DNA of 64,000 bases from Pseudarthrobacter equi (lineage in GTDB: Bacteria; Actinomycetota; Actinomycetes; Actinomycetales; Micrococcaceae), in assembly GCF_900105535.1 (NCBI RefSeq), contig NZ_LT629779.1, positions 310,001 to 374,000 on the forward strand, given 5' to 3'. A program made the position numbers and the translations under genes. Positions 1 to 64,000 of the stretch are shown here, in pieces. Under the pieces are notes generated by a model that saw nothing but the letters and a program-made list of their open reading frames with translations, was not told the DNA's origin and did not search any database. How positions within the stretch are numbered: position 1 is the first letter of the stretch; every line of letters begins with the position of its first letter.

Positions 1-335
1 GATGAGCTGGTGGGCTGCGGATGCACGAACCGGAACACGGGAAGATGTTCCGGCAGCGGCCGCGTCCGGGGCAGCAGGGTTTTGAAGATGACGTTGGTAA
101 CGGTGGAGGCGACCGCCTGGGCCAGGAGGCCGTGGACTGCTGCCCTGCGGGTCTTGCCGGGGAAGGCGGCCATGCCCGCGGCGATCGCTATCCAGAGTTT
201 CCCATTGTTGGCGGACGCCGAGAGCCGGCGGAAAAAGTCGTCATGGCTGCCGCCCGGCAGGTTTGAAACATGCCGGACAAGGTACCTGTCCATCCGGCTG
301 ATCCATCGGTGGCTGCCCCGCCATGTGCTCTGCAT
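1..335 (-). CDS. PAP2-family phosphatase, 5' part only
   Basis: Partial gene reading off the left edge; about 111 N-terminal residues are visible from an ATG at 335. The frame ends with KTLLPRTRP followed by LPEHLPVFRFVHP, which fits the first PAP2 phosphatase signature (K-x6-R-P). The second (PSGH) and third (His) signatures would lie outside the window. A preceding segment (LWIAIAAGMAAF) is a likely membrane helix. PAP2 enzymes remove phosphate from membrane lipids such as phosphatidate or undecaprenyl diphosphate; the substrate here cannot be told. In actinobacteria such domains are often fused to a diacylglycerol kinase domain, which may follow. It starts 36 bases after the stop of the MFS gene on the same strand, so the two may be cotranscribed. 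Confidence 0.72.
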   Translation of the reverse strand, partial: MQSTWRGSHRWISRMDRYLVRHVSNLPGGSHDDFFRRLSASANNGKLWIAIAAGMAAFPGKTRRAAVHGLLAQAVASTVTNVIFKTLLPRTRPLPEHLPVFRFVHPQPTSS

Positions 336-371
336 TTCCACACCCTACCGCCGCCCGCGCGCAGGGGGCTC

Positions 372-1565
372 CTAGTCGGTCTTGAGCGGCCGCGCGGCTC
401 CGGCCAGGAGCAGTGCGAGGAGGATGGGAGCCATGATGGCCAGCAGTGCCTGGTGGATACCCACCACGTCACCGAGGTATCCCAGCACGGGCGGCCCCGC
501 CAGGAAAGATATATACCCCAGGGTGGATACAACGCTGACGCGCGCCGCCGCGCGTGCGGGGTCGTCAGCCGCGGCGGACATGCCCATGGGGAAGGCCAGC
601 GCCGCGCCGATGCCCCAGAGAGCTGCGCCAACTGCTGCTACCCAGACGTTCTCTGCGAGGACGAACAGGCCCAGGCCCGCAGCCGCCGCTGCCATGCTGG
701 CCCGCAGCACCGCAACTCTTCCGTAGGCGTCGATGACGCGGCCGCCCATGAACCGCATCGCCGTCATGGCCAGGACAAAGAGCGCGAACATCAGCGCACC
801 GGTTGAGTCAGCGGTTCCCAGCCCATCCACGGAGGCCTTGGCTATCCAGTCATTGCCGGCGCCCTCGGTGAGGGTGGCACCCAGCACCACCACGCCGATG
901 AGGAGCGTCCTGCTGTCCCGCCAGGCGGAGGGTCCCTTGGCCGTCTTGGTTTCGCCCTCGGGAAGTGCAACTGCCATATGGGGGAGGAAGTAGCGCGGCG
1001 CAACCAGCGTTGCCAACAGCACCACGCCTGCGATGACCAGCAGGTGGAGCGGCAGCCCCACGCCAAGGTTGGACAACCCGGCACCCACCAGCGCACCTAC
1101 AAAGGCTCCGCCGCTGAAGGCCGCGTGGAACTGGGGCATGATGGTGCGCCGGAGCCGGTGTTCGACGTCGGCGCCCTCAATGTTCTGCGAGACGTCCCAG
1201 AGGCCGATGGCAATTCCGAAGAAGAACAGGGAAATGGCAGTTCCCGGAATTGATGCTGCGGAGAGGGACAGGGCGATGCCCACACCGGCCGCCGCCGCCA
1301 GCGCCCCGCTGAAGCGGACGGTGTTGGCCGTTCCGATCCTGCCCACCACCAGGCCGGCCGTGGGCAGGGCCAGCAAGGACCCCACCGCGGTGCACAGGAG
1401 CAGGGTTCCCATCTGGCCCGAAGTAATCTGCAGGATTTCCGTTACAGCCGGGATGCGCGCCGCCCAGCTGGCAAAGACAAGTCCGTTGATGCCGAAAACC
1501 ACGAAGGTGGCCGCGGCGGCAGCCGTCACTCCGGCCTCCTGGTCCGTGCCGGTATTGGTGTTCAT
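372..1565 (-). CDS. MFS transporter (YbjJ-like)
   Basis: A 397-residue polytopic membrane protein with roughly twelve hydrophobic segments. The N-terminal stretch GINGLVFASWAARIPAV is the pattern I associate with the YbjJ-type major facilitator group. A short polar N-terminus precedes the first helix, so the ATG start at 1565 looks right; a GGAAG element lies about 11 bases upstream. Substrate unknown; it is most likely a proton-coupled exporter or sugar/drug transporter. It sits between the ABC-F gene and the partial PAP2 gene on the same strand. Confidence 0.85.
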   Translation of the reverse strand: MNTNTGTDQEAGVTAAAAATFVVFGINGLVFASWAARIPAVTEILQITSGQMGTLLLCTAVGSLLALPTAGLVVGRIGTANTVRFSGALAAAAGVGIALSLSAASIPGTAISLFFFGIAIGLWDVSQNIEGADVEHRLRRTIMPQFHAAFSGGAFVGALVGAGLSNLGVGLPLHLLVIAGVVLLATLVAPRYFLPHMAVALPEGETKTAKGPSAWRDSRTLLIGVVVLGATLTEGAGNDWIAKASVDGLGTADSTGALMFALFVLAMTAMRFMGGRVIDAYGRVAVLRASMAAAAAGLGLFVLAENVWVAAVGAALWGIGAALAFPMGMSAAADDPARAAARVSVVSTLGYISFLAGPPVLGYLGDVVGIHQALLAIMAPILLALLLAGAARPLKTD

Positions 1566-1655
1566 GCGTTCACTGCTTCCACTGGATTCCTGCGGATTCG
1601 GCCCGGGTCTGACTGTGCGCTGTCACGTCTGCCTGCTGTTGGCTCCGGCAGCGGT

Positions 1656-3347
1656 TCAGCGTGCACGTTCAACGCGCTTTTCATCCCACACCGGCTCCGC
1701 GGATTCGTAAACCTTGCCGTCGGAACCGAAGACCAGGAACCGGTCGAAGGTCCGTGCGAACCAGCGGTCGTGCGTTACGGCAAGGACGGTGCCTTCAAAG
1801 TGGTCGATGGCCCGTTCCAGTGCCTCGGCCGAGTGCAGGTCCAGGTTGTCCGTGGGCTCATCGAGCAGGAGCAGCGTGGCGCCGGACAGCTGCAGGAGCA
1901 GGATCTGGAACCGGGCCTGCTGTCCGCCGGAGAGCGATTCGTATTTCTGCTCCGACTGGCCGGCCAGGCCGTACCCGTCCAGGGCGCCCGCCGCCGCTTC
2001 ACGGCCCAGGCCGGAACGGTGCTCGTCCCCCCGGTGCAGGATCTCCAGCAGTGTCTTGCCCAGGAGGTCTGGCCGGACGTGGGTCTGGGCGAAGAATCCG
2101 GGCCTGATGCGCGCACCCAGTTTGACGGTACCTTCGTGCGGGACCTCCGCGATCTCCACATCGGACACCGGCACGTGCTCGCGTTCCGGGTCCGTGCCGC
2201 CCGTGGCGAGCAGCCGCAGGAAGTGGGACTTGCCGGACCCGTTGGAGCCCAGGACTCCCACGCGGTCGCCGAACCACACCTCCGTGGAGAAGGGCTTCAT
2301 CAGCCCGGTCAGCTCCAGCCGCTCGGCCACGATGGCGCGCTTGGCTGTCCTGCCGCCCTTGAGCCTCATCTGCACGTTCTGTTCGACCGGGAGGGCCTCG
2401 GGCGGGCCTGCCTCAAGGAACTTGGCCAGCCGGGTCTGGGCTGCGTGGTACCTGTTGGCCATGTCCGAGCGGAAGGCCGCCTTGTTCTTGTACATGTTGA
2501 CGAGTTCCTTGAGCTTCGCGTGCTCCTCGTCCCAGCGCTTGCGCAGCTCCTCAAAGCGGGCGTTGCGGTCTGCCCGGGCTTCCACATAGGAACCGAACCC
2601 GCCGCCGTGGATCCACGCGCCTGCGCCGCTGATGCCTGGTTCCAGGGTGACGATGCGCCCGGCGGCGTTGTTCAGCAGTTCCCGGTCGTGGCTGATGAAG
2701 AAGACGGTCTTCCGGGATTCATTGAGCTTGTCCTCAAGCCAGCGCTTGCCGGGCACGTCAAGGTAGTTGTCCGGTTCGTCGAGCAGCAGCAGGTCATCCG
2801 GGCCGGCAAACAGGGCCTCCAAGACCAGGCGCTTTTGTTCGCCGCCGGAGAGGCTCGACGCCGGGCGGTGCTGCGCGCGGTCGAACGGCAGGCCCAGCGC
2901 GGCCATGCACACCTCGTCCCACACGGTCTCCACGTCGTATCCGCCGGCGTCGCCCCAGTCCACGATGGCCTGGGCGTAGCGCATCTGGGTGGGCTCGTCG
3001 TCGTCCTCCAGCATGGCCAGCTCCGCCTCGTCCACCTCTCGGGCGGCGGCGGCCAAGGCCGGGGGAGCTGCGGAGACCAGCAGGTCACGGACGGTTGAGT
3101 CGTCGCGGACCTGGCCCACGAACTGGCGCATGATGCCCATGGTCCCGGAGCGACCCACCACGCCCTCGTCGGGAACCAGGTCGCCGGCGATGATCCGGAA
3201 CAGTGTGGTTTTTCCCGTGCCGTTCGGTCCGATCAGCGCTGTCTTGGTGCCGTCCGGAACCTTGAAGGTCACCCCGTTCAGCAGCTGGGTGCCGTCGGAG
3301 AGGAAGTAGTCGATGCCGGAAACGTCAATATGAGCCACGGGCTCCAT
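1656..3347 (-). CDS. ABC-F family ATPase (ribosome-associated)
   Basis: 563 residues with two ABC nucleotide-binding domains and no membrane segment, the layout of ABC-F proteins (EttA/Uup/antibiotic-protection type). First domain: Walker A GPNGTGKTT near residue 40, signature LSGGEQKRL, Walker B LLLLDEPDNYLD. Second domain: Walker A GSNGSGKS near residue 370, signature LSGGQQARF, Walker B LLLLDEPTDNLD. The basic helical linker between them (RKRWDEEHAKLKELVNMYKN) is where ABC-F proteins reach the ribosomal E site. Start uncertain: ATG at 3347, or GTG at 3338 (then MAHIDVSGI), which has GGAG just upstream. Whether it acts in translation or drug protection cannot be told from sequence. Confidence 0.9.
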   Translation of the reverse strand: MEPVAHIDVSGIDYFLSDGTQLLNGVTFKVPDGTKTALIGPNGTGKTTLFRIIAGDLVPDEGVVGRSGTMGIMRQFVGQVRDDSTVRDLLVSAAPPALAAAAREVDEAELAMLEDDDEPTQMRYAQAIVDWGDAGGYDVETVWDEVCMAALGLPFDRAQHRPASSLSGGEQKRLVLEALFAGPDDLLLLDEPDNYLDVPGKRWLEDKLNESRKTVFFISHDRELLNNAAGRIVTLEPGISGAGAWIHGGGFGSYVEARADRNARFEELRKRWDEEHAKLKELVNMYKNKAAFRSDMANRYHAAQTRLAKFLEAGPPEALPVEQNVQMRLKGGRTAKRAIVAERLELTGLMKPFSTEVWFGDRVGVLGSNGSGKSHFLRLLATGGTDPEREHVPVSDVEIAEVPHEGTVKLGARIRPGFFAQTHVRPDLLGKTLLEILHRGDEHRSGLGREAAAGALDGYGLAGQSEQKYESLSGGQQARFQILLLQLSGATLLLLDEPTDNLDLHSAEALERAIDHFEGTVLAVTHDRWFARTFDRFLVFGSDGKVYESAEPVWDEKRVERAR

Positions 3348-3431
3348 CTTCCCACGCCCCGGTCCCGGTGATTCTGTCCGGATCTGTGGGTGGGCCTGAC
3401 GGCCCGCAGCAGCGGATATTCGGGAAAAGCC

Positions 3432-5420
3432 CTAGCCGGCGGCGGTGAGGAAGGCCTTCAGCAGCGGACCCGAGGTGGTGGCGCCGAGGCCGCCGTCCTC
3501 CACGAAGACTGCCACGGCGAGGTCGCCGTGGACGGCCACGATCCAGGCGTGGGTCTTGGGCGGGTTTTCGTTGCCGAATTCCGCGGTACCGGTTTTGGCT
3601 CCCACCGGCTGGCCGGGAACGCTGGACAGGAATCCCGCGTGGCCGGAGGTCACCACGGCGCGCATCATGTCAGCCAGGGAGGCTGCCTCGGCGGCGGTGA
3701 TCGGTTTGTCCGACGCCGTTGACGGGGCTTCGGCACTTGCCGTCGCGGAGGGCTGGGCCGACGGTGCGACGGATCCGCTGGCCGTCCCGGCGGCGGCAGC
3801 ACCGCCGTCGGGGTTAAGGACAAGCTGGGGCGAAACCGGCGCACCCTTGGCCACCGCGCCGGCCATCATCGCGGCGGCCAGCGGGGAGAGCAGCACCTTC
3901 CCCTGGCCGATCATGGAAGCGGCGTGCTCCGTTCCTGCAGCGTCCGCGGGGACGGATCCCAGGAAGGCGTCGGCTCCCAGGGACGGCGCCTCGACGGCAA
4001 GGCCCATGGCCATCGCCGCTGCTTCCAGCTGGCCCTGGGACACGGAATCCCGGGCGGCGATGAACGCCGTGTTGCAGGAATGCGCGAAGGCATCCCTAAG
4101 GGTCACCGAGCCGAGCGAGCCTTCCGGGTAGCCCTCGGCATTCTTGAAGGTGCGCCCGTCAACATTCAGCGTGGGGGTGCACTGCACCTTCGAATCCGGC
4201 GTCAGCCCGTTGCGGAACATGGCCAGCGAATCAACCATCTTGAACGTCGAACCGGGCGCGTACTGTCCCAGCATGGCTGTGTTGTAGCCGTTGCTGCCGG
4301 GACCGGAGGCGGCGGCGAGGACGGCGCCGCTGGATGGACGGATCGCCACAATCGCCGAGGCCGGCTTCACGTCCTGGAGGGTGGTCTCGGCAAGGGTCTG
4401 CAGGCGCGGATCCAGGGTGGTTTTGAGTGGAGTGCCCGGCTGGGGCGCGATTTCGAAGAGGACCCGGCGCGGGTCCGTGGCGGCGGACTGGATCTGTTCG
4501 CGTGTCAGGTCCGCGCGCTGGGCACGGATCACGACGGCGTCAGTTCCCCTGAGCTGCTCGTCGTACTGCTGCTGCAGGCCGCCGACGCCGGTGGCATCTC
4601 CGGCGGTCAGCTTGCCTTCCGAGGCTTCGATCTGCTCGGCGGTTGCCTGGCCGACGGACCCGAGCACGGCCCGGGCGAAGGTCCTGTTGGGCGCGAGCGG
4701 CACCGAATCCGGAATGGCGCGGGCACCGGGGATGGCAGCAATCTGTTCGTTGGTGACGGTGCGGCCTTCTTCGCGCAGCGTGATGGCGGGAACGAACGCT
4801 TCTGCGCCCGAGGCCTTGACCTGCTGCGTGTAGCCGGCCGGGTCCACTCCCACGAGAGCCGCCAATTTCGCGGCGGAGTCTGCCGGATCTGCGGCGCCCA
4901 GTTGCGGCTTGTCGATCCCCACGTTCACCACCGGCCGGTAAGTGACCAGCGGGGCGTCTCCTGCTCCCAGGATGTCGGCTCGCTGGGGCGACCGGGTGCC
5001 TTTGGTGAGGATCTCCGAGTCGTTCAGGTCCGGCACCAGGCTGGCCGGGCTCCAGACCGTCAGCCACTTGTCCCCGGACTTCCGGAAGGCAGCGGACGTG
5101 GTGTACTTCCAGTCGCTGTCGGCGATCTTCCAGCTGTAGGTCAAGGGCGCGGAGGCGTTCTCGCCGTCCAGGGTGATGTCCCCCGCCTCGACGGTGGGCT
5201 TAGCCGGGTCCAGGGAGGCGAAAACGTTCTTCAGCTGCTCGTTTGCTGCCGCAGCGTCTTTGCCGTCAAAGGCAACGCCGCCAACATCGAGTCCGGAAAC
5301 GGCTGATGCCAGCTGCCGGGCTGCGGCTTCAGCGCCGCCCCGTCCGTCGTCGCACGCCACCAGCGACGTTCCGAGAATGAGCGCAGCTACGGCAAGCGAA
5401 AGTTTTGTTGATTTCCCCAT
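3432..5420 (-). CDS. Penicillin-binding transpeptidase lipoprotein with MecA-type N-domain
   Basis: 662 residues from ATG 5420 (a GTG at 5435 is also in frame). A hydrophobic segment ends in lipobox LVAC, so Cys23 would be lipidated and the protein held on the outer face of the membrane. Residues of roughly 30-150 look like the NTF2-like MecA N-domain; then a dimerisation region, then a transpeptidase domain with STFK (PGSTFKM), SCN (HSCNTAF) and KTG (AKTGTAEFG) motifs, all intact. An Ala/Ser/Pro-rich insert lies before the KTG box. GATAAT ends 6 bases upstream of ATG 5420, with no Shine-Dalgarno, suggesting a leaderless message. It should crosslink peptidoglycan; the MecA-like fold can give low beta-lactam affinity, but that is inference. 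Confidence 0.9.
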   Translation of the reverse strand: MGKSTKLSLAVAALILGTSLVACDDGRGGAEAAARQLASAVSGLDVGGVAFDGKDAAAANEQLKNVFASLDPAKPTVEAGDITLDGENASAPLTYSWKIADSDWKYTTSAAFRKSGDKWLTVWSPASLVPDLNDSEILTKGTRSPQRADILGAGDAPLVTYRPVVNVGIDKPQLGAADPADSAAKLAALVGVDPAGYTQQVKASGAEAFVPAITLREEGRTVTNEQIAAIPGARAIPDSVPLAPNRTFARAVLGSVGQATAEQIEASEGKLTAGDATGVGGLQQQYDEQLRGTDAVVIRAQRADLTREQIQSAATDPRRVLFEIAPQPGTPLKTTLDPRLQTLAETTLQDVKPASAIVAIRPSSGAVLAAASGPGSNGYNTAMLGQYAPGSTFKMVDSLAMFRNGLTPDSKVQCTPTLNVDGRTFKNAEGYPEGSLGSVTLRDAFAHSCNTAFIAARDSVSQGQLEAAAMAMGLAVEAPSLGADAFLGSVPADAAGTEHAASMIGQGKVLLSPLAAAMMAGAVAKGAPVSPQLVLNPDGGAAAAGTASGSVAPSAQPSATASAEAPSTASDKPITAAEAASLADMMRAVVTSGHAGFLSSVPGQPVGAKTGTAEFGNENPPKTHAWIVAVHGDLAVAVFVEDGGLGATTSGPLLKAFLTAAG

Positions 5421-5503
5421 GGCGCCATTATCCACCGAGTTGGATGCGCTTTTCCCACGCCACGGCGACGCCGGATAGGCAGGACGGCAGGACTCCGCGG
5501 GAC

Positions 5504-6952
5504 CTACGACCCGCCCAGGCCGAGCCCTGGCAGCCCGAGGCCGAACATGTCCTTAAGGGCATATGTGGCGGCGTGCATCCCGGGCATCCCGGTAACTCCG
5601 GGACCGGGAGGCGTAGCCGAGGAGCAGAGGTATACCCCTGGCAACGGGGTCCGCCACGGCACGGGAGACACCACGGGCCGCTGGATGAGGCCCCTGAGGT
5701 CCATGGTCCCCACGCTGAAATCCCCGCCAATGTAGTTCCGGTTGTAACGGGCAAGCTCCGCCGCGGTGACGGTGTTGGATTCCACGATCAGGTCCCGGAA
5801 TCCGGGAGCGAACCGTTCCAGTTGGGCTGTCACGGCCTCGGTCATGTCCTTGGTGGATCCGGCAGGGACGTGGCAGTACGTCCACAGCGTGTGCCGTCCT
5901 GCGGGGGCGCGCGTGGCGTCAAAGCGTGAGGGCTGTGCCACCAGGACATACGGGCGGTCCGGATGCTTGCCCGCGGTTACCTCGTTTTCCGAGCGCGCCA
6001 GTTCCTCGCGTGTCCCGCCCACGTGCACGGTTCCCGCATCAGCCAGCCCCGCGGCCTGCCACGGAACCGGACCGGACAGGATGAAATCCACCTTGCAGGA
6101 GCCGTTTCCGTACCGGAAGGACTCCAGCGATGACCGGTAGCGTGGCGGCAGCGCGTCGCCGGCCATACCGGCGAACCCGCGCGGGGAAACGTTGAGCAGG
6201 GATGCCCGCGCGGGGGGAAGGTCGGTGAGCCGGTCCACCGGGGTGTCCGTGTGGATGAGCCCGCCGTTGTCCCGGATGTCCTGTGCCAGGGCCGCCGCGA
6301 TGGCTGCGGAACCGCCCACCGGAATGGGCCAGCCGCCCGCGTGGCCCAGGGCTCCGAGCATCAGGCCCGCGCCGGACGCGGCCAAGGAGGGCTGGTGGGA
6401 GATGGCATGGGCGGCCACTCCGCTCAGGAGCGCCGGGGCTTTGTCTTCCCGGAACCTGAGGTTCCACAGGAAGGATCCCTGCTCTGCGGTCCGCGCTCCG
6501 AATATCCCGGCGGCCAGCGGATTCCTGGGGATCCGCAGCAGCTGGTCCTGGGTGAAATCCATGATGTCCGCGGTCCGGGAAACCAGCGGCGCCATGAGGT
6601 GCCGGTACGCAGCGCCGTCCCTCCCCAGCTCGAACGCCGTCCTGTCCAGGGAACGGTATGCCAGGGCGGCCCGGCCGCCGTCCAGCGGCGAAGCGAAGGA
6701 GAGTTCGGGCGTGACCAGGTCCACCCGGCGTGCGAGCTCGAAGGCACGGAAGAAGGGGGAGGCCAGCGCCATCGGGTGGACCGCCGAACAGACGTCGTGG
6801 AAGTGGCCCGGCTGCATGAGTTCGGTAGTGCGGGTACCGCCGCCGATTGACCCGGCCGCCTCGAAAACTTCCACGGACAGGCCCGCGCGCGCCATGATGG
6901 CCGCAGCTGCAAGTCCGTTGGGTCCGGCGCCGACCACGTTGACATCAGGCAT
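5504..6952 (-). CDS. FAD-dependent oxidoreductase (phytoene-desaturase-like)
   Basis: 482 residues from ATG 6952. It begins MPDVNVVGAGPNGLAAA, a textbook dinucleotide-binding loop (GxGxxG), then EVFEAAGSIGGGTRT, the second FAD contact of the carotenoid desaturase/isomerase and amine-oxidase superfamily. The C-terminal GPGVTGMPGMHAA is the other conserved FAD-contact region of the group. Its start overlaps the 3' end of the glycosyltransferase gene by 8 bases, so the two are translationally coupled. No carotenoid genes lie nearby, so a role in carotenoid synthesis is not supported; substrate unknown. Confidence 0.85.
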   Translation of the reverse strand: MPDVNVVGAGPNGLAAAAIMARAGLSVEVFEAAGSIGGGTRTTELMQPGHFHDVCSAVHPMALASPFFRAFELARRVDLVTPELSFASPLDGGRAALAYRSLDRTAFELGRDGAAYRHLMAPLVSRTADIMDFTQDQLLRIPRNPLAAGIFGARTAEQGSFLWNLRFREDKAPALLSGVAAHAISHQPSLAASGAGLMLGALGHAGGWPIPVGGSAAIAAALAQDIRDNGGLIHTDTPVDRLTDLPPARASLLNVSPRGFAGMAGDALPPRYRSSLESFRYGNGSCKVDFILSGPVPWQAAGLADAGTVHVGGTREELARSENEVTAGKHPDRPYVLVAQPSRFDATRAPAGRHTLWTYCHVPAGSTKDMTEAVTAQLERFAPGFRDLIVESNTVTAAELARYNRNYIGGDFSVGTMDLRGLIQRPVVSPVPWRTPLPGVYLCSSATPPGPGVTGMPGMHAATYALKDMFGLGLPGLGLGGS

Positions 6953-8405
6953 GGGTGGATTCCTTCCAGTGCAGCAACGACCCGGACGTCCGGCGGAAGT
7001 CCAGGCGGAGCCGGTCGGGTGCGTTGCTGAAGGGGCCGCCGTGCGGATCGTCAAGGTTGTGCCGGCGGATGGGGTCGTAGTGGGGGTCGTAGATGTCCCA
7101 GGTGACCCGGGCCATGAGGTAGGCCACCGCGAGCATGTGCGCTGCCACCGCCAGTACGTAGTAGGGCATGTCCAGGTTGTGCTGGGAGGAACCCGCACTC
7201 GTCACCTGTCCAAGGTACATCCACACCGCGGCCCAGTGCAGGCCCTCGATTCCCTGCCACACCAGGAAATCCCGCCACTTCGGACGGGCCAGCGCAAGCA
7301 GCGGAATGAGCCAGAGCACGAACTGGGGTGAATAGGCCTTCCCCGTCAGGACGAAGGCGGCCACCAGCAGGAACACCAGCTGCGCCAGGCGGGGCCGGCG
7401 CGGAGCAGACAGGGCAACAACGGCAACCAGGACGCACGCCAGGGCGAAGAACCCAGCGGAAAGCAGGTCGATTGCCTCCGGGCTGAGGACTGGCCGTTGC
7501 AGCTTGGCCGCCACAAGGTTGTAGGCGAACCATGGCGAACCATATCCAGCGTCCCGGCTGGCGTTGAACTGGAAGTAATAGGCCCAGCCGCCGGGATTTG
7601 CTGCTGCGAACGGAAGATTGACCGCGGCCCAGCTGACCGCCGCGGCGGATGCGGTGGCAAGAAGCGGCCGGAATTTTCCGGTCCGCAGCGCCAACAGGAG
7701 GACGGCAGCGGGGAACAGGAGGGCATAGGCGTTGGCTGCCACCGCCAGTCCGGTCAGGATTCCGGCGGCGACGGGACGCTGGGCGGCAAAAAAGTACATG
7801 CCCACGGCCAGCAGGCAGACAGCCCAGAGGTCCCAGTTGATGGCGCCCGCCAGGACCAGGCCGGGCGCCACGGCCACCATGGCCGCGTCCCATGGACGGC
7901 GCGCGGAAATCCGGGCTGTAGCAAGAACGGCCATCATTGCCGCCACGGCGAGCAGGACGGCGTTGATATCGAAGAAAGCCAGCACCCGCGCATCGGAAAT
8001 ACCCTGGCCCGGGACCAACAGTGCGGTCACCCCGGCAACAAGGCCCACCACCACGGGGTACTCGAAGGGGCTGCTGACGATGGGGAAGGAGCCGTCGGCA
8101 AGGCCCCGGTTGCGGAACAGCTCGGGAAGGTCGGAATAGCAGGTGGCATAAAACTGTGTGGGGGATTCCCATCCGTACGCCCGGCAGTACCCCTTAACAA
8201 GGATCCCGAGAAGGGCCGCAGCGAGGGTCAGCAGGATCAGCACACGGTCCACGGTGAACGGCCCGGGGGACACCACGCCCGGTTCCGATCGGCGCCCCAG
8301 TGGTCCGCCCACCAGCTCGGTGAAGTTCCGGAGCAGCACGTCACTGCGGCTGGGAACAACCAGCCTGGACCGTCCACGGTGCCCCCGGGGCTCGGTGTCC
8401 TGCAT
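6945..8405 (-). CDS. Polytopic glycosyltransferase (GT87/DUF2029-like)
   Basis: 486 residues from ATG 8405 (GGGA just upstream). A cytoplasmic N-tail of about 55 residues is followed by 10-12 hydrophobic helices. An external loop holds Arg/Tyr/Trp/Asp-rich residues (CRAYGWESPTQFYATCYSD) and the sequence FEYPV, and the helices carry GAINWDLWAV; these fit the polyprenyl-phosphate-sugar-dependent GT-C mannosyltransferases of actinobacteria (GT87). These move a mannose or other hexose onto lipoglycans outside the membrane. Acceptor unknown. A 12-bp perfect hairpin lies 17 bases upstream of the start, just after a small ORF (see 8456-8593). Confidence 0.8.
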   Translation of the reverse strand: MQDTEPRGHRGRSRLVVPSRSDVLLRNFTELVGGPLGRRSEPGVVSPGPFTVDRVLILLTLAAALLGILVKGYCRAYGWESPTQFYATCYSDLPELFRNRGLADGSFPIVSSPFEYPVVVGLVAGVTALLVPGQGISDARVLAFFDINAVLLAVAAMMAVLATARISARRPWDAAMVAVAPGLVLAGAINWDLWAVCLLAVGMYFFAAQRPVAAGILTGLAVAANAYALLFPAAVLLLALRTGKFRPLLATASAAAVSWAAVNLPFAAANPGGWAYYFQFNASRDAGYGSPWFAYNLVAAKLQRPVLSPEAIDLLSAGFFALACVLVAVVALSAPRRPRLAQLVFLLVAAFVLTGKAYSPQFVLWLIPLLALARPKWRDFLVWQGIEGLHWAAVWMYLGQVTSAGSSQHNLDMPYYVLAVAAHMLAVAYLMARVTWDIYDPHYDPIRRHNLDDPHGGPFSNAPDRLRLDFRRTSGSLLHWKESTHA

Positions 8406-8421
8406 GTTCCCGAGCTTACAG

Positions 8422-8453
8422 CCCGCCCCCGGGCAGGAAGCCCCGGGGGCGGG
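8422..8453 (-). terminator. Perfect 12-bp GC hairpin between small ORF and glycosyltransferase
   Basis: CCCGCCCCCGGG and its exact reverse complement, separated by an 8-base loop. On the minus strand it begins 2 bases after the stop of the 45-codon ORF and ends 17 bases before the glycosyltransferase ATG. No U-run follows on the minus strand, so it could be a strong pause, a weak terminator, or an attenuator or mRNA-stability stem rather than a classical terminator. Confidence 0.6.
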
Positions 8454-8455
8454 TG

Positions 8456-8593
8456 TCAGCGCAGGCCTCCCATTTGCTGGTGCATCACTGCGAAGGCGTC
8501 GTCGCGGTGCTGTTCCAGCAGCCGGCTGTTGAACCCGGCCTGGGCTGGCCGCCTGCGGACTCGGGTCACGAGCTTGCGGATTATTCGGATCAA
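8456..8593 (-). CDS. Small basic protein, 45 aa, unrecognised
   Basis: TTG start at 8593, preceded after 4 bases by AAAGGGGGTGAG (8598-8609), almost a full complement of the 16S rRNA 3' end. This is among the best Shine-Dalgarno sites in the window. The product is 45 residues, begins MIRIIRKLVTRVRRRP, is Arg-rich in its first half, and ends HQQMGGLR. The first 13 residues form a basic amphipathic helix on paper. No hydrophobic membrane span. I do not recognise it. Its position directly before a perfect hairpin and the glycosyltransferase gene suggests cotranscription or a leader role. Confidence 0.55.
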   Translation of the reverse strand: MIRIIRKLVTRVRRRPAQAGFNSRLLEQHRDDAFAVMHQQMGGLR

Positions 8594-8939
8594 GGTACTC
8601 ACCCCCTTTGGAAGGTGTAAGGAAGATTTTGGGCACGGCAAATAAGGCCATCGCCAAAAAGGAATTTAGGCATAAATAATTACCGAAAGATGGCGCACTG
8701 AAATTCGGTGAAGCAGGCGGCAATTAAATGCGTGCCTGAATAAACGGGAATACCGTCAGCAGGGAGGCGGCTGCCACATGCGGGTACGGGAAGTGCGGGC
8801 ACCGGTGCATGGGAGGCCAAGGCAACCCCTGCAGGCCGACAAAGGCGGCATGCACAGGGCGGCACTCAGCGACATTGCACTCAAGCGTCCGGCAGGTCCG
8901 GTATCAGAAATTCCGCCGCCTGTGCAGCGGAATCACGGG
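8594..8939. other. Intergenic stretch, AT-richer than its flanks
   Basis: About 350 bases lying between two candidate small ORFs. The part near 8640-8760 is visibly A/T-rich for this genome (runs such as AAATAATTACC). It must hold the promoter for the 45-codon ORF, but I see no clear -35/-10 pair on the minus strand. No conserved gene seen. Confidence 0.4.
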
Positions 8940-9035
8940 CTAGTGGCCGGCGCGGCCCTGCGGAAAGTGCACCTCGTGCGCGGAGGCCGGGGCAGCATTG
9001 ACGGCCACATTCCATTCGCCAGTCAAAGTCATCAT
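8940..9035 (-). CDS. Possible small ORF, 31 aa, unrecognised
   Basis: Tandem ATG ATG at 9035/9032, with GAGGAGG about 9-10 bases upstream, giving a 31-residue product that starts MMTLTGEWNVAVNA and ends HFPQGRAGH. The strong Shine-Dalgarno is the main support; there is no family I recognise and no membrane segment. It lies 165 bases downstream of the histidine phosphatase on the same strand. It could equally be a chance frame behind a fortuitous GGAGG. Confidence 0.35.
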   Translation of the reverse strand: MMTLTGEWNVAVNAAPASAHEVHFPQGRAGH

Positions 9036-9199
9036 TCTCCCAACCTCCTCTTCTTTCATTCGCGGCACCATGTGGATGCTGCAGCACGGGCGATGCCCCG
9101 GCAGAAAAGGCCTGGGGCTAGGAATAAAGGTACACCACGAATTACGCGGCGGCCATCCTTTGTGCGTGGAAAAAGAGAAATTCTTTAGGAAACGGGTAT

Positions 9200-9784
9200 T
9201 CAGAGTCCCCAGCGGACAATTGCGGGAGTTTTCTTATCCCACCCGAGGGTGCATACCTTGGCTGTACCGAGGACGAAATGCCGGCCCTCAACGGGAGGCA
9301 GTTCCAGCCATCGTGCGGTCAGGATCCGGGAAAAATGCCCGTGAGCCACCACCAGCACGTTGTCCATCCCCGATTCGAGGACGCGGCCGATGATCTTGTC
9401 AGCCCTCGCCGCCACCTCGTCCAGGCTCTCACCATTGGGCACGCCGTTGGTCCAGATCAGGTAGTCCGGGTTGTCCTTGCGGATGAGGTCGGAGCTGATT
9501 CCCTCGTAGTCGCCGTAATTCCATTCGACGGCGAGGGGTTCGTGCTGGGCGTCGGGGAAGCCTGCCAGCTCAGCTGTCCGGCGCGCACGGCGCAACGGGG
9601 ACGTGAGGACCAGGTCGAAGTCGACGCCGTCCAATACTTTGCGGGCTTCAACGGCCTGCTGTTCACCTTCAACGGTGAGCGGCAGGTCCGTGAGCCCGGT
9701 GTACTGGCCGCTCTTGGACCACTCCGTTTCCCCGTGGCGGAGGATCCAGAGCTGGGGGCGCGGGGCGAGGGCGGGATTGGTCAC
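9200..9784 (-). CDS. Histidine phosphatase family protein
   Basis: 194 residues of the phosphoglycerate-mutase-like fold. The catalytic phosphohistidine loop is ILRHGETEWS near residue 15; the second His lies in VVAHGHFSR near residue 147; and SPLRRARRTAE is the usual conserved segment. The ATG at 9784 overlaps the stop of cca (9781) by 4 bases, so the two are coupled. Members hydrolyse phosphomonoesters; substrate unknown, and mutase activity is unlikely at this length. Confidence 0.9.
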   Translation of the reverse strand: MTNPALAPRPQLWILRHGETEWSKSGQYTGLTDLPLTVEGEQQAVEARKVLDGVDFDLVLTSPLRRARRTAELAGFPDAQHEPLAVEWNYGDYEGISSDLIRKDNPDYLIWTNGVPNGESLDEVAARADKIIGRVLESGMDNVLVVAHGHFSRILTARWLELPPVEGRHFVLGTAKVCTLGWDKKTPAIVRWGL

Positions 9785-11289
9785 TTGGACTCCTCAACAT
9801 GGGAAGGTTCGACGCCGGCGGGGGACTCTCCGTCCGCCGGTTCGGCAGGTGCTGCTTCAGGCTGTTCGGCCCACCAGCGGAGGAGCCTGGCCTCCGCGTC
9901 GTCGGCGGGCAGGGGGCCATGCTCCATCCGCTCGTTGAGGAGGAATCGGTAGGCCCTTCCCACCACGGGTCCGGGCTTGAGGCCCAGCAGGGACATGATC
10001 TGCGCCCCGTCAAGGTCCGGGCGGACCGCCTCCAGGGACTCCTGTTCACGCAGTGCAGCGATCCGTTCCTCGAGATCGTCGTAGGCGAAGGACAACCTGT
10101 CGGCTTTGCGCTGGTTGCGGGTGGTGACGTCGGAGCGGGTGAGGCGGTGCAGCCGCTCCAGCTGGGGCCCGGCATCAGTAACGTAGCGGCGGACGGCGGA
10201 ATCGCTCCACCCGGCGTCCCCGTAGCCGTAGAAGCGCATGTGCAGCTCCACCAGGCGGGCCACGGACTTGATGGTGTCGTTGTCGAAGCGCAGGGTCTTC
10301 ATCCGCTTCGTTGTGAGTTTGGCACCCACCATGTCGTGGTGCCGGAAGCTCACCGCGCCGCCCTGTTCGAACCGGCGCGTAGCCGGCTTGCCGACGTCGT
10401 GCATCAGTGCCGCGAACCTCAGGACGAAGTCGGGGCCGGGCACGGGTCCCTCCGCGTCCGTCTCCAGGGCCGCCGCCTGCTCGAGGACCTGCAGCGAATG
10501 CTGGTACACGTCCTTGTGCCGGTGGTGCTCGTCGGACTCGAGCCGGAGAGCGGAGACCTCGGGCAGCACAAACTCGGCCAGGCCCGTGTCCACCAGCAGG
10601 TCAACACCCACACGGGGACGGGCGCCGCAAATGAGCTTGACCAGTTCATCGCGGATCCGCTCGGCCGAGATGATGGTGATTCGTTCAGCCATCCCGGTCA
10701 TGGCCTTGCGGACGTCGTCGTGGACGGAAACACCCAGCTGGGATGCGAACCGGGCGGCCCGCATCATCCGCAGCGGATCGTCGGAGAAGGACGCCTCCGG
10801 CGAGCCCGGCGTCGCCAGCACCGAGGCATGGAGGTCGCGGACCCCGCCGAACGGGTCCACCAGTTCCATGGTGGGCAGCTTGAGTGCCATGGCGTTGATG
10901 GTGAAGTCGCGGCGCAGCAGGTCGTCAGTCAGCGATGAGCCAAAGGCCACCACGGGCTTCCGGGAGTCCGGGTCGTAGGCTTCGGCCCGGTAGGTGGTGA
11001 TCTCGATCTGGAATCCGGCCTTGCGCATGCCGATGGTTCCAAAGGCACGGCCGATTTCCCAGAAGTTGTCCGCCCACTTCTTAATAAGGGCAACCGTCTG
11101 GTCCGGGGTGGCGTCGGTGGTGAAGTCCAGGTCCGGCGAGGTCCGGCCCAGGAAGAGATCGCGCACGGGACCGCCTACCAGCGACAGTTCGTGGCCGGCG
11201 TCGACGAAGCGCTGGCCAAGCTCCAGGACCACCGGGTCCACCTGGAAATCGACGGTGTGGGAATCAGTCTTGTGATGTGCGTGCGCCAT
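9781..11289 (-). CDS. cca: CCA tRNA nucleotidyltransferase
   Basis: 502 residues. The N-terminal nucleotidyltransferase head has LVGGPVRDLFLG near residue 38 and DLDFTTDA (the DxD metal site). RRDFTINAMA and the downstream arginines match the tRNA-nucleotidyltransferase/poly(A)-polymerase family. A C-terminal HD-type region has AALMHDVGKP near residue 290. The last ~40 residues are acidic and Pro/Ala-rich, a common actinobacterial tail. It adds or repairs the 3' CCA of tRNAs; at least the tRNA-Ile and tRNA-Leu genes in this window lack an encoded CCA, so it is needed. Divergent from the NUDIX gene, the usual arrangement near actinobacterial oriC. Confidence 0.93.
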   Translation of the reverse strand: MAHAHHKTDSHTVDFQVDPVVLELGQRFVDAGHELSLVGGPVRDLFLGRTSPDLDFTTDATPDQTVALIKKWADNFWEIGRAFGTIGMRKAGFQIEITTYRAEAYDPDSRKPVVAFGSSLTDDLLRRDFTINAMALKLPTMELVDPFGGVRDLHASVLATPGSPEASFSDDPLRMMRAARFASQLGVSVHDDVRKAMTGMAERITIISAERIRDELVKLICGARPRVGVDLLVDTGLAEFVLPEVSALRLESDEHHRHKDVYQHSLQVLEQAAALETDAEGPVPGPDFVLRFAALMHDVGKPATRRFEQGGAVSFRHHDMVGAKLTTKRMKTLRFDNDTIKSVARLVELHMRFYGYGDAGWSDSAVRRYVTDAGPQLERLHRLTRSDVTTRNQRKADRLSFAYDDLEERIAALREQESLEAVRPDLDGAQIMSLLGLKPGPVVGRAYRFLLNERMEHGPLPADDAEARLLRWWAEQPEAAPAEPADGESPAGVEPSHVEESK

Positions 11290-11435
11290 AGTTACTTAAG
11301 CTTGGCAGAAACCGGGGGCACGGCAGGCCAAAAAGTCCGTCAAGATCCGTGGGATTCCCGGGCCGCCGCGAAACTGCGTCATATGCCGTCCATGTTTGCG
11401 TCATGTTCCGGTCATCACGAACGGGCAACAGTCGT

Positions 11436-11449
11436 TAGAGTGGACTCCA
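11436..11449 (+). promoter_or_regulatory. -10 element of a probable leaderless NUDIX promoter
   Basis: TAGAGT (11436-11441) fits the actinobacterial TANNNT -10, and the ATG at 11449 falls 7 bases after it, where transcription should start. There is no Shine-Dalgarno in front of that ATG. No convincing -35. Confidence 0.45.
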
Positions 11450-11997
11450 TGGCCCATCCAGTACCGAGCGCTCCAGGCAGGAGGACAAACGCACCATTGC
11501 CGTCGGCAATCGGTGCGCACGTTGCCCCTGCCCCGCACTCGGCGCCGGCGTCGCTGCCAACGGTGGAGGAAGTTTCCGCCGGCGGCGTGGTGGTTGACAC
11601 GTCCGACGCCGAGCTTCGGGTTGCGATTATCGCCCGCCTTAACCGCGGGGGACGCCTCGAGTGGTGCCTGCCCAAGGGCCACCCGGAGGGCAAAGAGAAC
11701 AATGAAGAGGCGGCGGTCCGAGAAATCGCCGAGGAAACCGGCATCGAGGGCACCATCCTGGCCCCCCTGGGCAGCATCGACTACTGGTTTACCGTCAGCG
11801 GGCACCGGGTCCACAAGACCGTGCACCACTACCTGCTGCGTGCCACCGGCGGTGAACTGACCATCGAGAACGATCCCGACCAGGAGGCCGTGGACGTTGC
11901 CTGGGTCCCCATCCAGGAGCTGGCCAGGAAGCTTTCCTTCCCCAATGAGCGGCGCATCGCCGACCTCGCACGCGAGGTCCTGCCCGGCCACCTCTGA
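11449..11997 (+). CDS. NUDIX hydrolase
   Basis: 182 residues from ATG 11449 (a GTG at 11440 is in frame). After a ~45-residue Pro/Ala-rich leader comes VSAGGVVVDT and the NUDIX box: a Gly and Glu (GHPEGKE) followed by EAAVREIAEETGI, with the REUxEExGU core intact. The sequence LPKGHPEGKE is typical of the Ap4A/diphosphoinositol-polyphosphate-like or MutT1-type subgroup. It would hydrolyse a nucleoside-diphosphate-linked substrate; which one is unknown. Conserved neighbour of cca and murJ in actinobacteria. Confidence 0.9.
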   Translation: MAHPVPSAPGRRTNAPLPSAIGAHVAPAPHSAPASLPTVEEVSAGGVVVDTSDAELRVAIIARLNRGGRLEWCLPKGHPEGKENNEEAAVREIAEETGIEGTILAPLGSIDYWFTVSGHRVHKTVHHYLLRATGGELTIENDPDQEAVDVAWVPIQELARKLSFPNERRIADLAREVLPGHL

Positions 11998-12055
11998 CGC
12001 CAGGCCGGCCCAACCCACAGCGGCGTTGCGGTGTTAAGCGCCTCCGGGTGAGACG

Positions 12056-14212
12056 ATGAACTCGATGTCAGCTACCAACTTTCCTTCCGACAAAGCGGGC
12101 CGGACCGGCAATGCCGCGCCGGAAGGCCTCCCCGAAGAACCTGCGGCTCCGGCCACCGCACCGGCGTCTTCAGGAGCCAGCGAAACCCGCTCCAGCGCTA
12201 TCATGGCCGCCGGCACCCTGGTATCCCGGTTCCTGGGCTTCGGCAAGACCTGGATGCTCGGAACGGCCCTCGGCCTCGGCTCCACGGTCAACGACACATT
12301 CATCAACGCCAACAACCTGCCCAACCTGATCTTCCTGCTGGTGGCCGGCGGTGTCTTCAACGCCGTCCTGGTGCCGCAGATCATCAAGGCCAGCAAGGCT
12401 CCGGACAGGGGAGCGGACTACATCAGCCGCCTCCTTACCCTTGCAGTCCTGCTGTTGCTCGGCCTGACGGCATTGGTGACGCTGGCGGCCCCGCTGGTCA
12501 TCGATGTCACCACGCAGGGATACAGTCCGCAGCAAAAAGCCCTGGCTGTCACCTTCGCGTTCTGGTGCCTGCCCCAGATCTTCTTCTACGGCCTGTACGC
12601 CCTCCTCACCCAGGTCCTCAATGCCAACGGGGCTTTCGGGCCGGCCATGTGGGCGCCCATCCTGAACAACCTGGTGGCTATCGCCGGCCTGGGGATGTTT
12701 ATCTGGATCTTCGGCACCAACGAGTTCAGCCCGCACACCCTGGCCAACTGGGGGTCAACGCAGACGTTGTTCATTGCAGGATTCTCCACCATCGGGGTGC
12801 TGGCCCAGACGGCCATCCTGATGATCCCGGTCTTCCGGCTAAAGCTTGGCCTCCGCCCACGGTTCGGGTGGCGGGGCGTGGGACTGGGCCAGGCAGCCAA
12901 GCTGAGCGTCTGGACCCTGCTGACGGCCGCCGTCGGGCAGCTCGCCTTCCTCTACGTCATGCGCATCGCCACCATCCCCGGCGCCGAACGCCTCCGCCTC
13001 GCGGAGGCGGACAATCCCGCCGCGGACATGCTGCCCGGCAACGCGGTGCTGGAGGTGGCCAGCCAGCTGTACCTGCTGCCGCACTCGATCATCGCCCTGT
13101 CCCTGGCCACGGTCCTCTTCAACCGGATGACCCGGGCCTCCCAGGACGGCAACCGGGCGGAGCTGCGGGATGCCCTCTCCCACGGCCTGCGGACCATGGC
13201 CGTCGCCACCGTTTTCGGTGCCCTGGCACTCTTTGCCCTGGCCGGCCCACTGGGTATGTTCTTCTCCGGCGGCTCGCGCAACGACGGCGTGATGCTGGCC
13301 CAGACGCTCACCATCCTGGCCCTCAGCACCCCCTTCATGAGTGCCAACTTCATGATGTCCCGCGTCTTCTACGCCAATGAGGATGCGCGCACCCCGTTCT
13401 ACGTCCAGCTGCTGCTGGCGGTGGTGTACGTGGTGGGCGCCTTCGCCATCCAGTTCATGCCGGTGGGCCAGATCATCTACGCGATCGCCGTCCTGTACAT
13501 GGTGGGCAATATCCTCTCCGTAGTGATCAGCGCGTTCTTCCTGCGGCGCCTCCTGGGCAGCCTTGACGGTCCGCGGATTGCCAATGCCTACATCCGCATG
13601 GGCTACGCCGCCCTGGGTGCGGCCATCGCGGGTGCCGGTGCCCTGTGGCTGATGGGCAGCTACAGCCCGGACGGTTTCGCCTGGAGCGGGCGCCTCCAGG
13701 CACTCGTGACGCTTGCCGTCGTGGGGCCAGTGATGCTGGCTGTGTACTTCCTGCTGCTCAGGCTGTTCCGCGTCTCCGAGCTGACGGACATGCTGCGGCC
13801 CCTGCTCGGACGGCTTGGACGTGGCGGCCAGGTGGCGCCCGCAGCGGCGGGCGGGGTCCCGCCGTCGTCCGCTCCCGAGGGAACCCCCTCAGTGGAAGCC
13901 GGGCCGGCAGCGGAGCGTCCCGCCCGTGCCACCACCTCGGTGGATACGGGTCTCATTCCCCGGATTTCCGGTGAGTTTGATGCTGTGTCGTTCAGGGCAG
14001 GTCCGGAGCCTGAGCGGGAAACCCCCAGCGCGCATTACGACGACGGCGCCTCGGGACCGGACGACGGCAGCTACCTGCCCGGAGAGGACCAGTCCAGCAC
14101 CGCGCGCGGCGGATTGCTCCGTGAGCAAATTCCGCTGCCGGGCCGGCGCACTTTCCAGGGCAAGGCGGGCCAGAACCCCTATTTCAGCCACCGGCGCCCC
14201 CGGAAAAAGTGA
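12056..14212 (+). CDS. murJ: Lipid II flippase MurJ (MviN) with C-terminal tail
   Basis: 718 residues; ATG 12056 has GGGTGAG 6 bases upstream. A soluble N-tail of ~40 residues precedes about 14 membrane helices to residue ~585, with MurJ-type features (GFGKTWMLGTALGLGSTVNDTF, LPNLIFLLVAGGVFNAVLVP). The last ~130 residues are Pro/Ala/Glu-rich and probably disordered in the cytoplasm. MurJ carries lipid-linked peptidoglycan precursor across the membrane. In mycobacteria the homologue is fused to a pseudokinase and an extracellular sugar-binding-like domain; here that part is a separate gene immediately downstream. Confidence 0.93.
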   Translation: MNSMSATNFPSDKAGRTGNAAPEGLPEEPAAPATAPASSGASETRSSAIMAAGTLVSRFLGFGKTWMLGTALGLGSTVNDTFINANNLPNLIFLLVAGGVFNAVLVPQIIKASKAPDRGADYISRLLTLAVLLLLGLTALVTLAAPLVIDVTTQGYSPQQKALAVTFAFWCLPQIFFYGLYALLTQVLNANGAFGPAMWAPILNNLVAIAGLGMFIWIFGTNEFSPHTLANWGSTQTLFIAGFSTIGVLAQTAILMIPVFRLKLGLRPRFGWRGVGLGQAAKLSVWTLLTAAVGQLAFLYVMRIATIPGAERLRLAEADNPAADMLPGNAVLEVASQLYLLPHSIIALSLATVLFNRMTRASQDGNRAELRDALSHGLRTMAVATVFGALALFALAGPLGMFFSGGSRNDGVMLAQTLTILALSTPFMSANFMMSRVFYANEDARTPFYVQLLLAVVYVVGAFAIQFMPVGQIIYAIAVLYMVGNILSVVISAFFLRRLLGSLDGPRIANAYIRMGYAALGAAIAGAGALWLMGSYSPDGFAWSGRLQALVTLAVVGPVMLAVYFLLLRLFRVSELTDMLRPLLGRLGRGGQVAPAAAGGVPPSSAPEGTPSVEAGPAAERPARATTSVDTGLIPRISGEFDAVSFRAGPEPERETPSAHYDDGASGPDDGSYLPGEDQSSTARGGLLREQIPLPGRRTFQGKAGQNPYFSHRRPRKK

Positions 14213-14374
14213 CTTTGACGCTGTTTCGGGGCTTCGTTCTCCGCAGCCGCCCACCCTCAATCCGCTAGGATCGGAGAGGTACAGGGGGAAGTTGTATCCG
14301 GGAGACCGCCATCCTGCCGTCCGCGGACGGCACGATCATCCATGCCGGAATCCCGGAAAATCTAGGAGGAACAC

Positions 14375-16012
14375 GTGTCCAACCCGATCGATGTCGGATC
14401 AGTACTGGGCGGCCGCTACAAGGTCACAGCCACGGTATTGACCTCTCATGACCACGATCTGGTGCTGGATGGTGTGGACCAGGTCCTCAACCGCCCGGTC
14501 AGCATCCTGGTTGCCGGACCCCAGAACACCGAGCAGGTGGCCCAGAGCGCACGCGAAGTTGCCACGGGCGAACGCCCCGGCACTGTGCAGGTGCTGGATC
14601 TTGGCGTCACCGAGGCCGCCACGTACCTCATCACCAACCACACGTCCGCGGCAGACCTGCTGGACCTCGTGGTGGCTTCCAACCCGCCCTATGTGGAGCC
14701 GTTCTTCACCGACACGCTGGGCAGCGAGATCTTCGGCCAGGCCCGCTCGTACGAGCCGGAACCGTATGACGACGAAGAAAACGTCGAGGCCGGCTACATC
14801 AATTACTCGGACACGCACCCCAGCCAGGTGGATCCCTACCGGGATGCTCCTGCCGTGCCGCCCAAGCCTCCGGTGCGTCCCGCCGCGGCACCGAATGCCG
14901 CACCTGCCGCCGCCCGCAACAGCGGTTCCGGCGCTGCAGCTGCCGCCGGTGCTGGCGTTGCTGCTGGTGCTGCTGGCGCGGCCGCGGGTGCTGGTGGAAC
15001 CGCAGCTGCTGGCCGTGCGCCGGCTTCCGCGCCGGCTGATCCCGAAGCCACTGCCGCTCATCCCGTGCAGCCTCCTGCCGGCCGTTCCGTGCCCGAAACC
15101 ACCGGCAGCGGGCACGCCGGGGCCTCTGACTCCGGGCGGCCGAAGGTTTCCCTGTGGTCCGACGACGACTATGCGCAGGCGGACACCCAGGACGACTACG
15201 ACTACCAGTACGAGGAAGAGCCTGTTGAGGAGCGCGCGCCGTCCAACAAGAAGAGCGCACTCTTCGCCAGGGCAGCAGCACCGGCGGCCGCTGGCGCGTC
15301 CTTCGCCGGCCGCGGCGATGATGATGACCGCGATGATTACGACGACGACCAGGACGACACAGGGCGCGAACCGCGGTCCATGCGGTGGCTCGTTGGAGGA
15401 CTCCTGGCAGTTGTCCTCATCGCCGGACTGATTTTTGCCGTGACAAACCTGGGCAGCCTCTTCACGCAGCCGCAGGCCGGAAGCCCCGCGCCAGCAGCTA
15501 CAACTGGCGCTCCCGAGGCGTCGGCAGCTCCCACGCAGGCGCCCACGTCCGCTGCACCGGCAGTTCCCCCGGCGATTGAAAGTGTGACCCGCCAGGGTAA
15601 CTTCGACTTTGCTGCCACCTTCGACGGCGACCTGGTCAAGGCCTATGACGGCAACGCCGCCAGCTACTGGTCGGATATGGAATTCGCCACCGAGAACTGG
15701 GGCGGACTCGCTCCCGACGGCGTGACGCTTGCGGTCAAACTGAAGAGTGCAGCCACCGTTTCCTCCATCACGCTCTCGCAGCTTGGGGGATCGGGCGGAA
15801 GCATGACCGTCTACACCAACGACCGGCCATCGCTTGACGGCGCCAAGTCCGTGGGAACCAACAGCTTCACCTCCGGTGACCTGAACCTGCCGCTGGCTGA
15901 ACCCGTCAAGGCCCAGTACGTCATCGTCGCAATCAATGCGCTTCCCAAGCTCGCAGCACCCAAGACCCGCTACGGCTACGGTCTCCGCCTCGCCGAAATC
16001 AAGGTTCAGTAG
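14375..16012 (+). CDS. Truncated-pseudokinase / discoidin-like single-pass membrane protein
   Basis: 545 residues from GTG 14375 (perfect AGGAGG 6 bases upstream). Residues ~8-105 read like a protein-kinase N-lobe: GSVLGGRYKV (glycine loop position), then NRPVSILVA where kinases have a catalytic AIK lysine (absent here), then VQVLDLGVTEAATYLITNHT as the strands leading to the hinge. The rest of a kinase (HRD, DFG) is missing, replaced by an Ala/Pro/Asp-rich linker. One membrane helix lies at ~335-355 (WLVGGLLAVVLIAGLIFAV), followed by a Pro/Thr linker and a ~140-residue C-terminal beta domain resembling discoidin/F5-8C folds. In mycobacteria these parts are fused to MurJ. Probable partner in controlling MurJ; inference. 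Confidence 0.72.
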   Translation: MSNPIDVGSVLGGRYKVTATVLTSHDHDLVLDGVDQVLNRPVSILVAGPQNTEQVAQSAREVATGERPGTVQVLDLGVTEAATYLITNHTSAADLLDLVVASNPPYVEPFFTDTLGSEIFGQARSYEPEPYDDEENVEAGYINYSDTHPSQVDPYRDAPAVPPKPPVRPAAAPNAAPAAARNSGSGAAAAAGAGVAAGAAGAAAGAGGTAAAGRAPASAPADPEATAAHPVQPPAGRSVPETTGSGHAGASDSGRPKVSLWSDDDYAQADTQDDYDYQYEEEPVEERAPSNKKSALFARAAAPAAAGASFAGRGDDDDRDDYDDDQDDTGREPRSMRWLVGGLLAVVLIAGLIFAVTNLGSLFTQPQAGSPAPAATTGAPEASAAPTQAPTSAAPAVPPAIESVTRQGNFDFAATFDGDLVKAYDGNAASYWSDMEFATENWGGLAPDGVTLAVKLKSAATVSSITLSQLGGSGGSMTVYTNDRPSLDGAKSVGTNSFTSGDLNLPLAEPVKAQYVIVAINALPKLAAPKTRYGYGLRLAEIKVQ

Positions 16013-16124
16013 CCGGTCACGGTAACCTCTGCGCCCCAGCCCGGGCATGCCCTGTAATCTGGAAAGAGCGTCCTGCTGAGATAGCTCCATTCCGTATGTC
16101 TGTGATCTTCTCTGCCCGGACGCC

Positions 16125-16150
16125 GGAATATTCAGCATCCAGAAGCAGTT
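16125..16150 (+). promoter_or_regulatory. SigR/SigH-type promoter of trxBA
   Basis: GGAAT (16125-16129), exactly 18 bases, then GTT (16148-16150). This matches the thiol-oxidative-stress sigma factor consensus GGAAT-N18-GTT known from Streptomyces SigR and mycobacterial SigH. Transcription would start near 16157, giving a ~54-base leader before the trxB GTG. trxB-trxA is a classical target of that regulon. Confidence 0.75.
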
Positions 16151-16210
16151 GTGCCATGTGGCCGGCCTCCACACGGAGGCGCGTCGAACAAGGAAGAGGT
16201 TCACCGTTCA

Positions 16211-17167
16211 GTGACCATCGCAGAAACCACCGCGTCCGAAGTACGTGATGTCATCATTGTCGGCTCAGGCCCGGCGGGTTACACGGCAGCCGTCTACACT
16301 GCCCGTGCCAACCTCAAGCCCCTGCTCTTCGCAGGCTCGGTTACCGCCGGCGGCGAGCTCATGAACACCACAGACGTGGAGAACTACCCGGGGTTTCCCG
16401 AGGGCATCATGGGTCCTGACCTGATGGAGAACTTCGAGAAGCAAGCCACCCGCTTCGGAACCGAGATCCAGTTTGAGGACGTCACCGCGCTGGAGCTCGA
16501 AGGCGCCGTCAAGACGGTCACCATCGCAACGGGGGAGACGTTCAAGGCACGGTCCATCATCCTCTCCACCGGTTCCGCCTACCGCGAGCTCGGCCTGCCC
16601 AACGAAAAGCGGCTGTCCGGCCACGGCGTGAGCTGGTGCGCAACCTGCGACGGTTTCTTTTTCAAGGACCAGGACATCGCCGTCATTGGTGGGGGCGACT
16701 CCGCCATGGAGGAGGCTCTCTTCCTCACGAAATTCGCCAGGTCCGTGACCGTGGTGCACCGCCGCGATTCCCTGAAGGCATCCAAGATCATGGCAGACCG
16801 CGCGCTGGCCCACGACAAGATCAAGTTCATCTGGAACAGCACCGTGGAAGACGTCATCGGCGAATCGAAAGTCACCTCGCTGAAGTTGAAGAACCTCGTT
16901 GACGGCAGCGTTACGGACCTCGCTGTCACGGGCGTGTTCGTTGCCATCGGCAATGACCCCCGGACCGACCTGGTGAAGGACGTCCTTGATCTCACCCCGG
17001 AAGGCACCATCGCCGTCCAAGGGAGGAGCTCCAAGACCAGCATCCCCGGTGTCTTCGCAGCCGGCGATGTCGTGGACCCCACCTACCGGCAGGCGATCAC
17101 CGCCTCCGGTTCGGGCTGTGTGGCCGCAATTGACGTTGAACACTACCTGGCGGAACTTCCCGCCTAG
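16211..17167 (+). CDS. trxB: Thioredoxin-disulfide reductase
   Basis: 318 residues from GTG 16211 (AAGGAAGAGG about 12 bases upstream). FAD site [14 protein letters not shown] near residue 17; redox centre WCATCDG near residue 140; NADPH site [21 protein letters not shown], the 2'-phosphate contact; C-terminal FAD contact [10 protein letters not shown]. All the hallmarks of a low-molecular-weight bacterial TrxB. It passes electrons from NADPH to the thioredoxin encoded 37 bases downstream. Likely induced by disulfide stress through the SigR-type promoter at 16125-16150. Confidence 0.96.
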
Positions 17168-17204
17168 GCACCGACGAAAAACATACCGAGAAGAAAGAGT
17201 GGCT

Positions 17205-17531
17205 ATGAGCAACGCTAAAGACGTAACTGACGCAAGTTTCGGCACCGACGTACTGTCTTCGGAGAAGCCGGTTATCGTGGACTTCTGGGCAGAATGGTGC
17301 GGTCCCTGCCGCAAGCTGGGTCCCATCCTCGATGAGATCTCCGTGGAATACGGCGAGAAGGTAGACGTCGTCAAGGTGAACGTCGATGACAACCCCGCCA
17401 TCGCTGCCGAATACGGCATTACCTCCATCCCCGCCGTTTACCTCTTCCAGGGCGGCGAAGTGAAGAACACGGTCATCGGTGCAAAGCCGAAGCAGTTCTT
17501 TGAGAAGGAATTTGCTGACGTTCTTTCCTAA
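17205..17531 (+). CDS. trxA: Thioredoxin
   Basis: 108 residues from ATG 17205; an in-frame GTG lies 6 bases upstream, but GAGAAGAAAGAG fits the ATG better. Contains VDFWAEWCGPCRK with the CGPC redox centre near residue 32, the cis-proline segment ITSIPAVYLF, and GAKPKQFF: a complete thioredoxin. Cotranscribed with trxB, and followed by a strong terminator. Confidence 0.97.
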   Translation: MSNAKDVTDASFGTDVLSSEKPVIVDFWAEWCGPCRKLGPILDEISVEYGEKVDVVKVNVDDNPAIAAEYGITSIPAVYLFQGGEVKNTVIGAKPKQFFEKEFADVLS

Positions 17532-17568
17532 GCTGATTTCTCCCGTAAAGGGGAGTTGACAGCTCTTT

Positions 17569-17607
17569 GAGTGGCCATCGCCTTATTGGCGGTGGCCACT
17601 CTTTTTG
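17569..17607 (+). terminator. Rho-independent terminator after trxA
   Basis: 14-bp stem (GAGTGGCCATCGCC against GGCGGTGGCCACTC, one G-U pair), a 5-base TTATT loop and a T5 tract. It closes the trxBA unit and marks the left edge of the gene-free parS region. Confidence 0.92.
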
Positions 17608-17723
17608 CTCGCTCATCCTGATGCGGTTTCACCGGCCAGCAGCAAAGGTGAAGCGCCATATCTAGTGGTTGTCTTTGCAAGTTGACCTCGGCAATCGACC
17701 TCGGAACGGCGTTCGAGCGGTGG

Positions 17724-17739
17724 TGTTTCACGTGAAACA
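17724..17739. other. parS site (perfect 16-mer)
   Basis: TGTTTCACGTGAAACA, identical to the widely conserved chromosomal ParB site. Confidence 0.95.
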
Positions 17740-18029
17740 TCGCCGACCCTGCTCCGTGCTGGATGGGACTCCTCAGGCGAGGCTACCCGGACACTGATGC
17801 CAGGCAGCGGCATCTGCAGCCTCTAAATTCGCGGCAACCCTCTTGTGGCGCCGTAGCCTCAACAATCACCTCAGAATGCCTGGATATGGCTTCTCGAGCT
17901 TGTATCGGAGAAGTCGGCTCATCACGGCGACGGTGAATGCCTGGAATCGCGACAAACACCGTCGTATGAAAATTGCGCCACCATAGGACTGCCCAGCGAT
18001 TGACCCGGGCGACTGGCAAAGGGGCGTAA

Positions 18030-18045
18030 AGTTTCACGTGAAACA
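18030..18045. other. parS site
   Basis: AGTTTCACGTGAAACA; perfect 14-base core, first base differs from the consensus. Confidence 0.93.
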
Positions 18046-18813
18046 TCCGCATCGGTCTTGAACGAATATTAACCGCTCCCTATCAGCGCTGAATCTGGAC
18101 CATAAATCGCGCTCAGTGGTTTCTAACGCTGGCGCTTCCATTGCCTCACCAGCTGGAAACCACTCGCACAGGACAATTTTCGTGAGACGTGCGGATGGCG
18201 CCTTATCGGTCCGTTCGACAGATCCTTGGCAATTGGGATCCTGCGAAAGACACCAGCGATACCGAGTGCTGCACGGCGTCTTCACATGCCGCGGAATGAG
18301 CATAGCAGCGAGCTGAGGCTCAGAATGAGGATTCTTGGCATGCAGATGAGATCTATCCCCATGGGGGACCGTATGGTGTCTGCGTGCACTGGCGCGAGGA
18401 GGCCACGCATGCCAGCAACATTGCCACCTGGCGCCCGCTGTGCCAGCAGAACGAACGGAACTGGCTACCGCGTTCTAGTCAGATAACCTACGCCTGGAGG
18501 CATCCGATCAAGTAGCAGCTAGCAACAATGCCGAACAATGGCCTTGGAGGACCGCTCATTTGCCCGGCTATACCGGGCGACGATTCAAAGAGGATCATTC
18601 CGTCACCATCTCTAAGGGCAGGAGTGGACGCAGCAATCGGCAAATGCCGCCGCAATACCTCCGATAGTCAGTCAGCCTCGTAAAGCTGAATCTAGGACTC
18701 AGGTTGCCGGCCAACACAGAGTGCCGCAGTACTCGTACTCGTGTTTCGCCTATGGTGGTAAGTGGCTCACAGTAGGGGCCACTAAGCCCCCGGAGAGGAC
18801 ACTCAACTAGGTA

Positions 18814-18829
18814 CGTTTCACGTGAAACA
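18814..18829. other. parS site
   Basis: CGTTTCACGTGAAACA; perfect 14-base core. Confidence 0.93.
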
Positions 18830-19032
18830 CAGTCCCAAATCGAGCAGCCACGCATCCGCCTCCTACGGCCTTACGTCCCGGCGTTGACGAGATGACCCAG
18901 TAGCTCCCTCAGTCATGGGGTCCCTGATAGTAGTCAGAACTTGCAGAGCCATACCTAAAGGGTGACTAGGTTCAGCCAAAGAGCCGGTCGCAGCCATAGC
19001 AGCCCCGTGAGACATGCGGATAGGTGAGCAGA

Positions 19033-19048
19033 TATTTCACGTGAAACG
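19033..19048. other. parS site, one core mismatch
   Basis: TATTTCACGTGAAACG; core position 1 is A, not G, and the last outer base is G. Confidence 0.8.
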
Positions 19049-19103
19049 GAAGCAGTACCCGCCTCGACCCTGTGATCGCAATACTCTGCTCCTGAGACTG
19101 GCC

Positions 19104-19119
19104 CGTTTCACGTGAAACA
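19104..19119. other. parS site
   Basis: CGTTTCACGTGAAACA; perfect core, 71 bases from the previous site. Confidence 0.93.
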
Positions 19120-20007
19120 TATCATCCGCCCGATCACTATAGTCAGGACGGGCGCTAACAGGCGAGTGCATCCAACTTGGCAAACGAATTGTCCTGAGCC
19201 CAACCTATAAGCGTGCTGAGCTTTCGCTCGGAGGCGGACCGAAATCATCAAGGGCACCGCGTGCGAATCGCTCGTAGTTCACCAGGATGACGACAACCCG
19301 GGGCATGAGAGAGGTTGCGACGGCCGACCGCCAGGTCTCCAAATGGGGGAGCTGCGCCAGACTGCCTACCAGCCAGAGAGACGCTGTTACTAGCGGTCCA
19401 TGGATCCGTCTCCGTGCGGGAGGGCGCAATCCTGCAGCATTCAAGAGTCACACTCTGGCGCCCGCAGGCTTCCCAGGCCTGCCAGCCGACACGATGCAGC
19501 GTGAGGAATGCCGCTGAACAAGGACCCAATAGAAGGTGATGCCGTCTTGGGAAGCAGACCAGACTGCAACTTACTCGACATCTACTGTCGGATCCAGGGC
19601 GGCTCTTCAAGTGCCGGACGGGACCCCCACGCCATAAGCCTGTTCGCCGCGGCTCCGCAGGTTCGCGTTTCTCTAGCGAACAGCAGTTCACCTGACAGGA
19701 CCTCGCCGCCTCTACCAGGAGAGGCGGCCCGCCGAAGACAGGGGTGAAGGCCATAGGCCACCGGGCACGTATGGTCCTCGGCATGCCTCATTGAGCCGGA
19801 GGGTCTTTTATAGCGGCATACCGGGCGAACCATATGGGACCCTGACGACCCCTAAGAGACCGATACTGATCAGCCAACCGGGAACCTCGCAATGGACTGT
19901 GGCCGGTGCCATTGCGACTGTGCGTAGCCCACGACCGCAACTCGGGTGATCGGCGGCTGCTGCAGCAAGGCAGGAAAGGGTGCCCGGCCGTGTTCTTTCC
20001 CACAACT

Positions 20008-20416
20008 TTATCCACAGCCACCGTCTCCTCAATCCACAGAGTTATCCACAGCTACTTCAAGGCGCCACAGCGGGTATCCTGGGGTGGCGGAACGCCGGCT
20101 GCCGTGTCATTGGGAACGGCGCAGATCATTGAAGGATCTGGCTGGCTCCGAGCCGCTGGTCCACACCGGGCAAACCAGCACTTGAGCCGCTGGATCAGCC
20201 ACATTCGTACTATTTTAGATGCGCGAACGTGCCCCAACGGCAATCTTCTGACGCGGCCTCAAGTCCGTGCTCCGTTTCACGTGAAACGGCTCCCTGTTGG
20301 GCGCAGGTTGGTCGTGAGAGGCGTTCCGTCTCTCCTCGGCATGAGAAGGTAGGAGAAGCCAAAGCCTGGTCTTGTCCACAGATCTATCCACATTGTTATC
20401 CACAGGTTTATCCACT
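20008..20416. other. DnaA-box cluster inside the parS region
   Basis: Perfect TTATCCACA at 20008-20016, 20042-20050 and 20396-20404; TTGTCCACA at 20372-20380; one-mismatch CTATCCACA at 20384-20392 and TTATCCACT at 20408-20416; a weaker CAATCCACA at 20030-20038. All seven read in the same direction. They form two tight groups about 330 bases apart, with a parS (20273) between them. It lies about 9 kb from the dnaA-side oriC boxes. DnaA binding is inferred from the boxes. Confidence 0.75.
20273..20288. other. parS site
   Basis: CGTTTCACGTGAAACG; perfect core. It sits between the two DnaA-box groups. Confidence 0.93.
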
Positions 20417-21347
20417 ACTGCCCACAGCTCAGGTGAGACTCGGCCTCCCCGCCCTCATGCAGTCTCAAGCCCCGGCAGGACCCTGACGTCAGACGGGTAT
20501 CACTGCCGGAGGACGAGGCACGAGATGCCCAGCCGCCGACGTGTCGCGGCCCCACCGCGGACCCGCGCCTGCCGACAGACTGCCTGAACGGAATGCGTAC
20601 AGTCCCAGAGCCAATCAAAAGCATGCTCGAGTTCCTCAATGAAGCCGCAGGGCCTGGACCAGCCGCTCGGAAGATGCACGCACTCTCGAGACGCGCGTCT
20701 AGGAGCGTGTCGTCAACAGTCCGGGGCATGCGGCTGGATAAACGCACTGAGGTGCAGGGGAGGGAGGCCCAACGCGGCCGAAGTGAAAGTGACCAATGTC
20801 CGACCACCCCGGATGCACTTCGGCTCTGACTGCATGGTCTTCTTAGGCGGCTCTTCGATATCTCCAGCGAACCAACCAGCATTGCCCACCGCCCCTCAAT
20901 TGCAGGCAGCGCCTGCGCAACCGGAGTGCAGTAGAGCCTCGGCCTCCTCAGTCATCAGATGACTTAAGGAGTACCCTGGAGGTTCACTGCATGCGTCCTG
21001 CACGGCAGGCCATACTTCCAGAGCCGCTGAGAGTGCCCTGGGAGCTCGCAGAGGCGGGCTTGGGCGCCGAAGTTTCCCAGGAGGGAACGCGTTGGGTATA
21101 GGGCTCTCCCGGTGTGATCTGGGGTCTGGTAGCTGGTGCCCGGTGGCTGCCGTCGGCTGGTCGGTTCTCGGCTACACCCACCGCCGGGATTGAAGCACAG
21201 GATGCCCCTGTGGCCACGATAGGCCGGGTCCAGTGTGGCAAGACACCGGTGGGAATGACGGCCGGCTGCGTTCGAGAAGCTATGAGCGCCGCGGCATACA
21301 GGCCAGGACCGATTGCAGAATATGAAAGGACGCGAGTCCTTGGTTGG

Positions 21348-21363
21348 CGTTTCACGTGAAACA
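21348..21363. other. parS site, first of a phased quartet
   Basis: CGTTTCACGTGAAACA; perfect core. The next three sites follow at 125, 126 and 129 bases. Confidence 0.93.
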
Positions 21364-21472
21364 TGCCGCCGTACCGGGCGCCACGGCATTTTTAACGACA
21401 GGGGGTTGCTGCCGGTAGGACTTGCCGTGCCACGGTCACTCACCCCGATGGGCATCATGCTCGTCAGCTCCG

Positions 21473-21488
21473 AGTTTCACGTGAAACA
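21473..21488. other. parS site, second of the quartet
   Basis: AGTTTCACGTGAAACA; perfect core. Confidence 0.93.
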
Positions 21489-21598
21489 TTGCCCTGACTT
21501 CCGCCGCTTTGTCAGGGTAGTGGTGGTAGGCAATATTGCCGAGGCATCCTGCCCCTCATCGTCACTGTGACTGTTGGAACTAGGTCTTCAAGGCTCTG

Positions 21599-21614
21599 CG
21601 TTTCACGTAAAGCA
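21599..21614. other. Degenerate parS, third of the quartet
   Basis: CGTTTCACGTAAAGCA; two changes within the 14-base core, both in the right half. It keeps the ~126-base spacing, so it is probably a decayed or weak ParB site. Confidence 0.6.
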
Positions 21615-21727
21615 CCAGGACAAGAGCAGCTCCCATATTTGTACCTTGTCGACGAGGCTGCCGGCACGGAGCCCGGCCTCACCTGTTGTCTTCGAGCAAT
21701 CCGCTCCGTGGCCTCTGTAAGTGGGGA

Positions 21728-21743
21728 TGTTCCACGTGAAACA
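21728..21743. other. parS site, one core mismatch, fourth of the quartet
   Basis: TGTTCCACGTGAAACA; one T-to-C change in the left half. Confidence 0.85.
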
Positions 21744-22638
21744 ACTTGAGATGCTCCATGAACCTCTGTGTCGAACACCCTCCGTCGACGCGATTAGCGA
21801 GCGGAGCTGTGGCTGGGATCGACGAACCCAAAGAATGGGCGAAGACATTGGCCAGAAATCTAAGACTTCCAGTACGGGATGCGGAAAGCTCGCCACTGAC
21901 GAAGTCCGCGGCTAGCGACATTCTTACCTCCAAGCGACCCCAACAGGACCTTGAGGCAGAACTAAAGCTACGAACCTGACCAACATGTCGACCGCCAAAC
22001 ACATTCGCAGGTAGGTCACCTAGCCAGGTATTTGCCATCGAGTTTTCGGCTTTTCACCGCTTGGGAAGTACCTGAAAACACTCGAAAACCCATCAGAGCG
22101 CTATCGCTTCCAGAGGTAGCAGCATCAGAATCTATGATCAGCGACCCCAACGCTACCCGTACTGAGCGGCTACTCGAGGTGCAGCGCGCCTTTAGCTGTT
22201 CCGATCTGCATCAGGATTCGAAGTAGATGGAGCCTACAGAACCCGTTCCGGAAGCGACCGCGCATGATCCGACGTGCACGGTGGGGATGAAACTAAGGTG
22301 AGGAGCTGGAGTATTTGCCTGCCCATCCAAGAGATTCTTGAGGACTGTTTGCGGTCCTGTTCCTGCGCGAAGAATACTGATGCATGCAGTAGAGGTGGAT
22401 TCCTGCTTCCGGTCCTCAGCACGACACGCTGCATCCTTCGGCCGCCCGCACACCCGGCCTCCGTCGACAAAGGAGGGCAGCGGTCCAAAGAGCTCTACGG
22501 TCCAGATGCCCAGATGCCCCAAGTGAATGGAAGATTCTCGACCGGCACCTGCCTTCGGTCGCAGCCCTCACCCGGCAGTCGATGAAGACGCGCTAACTGC
22601 ACCCAAAGTGGTCGCACAACAGCCGACGACAATGGCAA

Positions 22639-22654
22639 AGTTTCACGTGAAACA
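22639..22654. other. parS site
   Basis: AGTTTCACGTGAAACA; perfect core. The nearest of the array to the 3' end of parB. Confidence 0.93.
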
Positions 22655-22871
22655 CGCCCGTCCCAAGAGGACCCGCACCCACCGGCACCAGGTTCGTGGA
22701 ACTGAGATACATGCGACGGATATCTCGGCTGTGCACTTCAATCTGCGCCACGGCGTCCACTCGGAAAGTTACAGTCGTGTCCGCGCACCCATGCCGCGCG
22801 TGCGCTGGAACGATTCGCGTTCAGGAAGTACAGCCTGAACGCTTCTCTCCCGGTACTTGAGGTTAGACAAG

Positions 22872-22907
22872 ACAGGAGGCCCGGTTCAAAAGAACCGAGC
22901 CTCCTGT
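22872..22907 (-). terminator. Terminator of the rpmH-parB gene series
   Basis: 16-bp stem with one mismatch (ACAGGAGGCCCGGTTC against GAACCGAGCCTCCTGT) and a 4-base loop, 12 bases beyond the parB stop. The minus-strand tail reads CTTGTC, only moderately U-rich. Confidence 0.82.
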
Positions 22908-22919
22908 TGATCACTACAG

Positions 22920-24236
22920 CTAGTTAGCCGAATCTGGCGCCAAAACGTCCATGATGCGGTTCAAGTCCTCAACACTGGCGAACTCAATACTGACCTTACC
23001 CTTGCGGACGCCCAAGGAGATCTTGACGTTGGTATCCAACCGGTCGGAAAGGGAAGATGCAAGGTAATCAAGACGCTCGTGCCGCGCACCGGGGCGGGGG
23101 ACATTGTTCTTGGCCGGGGTGGCCGGATCCTGGTAAAGGGTGACAGCCTCTTCCGTGGCCCGCACAGACATTCCCTCAGCGACGATCTTCTGGGCCAGGC
23201 GCTCCATCGCAGCAGCGTCCGGCAGGGACAGCAGTGCACGCGCGTGGCCGGCCGAGAGGACACCCGCTGCCACCCGGCGCTGTACAAGCGGGGGGAGCTT
23301 CAGAAGGCGCAGGGTGTTGGAAACCTGTGGTCGGGAACGGCCGATCTTGTCGGCCAGCTGCTCATGCGTTGTCCCGAAGTCCTCCAGCAACTGCTGGTAC
23401 GCGGCTGCCTCTTCGAGCGGGTTCAGCTGGCTACGGTGCAGGTTCTCCAGTAGGGCGTCGCGCAGAAGGTCATCGTCAGTCGTTTCACGGACGATTGCCG
23501 GGATAGTGTCCAGGCCGGCTGCCTGCACTGCCCGCCAGCGGCGTTCGCCCATGACGAGCTCATACGGCTCGATACCATCTTCAGTTGATTTACGGACAAC
23601 AATTGGCTGGAGGACGCCTATTTCACGAACAGAGTGAACAAGCTCCGCCATATCATCTTCGTCGAAGACTGAACGCGGCTGTTTCCGGTTGGGATGGATG
23701 TCCGCAACAGAAATCTCGGCGAAGTGGGCACCCGGGACCTCCACCAAGTCAACCCCGTTGTCAGCGGCTCGGACATCGGCCACCTCACCGGACGGGGAAC
23801 TGTCCGTCGAGGGAGACGAGGGAGTCACATCGGACGCGGGAGCCACCGCCTGCGGGATCGGCGTCGGCGTGGCTGGGACCGTATCCGGAGCGGCTGAAGC
23901 GGCATCTGCAACCACAGGAACATCAGCGGCAGCTGCGGACTTCTTTGTGGTGCTGCCTGTGGCCCGCGCAGCACCGGAAGGTTTCTTCGGCGCTGGAGCC
24001 TTCGCGGGTGCTGCTTTCTTCGTGGCCGGCGCGGATTCACGTGGGGCTGCAACTGACGGCACGTCCGGCTTGCCCATGCCTTCAGCTTCAACGGGCTCGG
24101 ATTTTTTACGGCCTTCCGGGAAGAAGAGATCCACCGGACGCGACGCAGCGGCACCGTTGCCCTGACCGTTGGACGCGCCCGAACTAGGAATCAGCGCGCC
24201 AAGTCCGCGGCCAAGGCCCCGTCGCTTCTCGCTCAT
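22920..24236 (-). CDS. parB: Chromosome partitioning protein ParB
   Basis: 438 residues. It starts [17 protein letters not shown], the conserved N-terminal ParA-contact helix of ParB/Spo0J. A long Ala/Pro-rich linker to residue ~175 follows; this extended linker is characteristic of actinobacterial ParB. The core then has [11 protein letters not shown] (box I), [13 protein letters not shown] (the arginine patch of the CTP site), [14 protein letters not shown] (box III), the helix-turn-helix [17 protein letters not shown], and a C-terminal dimer domain. It binds parS and spreads as a CTP clamp. Its array of sites begins just beyond its own 3' end; parA lies 66 bases upstream. Confidence 0.96.
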
Positions 24237-24302
24237 GGGTAAATCCCTCCAGTGGTAGAGCCGGGCGTAGTCCCGACTCCGGTCGATGCAGTATTGAAGA
24301 TT

Positions 24303-25370
24303 TTAGCGTTCTGCTATTTCAGCAGCGGCTTCCAGGTAGGACAGGGCACCGCTGGAGGAAGGGTCATACGTCATTACAGTCTGCTGGTAGCTTGGCGCTT
24401 CGGAGATGCGTACAGAGCGGGGGACCACTGCGGAGAGCACCTGCTCAGGGAAATGCGTCCGGACCTCCGCCGCAACCTGGGCGGCAAGGTTGGTACGGCC
24501 GTCGTACATGGTGAGCAGAATGGTGGAAACAACCAAGTCGGCGTTCAGGTGCTTCTGGATCATTTCAATGTTCTTGAGCAGCTGGCTCAGTCCTTCCAGC
24601 GCGTAGTACTCGCACTGGATGGGAATGAGGACCTCATTGGCCGCGCAGAACGCGTTGACCGTCAGGAGGCCCAGGCTGGGCGGGCAGTCGATGAAGATGT
24701 AGTCGAGCCGTTCCTCACCGTTCTTTTCCCGGGTCTTGGCGTAGACATCGATGGCCCGGCGCAGCCGCTGTTCGCGCGCCACGAGGGACACAAGTTCGAT
24801 TTCCGCCCCGGCGAGGTGGATGGTGGCAGGAGCGCAGATGAGCTTTTCCATGTCGGGGCACTGCGCCACTACATCTGCCAGCGCCACGTCATTGATGAGG
24901 ACGTCGTAGATGCTGTCCACGTCGGCATGGTGCTCGATGCCAAGGGCTGTGGAAGCGTTGCCCTGCGGGTCGATGTCGATGACCAGCACGTTCAGCCCGG
25001 CAGCTGCCAGCGCGGCAGCGATATTCACCGTGGTGGTGGTCTTGCCAACACCGCCCTTTTGGTTCGACACAGTGAAAATCCGGGTCTTTTCGGGTCGCGG
25101 AAGGCGGCGGCCCATCAGCTTTTCGCGCCGCTTGGTCTCGTGGGCGAGCTCGCGGGCAATGGGGCTGGAATCGTCAATCGCATCGATAACGTTTGATCGA
25201 CCCGCAGCGGTTGTTTCACGTGAAACAAGTACTGATGAAGAGTTGCTCGCAACCGGTTTCGGGTGGTTTCCGCCTCGTCCAGGAATACTAACCGGGCCAG
25301 AGACAGAACGTGCTGACCCCAGCGTCACAAACGGTGGTATCCGTTGTGTGGAGGCTTCACTACTTGTCAC
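24303..25370 (-). CDS. parA: Chromosome partitioning ATPase ParA
   Basis: 355 residues from GTG 25370. A ~95-residue N-extension of low conservation precedes TVSNQKGGVGKTTT, the deviant Walker A of ParA/MinD ATPases (residues ~105-111). VIDIDPQGNAS is the switch I/A' region and DYIFIDCPPSLG is Walker B. A perfect parS lies inside the N-extension and is translated as LVSRET. The true start could be further inside, but no better Shine-Dalgarno is seen. ParA moves ParB-parS complexes over the nucleoid and, in this phylum, also contacts polar proteins. Confidence 0.94.
   Translation of the reverse strand: MTSSEASTQRIPPFVTLGSARSVSGPVSIPGRGGNHPKPVASNSSSVLVSRETTAAGRSNVIDAIDDSSPIARELAHETKRREKLMGRRLPRPEKTRIFTVSNQKGGVGKTTTTVNIAAALAAAGLNVLVIDIDPQGNASTALGIEHHADVDSIYDVLINDVALADVVAQCPDMEKLICAPATIHLAGAEIELVSLVAREQRLRRAIDVYAKTREKNGEERLDYIFIDCPPSLGLLTVNAFCAANEVLIPIQCEYYALEGLSQLLKNIEMIQKHLNADLVVSTILLTMYDGRTNLAAQVAAEVRTHFPEQVLSAVVPRSVRISEAPSYQQTVMTYDPSSSGALSYLEAAAEIAER
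25212..25227. other. parS site within the parA coding region
   Basis: TGTTTCACGTGAAACA, a perfect 16-mer, about 2.6 kb from the last site of the intergenic array and inside the non-conserved N-terminal extension of ParA. Confidence 0.95.
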
Positions 25371-25459
25371 TGGGGCACACTCACTCTCGTTCAGCCAATT
25401 TTGCTGCCGTTGTCTAGCCTAACTGCTGCACCCGGCAGACCGAGGTCACCGGGCCCTTA

Positions 25460-26110
25460 CTAGGACTTCTTTTGGGGCTTGTTTACAACGATGCGTACTA
25501 CCGTGGTGGGCTCCTCAAGGAGGTTGTCACCCACGGTGAGTACTGATGTCTCAACGCCACCCAGTTTCCTGATGGCTTTGGCGGCTTTTTCGATCTCTTC
25601 ACCGGCACTGCGGCCCTTGATGGCGATCACTTCGCCCTTGCCGGCAAGCAGGGGGATGGTCAGTCCCGCAAGGTTTGTCAGGGCAGATACGGCCCGGGCG
25701 GTCACGACGTCGGCTTCGACATTGCCCACGGCAAGCTCGGCGCGGCTACGCATGACCGTGACGTTGTCCAGGCCGAGGTCGTCAACCACTTCCTGGAGCC
25801 AAATTACCCGGCGTTCCAAGGGTTCGATGAGGGTCAGTTCAAGATCCGGCCGGGCTATCGCCAGGCACAGCCCCGGAAGCCCGGCACCGCTTCCAACATC
25901 CGCCACGTGGCTTCCCTGCGGAATCTCGCTTTCGATGACGGCACAGTTGAGGACGTGGCGGCTCCAGAGGCGTGGGATCTCCCGAGGACCAATGAGGCCC
26001 CGTTCAGTTCCGGAGGTTGCCAAGTGCTCAACGTAGCGCTTTGCCAGATCCAGCCGATCGCCGAAAATCTTCTCAGCAGCCCGAAGTTCGGCAGCCGTGA
26101 TGTCAACCAT
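25460..26110 (-). CDS. rsmG: 16S rRNA m7G527 methyltransferase
   Basis: 216 residues from ATG 26110, 19 bases after the jag stop; a TTG at 26146 is in frame but lies within jag. S-adenosylmethionine-binding loop HVADVGSGAGLPG near residue 60, then RPDLELTLIEPLERR and VTARAVSAL, all typical of RsmG/GidB. It methylates N7 of G527 in 16S rRNA; loss gives low-level streptomycin resistance in other bacteria. It sits in its conserved place between jag and parA. Confidence 0.95.
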   Translation of the reverse strand: MVDITAAELRAAEKIFGDRLDLAKRYVEHLATSGTERGLIGPREIPRLWSRHVLNCAVIESEIPQGSHVADVGSGAGLPGLCLAIARPDLELTLIEPLERRVIWLQEVVDDLGLDNVTVMRSRAELAVGNVEADVVTARAVSALTNLAGLTIPLLAGKGEVIAIKGRSAGEEIEKAAKAIRKLGGVETSVLTVGDNLLEEPTTVVRIVVNKPQKKS

Positions 26111-26129
26111 GGTTAGCGGCAGCAATTCT

Positions 26130-26696
26130 CTAGTCAGCGGATACAACGATATGGCGGCCGTTGCCTTCGCCTTCGGACTCGCTCACGAGTCCCAGGTCGG
26201 CAACGGCGTCGTGGACAATCTTGCGCTCGTAGGCACTCATGGGCTCAAGGGCAACGGGCTTGCCGGTCTCCTTGACCGAAGCAGCAGCGTCTTCGGCAAT
26301 CTTCTGCAGGTGGCCGGTACGTTCCTGCCGGTAGCCGTTGATGTCCAGCACCAGGCGCGAGCGGCTTTCAGTGGCAGACAGGACTGCAAGACGCGTCAGT
26401 TCCTGCAGTGCCTCGAGGACTTCACCGTCCTCACCCACCAGGCTCTCCAGTCCTTCGGTCTCCTCTTCGGCGACGATGGAGATGTACGTGCGGCCGTTGC
26501 GGACCTCGATGTCGATATCGCCATCGATATCAGCGATGTCCAGCAGTTCCTCGAGGTAGTCAGCCGCGATGTCGCCCTCTTCTTCCAGCCTGCTGGCAGC
26601 AGAAGGTTTTACGGACGAACCGTCCGCAGTGCCGGACTCGTCGCGGTCCTCGACCACGTCTTCGGAAAGGGCGTGTTCGGTGCTCTCGGCTGACAT
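26130..26696 (-). CDS. khpB: Jag/KhpB single-stranded nucleic-acid-binding protein
   Basis: 188 residues. An acidic N-tail of ~35 residues is followed by a KH-like region (YLEELLDIADIDGDIDIEV, then GEDGEVLEALQ) and a C-terminal R3H region with LEPMSAYERKIVHDAV. The Jag-N domain of Firmicutes is absent, as usual in actinobacteria. The ATG follows the yidC stop with no gap. RNA-binding partner role, often with KhpA, tied to cell elongation in other Gram-positives. Confidence 0.92.
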   Translation of the reverse strand: MSAESTEHALSEDVVEDRDESGTADGSSVKPSAASRLEEEGDIAADYLEELLDIADIDGDIDIEVRNGRTYISIVAEEETEGLESLVGEDGEVLEALQELTRLAVLSATESRSRLVLDINGYRQERTGHLQKIAEDAAASVKETGKPVALEPMSAYERKIVHDAVADLGLVSESEGEGNGRHIVVSAD

Positions 26697-27677
26697 CTAC
26701 TTCTTCTTCCTGTTCTTACGTTGTGGCTGTACGCGCTGTCCCTTGGCTTCGGCGATCGCGGCTGCGGCTTCTGCCTCAGCCTCGGCGGCGGCGTCCTTCT
26801 TTCCGGTCAGGATAGACAGCGCGGGCAGGCCTTTGGCGGCCCGACGTTCAGCAAGGGCCTTGGCAGCAGGGGAACCAGGCGTGGGCATCCGGCGGATGAC
26901 GAAGAACTGCTGGCCCATGGTCCAAAGGTTGGTGGTGGTCCAGTAGATCAGGACACCAATGGGGAAGTTAATGCCACCCACACCAAAGACGATGGGCAGG
27001 ATGTAGAGCATCATCTTCTGCTGGCGCATGAACGGGCTGGCCATCGCCTCTTCAGACATGTTCTTGGCCATGATCTGCTTCTGGGTGATGAACTGCGACG
27101 CCGTCATGGCGAGGATCATCACGATGGAGAGGATCCAGACGGCAGTCTGGTTGCCGCCACCGCCGCCGTGCAGCAAGGAGGCCGACAGCGGAGCTCCAAA
27201 AATGCTCGACGCATCGAACTCGACAACCTGCTCGTGGCTCATGGCGCCAATGCCGTTGCCCTGGTCCTTGGCCTGGGAGATTCCCGACAGCACCTGGAAG
27301 AGTGCAAAGAAGAAAGGCATCTGGATCAGCATGGGAAGGCAGGCCGAGAACGGGTTGGTCCCGTGCTTCTTGTACATGGCCATCTGCTCCTGGGCCATGG
27401 CCTGGCGGGAGAGCTGATCGGTCTTGCCCTTGTACTTGTCCTGCAGCTTCTTCAGGTCAGGCTGCAGCAGCTGCATGCCGCGCTGTGCCTTGATCTGCTT
27501 GACGAACACCGGGATCAGGGCGGCACGGATCACCAACACCAGCCCAATGATGGACAGCGTCCAGGTCCAGCCGTTCGCCGCGGGCATCCCGATGGTGCTC
27601 AGTCCATCGTGGAATCCAATCATGATGATGGAAACCAGCCACTTGAACGGGGCCATGATTGTTCCAAAGAAGTCCAT
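26697..27677 (-). CDS. yidC: Membrane protein insertase YidC
   Basis: 326 residues with about five membrane helices. N-terminal helix FKWLVSIIMIGFHDGLS; core sequences RAALIPVFVKQIKAQRGM (with the conserved functional Arg) and NPFSACLPMLIQMPFFFALF; C-terminal MLYILPIVFGVGGINFPIGVLIYW, diagnostic of YidC/Oxa1. The C-tail is strongly basic (KKKK), able to reach the ribosome. It inserts small membrane proteins alone or with SecYEG. Cotranscribed with yidD (15-base gap) and jag. Confidence 0.95.
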   Translation of the reverse strand: MDFFGTIMAPFKWLVSIIMIGFHDGLSTIGMPAANGWTWTLSIIGLVLVIRAALIPVFVKQIKAQRGMQLLQPDLKKLQDKYKGKTDQLSRQAMAQEQMAMYKKHGTNPFSACLPMLIQMPFFFALFQVLSGISQAKDQGNGIGAMSHEQVVEFDASSIFGAPLSASLLHGGGGGNQTAVWILSIVMILAMTASQFITQKQIMAKNMSEEAMASPFMRQQKMMLYILPIVFGVGGINFPIGVLIYWTTTNLWTMGQQFFVIRRMPTPGSPAAKALAERRAAKGLPALSILTGKKDAAAEAEAEAAAAIAEAKGQRVQPQRKNRKKK

Positions 27678-27692
27678 ACTTATCCCTATTCG

Positions 27693-28085
27693 TCAGGCCG
27701 CACTGCGGCCTTCTTCATTAGTCCGAGCAACCAGGTACTTGTCTGGGTTGTTCAGCACAACAATTGTGGGGGTCTGGTTTTCAGGCCATTCCCGCTTGCC
27801 CGCGGGGACGTGGTCCACTCCGCCGGCGTTCCATGGGTGGCAGCGGCCCAGGCGGCGGGCAGCCAGCCAGGTTCCTTTAACAGCGCCGTGGACGGTGACA
27901 GCTTCAAGGGCGTAAGCCGAGCATGAAGGAAAAAACCGGCAGACCTGGCCGTACAAGGGTGAAACCACCTTGCGGTAGGCCTTCAGCAGGAGAATGAGGA
28001 TGTTCCGGGGCGCGTTCCAGAGAAACAGCAGGACGGCGGCGGGAACAGGATGAAGATGGGCGACGACGGCGGTGGCGTTATGCAC
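27693..28085 (-). CDS. yidD: Membrane protein insertion efficiency factor YidD
   Basis: 130 residues from GTG 28085 (AAGGGG about 8 bases upstream), overlapping the rnpA stop by 8 bases. The core ILLLKAYRKVVSPLYG and CRFFPSCSAYALEAVTVHG, with its conserved cysteines, then GTWLAARRLGRCHPW, is the YidD (DUF37) signature. The C-terminal ~45 residues are longer than the E. coli protein. It is a membrane-associated helper of YidC, and here is coupled between rnpA and yidC. Confidence 0.95.
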   Translation of the reverse strand: MHNATAVVAHLHPVPAAVLLFLWNAPRNILILLLKAYRKVVSPLYGQVCRFFPSCSAYALEAVTVHGAVKGTWLAARRLGRCHPWNAGGVDHVPAGKREWPENQTPTIVVLNNPDKYLVARTNEEGRSAA

Positions 28086-28488
28086 GCGGTGTCCCCTTCT
28101 GTGTTGTACCAGCCGAACCCTTGGCAGCAGCCCTTTGGGGGCGGCCGGCCAGCCGGTTCAGCGTCGACTCAAGTGCAGCGTTATAGTCCTCCAGCAGCTG
28201 GTCCCAGCTGGCGGAAGCGGACGCAGGCAGCGCCCTGACCACTATGGCGAGACCGGTGCCGTGTTCGCGCAGCGAGGCAGCACCTGCTTCCCGTAGTCTC
28301 CTCTTAACGAGGTTCCTGACCACAGCGTTCCCGACACTCTTGGAAACGATGAACCCGATCCGGCTGGGTTCGTCGGCAGCGATGGCTGCCGCATATAACA
28401 CTACGTTCCGGCGTCCATTGCGGACACCGGAACGTACGGTTGTTGAAAAGTCGGTGGAAGTCCTCAGGCGGTTGCGGGTGGCCAGCAC
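28078..28488 (-). CDS. rnpA: Ribonuclease P protein component
   Basis: 136 residues from GTG 28488. Begins MLATRNRLRTSTDFSTTVR; the RNR motif NAVVRNLVKRRLREA and the segment IGFIVSKSVGNAVVRN are diagnostic. It binds the RnpB RNA and helps mature tRNA 5' ends. The C-terminal ~25 residues form a basic/Gly-Ala tail. It lies 41 bases after rpmH, in the conserved order rpmH-rnpA-yidD-yidC. Confidence 0.96.
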   Translation of the reverse strand: MLATRNRLRTSTDFSTTVRSGVRNGRRNVVLYAAAIAADEPSRIGFIVSKSVGNAVVRNLVKRRLREAGAASLREHGTGLAIVVRALPASASASWDQLLEDYNAALESTLNRLAGRPQRAAAKGSAGTTQKGTPRA

Positions 28489-28529
28489 CTTAAACTCGCA
28501 ATGAAGGTATCTACCGACAAGTCAGTTAT

Positions 28530-28667
28530 TTAAGCCGACAGCTCGGTGCGGCCCTTGCCACGGCGGGCTGCCAGGATGGCGCGGCCGGCACGGGTACGCA
28601 TACGAAGGCGGAAGCCGTGCTTCTTGGCTCGACGGCGGTTATTCGGCTGAAAAGTCCGCTTGCTCAC
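28530..28667 (-). CDS. rpmH: 50S ribosomal protein L34
   Basis: 45 residues from GTG 28667 (GGAG 9 bases upstream). Starts [19 protein letters not shown] and continues [20 protein letters not shown]: a complete bL34, highly basic. First gene of the leftward series that ends at parB; its promoter must lie in the DnaA-box-bearing gap toward dnaA. Confidence 0.97.
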
Positions 28668-29138
28668 GTTAGTTACTCCAGTGGATCAAAGGTGCGTCCA
28701 CCCGATCAAAAATGGGGAAGAACTGGCCGACGCTAAGTTTTGTATATGCACGCTTCCCCCTGCTGCCCAGGCGCAGTGCGCTTGGGAGAATCAGTCGGGG
28801 CCAAAAAGCGGACACAAAGGACTTCACAACGTTAGGGCAATTTAGACCCTGCAGTCAAACCGGGAGGGGTCCCCTCCACTATCCCCAGCTGTGTCTAACT
28901 ACCCTTCACCACCTGTGGATGAAGTGGCTCACAAGCGCCAAAAGCGAACCACAACGGTGTAATTATCCACAAGCAGTTTCCCAGCTATCTTCTAGGCTTT
29001 TCATCCCCTAGAGTGGCTCAGTAGCCGATTATCCACGGACTGTGCATAACCCTGTGGATGAAGCTGGGCCAGCATCTTGGTTCCGGGTCCGGGGCTGCAG
29101 GTAATGCAGGGCAAAGCAAGTTTTGAGGGAACCGATTG
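28668..29138. other. rpmH-dnaA intergenic region, DnaA boxes (part of oriC)
   Basis: Divergent region carrying the promoters of rpmH and dnaA. DnaA-type nonamers: TTATCCACA at 28963-28971, TTATCCACG at 29029-29037, and TGTGGATGA at 28914-28922 and 29053-29061; TGTGCATAA at 29041-29049 is weaker. A 15-bp palindrome (GGAGGGG-T-CCCCTCC, 28863-28877) is also present. I could not fix a convincing -35/-10 pair for either gene. Confidence 0.75.
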
Positions 29139-30560
29139 ATGACAGTAGACGAAGCCAACCACGCCAATACTGTCGGAAGTTCCTGGCGGCGCGTTATCAG
29201 CCTGCTGGAGAAAGACCACCGGGTAACACCGCGCCAGCGTGGCTTTGTCATCCTCGCCCAGGCCCAGGGCCTGATCGGATCGACCCTCCTGGTGGCCGTT
29301 CCCAACGAACTCACCCGTGAGGTGCTGCAGACGCAGGTCAAGGACGCCCTGGACGATGCCCTGCACAACGTCTTCTCTGAGGACATCAGGTGCGCCATCG
29401 ACGTCGACACCGATCTTGTCCCCATCCACAAAGAGCCCGAGCCCGTGGTTGAGCCTGCCTATGCGCAGGACCAGCTGATCGAGCAGAAGCCGCAGCCCAT
29501 GCTGCCAAGCACCTCCCACGAATTTGGCCGGCTCAACCCCAAATATGTCTTCGACACGTTCGTGATCGGTTCATCCAACCGTTTCGCCCACGCTGCTGCC
29601 GTCGCCGTCGCCGAAGCACCTGCCAAGGCCTACAACCCGCTGTTCATTTACGGCGACTCCGGCCTGGGCAAGACACACCTGCTGCACGCGATCGGGCACT
29701 ATGCCCGCCGGCTCTACAGCGGCATCCGGGTTCGGTACGTGAATTCCGAGGAGTTCACCAACGACTTCATCAACTCGATCCGGGACGACGAGGGCGCCAG
29801 CTTCAAGACCACATACCGGAACGTGGACGTCCTGCTCATTGACGACATCCAGTTCCTCGCCGGCAAGGACCGGACACTGGAGGAGTTCTTCCACACCTTC
29901 AACTCGCTGCACAACAACAACAAGCAAGTGGTGATCACTTCCGATCAGCCGCCCAAACTGCTTGCCGGTTTCGAGGACCGGATGAAGTCGCGCTTCGAGT
30001 GGGGCCTGCTGACGGACATCCAGCCCCCTGAATTGGAAACCCGCATCGCCATCCTCCGCAAGAAGGCCCTCAGCGAGGGACTGTCCGCGCCGGACGACGC
30101 GCTGGAGTACATCGCATCCAAGATCTCGAGCAACATCCGCGAACTTGAGGGCGCGCTCATCCGCGTCACCGCATTCGCCAGCCTGAACCGGCAGCCAGTC
30201 GACGTAGCCCTCGCCGAAATGGTCCTGAAGGACCTCATCACCGACGACGGCGCCCAGGAAATCACATCCGGCCAGATCCTGCAGCAGACGGCTGACTACT
30301 TCAAACTCAGCATGGAAGAGCTCTGCAGCAAGTCCCGGACCCGGACACTGGTCACCGCCCGGCAGATCGCCATGTACCTCTGCCGCGAACTGACGGACAT
30401 GTCCCTCCCCAAGATTGGCCAGGAACTCGGCGGCCGCGATCACACCACAGTCATCCATGCAGACCGGAAGATCCGTGAGCTGATGGCCGAGCGGCGTGTG
30501 ATCTACAACCAGGTCACGGAGCTGACCAACCGCATCAAGCAGCAGCAGCGCGACTCCTGA
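29139..30560 (+). CDS. dnaA: Chromosomal replication initiator DnaA
   Basis: 473 residues from ATG 29139 (GAGGGA 9 bases upstream; a TTG codon just before is in frame). Domain I covers residues 1-90, a short domain II linker to ~125, then the AAA+ domain: [21 protein letters not shown], Walker [10 protein letters not shown], Walker [13 protein letters not shown], sensor TSDQPP. Domain IV holds the DnaA signature [15 protein letters not shown] near the C-terminus. It melts oriC when bound to ATP. It is flanked on both sides by DnaA-box-bearing gaps. Confidence 0.98.
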
Positions 30561-31087
30561 TCCCCGCATCTATACCTTATTAACAGGTGCATGTGGATAA
30601 GCCTGTGGATAGTTAAGGGGACAAGCGCGCTTAATGGGCTTAAAACCCTTAAGGCGCCTGTGGATCGTTAAAACCGGCTTCTGGGTTGTCCCCATCCACA
30701 CCCTGTTTAAAACCCAGTTAACTCACAGTCCGTGAACAGGGCTTAACCGCGGATCTCCGCTGCGAGACGGGGTTATCCACAGTTTCCACAGCAGTTATTA
30801 ACACTACGAATCCCAAAAAATTGAAAATCCCTCAAACAACAAGATCCTTCGCCTCGTACCGTGCAGGGACCATCGGCCCCCTGAAGGGGCCGGGGAGGTT
30901 TTGGGGGATGGGTTAATCCCGGATCTTCCGGCTAAGCTGTCAGCAGCGCTCCCATCCCTGGGTTTTTGTGTGGTTTCCGTTCAGCGCGGACCATGCACCT
31001 GCCGGAATCGGGTGCATCATTTTCCGGAATCACCCCTGCGGAGGTTCCGGCCTACTAGGCAGCAGCAACGAAAGGCGGCATCCCTCC
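30561..31087. other. Replication origin oriC (dnaA-dnaN gap)
   Basis: About 530 bases without a gene. DnaA boxes: TGTGGATAA at 30592-30600, TGTGGATAG at 30604-30612, TGTGGATCG at 30659-30667, CCATCCACA at 30692-30700, TTATCCACA at 30773-30781 and GTTTCCACA at 30782-30790. Two TTATTAACA nonamers occur at 30577-30585 and 30795-30803. An A/T-rich patch at about 30800-30850 (CCCAAAAAATTGAAAATCCC) is a good candidate for the unwinding element. This position is the standard actinobacterial oriC. Confidence 0.88.
30874..30892 (+). terminator. Hairpin downstream of dnaA/oriC
   Basis: 7-bp stem CGGCCCC/GGGGCCG with a 5-base loop, followed by GGGAGGTTTTGGGGG. It may end the dnaA message or shape the dnaN leader. 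Confidence 0.35.
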
Positions 31088-32212
31088 GTGAAGTTCAGAG
31101 TCGATCGGGACGTCCTGGCAGAAGCCGTTACCTGGACAGCCCGCTCGTTGTCTCCGCGGCCGCCAGTGCCAGTCCTCTCCGGCCTGCTCCTCAAGGCAGA
31201 AGCCGGAACCGTCAGCCTTTCAAGCTTCGATTACGAAACGTCGGCGCGCCTTGAGATCGCTGCCGACATCCGTGACGAAGGCACCATCCTGGTATCGGGC
31301 CGGCTCCTTGCGGATATCTGCCGAAGCCTGCCTTCGGCGCCGGTCGACGTCGAAACCGACGGCAACAAAGTCACCCTCACCTGCCGCCGCAGCAGCTTCC
31401 ACCTCGCCACCATGCCCGAGGCCGAATACCCGCCGCTTCCCGCGCTTCCCGCCATCAGCGGCACCGTCCCCGGTGATGCGTTTGCACAGGCCGTTTCCCA
31501 GGTGATCATTGCCGCCAGCAAGGACGACACCCTGCCCATCCTCACAGGGGTGCGCATGGAAATCGAAGACGACCTCATCACGCTGCTGGCTACCGACCGC
31601 TACCGCCTGGCGATGCGCGAGGTTCCGTGGAAGCCCGTCACTCCCGGCGTCTCCACGAGTGCGCTGGTCAAGGCCAAAACCCTCAACGAAGTGGCCAAAA
31701 CACTGGGCAACAGCGGCGACATCAGCCTGGCACTGTCCGATGACGACACCCGCCTGATTGGCTTTGAAAGCGGTGGACGCACCACCACGTCCCTGCTGGT
31801 GGATGGCGATTACCCGAAGATCCGGTCGCTTTTCCCGGAGTCAACGCCCATCCACGCCACTGTCCAGACCCAGGAACTGGTGGAAGCCGTCCGCCGTGTG
31901 TCCCTGGTGGCTGAACGCAACACGCCGGTCCGACTGGCGTTCACCGCCGGACTGCTGAACCTGGATGCCGGCACCGGTGAAGATGCCCAGGCGTCCGAAG
32001 AACTCGAAGCGCAGCTCTCCGGAGACGACATCACCGTGGCGTTCAACCCCCACTACCTTGTGGAAGGCCTCAGCGTGATTGAAACCAAATTCGTGCGGTT
32101 CTCATTCACGTCAGCCCCCAAGCCGGCCATGATCACCGCCCAGGCTGACGCCGACGGCGAGGACCAGGATGATTACCGGTACCTGGTGATGCCGGTTCGT
32201 CTCCCCAACTAG
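31088..32212 (+). CDS. dnaN: DNA polymerase III beta sliding clamp
   Basis: 374 residues from GTG 31088 (AAAGG about 13 bases upstream). Begins MKFRVDRDVLAEAVTW; RPPVPVLSGLLLKAE, the segment DDTLPILTGVRMEIE and the C-terminal YRYLVMPVRLPN are the three-domain clamp landmarks; the last is the conserved MPxR-type tail in the partner-binding cleft. Dimeric ring that tethers polymerase to DNA. Confidence 0.97.
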   Translation: MKFRVDRDVLAEAVTWTARSLSPRPPVPVLSGLLLKAEAGTVSLSSFDYETSARLEIAADIRDEGTILVSGRLLADICRSLPSAPVDVETDGNKVTLTCRRSSFHLATMPEAEYPPLPALPAISGTVPGDAFAQAVSQVIIAASKDDTLPILTGVRMEIEDDLITLLATDRYRLAMREVPWKPVTPGVSTSALVKAKTLNEVAKTLGNSGDISLALSDDDTRLIGFESGGRTTTSLLVDGDYPKIRSLFPESTPIHATVQTQELVEAVRRVSLVAERNTPVRLAFTAGLLNLDAGTGEDAQASEELEAQLSGDDITVAFNPHYLVEGLSVIETKFVRFSFTSAPKPAMITAQADADGEDQDDYRYLVMPVRLPN

Positions 32213-32307
32213 TCCCCATCGGCTCCCAGCCTTCGAAGGCTCAGGCCGGGCTCCTCGCCTATGAGGCCCAACCACCGCCACCCACTAGCCCAGAAAAGAG
32301 TTCCACC

Positions 32308-33192
32308 ATGCACATTGGACTGATCGGCCTTGGCAAAATGGGATTCAACATGCGTGAGCGGTTGCGCAACAGCGGCATCGAGGTCACGGGTTACGACCGG
32401 AACCCCGATGTGACCGACGTGGCTACCGTCGATGAGCTCCTGGCCGCCGTTCCCGCACCGCGGCTGATCTGGGTGATGGTTCCCGCCGGCGCAGTCACGG
32501 ATGCAGTCATCACCGAACTCGCCGACAAGCTGGACCAGGGCGACCTGGTAATTGACGGCGGAAACTCCCGCTTCACCGAGGACCAGAAACATGGTGAACT
32601 CCTCGCCGGAAAAGGCATCCGTTTCGTGGATTGCGGTGTTTCCGGCGGCGTCTGGGGCCTGCAGAACGGCTATGGCCTGATGGCCGGCGGCGACGCTGCG
32701 GATGTGGAACTGGCCCTGCCGGTCTTCGATGCCCTGCGTCCGGAAGGTGACCGTGCGGACAGCTTCGTCCATGTGGGCGGCGTCGGCGCGGGCCATTACG
32801 CCAAGATGGTCCACAACGGCATCGAATACGGCCTGATGCAGGCATACGCCGAGGGATACCAGCTGCTCGCTTCGAAAGACATCATCAGCGACCTCCCCGG
32901 CACTTTCCGCGCCTGGCAAAAAGGCACTGTGGTCCGGTCGTGGCTGCTCGACCTGCTGGTCAAGGCCCTGGAAGAAGACCCCGGCCTGCAGAACATCGAT
33001 GACTACGTGGAGGACTCCGGCGAAGGCCGTTGGACCGTTGAGGAAGCCATCGCCAACGCCATTCCGGCTCCCGCGATCACGGCAGCGCTCTTCGCCCGGT
33101 TTGAGTCCCGCGAGGACAGCTCACCTGCCATGAAGATGGTGTCCGCACTCCGGCACCAGTTTGGCGGGCACGCCACCCGTCCCGCCAAGTAG
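32308..33192 (+). CDS. gnd: 6-phosphogluconate dehydrogenase, short NAD-type
   Basis: 294 residues, shorter than the ~470-residue NADP enzymes, matching the decarboxylating GndA/YqeC-like class. Nucleotide loop HIGLIGLGKMG at the start; VIDGGNSRF near residue 85; DCGVSGGVWGLQNGYGLM; catalytic-region HYAKMVHNGIEYGLMQA near residue 170. Converts 6-phosphogluconate to ribulose-5-phosphate. The acidic residue after the second strand (GYDRNP) suggests NAD rather than NADP preference; inference. Conserved between dnaN and recF in actinobacteria. Confidence 0.93.
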   Translation: MHIGLIGLGKMGFNMRERLRNSGIEVTGYDRNPDVTDVATVDELLAAVPAPRLIWVMVPAGAVTDAVITELADKLDQGDLVIDGGNSRFTEDQKHGELLAGKGIRFVDCGVSGGVWGLQNGYGLMAGGDAADVELALPVFDALRPEGDRADSFVHVGGVGAGHYAKMVHNGIEYGLMQAYAEGYQLLASKDIISDLPGTFRAWQKGTVVRSWLLDLLVKALEEDPGLQNIDDYVEDSGEGRWTVEEAIANAIPAPAITAALFARFESREDSSPAMKMVSALRHQFGGHATRPAK

Positions 33193-33237
33193 CACCCACC
33201 GGGGACCGCCGCTGTCCCCAGAATTGTCGAAACCCGC

Positions 33238-34446
33238 GTGTATCTGGAACACCTCTCCCTGACCGATTTCCGCAGCTACGCCCAGGTGGACCTTGCCCTC
33301 AGCCCCGGCGTCACGGTGCTGGTGGGCTACAACGGCATCGGCAAAACCAACCTGATGGAGGCCATCGGCTACCTGGCCACCCTCAGTTCCCACCGGGTCA
33401 GTTCGGACGGCCCGCTCCTGCGGTTCGGCACCGAACGCGCCCTGGTACGGGCCAGGCTGGTGCGCAACGGCCAGACCACGGTGCTCGAGCTGGAGATCAA
33501 TGCCGGCAGGGCCAACCGCGGCCGTATCAACCGCAGCAATCCGGTCCGGGCGCGGGACCTGCTGGGCATCTGCCAGACGGTACTCTTTGCGCCGGAAGAC
33601 CTGGCCTTGGTCAAGGGGGATCCGTCCAATCGACGCAGGTTCCTGGACGAACTGCTCGCCAGCCTGGTCCCGCACCATGCCGCAACACGCAGCGACTACG
33701 ACCGCGTGCTGAAACAGCGCAACGCCCTGCTGAAATCGGCCCGTGCCGGGAGGGTCACCGCCGCCCACGAAGCCACCCTCGATGTGTGGGACCAGCACAT
33801 GGCAAAGGCCGGGGCCGAGCTCCTGCACGCACGGCTGGAACTGGCGGAACTTCTCCGGCCCCACCTTTCCCGCGCCTATGCGGAGCTGACCGACGCGTCC
33901 AAGCCGGCGGACGCGATCTACCGGTCCACGCTGCAGAACCAGATGGACGACGACGGCGCATCGTTGGGTGCCACAGGCCGGCCGGGGCCGGGGGACACGG
34001 CCGCTGCCGAAGACCTGCGCGGCCTCAGCATTGAGGAGCTGACCCAGCGCTATATCCGCGCGTTCGGCGAATCACGGAAGAAGGAGCTTGAGCGGGGCAT
34101 CTCGCTGGTGGGTCCGCACCGTGACGATCTTGAACTCGTGCTGGGACAGGCCCCCGCCAAGGGTTATGCATCCCACGGTGAAACATGGTCCATGTGCCTG
34201 TCCCTGCGGCTGGCGTCCTACTACGTCATGCTTGACGATGCCCGTACCGGCGGCTCCGCTCCCATCCTGATCCTTGACGACGTTTTTGCCGAGCTGGACG
34301 TCCAGCGGCGGCGTAAACTGGCCGCTATAGTTTCCGGCGCGGAACAGGTCCTGGTGACCGCCGCCGTCGACGCCGATATCCCGGAGGAACTGTCCGGACG
34401 GCGGGTGAAAGTCGTCCCGGGAGGCATTGATGAGCAGGGAGAGTGA
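33238..34446 (+). CDS. recF: DNA repair/replication protein RecF
   Basis: 402 residues from GTG 33238. SMC-like ATPase: N-terminal LTDFRSYAQVDL, Walker A VGYNGIGKTNLMEA near residue 32, family segment FAPEDLALVKGDPSNRRRFLD, GPHRDDLEL, and Walker B ILILDDVFAELD near residue 345. Loads RecA at gaps together with RecO and RecR. The 3' end overlaps the DUF721 gene by 17 bases. Confidence 0.96.
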   Translation: MYLEHLSLTDFRSYAQVDLALSPGVTVLVGYNGIGKTNLMEAIGYLATLSSHRVSSDGPLLRFGTERALVRARLVRNGQTTVLELEINAGRANRGRINRSNPVRARDLLGICQTVLFAPEDLALVKGDPSNRRRFLDELLASLVPHHAATRSDYDRVLKQRNALLKSARAGRVTAAHEATLDVWDQHMAKAGAELLHARLELAELLRPHLSRAYAELTDASKPADAIYRSTLQNQMDDDGASLGATGRPGPGDTAAAEDLRGLSIEELTQRYIRAFGESRKKELERGISLVGPHRDDLELVLGQAPAKGYASHGETWSMCLSLRLASYYVMLDDARTGGSAPILILDDVFAELDVQRRRKLAAIVSGAEQVLVTAAVDADIPEELSGRRVKVVPGGIDEQGE

Positions 34447-34987
34447 CGCCGGCAGGCTGCAGCCCGGACGGGATCCCGACCAGATCGATGCTCCGCAGGC
34501 TGCGCTCAACCGGATGCGCGAGGCCGCCGCAGCCCGCGGCGAGATTCGCCGCAAGGCACAGCGGCCCGGACAACAAAAGTCCAGGGGCAGCATCCGGGAC
34601 ACCCGCGGGTTCAGCCAGTTCCATGCGACGGGCCGCGATCCGTTGGGGCTCGGCAAGGTGGTGGGGCGGCTGGTGGCCGAGCGGGGCTGGACATCGCCCG
34701 TGGCTGTCGGTTCCGTCATGGCGGAATGGGCCACTCTCGTGGGTCCGGAAATTTCAGCGCATTGCACTCCGGAAAGTTTTACCGATACCACCCTGCATGT
34801 GAGGTGCGATTCGACCGCCTGGGCCACCCAGCTGCGGCTCCTCAGCGCCAGCCTGCTGGAGAAATTCAGGGTGGAACTGGGAGACGGCGTGGTCACCAGC
34901 ATCCAGGTTCTGGGCCCTTCGGCGCCCAGTTGGCGCAAGGGCGGCAGGAGTGTCAACGGGCGCGGACCGCGGGATACCTACGGATAG
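34430..34987 (+). CDS. DUF721 protein, DciA-like helicase operator candidate
   Basis: 185 residues from ATG 34430 (GGGAGG 6 bases upstream), overlapping recF. A polar, Arg-rich N-half is followed by the DUF721 domain (RLVAERGWTSPVAVGSVMAEW, then TLVGPEISAHCTPESF, LHVRCDSTAWATQLRLL). DUF721 proteins include DciA, which helps load replicative helicase DnaB in bacteria lacking DnaC. Fits its place beside recF and gyrB, but the role is from the family, not shown here. Confidence 0.85.
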   Translation: MSRESDAGRLQPGRDPDQIDAPQAALNRMREAAAARGEIRRKAQRPGQQKSRGSIRDTRGFSQFHATGRDPLGLGKVVGRLVAERGWTSPVAVGSVMAEWATLVGPEISAHCTPESFTDTTLHVRCDSTAWATQLRLLSASLLEKFRVELGDGVVTSIQVLGPSAPSWRKGGRSVNGRGPRDTYG

Positions 34988-37451
<2,464 letters not shown>

Positions 37452-37504
37452 GACATAGCTCCTACATTCGACAACCGACATATACCTGAAACGGAAAATA
37501 CAAA

Positions 37505-40135
37505 ATGAGCGACGAAACACCTGAGAACCCGGCCCCCGACGCCGGGAATCCGGAAACCGTTCTTGAAGGCGATGTGCTGATCGACCGTGTGGAGCAGGTG
37601 GACCTGCAGACGGAAATGCAGCGGTCCTACCTGGACTACGCCATGGCCGTCATTGTGGGACGGGCCCTCCCGGATGTCCGCGACGGGCTCAAGCCGGTGC
37701 ACCGCCGCGTGCTCTACGCGATGTTCGACGGCGGCTACCGGCCCGACCGTTCCTTCAACAAGTGTGCCCGCGTGGTGGGCGAGGTCATGGGCCAGTACCA
37801 CCCGCACGGTGACACTGCGATTTACGACGCCCTGGTCCGCCTTATCCAGGACTGGACCATGCGGTACCCGCTGGCCCTCGGCCAGGGCAACTTCGGTTCG
37901 CCGGGCAACGACGGCGCGGCCGCCCCCCGTTACACCGAAACCAAGATGGCCCCACTGGCCATGGAGATGGTGCGGGATATCGACGAGGAAACCGTCGATT
38001 TCCAGGACAACTACGACGGCAAGAACCAGGAACCCACTATCCTGCCGGCCCGTTTCCCCAACCTGCTGGTCAACGGATCCTCGGGCATCGCAGTCGGCAT
38101 GGCCACCAACATTCCGCCGCACAACCTGCGCGAAGTAGCGGACGGCGTGCAGTGGTACCTGGCCAATCCGGCTGCCAACCGCGAGGAACTGTTGGAGGAA
38201 CTCCTTCGCCGCGTGAAGGGACCGGATTTCCCCACCGGCGCCACCATCCTTGGCCACAAGGGCATCGAGGATGCGTACCGCACCGGCCGTGGCTCGGTAA
38301 CCATGCGTGCCGTGGTCAATGTCGAGGAGCTGCAGAACCGCACCTGCCTGGTGGTCACCGAACTGCCGTACCAGGCCAACCCGGACAACCTGGCCATCAA
38401 GATCGCCGAACTGGTCAAGGACGGCAAGATCCAGGGCATTGCCGACCTCCGCGATGAGACGTCGGGCCGTACCGGCCAGCGGCTGGTCATTGTCCTCAAG
38501 CGCGATGCAGTGGCGAAGGTTGTGCTGAACAACCTCTACAAGCACACGGAACTGCAGAGCAACTTCTCGGCCAACATGCTGGCCATCGTGGACGGCGTTC
38601 CGCGTACCCTGAGCCTGGATGCTTTCATCCGGCACTGGGTCACCCACCAGATGGACGTCATTGCACGCCGGACCCGCTACCGCCTGCGCAAGGCCGAAGA
38701 AGAAGCGCACATCCTGCGGGCGCTGCTCAAGGCGTTGGACATGCTGGATGAGGTCATCGCCCTGATCCGCGCATCCAACACCACTGAAGCAGCCCGCGAC
38801 GGCCTGATGGAACTGCTGGACATCGACGAACTGCAGGCACGGGCCATCCTGGACATGCAGCTGCGCCGCCTCGCAGCACTGGAACGCCAGAAGATCCAGG
38901 ACAGGCACTCCGAACTCGAAGCCCTGATTGCCGAATACAACGCGATCCTCGCTTCCGAAGAGCGCCAGCGCGGGATCATCAGCACCGAGCTGGGCGAAAT
39001 CGTGGACAAGCACGGCGATGACCGCCGCACCAAGATCCTCATGGGTTTTGACGGCGACATGTCCATGGAGGACCTCATCCCCGAAGAGGAGATGGTGGTC
39101 ACCATTACCCGCGGCGGCTACGTCAAGCGGACGCGGAGCGACAACTACCGTTCCCAGCAGCGCGGCGGCAAGGGCATCAAGGGTGCCCAACTGCGGGGTG
39201 ACGACGTAGTGGAGCACTTCTTCGTCACCACCACTCACCACTGGCTCCTATTCTTCACCAACCTGGGCCGCGTCTACCGCGCCAAGGCCTATGAGCTGAT
39301 GGAAGCCGGACGCGATGCCAAGGGCCAGCACGTGGCCAACCTGCTGGCTTTCCAGCCCGATGAGCACATTGCCCAGGTGCTGGACCTGAAGGACTACCAG
39401 CAATCGCCGTACCTGGTGCTGGCCACTAAGCGGGGGCTGGTGAAGAAGACCCGGCTGGAGGACTACGACACCAACCGCTCCGCCGGCGTCATCGCCATCA
39501 ACCTGCGTGACGAAGACGAACTGGTCTCCGCCCAGCTGGTCTCCGAAACCGACGACCTGTTCCTGGTATCCCGGATGGGCCAGTCGATCCGCTTCACCGC
39601 CACCGACGATGCGCTGCGCCCCATGGGACGAGCCACATCCGGCGTGACCGGCATGAAGTTCCGTGAGGATGATGAACTGCTGGCCGCCGATGTGGTCACT
39701 GACGGGTCCTTCGTGTTCATCGTGACCGAAGGCGGCTACGCCAAGCGCACCGCCGTCGAGGAATACCGCCTGCAGGGCCGCGGTGGCCTGGGCATCAAGG
39801 TGGGCAAGTACCAGGAAGAACGCGGGCACCTCGTGGGCGCCCTGATTGTCCAGGAAGAGGATGAAGTCCTGGTGGTCATGGAGGGCGGCAAGGTTGTCCG
39901 TTCCTCCGTCGCCGGTGTCCCTGCGAAGGGCCGCGACACCATGGGCGTCATCTTTGCCAAGCCGGACAAGAACGACCGCATCATTGAGGTTGCCCGCAAC
40001 AGCGAACGCGGTCTCGAGGACGAAGAATCAGCGGAGGATGACGTAACGTTGGCTGAAGAATCACCGGCCTTTGAGTCAGAGGACGCCTCGGGCGACGCTG
40101 AGCCGAACGACGACAACACGGAGGTAACCGAGTGA
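37505..40135 (+). CDS. gyrA: DNA gyrase subunit A
   Basis: 876 residues. Quinolone-determining region [20 protein letters not shown] then TAIYDALVR, with Thr where E. coli has Ser83 and Asp at the Asp87 position. Catalytic tyrosine in [10 protein letters not shown]. The C-terminal beta-pinwheel has the GyrA box as [10 protein letters not shown], so it is a true gyrase rather than topoisomerase IV. The tail is very acidic (EDEESAEDD), as usual in this phylum. Its stop overlaps the DUF3566 gene start. Confidence 0.97.
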
Positions 40136-40800
40136 GTAATTCCGACTCATTTCCCAAGCCGAACAGCACCGTTCCCGATGGTAACCGGCCCTCGGCGGCA
40201 CCCCGGGTGAATGCCCCTGTCCGCCCGCAGCAGCGGCCTTCCGCGCCCGCCGGTGCCCCCGGCCAGCGTCCTTCGGTTCCCGGACAGCGTCCGTCCCAGC
40301 CCGGCCAGGGAAGCCAGCAGGGCCAGCCCGGCCAGCGACCGGCCCAGGGACAACGCCCTGCCTCTGCCGGACCGCGCCCGCAGGGTGCCCCGGGCCAGGG
40401 CGGTCCGGGCCTCGTGAAGCCGGCGCCGAAGGCCAAGGCACGCCGAGCCCGACTGCTGATCAGCAAGGTGGACCCCTGGTCCGTCCTGAAGATGGCGTTC
40501 CTGCTCTCTGTGGCCCTGGGCATCGTCACGGTCGTGGCTGCCATCGTCCTGTGGACCGTCCTGGACCTCACGGGGATCTTCGACCAGGTGGACAGCCTGC
40601 TGGGAACTCTGGCCGGTTCCGAGGGCGGCGGGTTCGAGCTGAAGAAGGTCGCATCGCTGGGCCAGGTGGCCTCTTTCGCCACGATTATCGCCGTGGTGAA
40701 CGTGGTCCTGCTGACCGCGCTGTCCATGCTCTCGGCTGTTCTCTACAACATCTCTGCCACCCTGGTGGGCGGCATTGGCGTGACCCTCACCGACGATTAG
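40132..40800 (+). CDS. DUF3566 membrane protein
   Basis: 222 residues from GTG 40132, overlapping the gyrA stop by 4 bases. N-terminal ~100 residues are Pro/Gln/Gly-rich (repeated PGQRP) and probably disordered. Then [20 protein letters not shown] begins a domain with two membrane helices, ending [18 protein letters not shown], the DUF3566 hallmark. A homologue follows gyrA across actinobacteria (the Rv0007 position). Function unknown; a role near the division or polar apparatus is only a guess. Confidence 0.9.
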
Positions 40801-40806
40801 GACACC

Positions 40807-40836
40807 GCTTCCACCGGCCCCGGAGCCGGTGGAAGC
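40807..40836 (+). terminator. Hairpin after the gyrBA-DUF3566 unit
   Basis: Perfect 12-bp stem GCTTCCACCGGC/GCCGGTGGAAGC with a 6-base loop, 6 bases after the DUF3566 stop. No T-run follows. Confidence 0.65.
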
Positions 40837-40843
40837 GCCCGAT

Positions 40844-40873
40844 TTGAGATCGGGCCGGGATGTGCTGTAAAGT
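40844..40873 (+). promoter_or_regulatory. Promoter of tRNA-Ile
   Basis: -35 TTGAGA (40844-40849), 18-base spacer, -10 TAAAGT (40868-40873); start expected near 40880, about 19 bases before the mature tRNA. Confidence 0.72.
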
Positions 40874-40898
40874 CATGTCTCGGCCCGATGAGGCATCG

Positions 40899-40972
40899 GG
40901 GCGTATAGCTCAGGCGGTTAGAGCGCTTCGCTGATAACGAAGAGGTCCCAGGTTCAAGTCCTGGTACGCCCA
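40899..40972 (+). tRNA. tRNA-Ile (GAT anticodon)
   Basis: 74 nt: acceptor stem GGGCGTA/TACGCCC, D-arm AGCTCAGGCGGTTAGAGC, anticodon GAT at 40933-40935 in a normal 7-base loop, T-arm with GGTTCAAGTCC. CCA is not encoded (CGG follows), so it needs the cca product. Standard place after gyrA in actinobacteria. Confidence 0.97.
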
Positions 40973-41040
40973 CGGAACCTGTGCAGGTTCAAGTTGAGGT
41001 TTGTCTGCGGAACACTGCAGCAGGCCGGAACGGGGAGCAT

Positions 41041-41157
41041 GTGAAGAAGTTGCTTGTACTGGCAGCGGCGATCGCAGGCGTCCTGCTCTACCGGAAAGCA
41101 CAGGAATCCGAAGCCCGGAAAGATGTCTGGAGCAAGTCCACCGACACGGTGAACTAG
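41041..41157 (+). CDS. DLW-39 family small protein
   Basis: 38 residues from GTG 41041 with GGGGAG just upstream. Begins MKKLLVLAAAIAGVLLYRK, an N-terminal hydrophobic helix, then a polar tail EARKDVWSKSTDTVN. It matches the DLW-39 family, ~39-residue actinobacterial proteins that lie between tRNA-Ile and tRNA-Ala and carry an Asp-Leu-Trp near the end; here it reads Asp-Val-Trp. Probably a membrane-anchored micropeptide; function unknown. Confidence 0.82.
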   Translation: MKKLLVLAAAIAGVLLYRKAQESEARKDVWSKSTDTVN

Positions 41158-41205
41158 GCTGGACGCCCGGTCTGGGAGCTGGTCAAAGGCTCCCGGGTTC
41201 TAGGG

Positions 41206-41211
41206 TATGAT
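41206..41211 (+). promoter_or_regulatory. -10 element for tRNA-Ala
   Basis: TATGAT at 41206-41211, 19 bases before the mature tRNA; no good -35 upstream. Confidence 0.35.
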
Positions 41212-41229
41212 TGACGGGTTGCTTCTTAT

Positions 41230-41305
41230 GGGGGCATGGCGCAATTGGTAGCGCACCTGCTTTGCAAGCAGGGGGTTCGGGGTTCGAGTCCCCGTGCCTC
41301 CACCA
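41230..41305 (+). tRNA. tRNA-Ala (TGC anticodon)
   Basis: 76 nt including an encoded CCA (41303-41305). Acceptor GGGGGCA/TGCCTCC with one G-U pair, anticodon TGC at 41263-41265 in loop TTTGCAA, T-arm GGTTCGAGTCC. Unlike tRNA-Ile beside it, the CCA is genomic. Confidence 0.97.
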
Positions 41306-41309
41306 TAAG

Positions 41310-41352
41310 AAAGTCCCGGTCCGCGGAAACGCGGACCGGGACTTTTGCTTTG
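41310..41352 (+). terminator. Terminator after tRNA-Ala
   Basis: Perfect 16-bp stem (AAAGTCCCGGTCCGCG and complement) with a GAAA tetraloop at 41326-41329, then TGCTTTG. Confidence 0.88.
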
Positions 41353-41397
41353 TCAGCCTTGTCCCTGTTGGTGGCCATAGCGTGAGGTGGTAGTGCG

Positions 41398-42336
41398 GTG
41401 ACCCTGTTCATTGCAGCCATGGGTGTCCTGGGCGTTGCGTCGTCAGGGCCGCTGATCGCAGCCACCCTTGGAGCCACCAGCGTCAGTGCCCTGGCCATCG
41501 CCTTCTGGCGGAACGCCATCGCAGCGGTGGTGATGGCCGGTCCCACCCTGGTCCGCGAGCCGCGCAGGTTCGGCAGCATCACCGGACGCGAGTTCCGCTG
41601 GTCCCTTCTTGCCGCCGTCGCCCTCGCCCTGCACTTTGCCTGCTTCATCACTTCCCTCCAGCTCACGTCCGTGGCCGCCGCGACGGCGCTCGTCTGCCTG
41701 CAGTCGGCCTGGATTGCCATCTTCCAGCTGCTGCGCGGCACGAGGCACCGCTGGCAGGTGCTGGCAGGGCTGGGGATTGCTTTCGGTGGGGTCGTCGCCA
41801 TCACTGGATTCGACATGGGGTCTTCGCCTGAGGCGCTGCTGGGTGACATGCTGGCCCTGGCCGGCGGAGCGTTGGCGGGCCTGTACACGCTGGCGGGCGG
41901 CAAGGCCCGGCAGAGCATGACTACCGGCACTTACACAGCGCTCTGCTACGGCATGTGTGCCGCCCTGGTGGCGGTGCTCGCTCTGGCCACCGGCCAGCCG
42001 CTCTCCGGGTTCGACGCCGGAGGCTGGCTGGGGATCCTCGCCATCACCGTGTGCGCCCAACTGGTGGGGCATACAGCCTTCAACCACCTCCTGGCGACCA
42101 TGAGCCCGCTGCTGGTCTCGATGATCATCCTCCTGGAGATTCCCGGCGCGGCCCTCCTGGCGTCCGTGTTCCTTGGTGAGACCCTGCCGGCCGGTACCTA
42201 CGCCGGGCTGGGCCTGATCATGGCGGGGCTCGCCGTCGTGGTGGCTGGGCAAAGGTCCGGAAGGGCACGGCTCCGCAGCAAGCCACCCGGCGCCGAACCG
42301 CCGCCGGACCGGATTGCGGAGCTCGGCACGGACTAG
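41398..42336 (+). CDS. DMT-superfamily transporter (EamA)
   Basis: 312 residues from GTG 41398 (GAGGTGG upstream). Ten hydrophobic helices in two EamA repeats; helix ends such as AIAFWRNAIAAVVM and LLEIPGAALLASVFLGETL are typical of the drug/metabolite exporter family. The C-tail is basic and Pro-rich. Likely exports an amino acid or metabolite; substrate unknown. Stands alone after the tRNA-Ala terminator. Confidence 0.88.
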   Translation: MTLFIAAMGVLGVASSGPLIAATLGATSVSALAIAFWRNAIAAVVMAGPTLVREPRRFGSITGREFRWSLLAAVALALHFACFITSLQLTSVAAATALVCLQSAWIAIFQLLRGTRHRWQVLAGLGIAFGGVVAITGFDMGSSPEALLGDMLALAGGALAGLYTLAGGKARQSMTTGTYTALCYGMCAALVAVLALATGQPLSGFDAGGWLGILAITVCAQLVGHTAFNHLLATMSPLLVSMIILLEIPGAALLASVFLGETLPAGTYAGLGLIMAGLAVVVAGQRSGRARLRSKPPGAEPPPDRIAELGTD

Positions 42337-42355
42337 GGACCTGCGAAGGCAGGAG

Positions 42356-43231
42356 CTACTGGCCGCCGCGCCGAACCGGCTGGGCCGTGTTGACCGTGTG
42401 GATGGCCCGCAACAGCTTGGCGGGGAAGTAGACCGAAAAGAAGACCACCATGGGTGCCTTCAGCGCCATCTTCTTGACGTTGTGCGCCTTGTACGTGCGG
42501 TCGAACCTGGTGACGTAGTAGCGGTAGTCCCGCGGGGAGTCCTCAAGGCGGCGCGCGGACATCCCGGACACCATCTGGGGGCAGTACTGGACCTTCAGGT
42601 CGTGTTCGGCCAGGTGCAGGGACAAATCGATGTCCTCATGCATCTCGTCTTTCTCATCCCGGCACGTTTCGGCACGGATGGTGTTCCACGCGGTGGACCT
42701 CAGCGCCATGTTGGAGCCGAACAGGAAATGGTACTGGTGCTTCGCCAGTTTCAGCATGAGCTGGCGCATCTTGTCGTCCGCCTTCAGGCCGAAGCGCCGC
42801 ATGGGCATGTCGTAATAGACCACCGGACCGGTGGCCGCCTGCACCGAGTGGTCCTGGAATGCCCTCTGGACCTGCTCCACCCAATCCGGCTCCACCACCG
42901 AGTCCGCGTCAATCCGGCCCAGGACGTCCCCCGTGGCATGGTCAAGGCCAAAGTTCCGGGTGGGGATGAGTCCCTGCTCCCTGTCCTGCGTCAGCAGCAG
43001 GATGGGACTTTCCGGATACTCCAGCTGCATCTGCCGGACAATGGCGGCGGTCCGGTCCGTGGAGAGGTTGTCCACCACGATGATCTCGTGCGCGGGCACG
43101 GACTGGTAGATGGCAGCGATGAGGCACTGCCGGATGACGCTCTCCTCGTTGTAGGCCGGGATCACAACGGACACGCGGGGCAACTCGGCTGCGTCGTTCA
43201 AGGGATCCCCAGAGGATTGATCGGCTGACAT
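42356..43231 (-). CDS. Glycosyltransferase family 2
   Basis: 291 residues from ATG 43231 (a GTG at 43273 is in frame). N-terminal VSVVIPAYNEESVIRQCL, EIIVVDNLSTDRT, and RIDADSVVEPDW (the DxD metal/nucleotide-sugar site) define GT-A family 2; the later EMHEDIDLSLHLAEHDL holds the acidic catalytic-base region. A hydrophobic segment near the C-terminus (MVVFFSVYFPAKLL) suggests membrane association. Sugar and acceptor unknown. TAGATT lies 7 bases before ATG 43231 with no Shine-Dalgarno, suggesting a leaderless message. Confidence 0.88.
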   Translation of the reverse strand: MSADQSSGDPLNDAAELPRVSVVIPAYNEESVIRQCLIAAIYQSVPAHEIIVVDNLSTDRTAAIVRQMQLEYPESPILLLTQDREQGLIPTRNFGLDHATGDVLGRIDADSVVEPDWVEQVQRAFQDHSVQAATGPVVYYDMPMRRFGLKADDKMRQLMLKLAKHQYHFLFGSNMALRSTAWNTIRAETCRDEKDEMHEDIDLSLHLAEHDLKVQYCPQMVSGMSARRLEDSPRDYRYYVTRFDRTYKAHNVKKMALKAPMVVFFSVYFPAKLLRAIHTVNTAQPVRRGGQ

Positions 43232-43315
43232 CAGTCCAAATCTAGCATTGCTGCCCTCCCTGCCCGGGAGCACGCAGGCACCCCCGGACAGCGTCGCGGT
43301 CTCCGGAAACAGCAG

Positions 43316-43346
43316 CAGGGGCCCCGTTCCGAAGAACGGGACCCCT
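43316..43346 (-). terminator. Terminator downstream of the hendecad-repeat protein
   Basis: 14-bp stem with one mismatch (CAGGGGCCCCGTTC against GAACGGGACCCCTG), 24 bases beyond the stop at 43370. Between it and the glycosyltransferase gene lies the latter's own promoter region. Confidence 0.72.
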
Positions 43347-43369
43347 GCCGTGGACCTGCTGGACCGGGA

Positions 43370-44356
43370 TCAGGCCTGTGTGGCGCCCTTATCCCCGTTG
43401 TGGATGCTGTTGGCGATGTTGCGGGTGGCAGTCTTTGCATCGGTGGCCACCTTGGGAGCGGCGTCGGATGCATCTTCGGCAACGTGCTTGGCCTTGTCTG
43501 CTGCGTCCTCTGCCTTTTCCTTGGCCGCATCAGCGGACTCGGCTACCTTGTCGGCACCGGCGGCAGCTAAGGAACCTGCTGCATCCGATGCCTTTTCGGC
43601 GGCGTCGGCGGTGGTTTCCTTGACCTCGTTGACCGTGGTGGCCGGAACCGGGGCGGGCGTGGGGGTCACGGGAGAGGGCGTCTTCCACGGATCCTCGACG
43701 GGCTTTGAGGCCTTCCAAGCGGCAACTCCGGCAGCGACTGCGGCGGCGATAACGCCGAACACCAGCCAGCCGCGCTTCTTCTTCGGCTCCGGCTGGGCCA
43801 GCTGGATGCCAACGCTGCGGCCGGCCTCGGCGGCAGCGGCCTTCAGCTGTGTGCCGGTGGCCTGCGCCTGCTCCTGGATGGTGTGAACGATTCCGGCGTC
43901 ACCGAGCCGCTGGGCTACGGCGTCAACGCGGGCCGGAGCGCCTTCGAGGGTGCGGTGCACGGCCTCCGAGGCGACGCCGAGTTGGTCCGAGAGCCTGGGC
44001 AGGTATTCAACCACTACGCGGTCGCGCGCGTTGAGGACCACCGGGGTGGCCTTGTCCAGTGCCTCGTGGAGCTTGGGTGATGCGTTCTCCACCACGTCAT
44101 TGATCCTGGGCGCCAGCTGCGCCAGGCCGTCCTGGAGCCGCGGGGTCACGGTAGCTACGCCGTCGGCAAGGTTATGGGCGGCGGACTTCAGCCCCTCCTG
44201 GATTTTGGGTGATGCTGTGTCCAGGCCGTGCTGCAGGCGGGGAACCGCCCAGTCAACGGCGGCTTCCACACGGGGGGTTGCCCAGTCCTTGGCATTTTCC
44301 ACGGCATGGGTGACCGACTGCTCAAGGTCACGGGCAATACGATCAGACTTCTTCAC
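43370..44356 (-). CDS. Single-pass membrane protein with tandem 11-residue repeats
   Basis: 328 residues from GTG 44356 (GGGAGG 5 bases upstream). Residues ~26-113 are eight back-to-back 11-residue units of the form xxP(R/K)(L/I/V)xx(G/A)(L/V)xx, for example AVPRLQHGLDT, ASPKIQEGLKS, VTPRLQDGLAQ, ASPKLHEALDK. A coiled region follows, then one membrane helix at ~196-213 (WLVFGVIAAAVAAGVAA) preceded by KKKR. After that a Pro/Thr linker and an Ala/Lys/Glu-rich tail resembling LEA-type 11-mers. The basic residues before the helix put the repeats in the cytoplasm. Such amphipathic 11-mers lie on membrane or lipid surfaces. No family recognised; function unknown. Confidence 0.8.
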   Translation of the reverse strand: MKKSDRIARDLEQSVTHAVENAKDWATPRVEAAVDWAVPRLQHGLDTASPKIQEGLKSAAHNLADGVATVTPRLQDGLAQLAPRINDVVENASPKLHEALDKATPVVLNARDRVVVEYLPRLSDQLGVASEAVHRTLEGAPARVDAVAQRLGDAGIVHTIQEQAQATGTQLKAAAAEAGRSVGIQLAQPEPKKKRGWLVFGVIAAAVAAGVAAWKASKPVEDPWKTPSPVTPTPAPVPATTVNEVKETTADAAEKASDAAGSLAAAGADKVAESADAAKEKAEDAADKAKHVAEDASDAAPKVATDAKTATRNIANSIHNGDKGATQA

Positions 44357-44511
44357 AACTACCTCCCGATTAATGTGACGGTTCTGTGGTTAGCCTACGT
44401 GCCTGAGACTTCACGGGCTATTCACTCTGCGGATTTTAGGGCGATTTCACCCAGCGCGGAACTGGTACAGGGGCCGCCAACGTCATAGTCCGCCATGGAA
44501 GAATGGGCCTT

Positions 44512-45057
44512 ATGACTGCCATCGCAACCGCAAAAGCAACCATCCACACCAGCCTCGGCGACATCGTGGTAAACCTCTTCGGCAACCACGCGCCCAAGAC
44601 CGTCAAGAACTTCGTTGGACTCGCCACGGGCGAGCAGGACTGGACCCACCCGGAAACGGGCGAGGCCAAGACCGGCACCCCGCTCTACAACGGAACCATC
44701 TTCCACCGCATCATCAAGGACTTCATGATCCAGGCCGGCGACCCGCTGGGCCGCGGCACCGGTGGCCCCGGCTACCGCTTTGATGACGAGATCCACCCCG
44801 AACTGAGCTTCAACGCACCGTACAAGCTGGCCATGGCGAACGCCGGCATCCAGATGGGCAAGGGCACCAACGGTTCCCAGTTCTTCATCACCACCATCCC
44901 CACCGACTGGCTGCAGGGCAAGCACAGCATCTTCGGTGAAGTGGCCGACGACGAATCCAAGAAGGTCGTCGACGCCATCGAGGGCGTCCGCACCGGCATG
45001 GGCGACCGCCCGGTGGAGGATGTCACCATCAACAGCATCGATATCGAACAGCTGTAA
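44512..45057 (+). CDS. ppiA: Cyclophilin-type peptidyl-prolyl isomerase
   Basis: 181 residues from ATG 44512 (GGAAGA 9 bases upstream; another ATG at 44503 is in frame). No signal peptide, so cytoplasmic. TSLGDIVVNLFGNHAPKTV, then active-site FHRIIKDFMIQAGDPLGRG and GTNGSQFFITT; KHSIFGEV near the end. Speeds proline isomerisation during folding. It lies near crgA and trpG as in mycobacteria, and is followed after 9 bases by the rhomboid gene. Confidence 0.95.
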   Translation: MTAIATAKATIHTSLGDIVVNLFGNHAPKTVKNFVGLATGEQDWTHPETGEAKTGTPLYNGTIFHRIIKDFMIQAGDPLGRGTGGPGYRFDDEIHPELSFNAPYKLAMANAGIQMGKGTNGSQFFITTIPTDWLQGKHSIFGEVADDESKKVVDAIEGVRTGMGDRPVEDVTINSIDIEQL

Positions 45058-45066
45058 TCCCGCACC

Positions 45067-45945
45067 ATGAGTTACGGAATTCCGTCGGCCGAGCCGTCCG
45101 CCCAGGTCCCGGTATGCCCCCGGCACCCTGACAGGCCCTCCTACGTGCGCTGCCAGCGGTGCGGGCGTCCCGCATGCCCCGACTGCCAGCGGGCGGCCGC
45201 CGTCGGATTCCAATGCGTTGACTGCGTCAACGAAACAAGGCGTACGACGCCGGAAGTCCGGTCCGTCTACGGCGGCACCGTTGCCACGGGCAAGCCCATG
45301 GTGACGTTCAGGATCATCGCCGCCTGTGCGGTGCTGTACGTCCTGCAGTGGATCATCCCCAACGACGCCGTTTACCAAAGCCTGGGTTTTGCCAACATCT
45401 ACGCCGAACCGCGGTACGGCGAGTTTGAGCCGTGGCGGATGCTCACGGCAGCATTCCTGCATTCCCAGGGATTCATCCTGCACATTGCATTGAACATGTA
45501 CATGCTGTGGATCTTCGGGCAGGCACTGGAGCCCCTCCTGGGCCGCGTCCGTTTCCTTGCGGTGTACCTGCTGTCCGCCCTGGGCGGTTCAGTGGGGTAT
45601 CTGCTCCTCACTCCCCTCTACGTTCCCGGCCAGCCCCTGTACGGGGTGGTAGGCGCCTCCGGTGCCATCTTCGGCCTCTTTGGCGCCATGCTCCTGGTGC
45701 AGCGCCAGCGTGGCGGGGATACGCGGCAGCTGTGGATCCTGATTGCCATCAACGGCGCCATCGGCTTCCTGGTCCCGCAAATCGCCTGGCAGGCCCACCT
45801 CGGCGGGCTGGTCACAGGCGCCCTGTGCGCCGCCGTGATCGCGTACACACCCCGGGGTACACGGCGGGGCCTCATCCAGGCCGCTGGCCTGCTCGCGGTC
45901 CTGGCGCTCCTCGCAGCAGCAGTATGGGTGCGCGTCTCCATTTGA
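45067..45945 (+). CDS. Rhomboid intramembrane serine protease with zinc-binding N-domain
   Basis: 292 residues. N-terminal Cys/His-rich region (CPRHPDRPSYVRCQRCGRP, CPDCQRAAAVGFQCVDC) looks like a B-box-type zinc finger. Six to seven membrane helices follow, with HIALNMYMLWIFG, catalytic Ser in GVVGASGAIFGLFG near residue 200, and the paired His in WQAHLGGLVTG near residue 253. Cleaves membrane proteins within the bilayer; substrates unknown. Transcribed with ppiA. Confidence 0.93.
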   Translation: MSYGIPSAEPSAQVPVCPRHPDRPSYVRCQRCGRPACPDCQRAAAVGFQCVDCVNETRRTTPEVRSVYGGTVATGKPMVTFRIIAACAVLYVLQWIIPNDAVYQSLGFANIYAEPRYGEFEPWRMLTAAFLHSQGFILHIALNMYMLWIFGQALEPLLGRVRFLAVYLLSALGGSVGYLLLTPLYVPGQPLYGVVGASGAIFGLFGAMLLVQRQRGGDTRQLWILIAINGAIGFLVPQIAWQAHLGGLVTGALCAAVIAYTPRGTRRGLIQAAGLLAVLALLAAAVWVRVSI

Positions 45946-45971
45946 TGTAGCCCGCCCGGGCCCCACGTCCT

Positions 45972-46009
45972 AAAACCCCCAGCCTCCTTGTGGAGGCTGG
46001 GGGTTTTCT
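45972..46009. terminator. Terminator after ppiA-rhomboid
   Basis: Perfect 16-bp stem, AAAACCCCCAGCCTCC against GGAGGCTGGGGGTTTT, with a 4-base loop. Works on paper in either direction; on the plus strand it ends in TTTTCTTT. Confidence 0.93.
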
Positions 46010-46661
46010 TTATCCACAGCCCTTATCCACAATGTTAGTAACTTACAAGCGTGTAGTTCAGGCCGGCGAAGCTCTGCAGCCGCCTGCTCACACGGCCGGG
46101 GCAGTACAGAGGCGGATTTTGTCCACATCTGTGGATAACTGCTGGGGATACGGTTGTGTTTAAGTGGAAAAAACCGCGAACCCAGGTCATCAATGTGGAT
46201 AACTCCAGCAGAATGGGCCGCATCAAGCCATATAGAACCGGCTGAACGCCGTTCCTCCACAGCTTTTGCACACTGTTAATAAGTCACAAACCTGTAAGTC
46301 TCGGATAAAAATCCCCCGGAATGGCGCAGTTCGGGGCGATTCATGGGCTCCTGAAGCTTCGGAATCCACAGCTGTGGATAAGTTGTGGGTATTGCAGTGT
46401 TGGTAAGTGGAAAAGCCGCCGGTCCTGCTGGACTCACGCGAAAGCGGTTGCAGGACTTCGGTTCCCGTGCGTGGAACTGGGGATAGAGCCCGGTGGTCCT
46501 GTGGGTACCGGCCGGTAACTCCGGGGGTGGCAGTTTATCCACAGGGTATTCCACAGTGTTAATAACTGCATCCATGGCGCGGGTTTCCGTGAAAGCCCGG
46601 CTTCCGCCGGGGGTGAGGGCTCAGGGAAGGGTGGACCAACGGTTATCAACACTGTGGATAA
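46010..46661. other. DnaA-box cluster in a 0.7-kb gene-free stretch
   Basis: Between two terminators, with no credible gene. Exact TTATCCACA/TGTGGATAA at 46010-46018, 46023-46031, 46130-46138, 46194-46202, 46373-46381, 46535-46543 and 46653-46661; TTGTCCACA at 46119-46127; TTATCAACA (one mismatch) at 46643-46651. TGTTAATAA occurs at 46274-46282 and 46557-46565, with the variant TGTTAGTAA at 46033-46041; its reverse complement TTATTAACA is also in oriC. This is a higher density of exact boxes than oriC itself, about 15 kb away. Likely DnaA-titrating or accessory initiation locus; inference. Confidence 0.85.
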
Positions 46662-46693
46662 CTTTCCCCACAGGCAAAAGCGCCGGAGACAAC

Positions 46694-46730
46694 AAAACCC
46701 CCGCTGCCGATCTCCGGCGACGGGGGTTTT
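46694..46730 (-). terminator. Terminator after tag
   Basis: 10-bp stem AAAACCCCCG/CGGGGGTTTT with a 17-base inner part that can itself pair (GCCG/CGGC); 9 bases beyond the tag stop; minus-strand tail GTTTTGTTGTC. Confidence 0.85.
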
Positions 46731-46739
46731 GGATCAAAC

Positions 46740-47348
46740 TCAGGAAGGCTGCGGCCACACCCCTGAGGAGCCCCGGCGGTGGCTGTCCACAAGATGAGTG
46801 TCCAACATGCCGATGGCCTCCATGAGGGCGAACATGGTGGTGGGGCCCACGAAGGCGAACCCCTTCCGGCGAAGGGCCTTGGACAGAGCCACGGACTCCG
46901 CCGACTGTGTGGGGATATCCGTGTGCACCATAGGTTGCGGTGTGGTGGGAGGCTGGAATCCCCAGACGAAATCCACCAGGCCACCCTCTTCGCGCAGCGC
47001 GATGGTGGCGCGGGCATTCTTGATGGTGGCAACAATCTTCAGCCGGTTCCGGACAATGCCGGTGTCCTGCAGGAGGCGGTCCACATCGCCGTCCGTGTAC
47101 AGTGCCACGGCATCGGGGTTGAAGTCGGCGAAAGCGGTGCGGAACGCCGGCCGCTTCCGGAGGATCGTGGCCCAGGTGAGGCCTGCCTGGAAGCCCTCCA
47201 GGCAGATCCGCTCGTACAGCCCGTGCTCATCCCGGACGGGCAGTCCCCATTCCTGGTCGTAGTACGTCCGCATCAACGGATCCGTGGAGGCCCACGCAGG
47301 ACGGGCGAGGCCGTCGTCGCCCACTATCAGGTCAGCACTTGGTGACAT
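46740..47348 (-). CDS. tag: DNA-3-methyladenine glycosylase I, zinc ligands not conserved
   Basis: 202 residues. The Tag core is clear: ARPAWASTDPLMRTYYDQEWG, ERICLEGFQAGLTWATILRKR (with the conserved catalytic-region Glu and Trp), NRLKIVATIKNA and GFAFVGPTTMFALMEAIGML. It removes N3-methyladenine to start base-excision repair. Compared with E. coli Tag as I recall it, the zinc-binding Cys4 is Pro, His17 is Tyr, and the C-terminal Cys is missing (DTHLVDSHRRG), so the zinc snap is probably lost. Confidence 0.92.
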   Translation of the reverse strand: MSPSADLIVGDDGLARPAWASTDPLMRTYYDQEWGLPVRDEHGLYERICLEGFQAGLTWATILRKRPAFRTAFADFNPDAVALYTDGDVDRLLQDTGIVRNRLKIVATIKNARATIALREEGGLVDFVWGFQPPTTPQPMVHTDIPTQSAESVALSKALRRKGFAFVGPTTMFALMEAIGMLDTHLVDSHRRGSSGVWPQPS

Positions 47349-47396
47349 GCCCGGCCCTTGTCAGGAACAATTGCGGCGGTACGTGGCCCGCATGGT

Positions 47397-47648
47397 TCAG
47401 GAGCGCCAGCGGGTGGTCATCATGAAGCCAACGATCGCGATGCCGAAGCCGGCCACGATGTTCCAGGAGCCCCACGGCTGGACCGGAAAACGGCCCTCGC
47501 TGATGTAGAACGTAATGATCCAGAACAGGCCGATGATCATCAGCCCGAACATGACCGGCTTGAACCACACCGGATTCGGCTTGTAGGCCGCCGGCGCGGC
47601 CTTCTCTGCGGTGCTGGCGGTCTTCTTACGGGGCTTTGACTCGGGCAC
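47397..47648 (-). CDS. crgA: Cell division protein CrgA
   Basis: 83 residues from GTG 47648 with AAGGAG 5-6 bases upstream. A basic Lys/Ala-rich N-tail is followed by two membrane helices (FKPVMFGLMIIGLFWIITFY and WNIVAGFGIAIVGFMMTTRW) and a very short end. Length, topology and place opposite the sortase/trpG genes match CrgA, which links FtsZ, FtsI and other septal proteins in actinobacteria. The conserved pre-helix NPVWFKPVM supports it. Confidence 0.93.
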   Translation of the reverse strand: MPESKPRKKTASTAEKAAPAAYKPNPVWFKPVMFGLMIIGLFWIITFYISEGRFPVQPWGSWNIVAGFGIAIVGFMMTTRWRS

Positions 47649-47813
47649 TGGTTCTCCTTGGCGGCTGTCAAGCGCGGCGTCCCGGGCTTGATATCCTGCA
47701 AGAAGGAAATTGCCAGCGGTCTGCTCGATCTTGGTCAATTCTTACTAGCAGCCAATTCTAGCCGGAGTTCCTGGGCCGCCGGTGCCCAGCGGAACCGCCC
47801 CCGAGGAGAGCGC

Positions 47814-48596
47814 GTGGTATTGCAGGAGAAGGCGAGGCCCGCCGCCCCGCCCACTGCCGGCGTCGTTATCCTTCGCGGTGTTGTACAGGTGGCCGGCGAG
47901 CTGCTCATCACCGCCGGCGTGATCCTCTTACTGTTCGTGGCATGGCAGCTGTGGTGGACCAACGTTGAATCCGACGCCAAGCAAAGCGAAGTCATCAAGG
48001 AATTCGCCCAGGACCTCGGCGCTGCGCCGGCTCCGGCGCCCACGGCCCCGCCCGCTGAAGGCGAGGATTTCGGTGAACCCGTGGTGGGTGCTGCCCCCGG
48101 CCACGCCGGAACCATTGGCATCATGTACATCCCCAGGTTCGGCCCCAACTACACCCGGCCCATCGTGCAGGGAACCAGCCAGGATGTCCTGGACACCCTT
48201 GGCCTGGGCCACTACGACTCGACTGCCATGCCAGGGGCCTTAGGAAACTTCGCCGTTGCCGGCCACCGGCAGACCCACGGGGCGGTGCTGGACAACATCC
48301 ACACCCTGGTGCCGGGAGACAAGATCTACGTCCAGACCAAGGACGGCTACTACACCTACATTTTCCGGAACAACCAGATCGTAATGCCCTCGCGCACCGA
48401 CGTCCTGGCCCCGGTGCCCACCCTTCAGGGCGTGGCCCCCACGGAAAGGTTCCTCACCATGACCAGCTGCAACCCGCGGTTCGGTGCGGAGGAACGCATC
48501 ATCGCCTACGCCCTGATGGACAGTTGGCGCCCCGGCTCGGCCGGACCGCCCGCCGAAATTGCCGCGCAGGTGGCCGCAGCGATCGGGAAGGGCTGA
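47814..48596 (+). CDS. Class E sortase
   Basis: 260 residues from GTG 47814 (GAGGAGAG 3 bases upstream). One N-terminal membrane helix (ELLITAGVILLLFVAWQL), a Pro/Ala linker, then the sortase beta barrel: IGIMYIPRFGPNYTRPIV, His in VAGHRQTHGA, catalytic Cys in MTSCNPRFGAEERI with the following Arg. Class E sortases attach proteins with LAXTG-type tails to the wall in high-GC Gram-positives. No substrate with such a tail is in this window. Followed 2 bases later by a small membrane protein gene. Confidence 0.92.
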   Translation: MVLQEKARPAAPPTAGVVILRGVVQVAGELLITAGVILLLFVAWQLWWTNVESDAKQSEVIKEFAQDLGAAPAPAPTAPPAEGEDFGEPVVGAAPGHAGTIGIMYIPRFGPNYTRPIVQGTSQDVLDTLGLGHYDSTAMPGALGNFAVAGHRQTHGAVLDNIHTLVPGDKIYVQTKDGYYTYIFRNNQIVMPSRTDVLAPVPTLQGVAPTERFLTMTSCNPRFGAEERIIAYALMDSWRPGSAGPPAEIAAQVAAAIGKG

Positions 48597-48598
48597 GC

Positions 48599-48769
48599 AT
48601 GTACGGCTGGATTTTCCGCAACCTCCCGGGGCCGCTCTGGCTGCGGATCGTCACATCAGTGGTGCTGTTGGCGGCCGCACTGGTATTGATGGTCCAGTTC
48701 CTGTTTCCCTGGATGTCCGAGTACACCCAATTCACTGACTCAACGATTGGTGCAGCAAGCCAGCCATGA
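48599..48769 (+). CDS. Small membrane protein, 56 aa
   Basis: ATG 48599, 2 bases after the sortase stop, ending in a 4-base overlap with trpG. Begins MYGWIFRNLPGPLWLRIV, has one hydrophobic helix (TSVVLLAAALVLMVQFLFPW) and a polar C-tail. The tight spacing on both sides and codon use like its neighbours support it as real. A small protein at this place is, as far as I recall, common in Micrococcaceae. Function unknown; possible helper of the sortase. Confidence 0.8.
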   Translation: MYGWIFRNLPGPLWLRIVTSVVLLAAALVLMVQFLFPWMSEYTQFTDSTIGAASQP

Positions 48770-49407
48770 CCACAACCAAGATCCTCGTGGTGGATAACTA
48801 CGACAGCTTCGTCTACACCCTGGTGGGCTACCTCCAGGAGCTCGGCGCCGAGACCACGGTGGTCCGCAACGACGACGTCACCCTCGCCGAAGCGATCGAA
48901 CTTGCCGGCACCCGCGACGGCGTCCTGGTGTCACCGGGCCCCGGCAACCCTGCCGAGGCGGGCATCTGCATTGAACTGATCAAGTGGTGCGGTGAAAACA
49001 GCGTCCCCATGTTCGGCGTGTGCCTGGGCCACCAAGCGCTGGCAGAGGCCTTCGGTGGGACTGTGACTCACGCCCCCGAGCTAATGCACGGCAAGACCTC
49101 GCAGGTGGAACACATCGGAACCAGCGTGTTTGCCGGCCTCCCCTCCCCCATCACCGCCACGCGCTACCACTCCCTGGCTGCCGTCCGTGAGTCCATCCCG
49201 GACGTCCTGGAAGTCACGGCACAGACGGCGTCCGGCGTGGTCATGGGGCTGCAGCACCGCACGGCCCCGCTGTGCGGTGTGCAGTTCCACCCCGAATCGG
49301 TCCTGACCGAAGGCGGCTACCAGATGCTGGGCAACTGGCTCGAATCGCTGGGAATGGCCGGCGCGGCCGCGCGGGCAGCCAAGCTGAGCCCGCTGATCCA
49401 GCACTGA
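48766..49407 (+). CDS. trpG: Anthranilate/aminodeoxychorismate synthase component II (glutamine amidotransferase)
   Basis: 213 residues. Class I glutamine amidotransferase: LVVDNYDSFVYTLVGYL, SPGPGNPAEAGI, nucleophile Cys in MFGVCLGHQALAEAFGG, His/Glu in CGVQFHPESVLTEGG. It supplies ammonia from glutamine to a chorismate-using partner, either TrpE (tryptophan) or PabB (folate); the partner is not in the window, so pabA is an equally fair name. Occupies the same place as mycobacterial trpG next to pknB. Confidence 0.93.
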   Translation: MTTTKILVVDNYDSFVYTLVGYLQELGAETTVVRNDDVTLAEAIELAGTRDGVLVSPGPGNPAEAGICIELIKWCGENSVPMFGVCLGHQALAEAFGGTVTHAPELMHGKTSQVEHIGTSVFAGLPSPITATRYHSLAAVRESIPDVLEVTAQTASGVVMGLQHRTAPLCGVQFHPESVLTEGGYQMLGNWLESLGMAGAAARAAKLSPLIQH

Positions 49408-49462
49408 GCCGCCCGCTCCACGGGATGAACCGATGGTCCGGATCATCCCGCCGGGGTTCCGG

Positions 49463-51367
49463 CTAGCCCCGGTCCCTGCCGCCCTTGGTTGAGGTGGGTG
49501 TGGGTATGGGAGACGGAGTGGCGGTGGGAGGCGGCGGCGGTGCCTTGGCCACCACTATGGTGATGGTCTTTCCCTGCTCCACTGCGGCATTGACGGCGTC
49601 GCTCTGGTCCGTCACCCGGCCCGCCTCAACCTGGCCGTTTTCCGCTTCGACGACGTTCGGCACCAGACCGAGGTCCTTGAGCGCTGCTTCCGCCTCCTCG
49701 CGGGTGCGGCCCCGGAGCTCGGGAACCGCCACCTTGCCGGTGGAAACCACCAGTTCAACGGTGGTACCCACCCCTACGCTCTGCCCCGGTGCGGGACTGG
49801 TGGTGATGACGATGCCGGCGGGCACGGTTGCACTGTTGGCCGTGGTGGTTGACGGCGCACCCACCAACCCCACCTGGCGCAGGACGTCACGAGCCGCGGC
49901 CTCCGTGGAGCCCGGGATGGTCTCCGGGATCTTCACGGCGCTGGGACCCTCGGAAATGTTCAGGATCACCTCTGCGCCGGGATCGAGCTTCTGGCCGGAC
50001 ACCGGGTCGGTGCCGATCGCGATGCCCTTGGGTACGGCGTCGTTCTGTGAACGCGTAATCTTCGGCTTCAGGTTGGCGTTGTACAGCTCCTGCAGGGCTG
50101 CCGACTCTGTCATGGAGGCCACCACCGGGATGTCCACCTTCGGCGGTGGTGGCGCAGGCCGGTTCACCACGCTGTAAACCCACAGGCCGCCGCCGGCAAG
50201 GATGAGCACGGTGAAGATCACCAGGGTTGCAATCCACGCCCGACGCCGGGACTTCTGCCGCGGGGAAGGCTCGCGTTCCGGGGAGAGGCCAAGCGGCAGG
50301 GGCTCAGGTTCGCCGGGCTCGTCCGCAACGCTCAGCGGTACCCGGGTGCCGCCGTCGTCCGAGCCCGTGACGGCGAGGCGGCCGGTGGGGGCGTCGTCCA
50401 GGAAACCGGCGCCCGCGGCGGCAGCGAAGGCCTCGGTTGGTGGGCTGTCCGGTGTAGGCACATGGTCGTTGGGGTCCGTGGGGGCTTCGGAGGCCGGCAC
50501 GGCGGGCACGGCAACGCCGGACCGGGCTGCCCGGAGCGCGCGCTGGAAGGCTGCTGCATCCTGGAACCGGTCGTCACGGTTCTTTTGCAGCGCCTTGGCC
50601 ATGACGGTGTCGAGCGCCGCTGAGACCTCGTGGTTAATGCTGCTGGGCGGCGCCGGGATTTCGCGGACGTGCTGGTAGGCCACGGAAACGGGGCTGTCAC
50701 CAATGAACGGCGGCCTCGAGGTCAGCATTTCGTAGAGCAGGCAGGCAGCCGAGTACAGGTCGCTGCGGGCGTCAACAGTTTCGCCCCGGGCCTGTTCCGG
50801 CGAAAGGTACTGGGCTGTGCCCACCACGGCCTGCGTCTGGGTCATGGTGGCCGAGGAGTCTGCCATGGCGCGGGCGATCCCGAAATCCATCACCTTGATG
50901 GAATTTGTTGCCTTGCAGTACATGACGTTGGCAGGCTTGATGTCCCGGTGCACGATGCCGGCCCGGTGGCTGTATTCGAGGGCACCGAGAACACCCAGCG
51001 TGTAGTCGATTGCCTGCCCGATGCTGACGTCCTTGGCCCGGATCAGGTCCCGCAGCGTCTTGCCGTCCACGAACTCCATCACGATGTACGGCAGCCGGAT
51101 GGATTCCTCTGAACCGTCGTGGACCTGCTGTTCACCGGTGTCGTAGATGGCCACGATGGACGAATGGTTCAGGGCGGCGACGGACTGCGCCTCACGCTTG
51201 AAGCGGGCCTGGAACTGTGGATCCCGGGCCATATCGGGCCGCAGGATCTTGATGGCAACCGTCCGCCCCAGTCTGGTGTCCGTGCCGCTGTATACGTCCG
51301 CCATGCCACCGCGTCCAATGAGGCCGCCGAGCTCATAGCGGCCGCTCAGGACACGCTTGTTGTCCAC
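49463..51367 (-). CDS. pknB: Ser/Thr protein kinase with PASTA domains (PknB)
   Basis: 634 residues from GTG 51367 (GGGAGGA upstream); a GTG at 51415 also fits but has a weaker site. Kinase: GRGGMADVYSG loop, TVAIKIL with the ATP lysine, HRDIKPANVMYC, MDFGIARAM, GTAQYLSPEQARGE. A juxtamembrane linker leads to one helix (WIATLVIFTVLILAGGGLW), then three PASTA repeats of ~65 residues and a Pro/Thr tail. PASTA repeats sense peptidoglycan precursors outside; the kinase phosphorylates division and wall proteins inside. Last gene of the fhaA-to-pknB operon, with pstP as its phosphatase. Confidence 0.95.
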   Translation of the reverse strand: MDNKRVLSGRYELGGLIGRGGMADVYSGTDTRLGRTVAIKILRPDMARDPQFQARFKREAQSVAALNHSSIVAIYDTGEQQVHDGSEESIRLPYIVMEFVDGKTLRDLIRAKDVSIGQAIDYTLGVLGALEYSHRAGIVHRDIKPANVMYCKATNSIKVMDFGIARAMADSSATMTQTQAVVGTAQYLSPEQARGETVDARSDLYSAACLLYEMLTSRPPFIGDSPVSVAYQHVREIPAPPSSINHEVSAALDTVMAKALQKNRDDRFQDAAAFQRALRAARSGVAVPAVPASEAPTDPNDHVPTPDSPPTEAFAAAAGAGFLDDAPTGRLAVTGSDDGGTRVPLSVADEPGEPEPLPLGLSPEREPSPRQKSRRRAWIATLVIFTVLILAGGGLWVYSVVNRPAPPPPKVDIPVVASMTESAALQELYNANLKPKITRSQNDAVPKGIAIGTDPVSGQKLDPGAEVILNISEGPSAVKIPETIPGSTEAAARDVLRQVGLVGAPSTTTANSATVPAGIVITTSPAPGQSVGVGTTVELVVSTGKVAVPELRGRTREEAEAALKDLGLVPNVVEAENGQVEAGRVTDQSDAVNAAVEQGKTITIVVAKAPPPPPTATPSPIPTPTSTKGGRDRG

Positions 51368-51427
51368 CGGGACATTGTCCTCCCGGTGGAGCGGTGCGCG
51401 CGATGACTCGTTCACGTTCAGGTCCGT

Positions 51428-53167
51428 TTACCGTGCGCAGGTGGGCGGGGTGCCCGGCTCCTGGCCGGTGGAACAGGTGGGCAGGGGCAACTGCGGGGAG
51501 GGAGCTGACTGTGCGGTGGTGGGGGCCGTCGCGGTGGGCGCCTCCGACGTGGGTGCCTGGGAGGTGGGGGCAGGCGGCGCCACGGCATAGGTCACGGTGA
51601 TTGACGATCCCACCGGCAGCGGTCCCGTGGGGTTGAGGCCTACGACCTGTCCCGGTGAGGCCTCGCTGGTTTGCTGCGGCTCCACCGTCACAGCCAGGCC
51701 AAGGTTGGAAAGCTCGGACTGGACCTGGCGGTAGTCCTTGCCCAGGTACGCGTCCGGGATCACGTTCACGGTTTCCTGGGTGGGCGTCGGCGTCGGGGTG
51801 GGCGTATCACGCGTTGGCGTCGGACTGGGTGCCTGCGATGTCCTGGTGGGTGTGGCACTGGTGGTCTTCGGGCTGCTTGAGGTGGCAACCGACGTGGGGC
51901 TGTTGGACGGCGAGAACACGCCCATGTTGTTGAGCAGGAAGCCCACCAGGGCGAACAGGACGAGCAGGATCAAGGCGATCAAGGGCCACGTCCACGGGCT
52001 GCGGCCCTTGCGCTGCGGCTCATCGACCGGCTCGTCGTCGTACGCGGTCTCTTCCTGGTCCCAGTTACGCTCGGCGGCCAGCGCGTTGGCGCGGGCCAGC
52101 GGTCCCTGGGGTGCGTTGCCGTCCGCGGCGTCGCCATCAGCGGCATTCGCTGCGGCGGCACCAGCAGCGGCTCCGGCTGCGGCGGCCCCCACCACCGGGA
52201 GCGCGGAGGTGGCAGTGGGTGAGGAATCCCGCTGCGCACCGATCACGCCGGTGGGTGCGGTGGCCGTATCCACGGGTGCGGTGATGGGGCCGGTGTCGGG
52301 TGCGTCGAAGAGCAGCATGCCGGGTACTGCGGCGCGGGCTGCGCCGACGTCCCCGTTGCGGATGGCTTCAGCCGCCTCGGCGAGCTTGATGGCGTTTGCC
52401 GGCCGGTTTTTGGGGTCCTTGGCCAGCATGGACATCAGGAGCGCGCGGACTGGTGTGGGCAGCGTCTCCGGCAGAGGCGGCGGTGCGTCATTGACCTGTG
52501 CCAGGGCGATCGCGATCTGGGATTCGCCGGAGAACGGACGGTGGCCGGTCAAGCACTCGTACCCGATGACGCCGAGGGAGTAAATGTCCGAAGAACCCGT
52601 GGCGGTTTGTCCGGTGGCCTGTTCCGGCGCCAGGTACTGGGCGGTGCCCATGACCTGGCCGGTCTGGGTGAGCGGCACCTGGTCGGCCAGGCGGGCGATG
52701 CCGAAGTCCGTGACCTTCACGCGTCCGTCCGGCGTGATGAGGAGGTTGCCGGGCTTGATGTCGCGGTGCACCAGGCCCTGGGCGTGCGCAACAGAGAGCG
52801 CCCGCGCGGTCTGGGCCATGATGGACAGGGTGCGGTCCGGCGACAGCACATGTTCATGCTCGATGATGCTGCTGAGGGGCTGGCCGGGCACCAGCTCCAT
52901 GACCAGGTAGGCGGAGCCTTCCTCCTCGCCGTAGTCAAAGACGTTGGCGATCCCCACGTGGTTCAGGAGTGCGGTGTGGCGGGCCTCGGCGCGGAACCGC
53001 TGCAGGAAGCCGGGGTCTCCGGTGTATTCCTCTTTCAGCACCTTGATCGCGACGATGCGGCCGAGGACGAGGTCCTTTGCTTTCCAGACTTCGCCCATGC
53101 CGCCGATCGCGATCCGCGTGGTCAGCTGGAATCTGCCGCCGAGGGTGATTCCGGTTGTAGGCCTCAC
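51428..53167 (-). CDS. pknA: Ser/Thr protein kinase (PknA-type) with one PASTA domain
   Basis: 579 residues from GTG 53167, overlapping the pbpA stop by 4 bases. Kinase motifs: [12 protein letters not shown] loop, [41 protein letters not shown] low-complexity linker and one membrane helix ([19 protein letters not shown]) follow, then a Thr/Pro linker and a single C-terminal PASTA repeat ([18 protein letters not shown] and on). Mycobacterial PknA, as I recall it, lacks PASTA, so this version can probably also sense the wall. Partner of PknB in controlling growth. Confidence 0.93.
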
Positions 53168-54624
53168 TTATTCAACACCGCCTCAAAAATTTTCTTCGCA
53201 TTAGGACTGGTCAGCTGTGCTCCGGTGGTGATGTCCACGCCCTCCATGGCGATGGTGACGCTCACCTGCGGGTTGTTTGCGGGGGCGAAGCCGGTGAACC
53301 AGGAGTTGTTGGTGCCGTTGCCCAACTCCGCGGTTCCGGTCTTTCCCGCCACCTGGACGCCCGGGACGCCTGCGCGGTTCGCAATTCCTTCGCTGACCGC
53401 ACTGACCATCCAATCGGTGATCTGGTTGGCGATCTCCGGCGTAGTGGAGGTCCGGAGCTGCTCGGGCTGCGGCTCGTCGATGACCCGCAGGTCCGGGGAG
53501 CGGAGGGTCTTGATGAGGCTTGGCCGCATCTGCACGCCGTCGTTGGCTATCGCGGACGTCATCATGTTGATCTGCAGCGGGGTGGCGCGGACATCCTTCT
53601 GGCCGATTGCCGACTGGGCGAGGCCCGGTGCGTCCAGTTCATTCGGGAAGCCGTCGCCGCGGGCGTAGCCGATCTTGAGCTGGTCTCCCAGGTCCTCACC
53701 GAAGCCGAACTTCTGTGCCTGGGAAGCGATGGCGTCACGCCCCAGATCCAAGGCGATGCTCGCGAAGGGGGTGTTGCAGGACTGCTGCAGGGCAAACGCG
53801 AAACTCGCGGTGTCCCTGGTGTAGCAGTTGCCGCCGGCATAGTTGGGAAGCCGGTAGGAGATACCGTCGAAGGGCATTTCGGCCGGGTTGGGCAGGACAC
53901 TGTCCGCGTTGTACTTCCCGGAGGCAAGGGCCGCCGCCGTGTCGACCAGTTTGTACACCGAGCCCGGGGCCAACAGCTCACCCGTGGGGCCGCTGACATT
54001 CTGGTTCAAGTTGATGCCGGGCACCTTCAGGAACTCATTGATGTTGGCGCTTTCCGCCTCGGGATCCTGGACGGCCACCTTGTTGGGATCGTAGGACGGC
54101 TTCGATGCCATGGCCAGGATGGCACCCGTTTTGGGGTTAGTGACCACGATGGATCCGCGCTGGCCATCAGGAATCAGGCTGTAGGCGAGCTGCTGGAGCT
54201 GGGGATCGATGGTCAGTTCAACGGAAGCGCCCTTGGGCTGGTTTCCGAGGAAGAGCTGGCCTACCCGGTCCAGGAAGAGCTGGTCGGAGTCACCGGTGAG
54301 GACTTCACCCATGGCCCGCTCCAGTCCGGTGGCGCCGTAGTTCTGCGAGAAGTAACCCGTCATGCCGGCATACAGTTCCGGCTGCGGGTAGGTGCGCTGG
54401 AACTTGCAGGTTTCGGAGCCCGTTTCCACGGACTCGGCTACCGGGGTTCCGCCCACGATGATGGCGCCGCGGTCGCTGCAGTAGTTCTGCAGGATGGCTC
54501 GCTGGTTCAGGGGGTTGGCCTTCAGTTCATCGGCGCCCACCACCTGCACGAAGCTGAGCGCGCCGAAGAGCAGGGCGAACATGGCGACCGCCGCTATCCA
54601 TGAGTGTCGTATGGCCTGGTTCAT
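53164..54624 (-). CDS. pbpA: Class B penicillin-binding protein PbpA
   Basis: 486 residues. Short N-terminal membrane anchor ([18 protein letters not shown]), a dimerisation/pedestal region, then the transpeptidase: SVYK ([10 protein letters not shown]) near residue 220, SCN (QQSCNTPF), KTG ([12 protein letters not shown]). All catalytic motifs intact. Makes peptide crosslinks outside the membrane, working with the RodA polymerase encoded just upstream; the start and the rodA stop share 4 bases. Same length and place as mycobacterial PbpA. Confidence 0.96.
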
Positions 54625-56009
54625 GCCTGCTTCACCGCCTCGGTTGGAGTATCAATGCCTGTAGTGTCTGCGCCCTTGGACGGCGGCAGCGGAGTGGTGT
54701 CCACCGGGCCGCGGGCTGTGTGCGAAATCAGCAGCAGCAGCCCCACGATGATCCAGTTGGCCAGGAGGGAGGATCCGCCGGCCGCCAGGAACGGCGTGGT
54801 GAGGCCGGTCAGTGGAATCAGGCGGGTAACGCCGCCGATCACCACGAAGCACTGGAGGGCCACGGCAAACGAGAGGCCGCAGGCAAGGAGCTTGCCGAAC
54901 GCGTCCCGGGTGCCAAGCGCCGCCCGGAAACCGCGGGTCACCAGCAGCAGGTACATGAGGACGATGGCGAAGATACCGATCAGTCCCAGTTCCTCGCCGA
55001 GGGACGCGATGATCATGTCGCTGTTGGCGAAGGGAACGAGGTCCGGCCGGCCCTGGCCCAGTCCGGTACCCACAAGGCCGCCGTTGGCCATGCCGAAGAG
55101 GCCCTGGATTACCTGCCGGCTGCCGTTCTCGTAGACCTCGGGAGTGAAGGCGTTGATCCAGCCGTTGATGCGCTGCTCCACGTGGGAGAACACCCGGGAG
55201 GCAACGAAGCCGCCGCCTAAGATCAGGGCCAGGCCGATGACTACCCAGCTGATCCGGCTGGTGGCCACGTAGATCATGACGATGAACAAGCCGAAGAACA
55301 GGACCGAGGAACCGAGGTCCCGCTGGAAGATGAGCACGCCGATGCTGACCAGCCACGCGGCGATCATCGGTCCCATGTCCTTGAATCGGGGGAACTGCAG
55401 GGGGCCGATCTTGCGGCCGGCCAGCAGGATCAGGTCCCGGTTCGAGGAAAGATACCCCGCGAAGAATATGGCCAGGGTGATCTTGGCGACCTCGCCCGGC
55501 TGGAACGTCATGGGGCCGAGCCGGATCCACACCCGGGCGCCCAGGATTTCCCCGGCACTGATGCCGGGAACGAGCGGCAGGACCAGCAGCAGGGCGCTGG
55601 CGGCCAGCGAAATGAACGTGAAACGGCGAAGGATGCGGTGGTCCTTCAGGAACCAGATGACGGCGATGGCCACTGCCATGGCGATCAGCGTCCAGCGGAG
55701 CTGGTTGTTGCCGGTGTCCGCGCCCGGCGGATCCAGGCGGTGGATCATGGCCAGGCCGAGTCCGTTCAGCGCAACCACCAGGGGAAGCATAACCGGATCG
55801 GCATACTTTGCGCGGAAGCGCAGCACGCCGTGGAATGCCAGGGCCGCTACCGCGAGCAGGCTCGATTGGAACCAGAAATCGGAGTCGAAGGCCTTTTCCT
55901 TGTCCACACCAACCATCATGTTGGCGCCGATGCCCACGGCAAGGGCGAGGACCAGCAACGCAAGTTCAACATTGCGGCGCGGCTTCAGGGTGGTGCTGAG
56001 CTGGCTCAC
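54621..56009 (-). CDS. rodA: SEDS peptidoglycan glycosyltransferase RodA/FtsW
   Basis: 462 residues from GTG 56009, overlapping the pstP stop by 4 bases. About ten to twelve membrane helices; GARVWIRLGPMTFQPGEVAK, QRDLGSSVLFFGLFI (with the conserved functional Asp), and the C-terminal IGGVTRLIPLTGLTTPFLAAGG are SEDS hallmarks. It polymerises glycan strands from lipid II, partnered by PbpA. Assigned RodA rather than FtsW by its place in this operon. Confidence 0.95.
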   Translation of the reverse strand: MSQLSTTLKPRRNVELALLVLALAVGIGANMMVGVDKEKAFDSDFWFQSSLLAVAALAFHGVLRFRAKYADPVMLPLVVALNGLGLAMIHRLDPPGADTGNNQLRWTLIAMAVAIAVIWFLKDHRILRRFTFISLAASALLLVLPLVPGISAGEILGARVWIRLGPMTFQPGEVAKITLAIFFAGYLSSNRDLILLAGRKIGPLQFPRFKDMGPMIAAWLVSIGVLIFQRDLGSSVLFFGLFIVMIYVATSRISWVVIGLALILGGGFVASRVFSHVEQRINGWINAFTPEVYENGSRQVIQGLFGMANGGLVGTGLGQGRPDLVPFANSDMIIASLGEELGLIGIFAIVLMYLLLVTRGFRAALGTRDAFGKLLACGLSFAVALQCFVVIGGVTRLIPLTGLTTPFLAAGGSSLLANWIIVGLLLLISHTARGPVDTTPLPPSKGADTTGIDTPTEAVKQA

Positions 56010-57709
56010 TTGGCTCCCTCGCAGTTGACGGTGGGGCTCGGCGATGGAGTGGGGCTGCCGGATGCCGGGGCTGCGGACGGTGGGGCCGCTGACGCCGTAG
56101 CTGACGGAGCGGGCGTGGTGGGAACAGGGGTTGGCGACGGCGATGCCGTAGGTGCAGGGCACTCCTCTTCGGGTGAAGTGGTGCCGGTAAGTTCGAGGTT
56201 CTTCACGATCCGCTGTGCGTCGTAGAGGTCGCTGGCGGGGACGGTCTGGCGGACCCGCTGCTGGGAAAATTGGGGGAGCGAATCCATCCGGATATCCGTC
56301 ACGGTTTCCAGGCTGGAGAGCTGGATGGGGCCAAGCCGCTGGGAAACCCCGTTGAAGATGGCAACCCGGGAATCGGACTCGCCCACGTAGTAGCGGGTCT
56401 GGGTCCAGGCATAGCCAAGCCACAGTCCAATACCCAGGACAACCACAACAGCTGCCGCCACGGACCAGGTAATCCAGCGGCGCGGCTTCAGCGGCACCAG
56501 CGTTTCATCGTCGTCATTAGCGGCTGGTTCAGCCTTATGCGTCAGAACTGTGGCGGCCCTGCGGGCCACGGTACGTCCGGCGATGGTGGGGATGGAACCG
56601 GACTCGGCGGCGGTTGCGGCGGCGCCCACCAGTTCATGGGGGCGCGAGGACAGTTCTTCGCGCAGGACTTCAGCGGACAGGTGCTCCCCGAGGTGGGGGT
56701 CGGTGGATCCCGGGTCCGGTGTCTTGTCTTCCGAGGGTCCGGTGTCGGGTTCGCTGCCGCCAACCGTCTTGGCATCAGCCGGCTGGGACTTGGCTCCCGG
56801 GTCCCGGGCATCCTTTGCGTCTGCATCGGAGGCTTCCGCGGTTGCCGCAGCCGGTGCGGCTGACGCGGCCGGCGCGTCAGCGGACTCGGTTGCCCGGGCC
56901 GCGGGAATGACGTCGACGGCGGCCGTGCTGACGTCGTCGGGCGTTTCTTCCGCGATCTCGAGCATGATGACCGTGACGTTGTCCGGGGAGCCGGCCTCCA
57001 GGGTTAGGTCCACCAGGGTTTCCACGCATTCGCGGAGGTTTGGGGTTTCCTTGACGGTCCGCTCCACGGCGTGGCCGGCAACGTAGTTAAGCCCATCGGA
57101 GCAGAGGAGCCAGCGGTCACCCGGCCGGGCCTCCAACGTGTCCAGGTCCAGCTCGGGGCTGGCATCCACGTCACCGAGCACGCGCATGAGCACGTTCTTG
57201 TGCGGATGCGTTTCCGCTTCTTCAGGCTTGAGCCGGCCTTCATCGATCAGCCGCTGGACGAACGTGTGGTCCACGCTGACCTGTTCGAATTCGCCGTCCC
57301 GGAGGCGGTAGGCGCGTGAATCGCCGATGTGGGCGAAGTGCAGCTGGCCTTCAGCGAGCAGCAGCGCTGTCACGGTGGTGCCCATCCCGGCGAGTTTGGG
57401 ATTGATATGGACCAGCTCGGACAGCAGGGAATTTGCTGTCTGGATCTCGTCGGCGAGGATGGTGCCGGCGTCGCCCTCATAGTCCGCGCGGTCCAGGTGG
57501 ATCATGTCCAGGACTGTGGCAGCAGAGGCGACGTCGCCGCCGGCATGACCGCCCATGCCGTCCGCTACGACGGCCAGGTGCCGGCCCGCATAGGCGGAGT
57601 CGTCGTTCTTGGAGCGGATCCGGCCGACGTCGGACCGGGCCGCGTAGCGCATGATGAGGGGCCGCGGCGCGGGCTGGGGCCCGGTTGCGGGGTTTTCGGG
57701 AACGGCCAC
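56006..57709 (-). CDS. pstP: PP2C-family Ser/Thr phosphatase PstP
   Basis: 567 residues from GTG 57709. Metal-dependent phosphatase domain to ~residue 255: RSDVGRIRSKNDDSAYAG, VADGMGGHAGGDVAS, AHIGDSRAYRLRDG, LLCSDGLNYVAG, GSPDNVTVIML. An Ala/Asp/Glu-rich linker of ~140 residues follows, then one membrane helix (WSVAAAVVVVLGIGLWLGYA) and a small external domain with a Pro/Ser/Thr tail. Reverses PknA/PknB phosphorylation. The linker looks longer than in the mycobacterial enzyme. Confidence 0.95.
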   Translation of the reverse strand: MAVPENPATGPQPAPRPLIMRYAARSDVGRIRSKNDDSAYAGRHLAVVADGMGGHAGGDVASAATVLDMIHLDRADYEGDAGTILADEIQTANSLLSELVHINPKLAGMGTTVTALLLAEGQLHFAHIGDSRAYRLRDGEFEQVSVDHTFVQRLIDEGRLKPEEAETHPHKNVLMRVLGDVDASPELDLDTLEARPGDRWLLCSDGLNYVAGHAVERTVKETPNLRECVETLVDLTLEAGSPDNVTVIMLEIAEETPDDVSTAAVDVIPAARATESADAPAASAAPAAATAEASDADAKDARDPGAKSQPADAKTVGGSEPDTGPSEDKTPDPGSTDPHLGEHLSAEVLREELSSRPHELVGAAATAAESGSIPTIAGRTVARRAATVLTHKAEPAANDDDETLVPLKPRRWITWSVAAAVVVVLGIGLWLGYAWTQTRYYVGESDSRVAIFNGVSQRLGPIQLSSLETVTDIRMDSLPQFSQQRVRQTVPASDLYDAQRIVKNLELTGTTSPEEECPAPTASPSPTPVPTTPAPSATASAAPPSAAPASGSPTPSPSPTVNCEGAK

Positions 57710-57711
57710 AG

Positions 57712-58194
57712 CTACGGCCTCAATTCGATGACCGTCTTGCCGATTCTCACAGGTACGCCTGGCTCAACGGGCAGGGCACGGGTAAGTTGCTGGTCCGCAA
57801 GGTACGTGCCGTTGGTGGATCCAAGGTCTTCGATGAACCAGCGGCTGCCCTGCGGAAACAGCCGCGCATGGCGGCCTGAGGCGTAGTCGTCCTCGAGTAC
57901 AAGGGTGGCTTCCTGGGCGCGGCCCAGCAGGACCGGGCTGGCGGCCAGCGGAAGCGTGGTTCCCTTCAGGGGGCCCTCCACCACCACGAGTTGCCTGGCC
58001 TGCTGCTTCACCGGCTGCGGCGGAGCTTCGGCGAGATCCGGGTTCTTGCGGACCTCACGGGCGGTGGGGGCTCCGGAGGCGGCCTTGCGGCCCACCATCA
58101 GGTCCCGGCGCATGGCGGAGACAATGCTGAAGATGAGCACCCACAGGAGCAGCAGGAAGCCGAACCGCAGCGCGGTGATGGTCAGGTCGCTCAT
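57712..58194 (-). CDS. fhaB: FHA-domain protein FhaB (FipA-type)
   Basis: 160 residues. One N-terminal membrane helix (FGFLLLLWVLIFSIVSAM) followed by a linker and a C-terminal FHA domain: VLLGRAQEATLVLEDDYASGRHARLF, then DLGSTNGTYLADQQL. Gly-Arg, Ser-Gly-Arg-His and Gly-Ser-Thr-Asn are the phosphothreonine-binding residues and are all present. Recruits Thr-phosphorylated partners of PknA/B at the membrane. Overlaps fhaA by 4 bases; pstP follows after 2 bases. Confidence 0.95.
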   Translation of the reverse strand: MSDLTITALRFGFLLLLWVLIFSIVSAMRRDLMVGRKAASGAPTAREVRKNPDLAEAPPQPVKQQARQLVVVEGPLKGTTLPLAASPVLLGRAQEATLVLEDDYASGRHARLFPQGSRWFIEDLGSTNGTYLADQQLTRALPVEPGVPVRIGKTVIELRP

Positions 58195-58934
58195 GCGTGG
58201 CCACCAGGGTTGGCAGGAAGCAGGCGGAAGATGATCTTTGTCCGTCCCATCGTGATGGTGGAGCCGTCAGTAAGTTCAATGCTGCCCGAAACCCGCTGCC
58301 CGTTGACGTAGCTTCCGTTCGTGGAGCCCAGGTCCACGGCGCTGGTGGCACCGTTGGAAGTGCGGATCTCCAGGTGCCGGCGGGAAACTCCGGTGTCCTC
58401 CACGTGGATATCGGCCTCGGAGGATCGGCCCAGCACGATGGAGGGGGCGTTCAGTGAGTAGCGCTGGCCGTCGATGTCCAGGACCGGCTGCAGCCTGACG
58501 GGCTGGCGGCTGGGAGCGGCTGGCACTGCGGGGCGCGACGGCTGGGCGCTGCCGTTGCCCTTGGACTTTTCGGTGGAGGAAGCGATCTCGAAGTCCCCGG
58601 CCCGGAGCTCGGAATCACGCCGGAAGGAAATGCGGACAGACCCCTGCAGCGTGTAGCCCTGGCTGCGGACGTGGTTGATGACGACGTCACAGAGTTCCTC
58701 GGCCAGCGGGGTTCCCCATTCCTGGGCCCGCTTAAAGTCGTCGTCGCTGAGTTGGACATCGAAGACATTCGGGGCGAGGGTGCGTCCGGCCGCGACGGTG
58801 AGGGCCTTGTGGTCCACTTCCCGGCGCAGCCTGCTGGCGATTTCTACGGGTTCGACCTGCGCCTTTGAGCCGGTGGAGAAGACGCCACGTACGGCCTTTT
58901 CGATGCCGCGTTCCACTTTGTCCAGCAGACCCAT
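58191..58934 (-). CDS. fhaA: DUF3662 and FHA-domain protein FhaA
   Basis: 247 residues; GGAAAGGAGG upstream of the ATG is a very strong ribosome site. N-terminal DUF3662 (MGLLDKVERGIEKAV, EIASRLRREVDHKAL, APNVFDVQLSDDDF) to ~120, a short linker, then FHA: IVLGRSSEADIHVEDTGVSRRHLEI and DLGSTNGSYVNGQRV with all phosphothreonine contacts. Mycobacterial FhaA binds the phosphorylated pseudokinase of MviN/MurJ; here the counterpart would be the 14375-16012 product, which lacks most of its kinase fold. First gene of the operon. Confidence 0.95.
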   Translation of the reverse strand: MGLLDKVERGIEKAVRGVFSTGSKAQVEPVEIASRLRREVDHKALTVAAGRTLAPNVFDVQLSDDDFKRAQEWGTPLAEELCDVVINHVRSQGYTLQGSVRISFRRDSELRAGDFEIASSTEKSKGNGSAQPSRPAVPAAPSRQPVRLQPVLDIDGQRYSLNAPSIVLGRSSEADIHVEDTGVSRRHLEIRTSNGATSAVDLGSTNGSYVNGQRVSGSIELTDGSTITMGRTKIIFRLLPANPGGHA

Positions 58935-59308
58935 GGTTCTCCTCCTTTCCCTCCGGCTGAGGGGCAGTTCGCAGTCCGGAACTTCACCCGGCGTTCAGTA
59001 GACACTCGCTGGTATGGCTGCGCACGGCAGCCACTCCTACATCCGATACTACTGGGACGGCCTGCGAATGACCTTAATCCACAACGGCCCGCCGCCTTCA
59101 AAAGTTCGGCCCCCGGTGCCTCAGGTCCGTGGCGGAAAGGCCCTGAGGGCGGGTGGCCGGGCTCCGATGATTGGCGTTCTGCGGCCGGGTCCGGAGGGCC
59201 CCCAGCGGTCAATTGGTGTTTTGCGGCATGTGTCCGTTATGCTTGATCTCGCTGCTTTTACAAGACTGCGAATCGGGAAACCGTCCGCAGTGGCGTGGAA
59301 GAAGTTGC
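58935..59308. other. fhaA / tRNA-Leu divergent intergenic region
   Basis: About 370 bases with no gene. Must hold the fhaA operon promoter (minus strand); I see no clear pair there. For tRNA-Leu, TTGGTG (59212-59217), a 19-base spacer and TATGCT (59237-59242) is a possible promoter, but it lies some 65 bases upstream of the tRNA. Confidence 0.35.
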
Positions 59309-59391
59309 GCGCGAGTGGCGGAACGGCAGACGCGCTGGCTTCAGGTGCCAGTGTCCGAAAGGGCGTGGGGGTTCAAATCCCCCCTCGCGCA
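59309..59391 (+). tRNA. tRNA-Leu (CAG anticodon)
   Basis: 83 nt class II tRNA: acceptor GCGCGAG/CTCGCGC, D-arm TGGCGGAACGGCAGACGCG, anticodon stem CTGGC/GCCAG with loop TTCAGGT (anticodon CAG), a variable arm (TGTCCGAAAGGGCG), T-arm GGGGGTTCAAATCCCCC. No encoded CCA. Confidence 0.96.
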
Positions 59392-59400
59392 CGCAATTGA

Positions 59401-59439
59401 GAAGAGCCCCGATCTGAGGATCGGGGCTCTTCTTGTTTT
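59401..59439 (+). terminator. Terminator after tRNA-Leu
   Basis: Perfect 14-bp stem GAAGAGCCCCGATC with its complement, TGAG loop, then TTGTTTT. Confidence 0.93.
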
Positions 59440-59451
59440 AAGCCGTGCCCA

Positions 59452-59518
59452 CCTGTTGCCCTATCAGATTTGGTTGCCAAACCCGGGTTTTAAGGGTCCG
59501 ATCTGATAGGGCAACGGG
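59452..59518. repeat. Long inverted repeat (15-bp perfect arms)
   Basis: GTTGCCCTATCAGAT at 59455-59469 and ATCTGATAGGGCAAC at 59501-59515, extendable by 3 more pairs with one G-T. The 31-base spacer contains CCCGGG. It lies between the tRNA-Leu terminator and the 3' end of the dehydrogenase gene, so it may end that gene's message or be a mobile/REP-like repeat remnant. Confidence 0.7.
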
Positions 59519-59541
59519 GGGGAGGCGGACGCATGGCGCCG

Positions 59542-60492
59542 CTACGGGTGCACCGGGGATACCGCGGAACCGGTCTCGGCATAGGAGCGCAGGTTGGCCA
59601 GGGTCAGGTCCGCCATCGCTGCCCGGGTTTCGTTAGTGCCGCTTCCCAGGTGCGGCAGGAGGACCACGTTGTCCAGGTCCAGCAGGTCCTGGGGGACTTT
59701 GGGCTCGTCAACGAAGACGTCCAGGCCCGCTCCGCCCAGCCTGCCGGACAGCAGTGCGTCCACCAGGGCGTCCTGGTCCACTACCGATCCGCGGGCAATG
59801 TTAATGAGGTAGCCGCGGGGTCCCAGCGCTTCAATGACGCCCGCGTCCACCAGGCCTGTCGATCCCGGGCCGCCGGCCGCGGCCACGATGAGTACCTCGC
59901 ACCCTGCGGCGAGTTCACGCGGTGAGGCCGCGTACCGGTAATCGACGCCGGCTACCGGGTTCCGGCTGTGATAACTGATCTCGCAGTCGAAGCCTTCCAG
60001 GCGCCGGGCGATCACTTTGCCGATCCGGCCCAGGCCAAGGATGCCCACTTTGCGGCCGCTGGCTTTGGTGGCCAGCGGGAAGTTGCCCTTGTTGAGCCAG
60101 TCACCGCGCCGGACGAACCGGTCCGCGGCACTGATTCCGCGCAGGACATCCACGTACAGGGCAATGGCGGTGTCAGCAACGCAGTCATTCAGGACATCCG
60201 GGGTGTTGCTGACGATGATGCCGCGCTCGAACGCCTGTGCCACGTCCGTGGTGTCATAGCCGACGCCGAAATTGATGACTGCGCGCAGGTTGGGCAGGGC
60301 GCGCATCAGGTCCGTCCCCACCCCAATCTTTCCGGAGGTCACCGCGACGTCGAAGGTGCCGCCGTGCTGGCGGAGGAAATCCGCCCGTTCAGCCGGAGCG
60401 TCGGGCAGCCGGACTGCGCCGTAGTCGCCGGTGATCGTTTCCTGGACGACTGGCATGAGGGGCCCTACCTGGAGGACAGCGATGTTCTTCAT
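59542..60492 (-). CDS. 2-hydroxyacid dehydrogenase (D-isomer family)
   Basis: 316 residues from ATG 60492. NAD(P) loop VGILGLGRIGKVIARRL near residue 150; INIARGSVVD, with the substrate-binding Arg upstream in VVAAAGGPGSTG and the family acid in GLDVFVDEPKVP; catalytic His in LLPHLGSGTNETR. Fits glyoxylate/hydroxypyruvate reductases of the D-2-hydroxyacid family. The promoter at 60500-60529 makes the message start at or next to the ATG. Divergent from the peptide ABC operon, which may be under shared control; substrate unknown. Confidence 0.9.
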   Translation of the reverse strand: MKNIAVLQVGPLMPVVQETITGDYGAVRLPDAPAERADFLRQHGGTFDVAVTSGKIGVGTDLMRALPNLRAVINFGVGYDTTDVAQAFERGIIVSNTPDVLNDCVADTAIALYVDVLRGISAADRFVRRGDWLNKGNFPLATKASGRKVGILGLGRIGKVIARRLEGFDCEISYHSRNPVAGVDYRYAASPRELAAGCEVLIVAAAGGPGSTGLVDAGVIEALGPRGYLINIARGSVVDQDALVDALLSGRLGGAGLDVFVDEPKVPQDLLDLDNVVLLPHLGSGTNETRAAMADLTLANLRSYAETGSAVSPVHP

Positions 60493-60499
60493 ATCCAGC

Positions 60500-60529
60500 A
60501 CACTAGGTTTCGGACCCATACAGGTCCAA
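60500..60529 (-). promoter_or_regulatory. Leaderless promoter of the hydroxyacid dehydrogenase
   Basis: Minus strand: -35 TTGGAC (60524-60529), 18-base spacer, -10 TAGTGT (60500-60505), then 7 bases to the ATG at 60492. No Shine-Dalgarno. A short imperfect palindrome (GGACC-N6-GGTCC) overlaps the spacer and could be an operator. Confidence 0.65.
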
Positions 60530-60799
60530 CATGTAAATGGCATGGATCCATGCCCGAACTGTATTGATGGGCCGGGTCCGGCGGAATGGCGCGGATCCCG
60601 CGTGTCAGTGGTACGGATCACAACTGCCAAAAGCACCAATCGGCCACGCAACGGCACCGGGGGCCTGAGCCAAATCCCTTGTGGGCCCCCATCAGCTCAA
60701 TTAGCTTGAGTCGAGCGCGGCCCCGCCAAGCATCCTTTCGCCGATGCGTCTGACGGTGCCGGGGCACTGCGCACCAAGTTTTCCAACCGGAGGATCCCA
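60530..60799. other. Intergenic region between dehydrogenase and ABC operon
   Basis: About 270 bases upstream of the substrate-binding protein gene. A small inverted repeat (CTCAA-TTAG-CTTGAG) lies near 60696-60710. No convincing promoter pair for the ABC operon was found. Confidence 0.3.
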
Positions 60800-62362
60800 A
60801 TGACGTCTTCTTCAAAGCTTCCCTTCCAGGCCACCGCGCTGAGGTGGCCGGCCCTCGCGGCCGTCGCAGTGTTTGGCCTCAGCGCCTGCAGCGTGGCCAA
60901 TTCGGACAGCGCCGGAGGCAGCGCGGCGGACACTGTGCGCGTAGTGCTGGGCCAGGAACCGCCCACACTCGAGGCCTGTGAGTCCAACCTGACTTCCACC
61001 GGCGTTGTGGTTCGCTCGAACGTGACCGAGCCCCTGATCGAACGCAATCCGCAAAGCGGTGAACTCGAACCCAAGCTCGCCACCGAGTGGAAGGCCACCA
61101 GCGACAGGGAATGGACCCTGAAGCTCCGGGAGGGAGTCAACTTCCAGGACGGAACACCCTTCAACGCCGAGGCGGCAGCCTTCACCATCGACCGGGCGGT
61201 GAACTCCAAACTTGGCTGCAACGTTGAGGGCTATGTCTTCGGAGACGCCGACCTTGACGTCAAGGCCGTCGATGCCACCACCCTGACCGTGACAACGCCG
61301 GAGCCGGACCCCATCCTGCCGCTGCGGCTCTCCTTCCTCGAAGTGGTGCCGATGTCCACCAGCACCACCGAGAAGGTCCGCGAACCCATCGGCACCGGCC
61401 CTTACAAGATCGAGTCGTGGGACGCCGGCCAGAAGATCTCGCTCAGCAGCTGGGACGGTTACTGGGGCGACAAGCCTGCCTACTCCAAGGCGGAGTACCA
61501 GTGGCGCTCCGAAAGCTCTGTGCGTGCCGCCATGATCACCAGCGGTGAAGCGGACATTGCCATGGGACTGAGCCCGGATGACAACATCGGCGACCTCGGC
61601 GTTGACTACCCCAACAACGAAACAGTGGCGCTGCGCATGGACGCTAACGAAGCACCGCTCAATGACATCCGGATCCGCCAGGCGGTCAACTACGCCATCG
61701 ACAAGGAAGGGATCGTCAACTCGCTCTACCAAGGCAAGCACCAGGTGGCTGCGCAGCTGGTCCCCGAAGGCATCGTGGGCCACAACTCCGGGCTGAAGGG
61801 CTGGCCGTTCGACCTCGAGAAGGCAAAGTCTCTGGTGGCAGAAGCCAAAGCCGAGGGCGTTGACACCTCCAAGCAGATTTCCCTGGTGGTCCGCAGCGCC
61901 CAGTTCCCCAAAATCACCGAACTGGCCCAGGTACTGCAGGAACAGCTCAGCCAGGCAGGCCTGAACGTGAAGCTGAAGATGCTCGAAACCAGCCAGCACC
62001 TGACCTACCAGGTCCGCCCGTTTGCCGAGGATGAAGGCGCCGTTGCCCTGATGACCCAGCACGGCAACCAGGCCGGTGACGCCGCCTTCACGGTGGACCA
62101 GTACATGCTCTCCACCGGAGCCCAGAGCTACTTCGGAACCCCGGAATTCGACGCCATGATCCGGAAGGCGGACGCTGCCTCCGGCGATGCCCGGCAGAAG
62201 GCCTTCGAGGAGGTCTTCGCCTACCAGAACGACAAGGTGGTCCAGTTCGCGCACATCTCGCACCAGACCGGCATCCTGGGCAAGGCCAAGTCCGTCTCCT
62301 ACACGCCCAACTCGTCCAGCGGTGACGAGCTGCGCATCTCCGAGATGACCCCGGCCAGCTAA
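60800..62362 (+). CDS. ABC transporter substrate-binding lipoprotein, family 5 (peptide type)
   Basis: 520 residues; GGAGG 6-10 bases upstream. Signal peptide ending in lipobox LSAC (Cys30). Family-5 solute-binding features: VRVVLGQEPPTLEACES, LATEWKATSDREWTLKLREGVNFQDGTPF, GTGPYKIESWDAG, IRIRQAVNYAIDKEGIVN. Binds a peptide, opine or similar ligand outside the cell and hands it to the permeases encoded downstream. Ligand not predictable. Confidence 0.92.
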   Translation: MTSSSKLPFQATALRWPALAAVAVFGLSACSVANSDSAGGSAADTVRVVLGQEPPTLEACESNLTSTGVVVRSNVTEPLIERNPQSGELEPKLATEWKATSDREWTLKLREGVNFQDGTPFNAEAAAFTIDRAVNSKLGCNVEGYVFGDADLDVKAVDATTLTVTTPEPDPILPLRLSFLEVVPMSTSTTEKVREPIGTGPYKIESWDAGQKISLSSWDGYWGDKPAYSKAEYQWRSESSVRAAMITSGEADIAMGLSPDDNIGDLGVDYPNNETVALRMDANEAPLNDIRIRQAVNYAIDKEGIVNSLYQGKHQVAAQLVPEGIVGHNSGLKGWPFDLEKAKSLVAEAKAEGVDTSKQISLVVRSAQFPKITELAQVLQEQLSQAGLNVKLKMLETSQHLTYQVRPFAEDEGAVALMTQHGNQAGDAAFTVDQYMLSTGAQSYFGTPEFDAMIRKADAASGDARQKAFEEVFAYQNDKVVQFAHISHQTGILGKAKSVSYTPNSSSGDELRISEMTPAS

Positions 62363-62388
62363 CCTCCTCTCCCACAGAAAGGACGGCC

Positions 62389-63318
62389 ATGCTGACCTAC
62401 TTGAGAAAGCGCATCATTTCCAGCGCCCTGCCGCTGGTGGTGGTAGTGGTTGGCGTCTTCGCGCTGGCCAGGATGACCGGCAACCCGGCCAGCCTGTACC
62501 TGCCGCTGAACGCCACCCAGCAGATGCGGGACGACTTCACGGCGCGCAACGGCCTGGACCAGCCGCTCCTGGTGCAGATGGCCGACTACTTCGGCGGGGT
62601 GCTGCGGCTCGACTTCGGGCAGTCCCTGCGGACCGGGCAGGACGCGGCCGCCATGGCGCTGCGTGCCTTCCCGGCCACCCTCCAGCTCGCGGCCACCACC
62701 ATGGTGCTGGCCGTGGTGCTGGCGGTCATCGTGGGCTGCTGGGCTGCCCTGAAGCCGAACGGAGTTGCGGACAGGATCTCAAGCTTTATCTCCATGGCCG
62801 CGGCATCGATCCCGGACTTCTGGCTGGCCATCGTGGGCATCTGGATCTTCGCGATCACCCTGGGCTGGGTCCCCACCTCGGGGGTGTCGGGGGCCAGCGC
62901 CTGGGTGCTGCCCATCGCCACGCTGCTCCTGCGGCCGTTTGGTGTGCTGGTGCAGATTGTCCGCGGCTCCATGGTGTCCGCGCTTTCCGAGCCGTACATC
63001 AAACTGGCCCGCAGCCGCGGCGCCGGCGAGCTGCGGGTGGTCACCCACCACGCCCTGCGGAACGCCGCAGCGCCGGCCCTGACTGTGGCCGGTGACCTCA
63101 CTGTGGGCCTCGTCAACGGCGCTGTGGTGGTGGAGACGATCTTCGGCTGGCCGGGCATCGGCAAGCTGATGATCGATTCGATCCTCCAGCGCGACTTCGC
63201 CGTCCTGCAGGCGGCGGTGCTGCTGACCGCCGTCGCGATCTTTGCCCTGAACATCCTTATCGACATGGGGTACGCGCTGCTGGATGCGCGCGTCCGTCCC
63301 GTGACGGTCAAGGCCTAG
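62389..63318 (+). CDS. ABC transporter permease, DppB/OppB type
   Basis: 309 residues, about six membrane helices. N-terminal LRKRIISSALPLVVVVVGVFAL; ARMTGNPASLYLPLNATQQM; EAA-type loop KLARSRGAGELRVVTHHALRNA; GAVVVETIFGWPGIGKLM. These are OppB-family marks. 26 bases after the binding protein gene and followed after 8 bases by the second permease. Confidence 0.94.
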   Translation: MLTYLRKRIISSALPLVVVVVGVFALARMTGNPASLYLPLNATQQMRDDFTARNGLDQPLLVQMADYFGGVLRLDFGQSLRTGQDAAAMALRAFPATLQLAATTMVLAVVLAVIVGCWAALKPNGVADRISSFISMAAASIPDFWLAIVGIWIFAITLGWVPTSGVSGASAWVLPIATLLLRPFGVLVQIVRGSMVSALSEPYIKLARSRGAGELRVVTHHALRNAAAPALTVAGDLTVGLVNGAVVVETIFGWPGIGKLMIDSILQRDFAVLQAAVLLTAVAIFALNILIDMGYALLDARVRPVTVKA

Positions 63319-63326
63319 GAGGAACC

Positions 63327-64000
63327 ATGACGAGTTCATTGACTGACGGCACCGCCCAAGAGGGGCAGGAAGAGCGGCAACCGGCCGGCCAGCCGCCCAC
63401 CAGGAACGCACCGGACGCCCGGGACGGCCAGCCGGGCCTGTTCCGCCTCCTCCTCAAGGACCGTTTCGCCACCGTCGCCGCCTTTGTGCTGCTGCTGGTT
63501 GGCCTGACCGCTTTGGTGGGGCCCGCGCTCATGGGCGACCTCGCCACCAAGCAGAACCTGCTGTTCGCCAACAAGGCACCCTTCACCATGGCGCACGGCT
63601 GGGAGTACTTCCTGGGCAGCGATTCCCTGGGCCGCAGCATGCTGGCGCGCCTGGTGGTGGCCAGCAGGACCACCCTGTCCGTGGCGCTTCCCGCCGTCGC
63701 CGTGGCGCTGCTCATAGGCTCGCTGTGGGGCGTCTGGGCCGGGTACCACCGCGGCTGGCGGGAAAACGTCTCCATGCGCGTCGCCGATGTGATCATGAGC
63801 TTCCCCTCCCTGCTGCTCGCCGTCGTGGTCCTCTACGTCTTCAGCCCCTCGGCTGCCAACATCGTCCTGATCCTGGCGCTGACCCGCATTCCGATCTATC
63901 TCCGCACCGCCCGCGCCGAATCGGCTGAACTGCAAAGCCGCACCTTCGTGGACGCTGCCCGGACGTTCGGAGCCAAGCCCAACGCCATCATCTTCCGGCA
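63327..64000 (+). CDS. ABC transporter permease, DppC/OppC type, 3' end missing
   Basis: Partial: 224 codons from ATG 63327 (AGGAGG just upstream, overlapping the stop of the previous gene). A polar N-tail of ~45 residues, then FATVAAFVLLLVGLTALVG, LGSDSLGRSMLARLVVASRT, ADVIMSFPSLLLAVVVLY, and TARAESAELQSRTFVDAAR leading to the EAA loop (FGAKPNAIIF) at the window edge. Typical OppC. ATPase genes probably follow outside the window. Confidence 0.93.
   Translation, partial: MTSSLTDGTAQEGQEERQPAGQPPTRNAPDARDGQPGLFRLLLKDRFATVAAFVLLLVGLTALVGPALMGDLATKQNLLFANKAPFTMAHGWEYFLGSDSLGRSMLARLVVASRTTLSVALPAVAVALLIGSLWGVWAGYHRGWRENVSMRVADVIMSFPSLLLAVVVLYVFSPSAANIVLILALTRIPIYLRTARAESAELQSRTFVDAARTFGAKPNAIIFR

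What the first reader, a model, noticed from the sequence alone, without database searches (positions are those of the whole stretch)
46010..46661. Remote cluster of seven exact DnaA boxes 15 kb from oriC
A gene-free 650-bp stretch between two terminators has seven exact TTATCCACA boxes in both directions, one TTGTCCACA and further near-matches, denser than oriC itself. A DnaA-titrating box cluster has been reported in Streptomyces and the datA locus does this in E. coli; I know of no described equivalent in Arthrobacter. It may be a datA-like locus, or a second initiation element.
Basis: partly seen in the sequence, partly recalled or inferred. Interest (0 to 1): 0.75.

Follow-up and report, generated by a model that had tools for sequence, protein, structure and literature searches.

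The report
Conserved DnaA-box cluster near oriC
Close to the replication origin of a soil bacterium related to Arthrobacter lies a non-coding stretch packed with sequences that match binding sites for DnaA, the protein that starts DNA replication; relatives keep it in the same place, so it is probably an old control site for DnaA rather than a curiosity of one strain.

Summary
In detail: 46010-46661 holds 7 exact TTATCCACA and 1 TTGTCCACA; 0.07 exact boxes are expected in the whole window. Of 78 TTRTCCACA in the genome, 8 are here and 2 in the dnaA-dnaN spacer. The boxes form repeated modules (tandem boxes + TGTTRRTAAC; inverted pairs) with conserved spacing but unconserved spacer sequence. 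All 40 same-genus loci examined have 3-10 boxes in this gap, all 40 other-genus family loci 1-6. In order, class and phylum samples about half to two thirds of loci have a box within 600 bp 3' of crgA and none 5'. DnaA binding beside crgA is published for mycobacteria (PMC7738170). Here the gap is convergent, so promoter control is unlikely, and the published unwinding pattern, met at oriC, is absent. Best reading: an old oriC-proximal DnaA-binding control locus, probably a brake that works like datA or DnaA-box clusters; datA membership fails. No binding or deletion data exist here; a second origin is not supported.

The parts
44503..45057 (+). ppiA-like cyclophilin gene (flank)
   Evidence: Pfam PF00160, E 2.6e-42
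45067..45945 (+). rhomboid gene, convergent with tag; left border of the cluster
   Evidence: Pfam PF01694, E 4.1e-30
45972..46007 (+). hairpin with T-rich tail, probable rhomboid terminator
   Evidence: 16-nt perfect inverted repeat with 4-nt loop; not listed by the consensus scan
46010..46031 (+). tandem exact DnaA boxes A' (46010) and A (46023), 13 bp apart
   Evidence: the 13-bp tandem also occurs in other genera
46033..46059 (+). AT element TGTTAGTAAC overlapping AACTTACA-N4-TGTAGTTC, behind box A (module 1)
   Evidence: conserved in the genus alignment; the palindrome has no other match with fewer than 2 mismatches in the genome
46119..46138 (.). back-to-back inverted boxes B: TTGTCCACA (46119,+) and TTATCCACA (46130,-); the - box starts 107 bp after box A
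   Evidence: A-B spacing 105-109 in 34 of 40 loci
46155..46171 (+). conserved TGTGttTAAGTGGAAAA element
   Evidence: mean pairwise identity 0.78 over 46154-46171
46194..46202 (-). exact DnaA box C
   Evidence: identity 0.63
46253..46288 (+). module 2: box-like TCCTCCACA and TTTTGCACA followed by TGTTAATAAGTCACA
   Evidence: identity 0.68
46365..46412 (.). inverted pair D (exact box 46373,-) and TGTTGGTAAGTGGAA, a diverged copy of 46122-46171
   Evidence: family D2 (74% identity); conserved in aligned relatives
46535..46566 (+). module 3: exact box E (46535), TATTCCACA (46547), TGTTAATAAC (46557)
46642..46662 (.). inverted pair F: TTATCAACA (+) and exact box (46653,-); 118 bp after E
   Evidence: a late pair 117-121 bp apart in 20 of 40 genus loci
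46693..46731 (-). hairpin, probable tag terminator
   Evidence: I5; not listed by the consensus scan
46740..47348 (-). tag, 3-methyladenine DNA glycosylase; right border
   Evidence: Pfam PF03352, E 3e-64
47403..47645 (-). crgA; in other actinobacteria DnaA boxes lie on its 3' side
   Evidence: Pfam PF06781, G000:C1:357403-357645
30561..30967 (.). oriC candidate (dnaA-dnaN spacer), used for comparison; box 30773 meets the unwinding-element pattern

Best explanation
The stretch is a dedicated DnaA-binding chromosomal locus close to oriC. Shown by sequence: many consensus boxes in repeated modules, conserved position, module order and spacing, convergent flanks, no unwinding element of the published pattern. 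Inferred: DnaA binds it tightly and cooperatively; because it is copied within about 15 kb of fork travel after oriC fires, the number of high-affinity sites doubles at once (8 of the genome's 78 consensus boxes against 2 in the dnaA-dnaN spacer), which lowers free DnaA and discourages re-initiation, as described for datA and for oriC-near DnaA-box clusters of B. subtilis and S. coelicolor. The fixed spacing suggests an ordered DnaA complex rather than a loose sink, possibly one that also changes the nucleotide state of DnaA. The site looks old: boxes 3' of crgA occur in many genomes of the class Actinomycetes and in some beyond it; the Micrococcaceae have enlarged it.
For: Box excess and density. 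Boxes in the gap of 40 of 40 same-genus and 40 of 40 other-genus family loci, 4.65 and 2.61 per kb against 0.019 and 0.060 in the rest of the loci; reversed motif 0 and 1 in the gaps. A-B spacing 105-109 bp in 34 of 40 loci, with spacer identity 0.24-0.32 against 0.63-0.84 in boxes and modules. The composite module has no match with fewer than 3 mismatches elsewhere in the genome; of 83 Micrococcaceae stretches with it, 77 have it 3' of rhomboid and 6 beside tag/crgA. The window strain keeps the boxes although it lacks the ORF that splits the cluster in 14 aligned relatives. Convergent flanks. A box within 600 bp 3' of crgA in 44 of 75 family/order/class loci and 0 of 75 on the 5' side; phylum set 17 of 30 against 0 of 30. 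DnaA binds the spacer beside Rv0011c in vitro in M. tuberculosis, and ChIP-seq in M. smegmatis found the homologous region; Rv0010c and Rv0011c expression is unchanged in dnaA mutants (PMC7738170, passages). oriC-near clusters repress untimely initiation in B. subtilis and S. coelicolor (statement in PMC4585315). SeqA and YabA were not found in this genome.
Against: No binding, deletion or replication data for this genus came to light. In the mycobacterial study variants at the site beside Rv0011c gave longer cells with an unchanged initiation rate, which does not fit a simple brake; there the site lies 65 bp upstream of the Rv0010c start, so that spacer is not convergent. PMC5295017 notes that the B. 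[quoted passage not shown] 10 of 20 order loci and 21 of 40 class loci have no exact box in the gap, and 13 of 30 phylum loci none within 600 bp 3' of crgA. 70 further TTRTCCACA exist in the genome and may hold more DnaA in total. The AT elements are not explained by titration alone. Loci are related, so counts are not independent.
Confidence: 0.6

Rival explanations
1. DARS-like reactivating site: the inverted box pairs assemble ADP-DnaA, promote nucleotide release and raise ATP-DnaA; a positive element.
For: Inverted boxes and fixed spacing could serve an ordered exchange complex; in mycobacteria variants at the site beside Rv0011c resemble dnaA variants, and the authors leave titration or reactivation open.
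Against: The DARS core was not compared base by base; no sequence test here separates this from a brake; a place right beside oriC favours a sink that doubles at once.
Confidence: 0.14
2. Accessory part of the origin: DnaA on this locus contacts oriC at a distance (for instance through domain I dimers) and helps or restrains orisome assembly; or an independent second origin.
For: Shares TGTTAATAAC with both ends of the dnaA-dnaN spacer; holds one of the weakest 50-bp duplexes of the window; DnaA domain I contacts were proposed to link the distant box clusters of Streptomyces oriC (PMC13270200, passage).
Against: Unwinding pattern absent here, present in oriC; the oriC duplex is weaker in 20 of 21 genomes; oriC is conserved as a contiguous block, the cluster as spaced modules. 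Strand skew over 464 kb was uninformative.
Confidence: 0.12
3. Coupling site between replication and division or nucleoid layout: DnaA bound near crgA (a division gene, recalled) affects division timing or local chromosome architecture rather than initiation.
For: Boxes track the 3' side of crgA in widely different genomes; longer cells with unchanged initiation rate in mycobacterial variants.
Against: The boxes lie at the crgA 3' end, not its promoter, and Rv0011c expression is unchanged in mycobacterial dnaA mutants; in the window tag separates the cluster from crgA.
Confidence: 0.1
4. Chance or compositional enrichment of box-like words in an AT-richer spacer.
For: Spacers tend to be AT-richer than genes, and the control regions are mostly coding.
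Against: Shuffle and reversed-motif controls; conservation of order and spacing.
Confidence: 0.01

Closest known systems
DnaA-bound Rv0010c-Rv0011c spacer of mycobacteria (PMC7738170; Rv0011c = crgA is recalled)
   Same: 3' of crgA and close to oriC; DnaA-like boxes, two of them forming a palindrome; no effect of dnaA variants on expression of the neighbours.
   Different: A 155-bp spacer in the paper's analysis, upstream of Rv0010c and so not convergent, with sequences resembling boxes; here about 650 bp, convergent, 8 consensus boxes, a repeated AT element, and tag between cluster and crgA.
S. coelicolor oriC-near DnaA-box clusters (Smulczyk-Krawczyszyn 2006; paper not held, known from recall and a sentence in PMC4585315)
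   Same: Actinobacterial, outside oriC, near oriC, said to repress untimely initiation.
   Different: Whether any of them is the crgA-rhomboid gap could not be checked; five unnamed 7-9.7 Mb genomes that I take for Streptomyces keep 3 conserved boxes there.
B. subtilis DnaA-box clusters (DBCs)
   Same: Box clusters outside oriC; removal of six gives early initiation (PMC5295017).
   Different: Modules and spacing were not compared; effect strong only when all six were removed.
E. coli datA
   Same: Non-coding box cluster with spacing under selection (PMC4585315); restrains DnaA.
   Different: No IHF consensus in the cluster; much nearer to oriC (datA distance recalled); ATP-hydrolysis activity untested.
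E. coli DARS1/DARS2
   Same: Non-coding box groups with conserved spacing (PMC4585315).
   Different: They reactivate DnaA; core arrangement not compared.

Membership tests
DnaA-box cluster outside oriC (general kind) | Several consensus boxes in non-coding DNA beyond chance | tested here: met
   8 TTRTCCACA in 652 bp; 0.07 exact TTATCCACA expected per 64 kb
DnaA-box cluster outside oriC (general kind) | Conserved in relatives | tested here: met
   3-10 boxes in 40 of 40 genus loci, 1-6 in 40 of 40 family loci
DnaA-box cluster outside oriC (general kind) | DnaA binds; loss changes initiation | not testable with these tools
   needs ChIP-seq and a deletion strain
E. coli datA | IHF site between DnaA boxes | tested here: not met
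   WATCAANNNNTTR: one match in the window, at 34996, none in the cluster; consensus recalled
E. coli datA | Promotes hydrolysis of DnaA-bound ATP | not testable with these tools
   biochemistry
DARS | Core of three boxes in the DARS arrangement | not tested
   no core arrangement was obtained from the passages read
Replication origin / basal unwinding system | Box, spacer up to 16 bp, three or more NAN trios (PMC8287927, passages) | tested here: not met
   at most 2 trios at 9 cluster boxes; 5 trios at oriC box 30773
Replication origin / basal unwinding system | AT-rich, easily melted stretch | tested here: inconclusive
   the cluster's weakest 50-mer is in the top 0.01% of the window, but oriC is weaker in 20 of 21 genomes
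Mycobacterial crgA-side DnaA site | Lies 3' of crgA near oriC | tested here: inconclusive
   a trend: 44 of 75 family/order/class loci and 17 of 30 phylum loci, 0 on the 5' side; in the window tag lies between
Mycobacterial crgA-side DnaA site | Palindrome of two DnaA-like boxes | tested here: met
   inverted pairs at 46119-46138, 46365-46381, 46642-46662

The most novel reading that the evidence does not exclude
Actinomycetota carry an ancient DnaA-control site fixed beside crgA; in Micrococcaceae it grew into an ordered switch of repeated composite modules (tandem boxes, a weak reversed box-like TGTTRRTAAC with a TGTA palindrome, then an inverted pair at a set distance) that builds a defined DnaA complex and sets how much DnaA is available or active after each round, in a genome where the known brakes SeqA and YabA were not found.
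Probability: 0.3. Interest if true: 0.8.

Novelty: new variant of a known kind. Interest (0 to 1): 0.62.

Why it matters
How actinobacteria limit initiation to once per cycle is poorly known (recalled). A small non-coding site that keeps its place throughout the sampled Micrococcaceae, and whose counterpart beside crgA is bound by DnaA in mycobacteria, gives a direct test object: delete it, move it, or change its spacing and measure initiation. It also ties a published but unexplained mycobacterial DnaA site to a wider evolutionary pattern.

Tried and rejected
Second origin: unwinding-element pattern absent. Locating the origin by GC or keto skew over 464 kb: no usable minimum, neither for nor against. 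Promoter regulation: the gap lies at the 3' ends of convergent genes, and the only promoter-like hit in 44.4-47.7 kb is at 47342, outside the cluster (sigma-70 consensus only). Structured RNA: no Rfam match at gathering scores in the cluster. IHF site: none. Helical phasing of box spacings: the 107 and 120 bp peaks come partly from the 13-bp tandem boxes counted twice, so no phasing is claimed. A known regulator for AACTTACA-N4-TGTAGTTC: none recognised (from memory). Tandem array at 20372-20404: pattern in 3 of 41 genus genomes, own included. Papers: the Streptomyces cluster paper is not held; one search found none; two searches listed nothing on this locus; the mycobacterial paper came.

Rows dropped or partial. 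Genus: of 41 genomes G028 was left out (rhomboid at a contig end), and G032 gave a short contig piece. The core alignment used 30 of 40 loci (exact pair 104-112 bp apart); the other 10 were re-read with relaxed boxes: 4 fit 107-108 bp, 2 have 117-118, and 4 differ (one 119 bp) or are unclear. The gap alignment used 16 of 40 loci, chosen as 14 long-form relatives plus window and its nearest relative; at least five other genus loci (L047, L051, L054, L057, L066) also have a short D-E distance, so whether the ORF was gained or lost is open. Family: 40 of 76 other-genus genomes fetched, 27 of 31 genera. Order: 20 of 50 other-family genomes with a match. Class: 40 loci from 38 of 87 other-order genomes with a match, including two paralogous rhomboid loci (L177, L201) counted as misses. 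Gap means rhomboid end to the next recognised gene if within 2.5 kb, else 1.5 kb. CrgA: the best 30 loci of 69 genomes with a match (149 searched) were examined; two (L404, L406) are cut by contig ends and count as misses.

Full report
What is there. The window lies in a complete 4,459,078-bp chromosome (window = C1:310001-374000). Between rhomboid (45067-45945,+) and tag (46740-47348,-), 652 bp hold seven exact TTATCCACA and one TTGTCCACA. One hundred shuffles of the window gave 0.07 exact TTATCCACA on average. Genome-wide there are 38 TTATCCACA and 40 TTGTCCACA (reversed-motif controls 5 and 16); 8 of these 78 are here.

Anatomy. The boxes are not scattered. Tandem boxes 13 bp apart (46010, 46023) are followed by TGTTAGTAACTTACA-N4-TGTAGTTC. 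Back-to-back inverted boxes follow at 46119/46130, then TGTGTTTAAGTGGAAAA, box 46194, a second tandem/TGTTAATAA unit (46253-46288, boxes degenerate), an inverted pair (46365-46381) with its own TGTTGGTAAGTGGAA, a third tandem/TGTTAATAAC unit (46535-46566), and a last inverted pair (46642-46662). TGTTRRTAAC resembles a reversed box (TGTGGATAAC), which is an inference from sequence. The composite TTATCCACAnTGTTRRTAAC has 7 matches in the genome at up to 3 mismatches: 5 in this cluster (two exact, two with 2, one with 3 mismatches) and 2 elsewhere, both with 3; reversed control 0.

Conservation in the genus. Of 41 genomes with the rhomboid, 40 gave a usable gap; all 40 have 3-10 boxes there, 233 in 50.1 kb (4.65 per kb) against 4 in 210 kb of the rest of the loci; reversed motif 0 in both. 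In an alignment of 30 of the 40, boxes and modules have mean pairwise identity 0.63-0.84 and the spacers 0.24-0.32 (one short stretch behind the inverted pair has 0.42), but the distance from box A to the reverse box B is 105-109 bp in 34 of 40 (30 with exact boxes; 4 with relaxed boxes) and 117-118 in two more. In 14 aligned close relatives a conserved coding block splits the cluster between boxes D and E; in the one tested it encodes a CMD-family protein (PF02627). The window strain lacks it and keeps the boxes, but other genus members also have a short D-E distance, so gain or loss of that ORF is open. Selection appears to act on sites and spacing, as is written for E. coli oriC, datA and DARS (PMC4585315, passages).

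Conservation beyond the genus. In 40 loci of 27 other genera of the family all have 1-6 boxes in the gap, 129 boxes, 2.61 per kb against 0.060 outside; reversed motif 1 in the gaps. In 77 of them the module lies 3' of rhomboid, mostly within 1 kb and at most 2.2 kb from it; the other 6 encode tag and/or crgA, with no rhomboid match in the stretch. The remaining 36 are from other groups and none encodes rhomboid, tag or crgA detectably. In the order and class the usual arrangement is rhomboid then crgA; 10 of 20 and 19 of 40 loci have an exact box in the gap. Of 9 order/class loci with crgA more than 1 kb from rhomboid, 6 have a box within about 105 bp 3' of crgA (L181, L182, L193, L194, L197, L198); L190 has boxes elsewhere, L162 and L206 none. 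Within 600 bp 3' of crgA there is a box in 14 of 27 family, 9 of 17 order and 21 of 31 class loci, and within 600 bp on the 5' side in 0 of 75. Anchoring on CrgA in the phylum, 17 of 30 loci have a box 3' and 0 of 30 have one 5'; of the 18 loci outside the class, 8. The 12 in-class genomes of that set overlap earlier samples. Five unnamed large genomes (7-9.7 Mb), which I take for Streptomyces without a name check, keep three boxes in the gap, 5 of 5.

Comparison with oriC. In 21 genomes the dnaA-dnaN spacer is conserved as one block with 2 TTRTCCACA each, and carries GTTATTAACA on one side and, in 20 of 21, CTTATTAACA on the other. One oriC box (30773) fits the published unwinding element with spacer 14 and 5 trios; none of 9 cluster boxes exceeds 2 trios. 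The weakest 50-bp duplex of the window is in oriC, the cluster's is close behind; oriC is weaker in 20 of 21 genomes (rule from PMC8287927 passages). So the cluster is not a plain second origin.

Published context. PMC7738170 (passages read): DnaA pulled down five regions of M. tuberculosis DNA, among them Rv0010c-Rv0011c, and ChIP-seq in M. smegmatis found homologues of all five; the site holds a palindrome of two box-like sequences 65 bp upstream of the Rv0010c start; variants there give longer cells with an unchanged initiation rate; expression of Rv0010c and Rv0011c is unchanged in dnaA mutants; the authors leave titration or reactivation open. That Rv0011c is crgA is recalled. The word Streptomyces does not occur in that paper's text, and the searches for crgA with DnaA box or rhomboid and for Rv0010c with DnaA listed no paper that by title or abstract deals with conservation outside mycobacteria; most subscription papers are not held. 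PMC12371093 (abstract and one section) supports titration by oriC-near boxes in E. coli. PMC4585315 (passage) says that oriC-near clusters in B. subtilis and S. coelicolor repress untimely initiation; PMC5295017 (passages) adds that in B. subtilis the effect was strong only when six clusters were removed.

Judgement. That this is a real, selected DnaA-binding locus is very likely (about 0.95, inference from conservation and the mycobacterial binding data). That its main effect is to restrain DnaA is the best single mechanism (0.6), mainly by analogy and position. The unchanged initiation rate in the mycobacterial variants is the strongest point against a simple sink; a reactivating, origin-linked or division-linked role remains open.

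Noticed in passing
20008-20416: A second, smaller DnaA-box group: boxes at 20008 and 20042, and four box-like sites in a 12-bp phase at 20372, 20384, 20396, 20408. Nearby ORFs tested have no Pfam match. The phased array is found in 3 of 41 genus genomes, own included, at up to 2 mismatches.
   Followed up: partly
46381-46535 (between boxes D and E); L042 1593-2099: 14 aligned relatives carry a CMD-family ORF (PF02627 in the one tested) inside the cluster; the window strain and its nearest relative lack it and keep boxes on both sides.
   Followed up: partly
46040-46059: Palindromic AACTTACA-N4-TGTAGTTC behind the tandem boxes, conserved in the genus; the next best match in the genome has 2 mismatches; no known binding protein recognised.
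   Followed up: partly
30561-30967: The dnaA-dnaN spacer holds only two TTRTCCACA in all 21 genomes compared, with TTAA-rich repeats and TTATTAACA near both ends.
   Followed up: partly
G000:C1:269719-270027 and 2249589-2249918: Two further pairs of consensus boxes about 300 bp apart elsewhere in the chromosome.
   Followed up: no
L336: A Mycobacteriales MAG stretch with the composite module and five boxes but no rhomboid, tag or crgA match.
   Followed up: no
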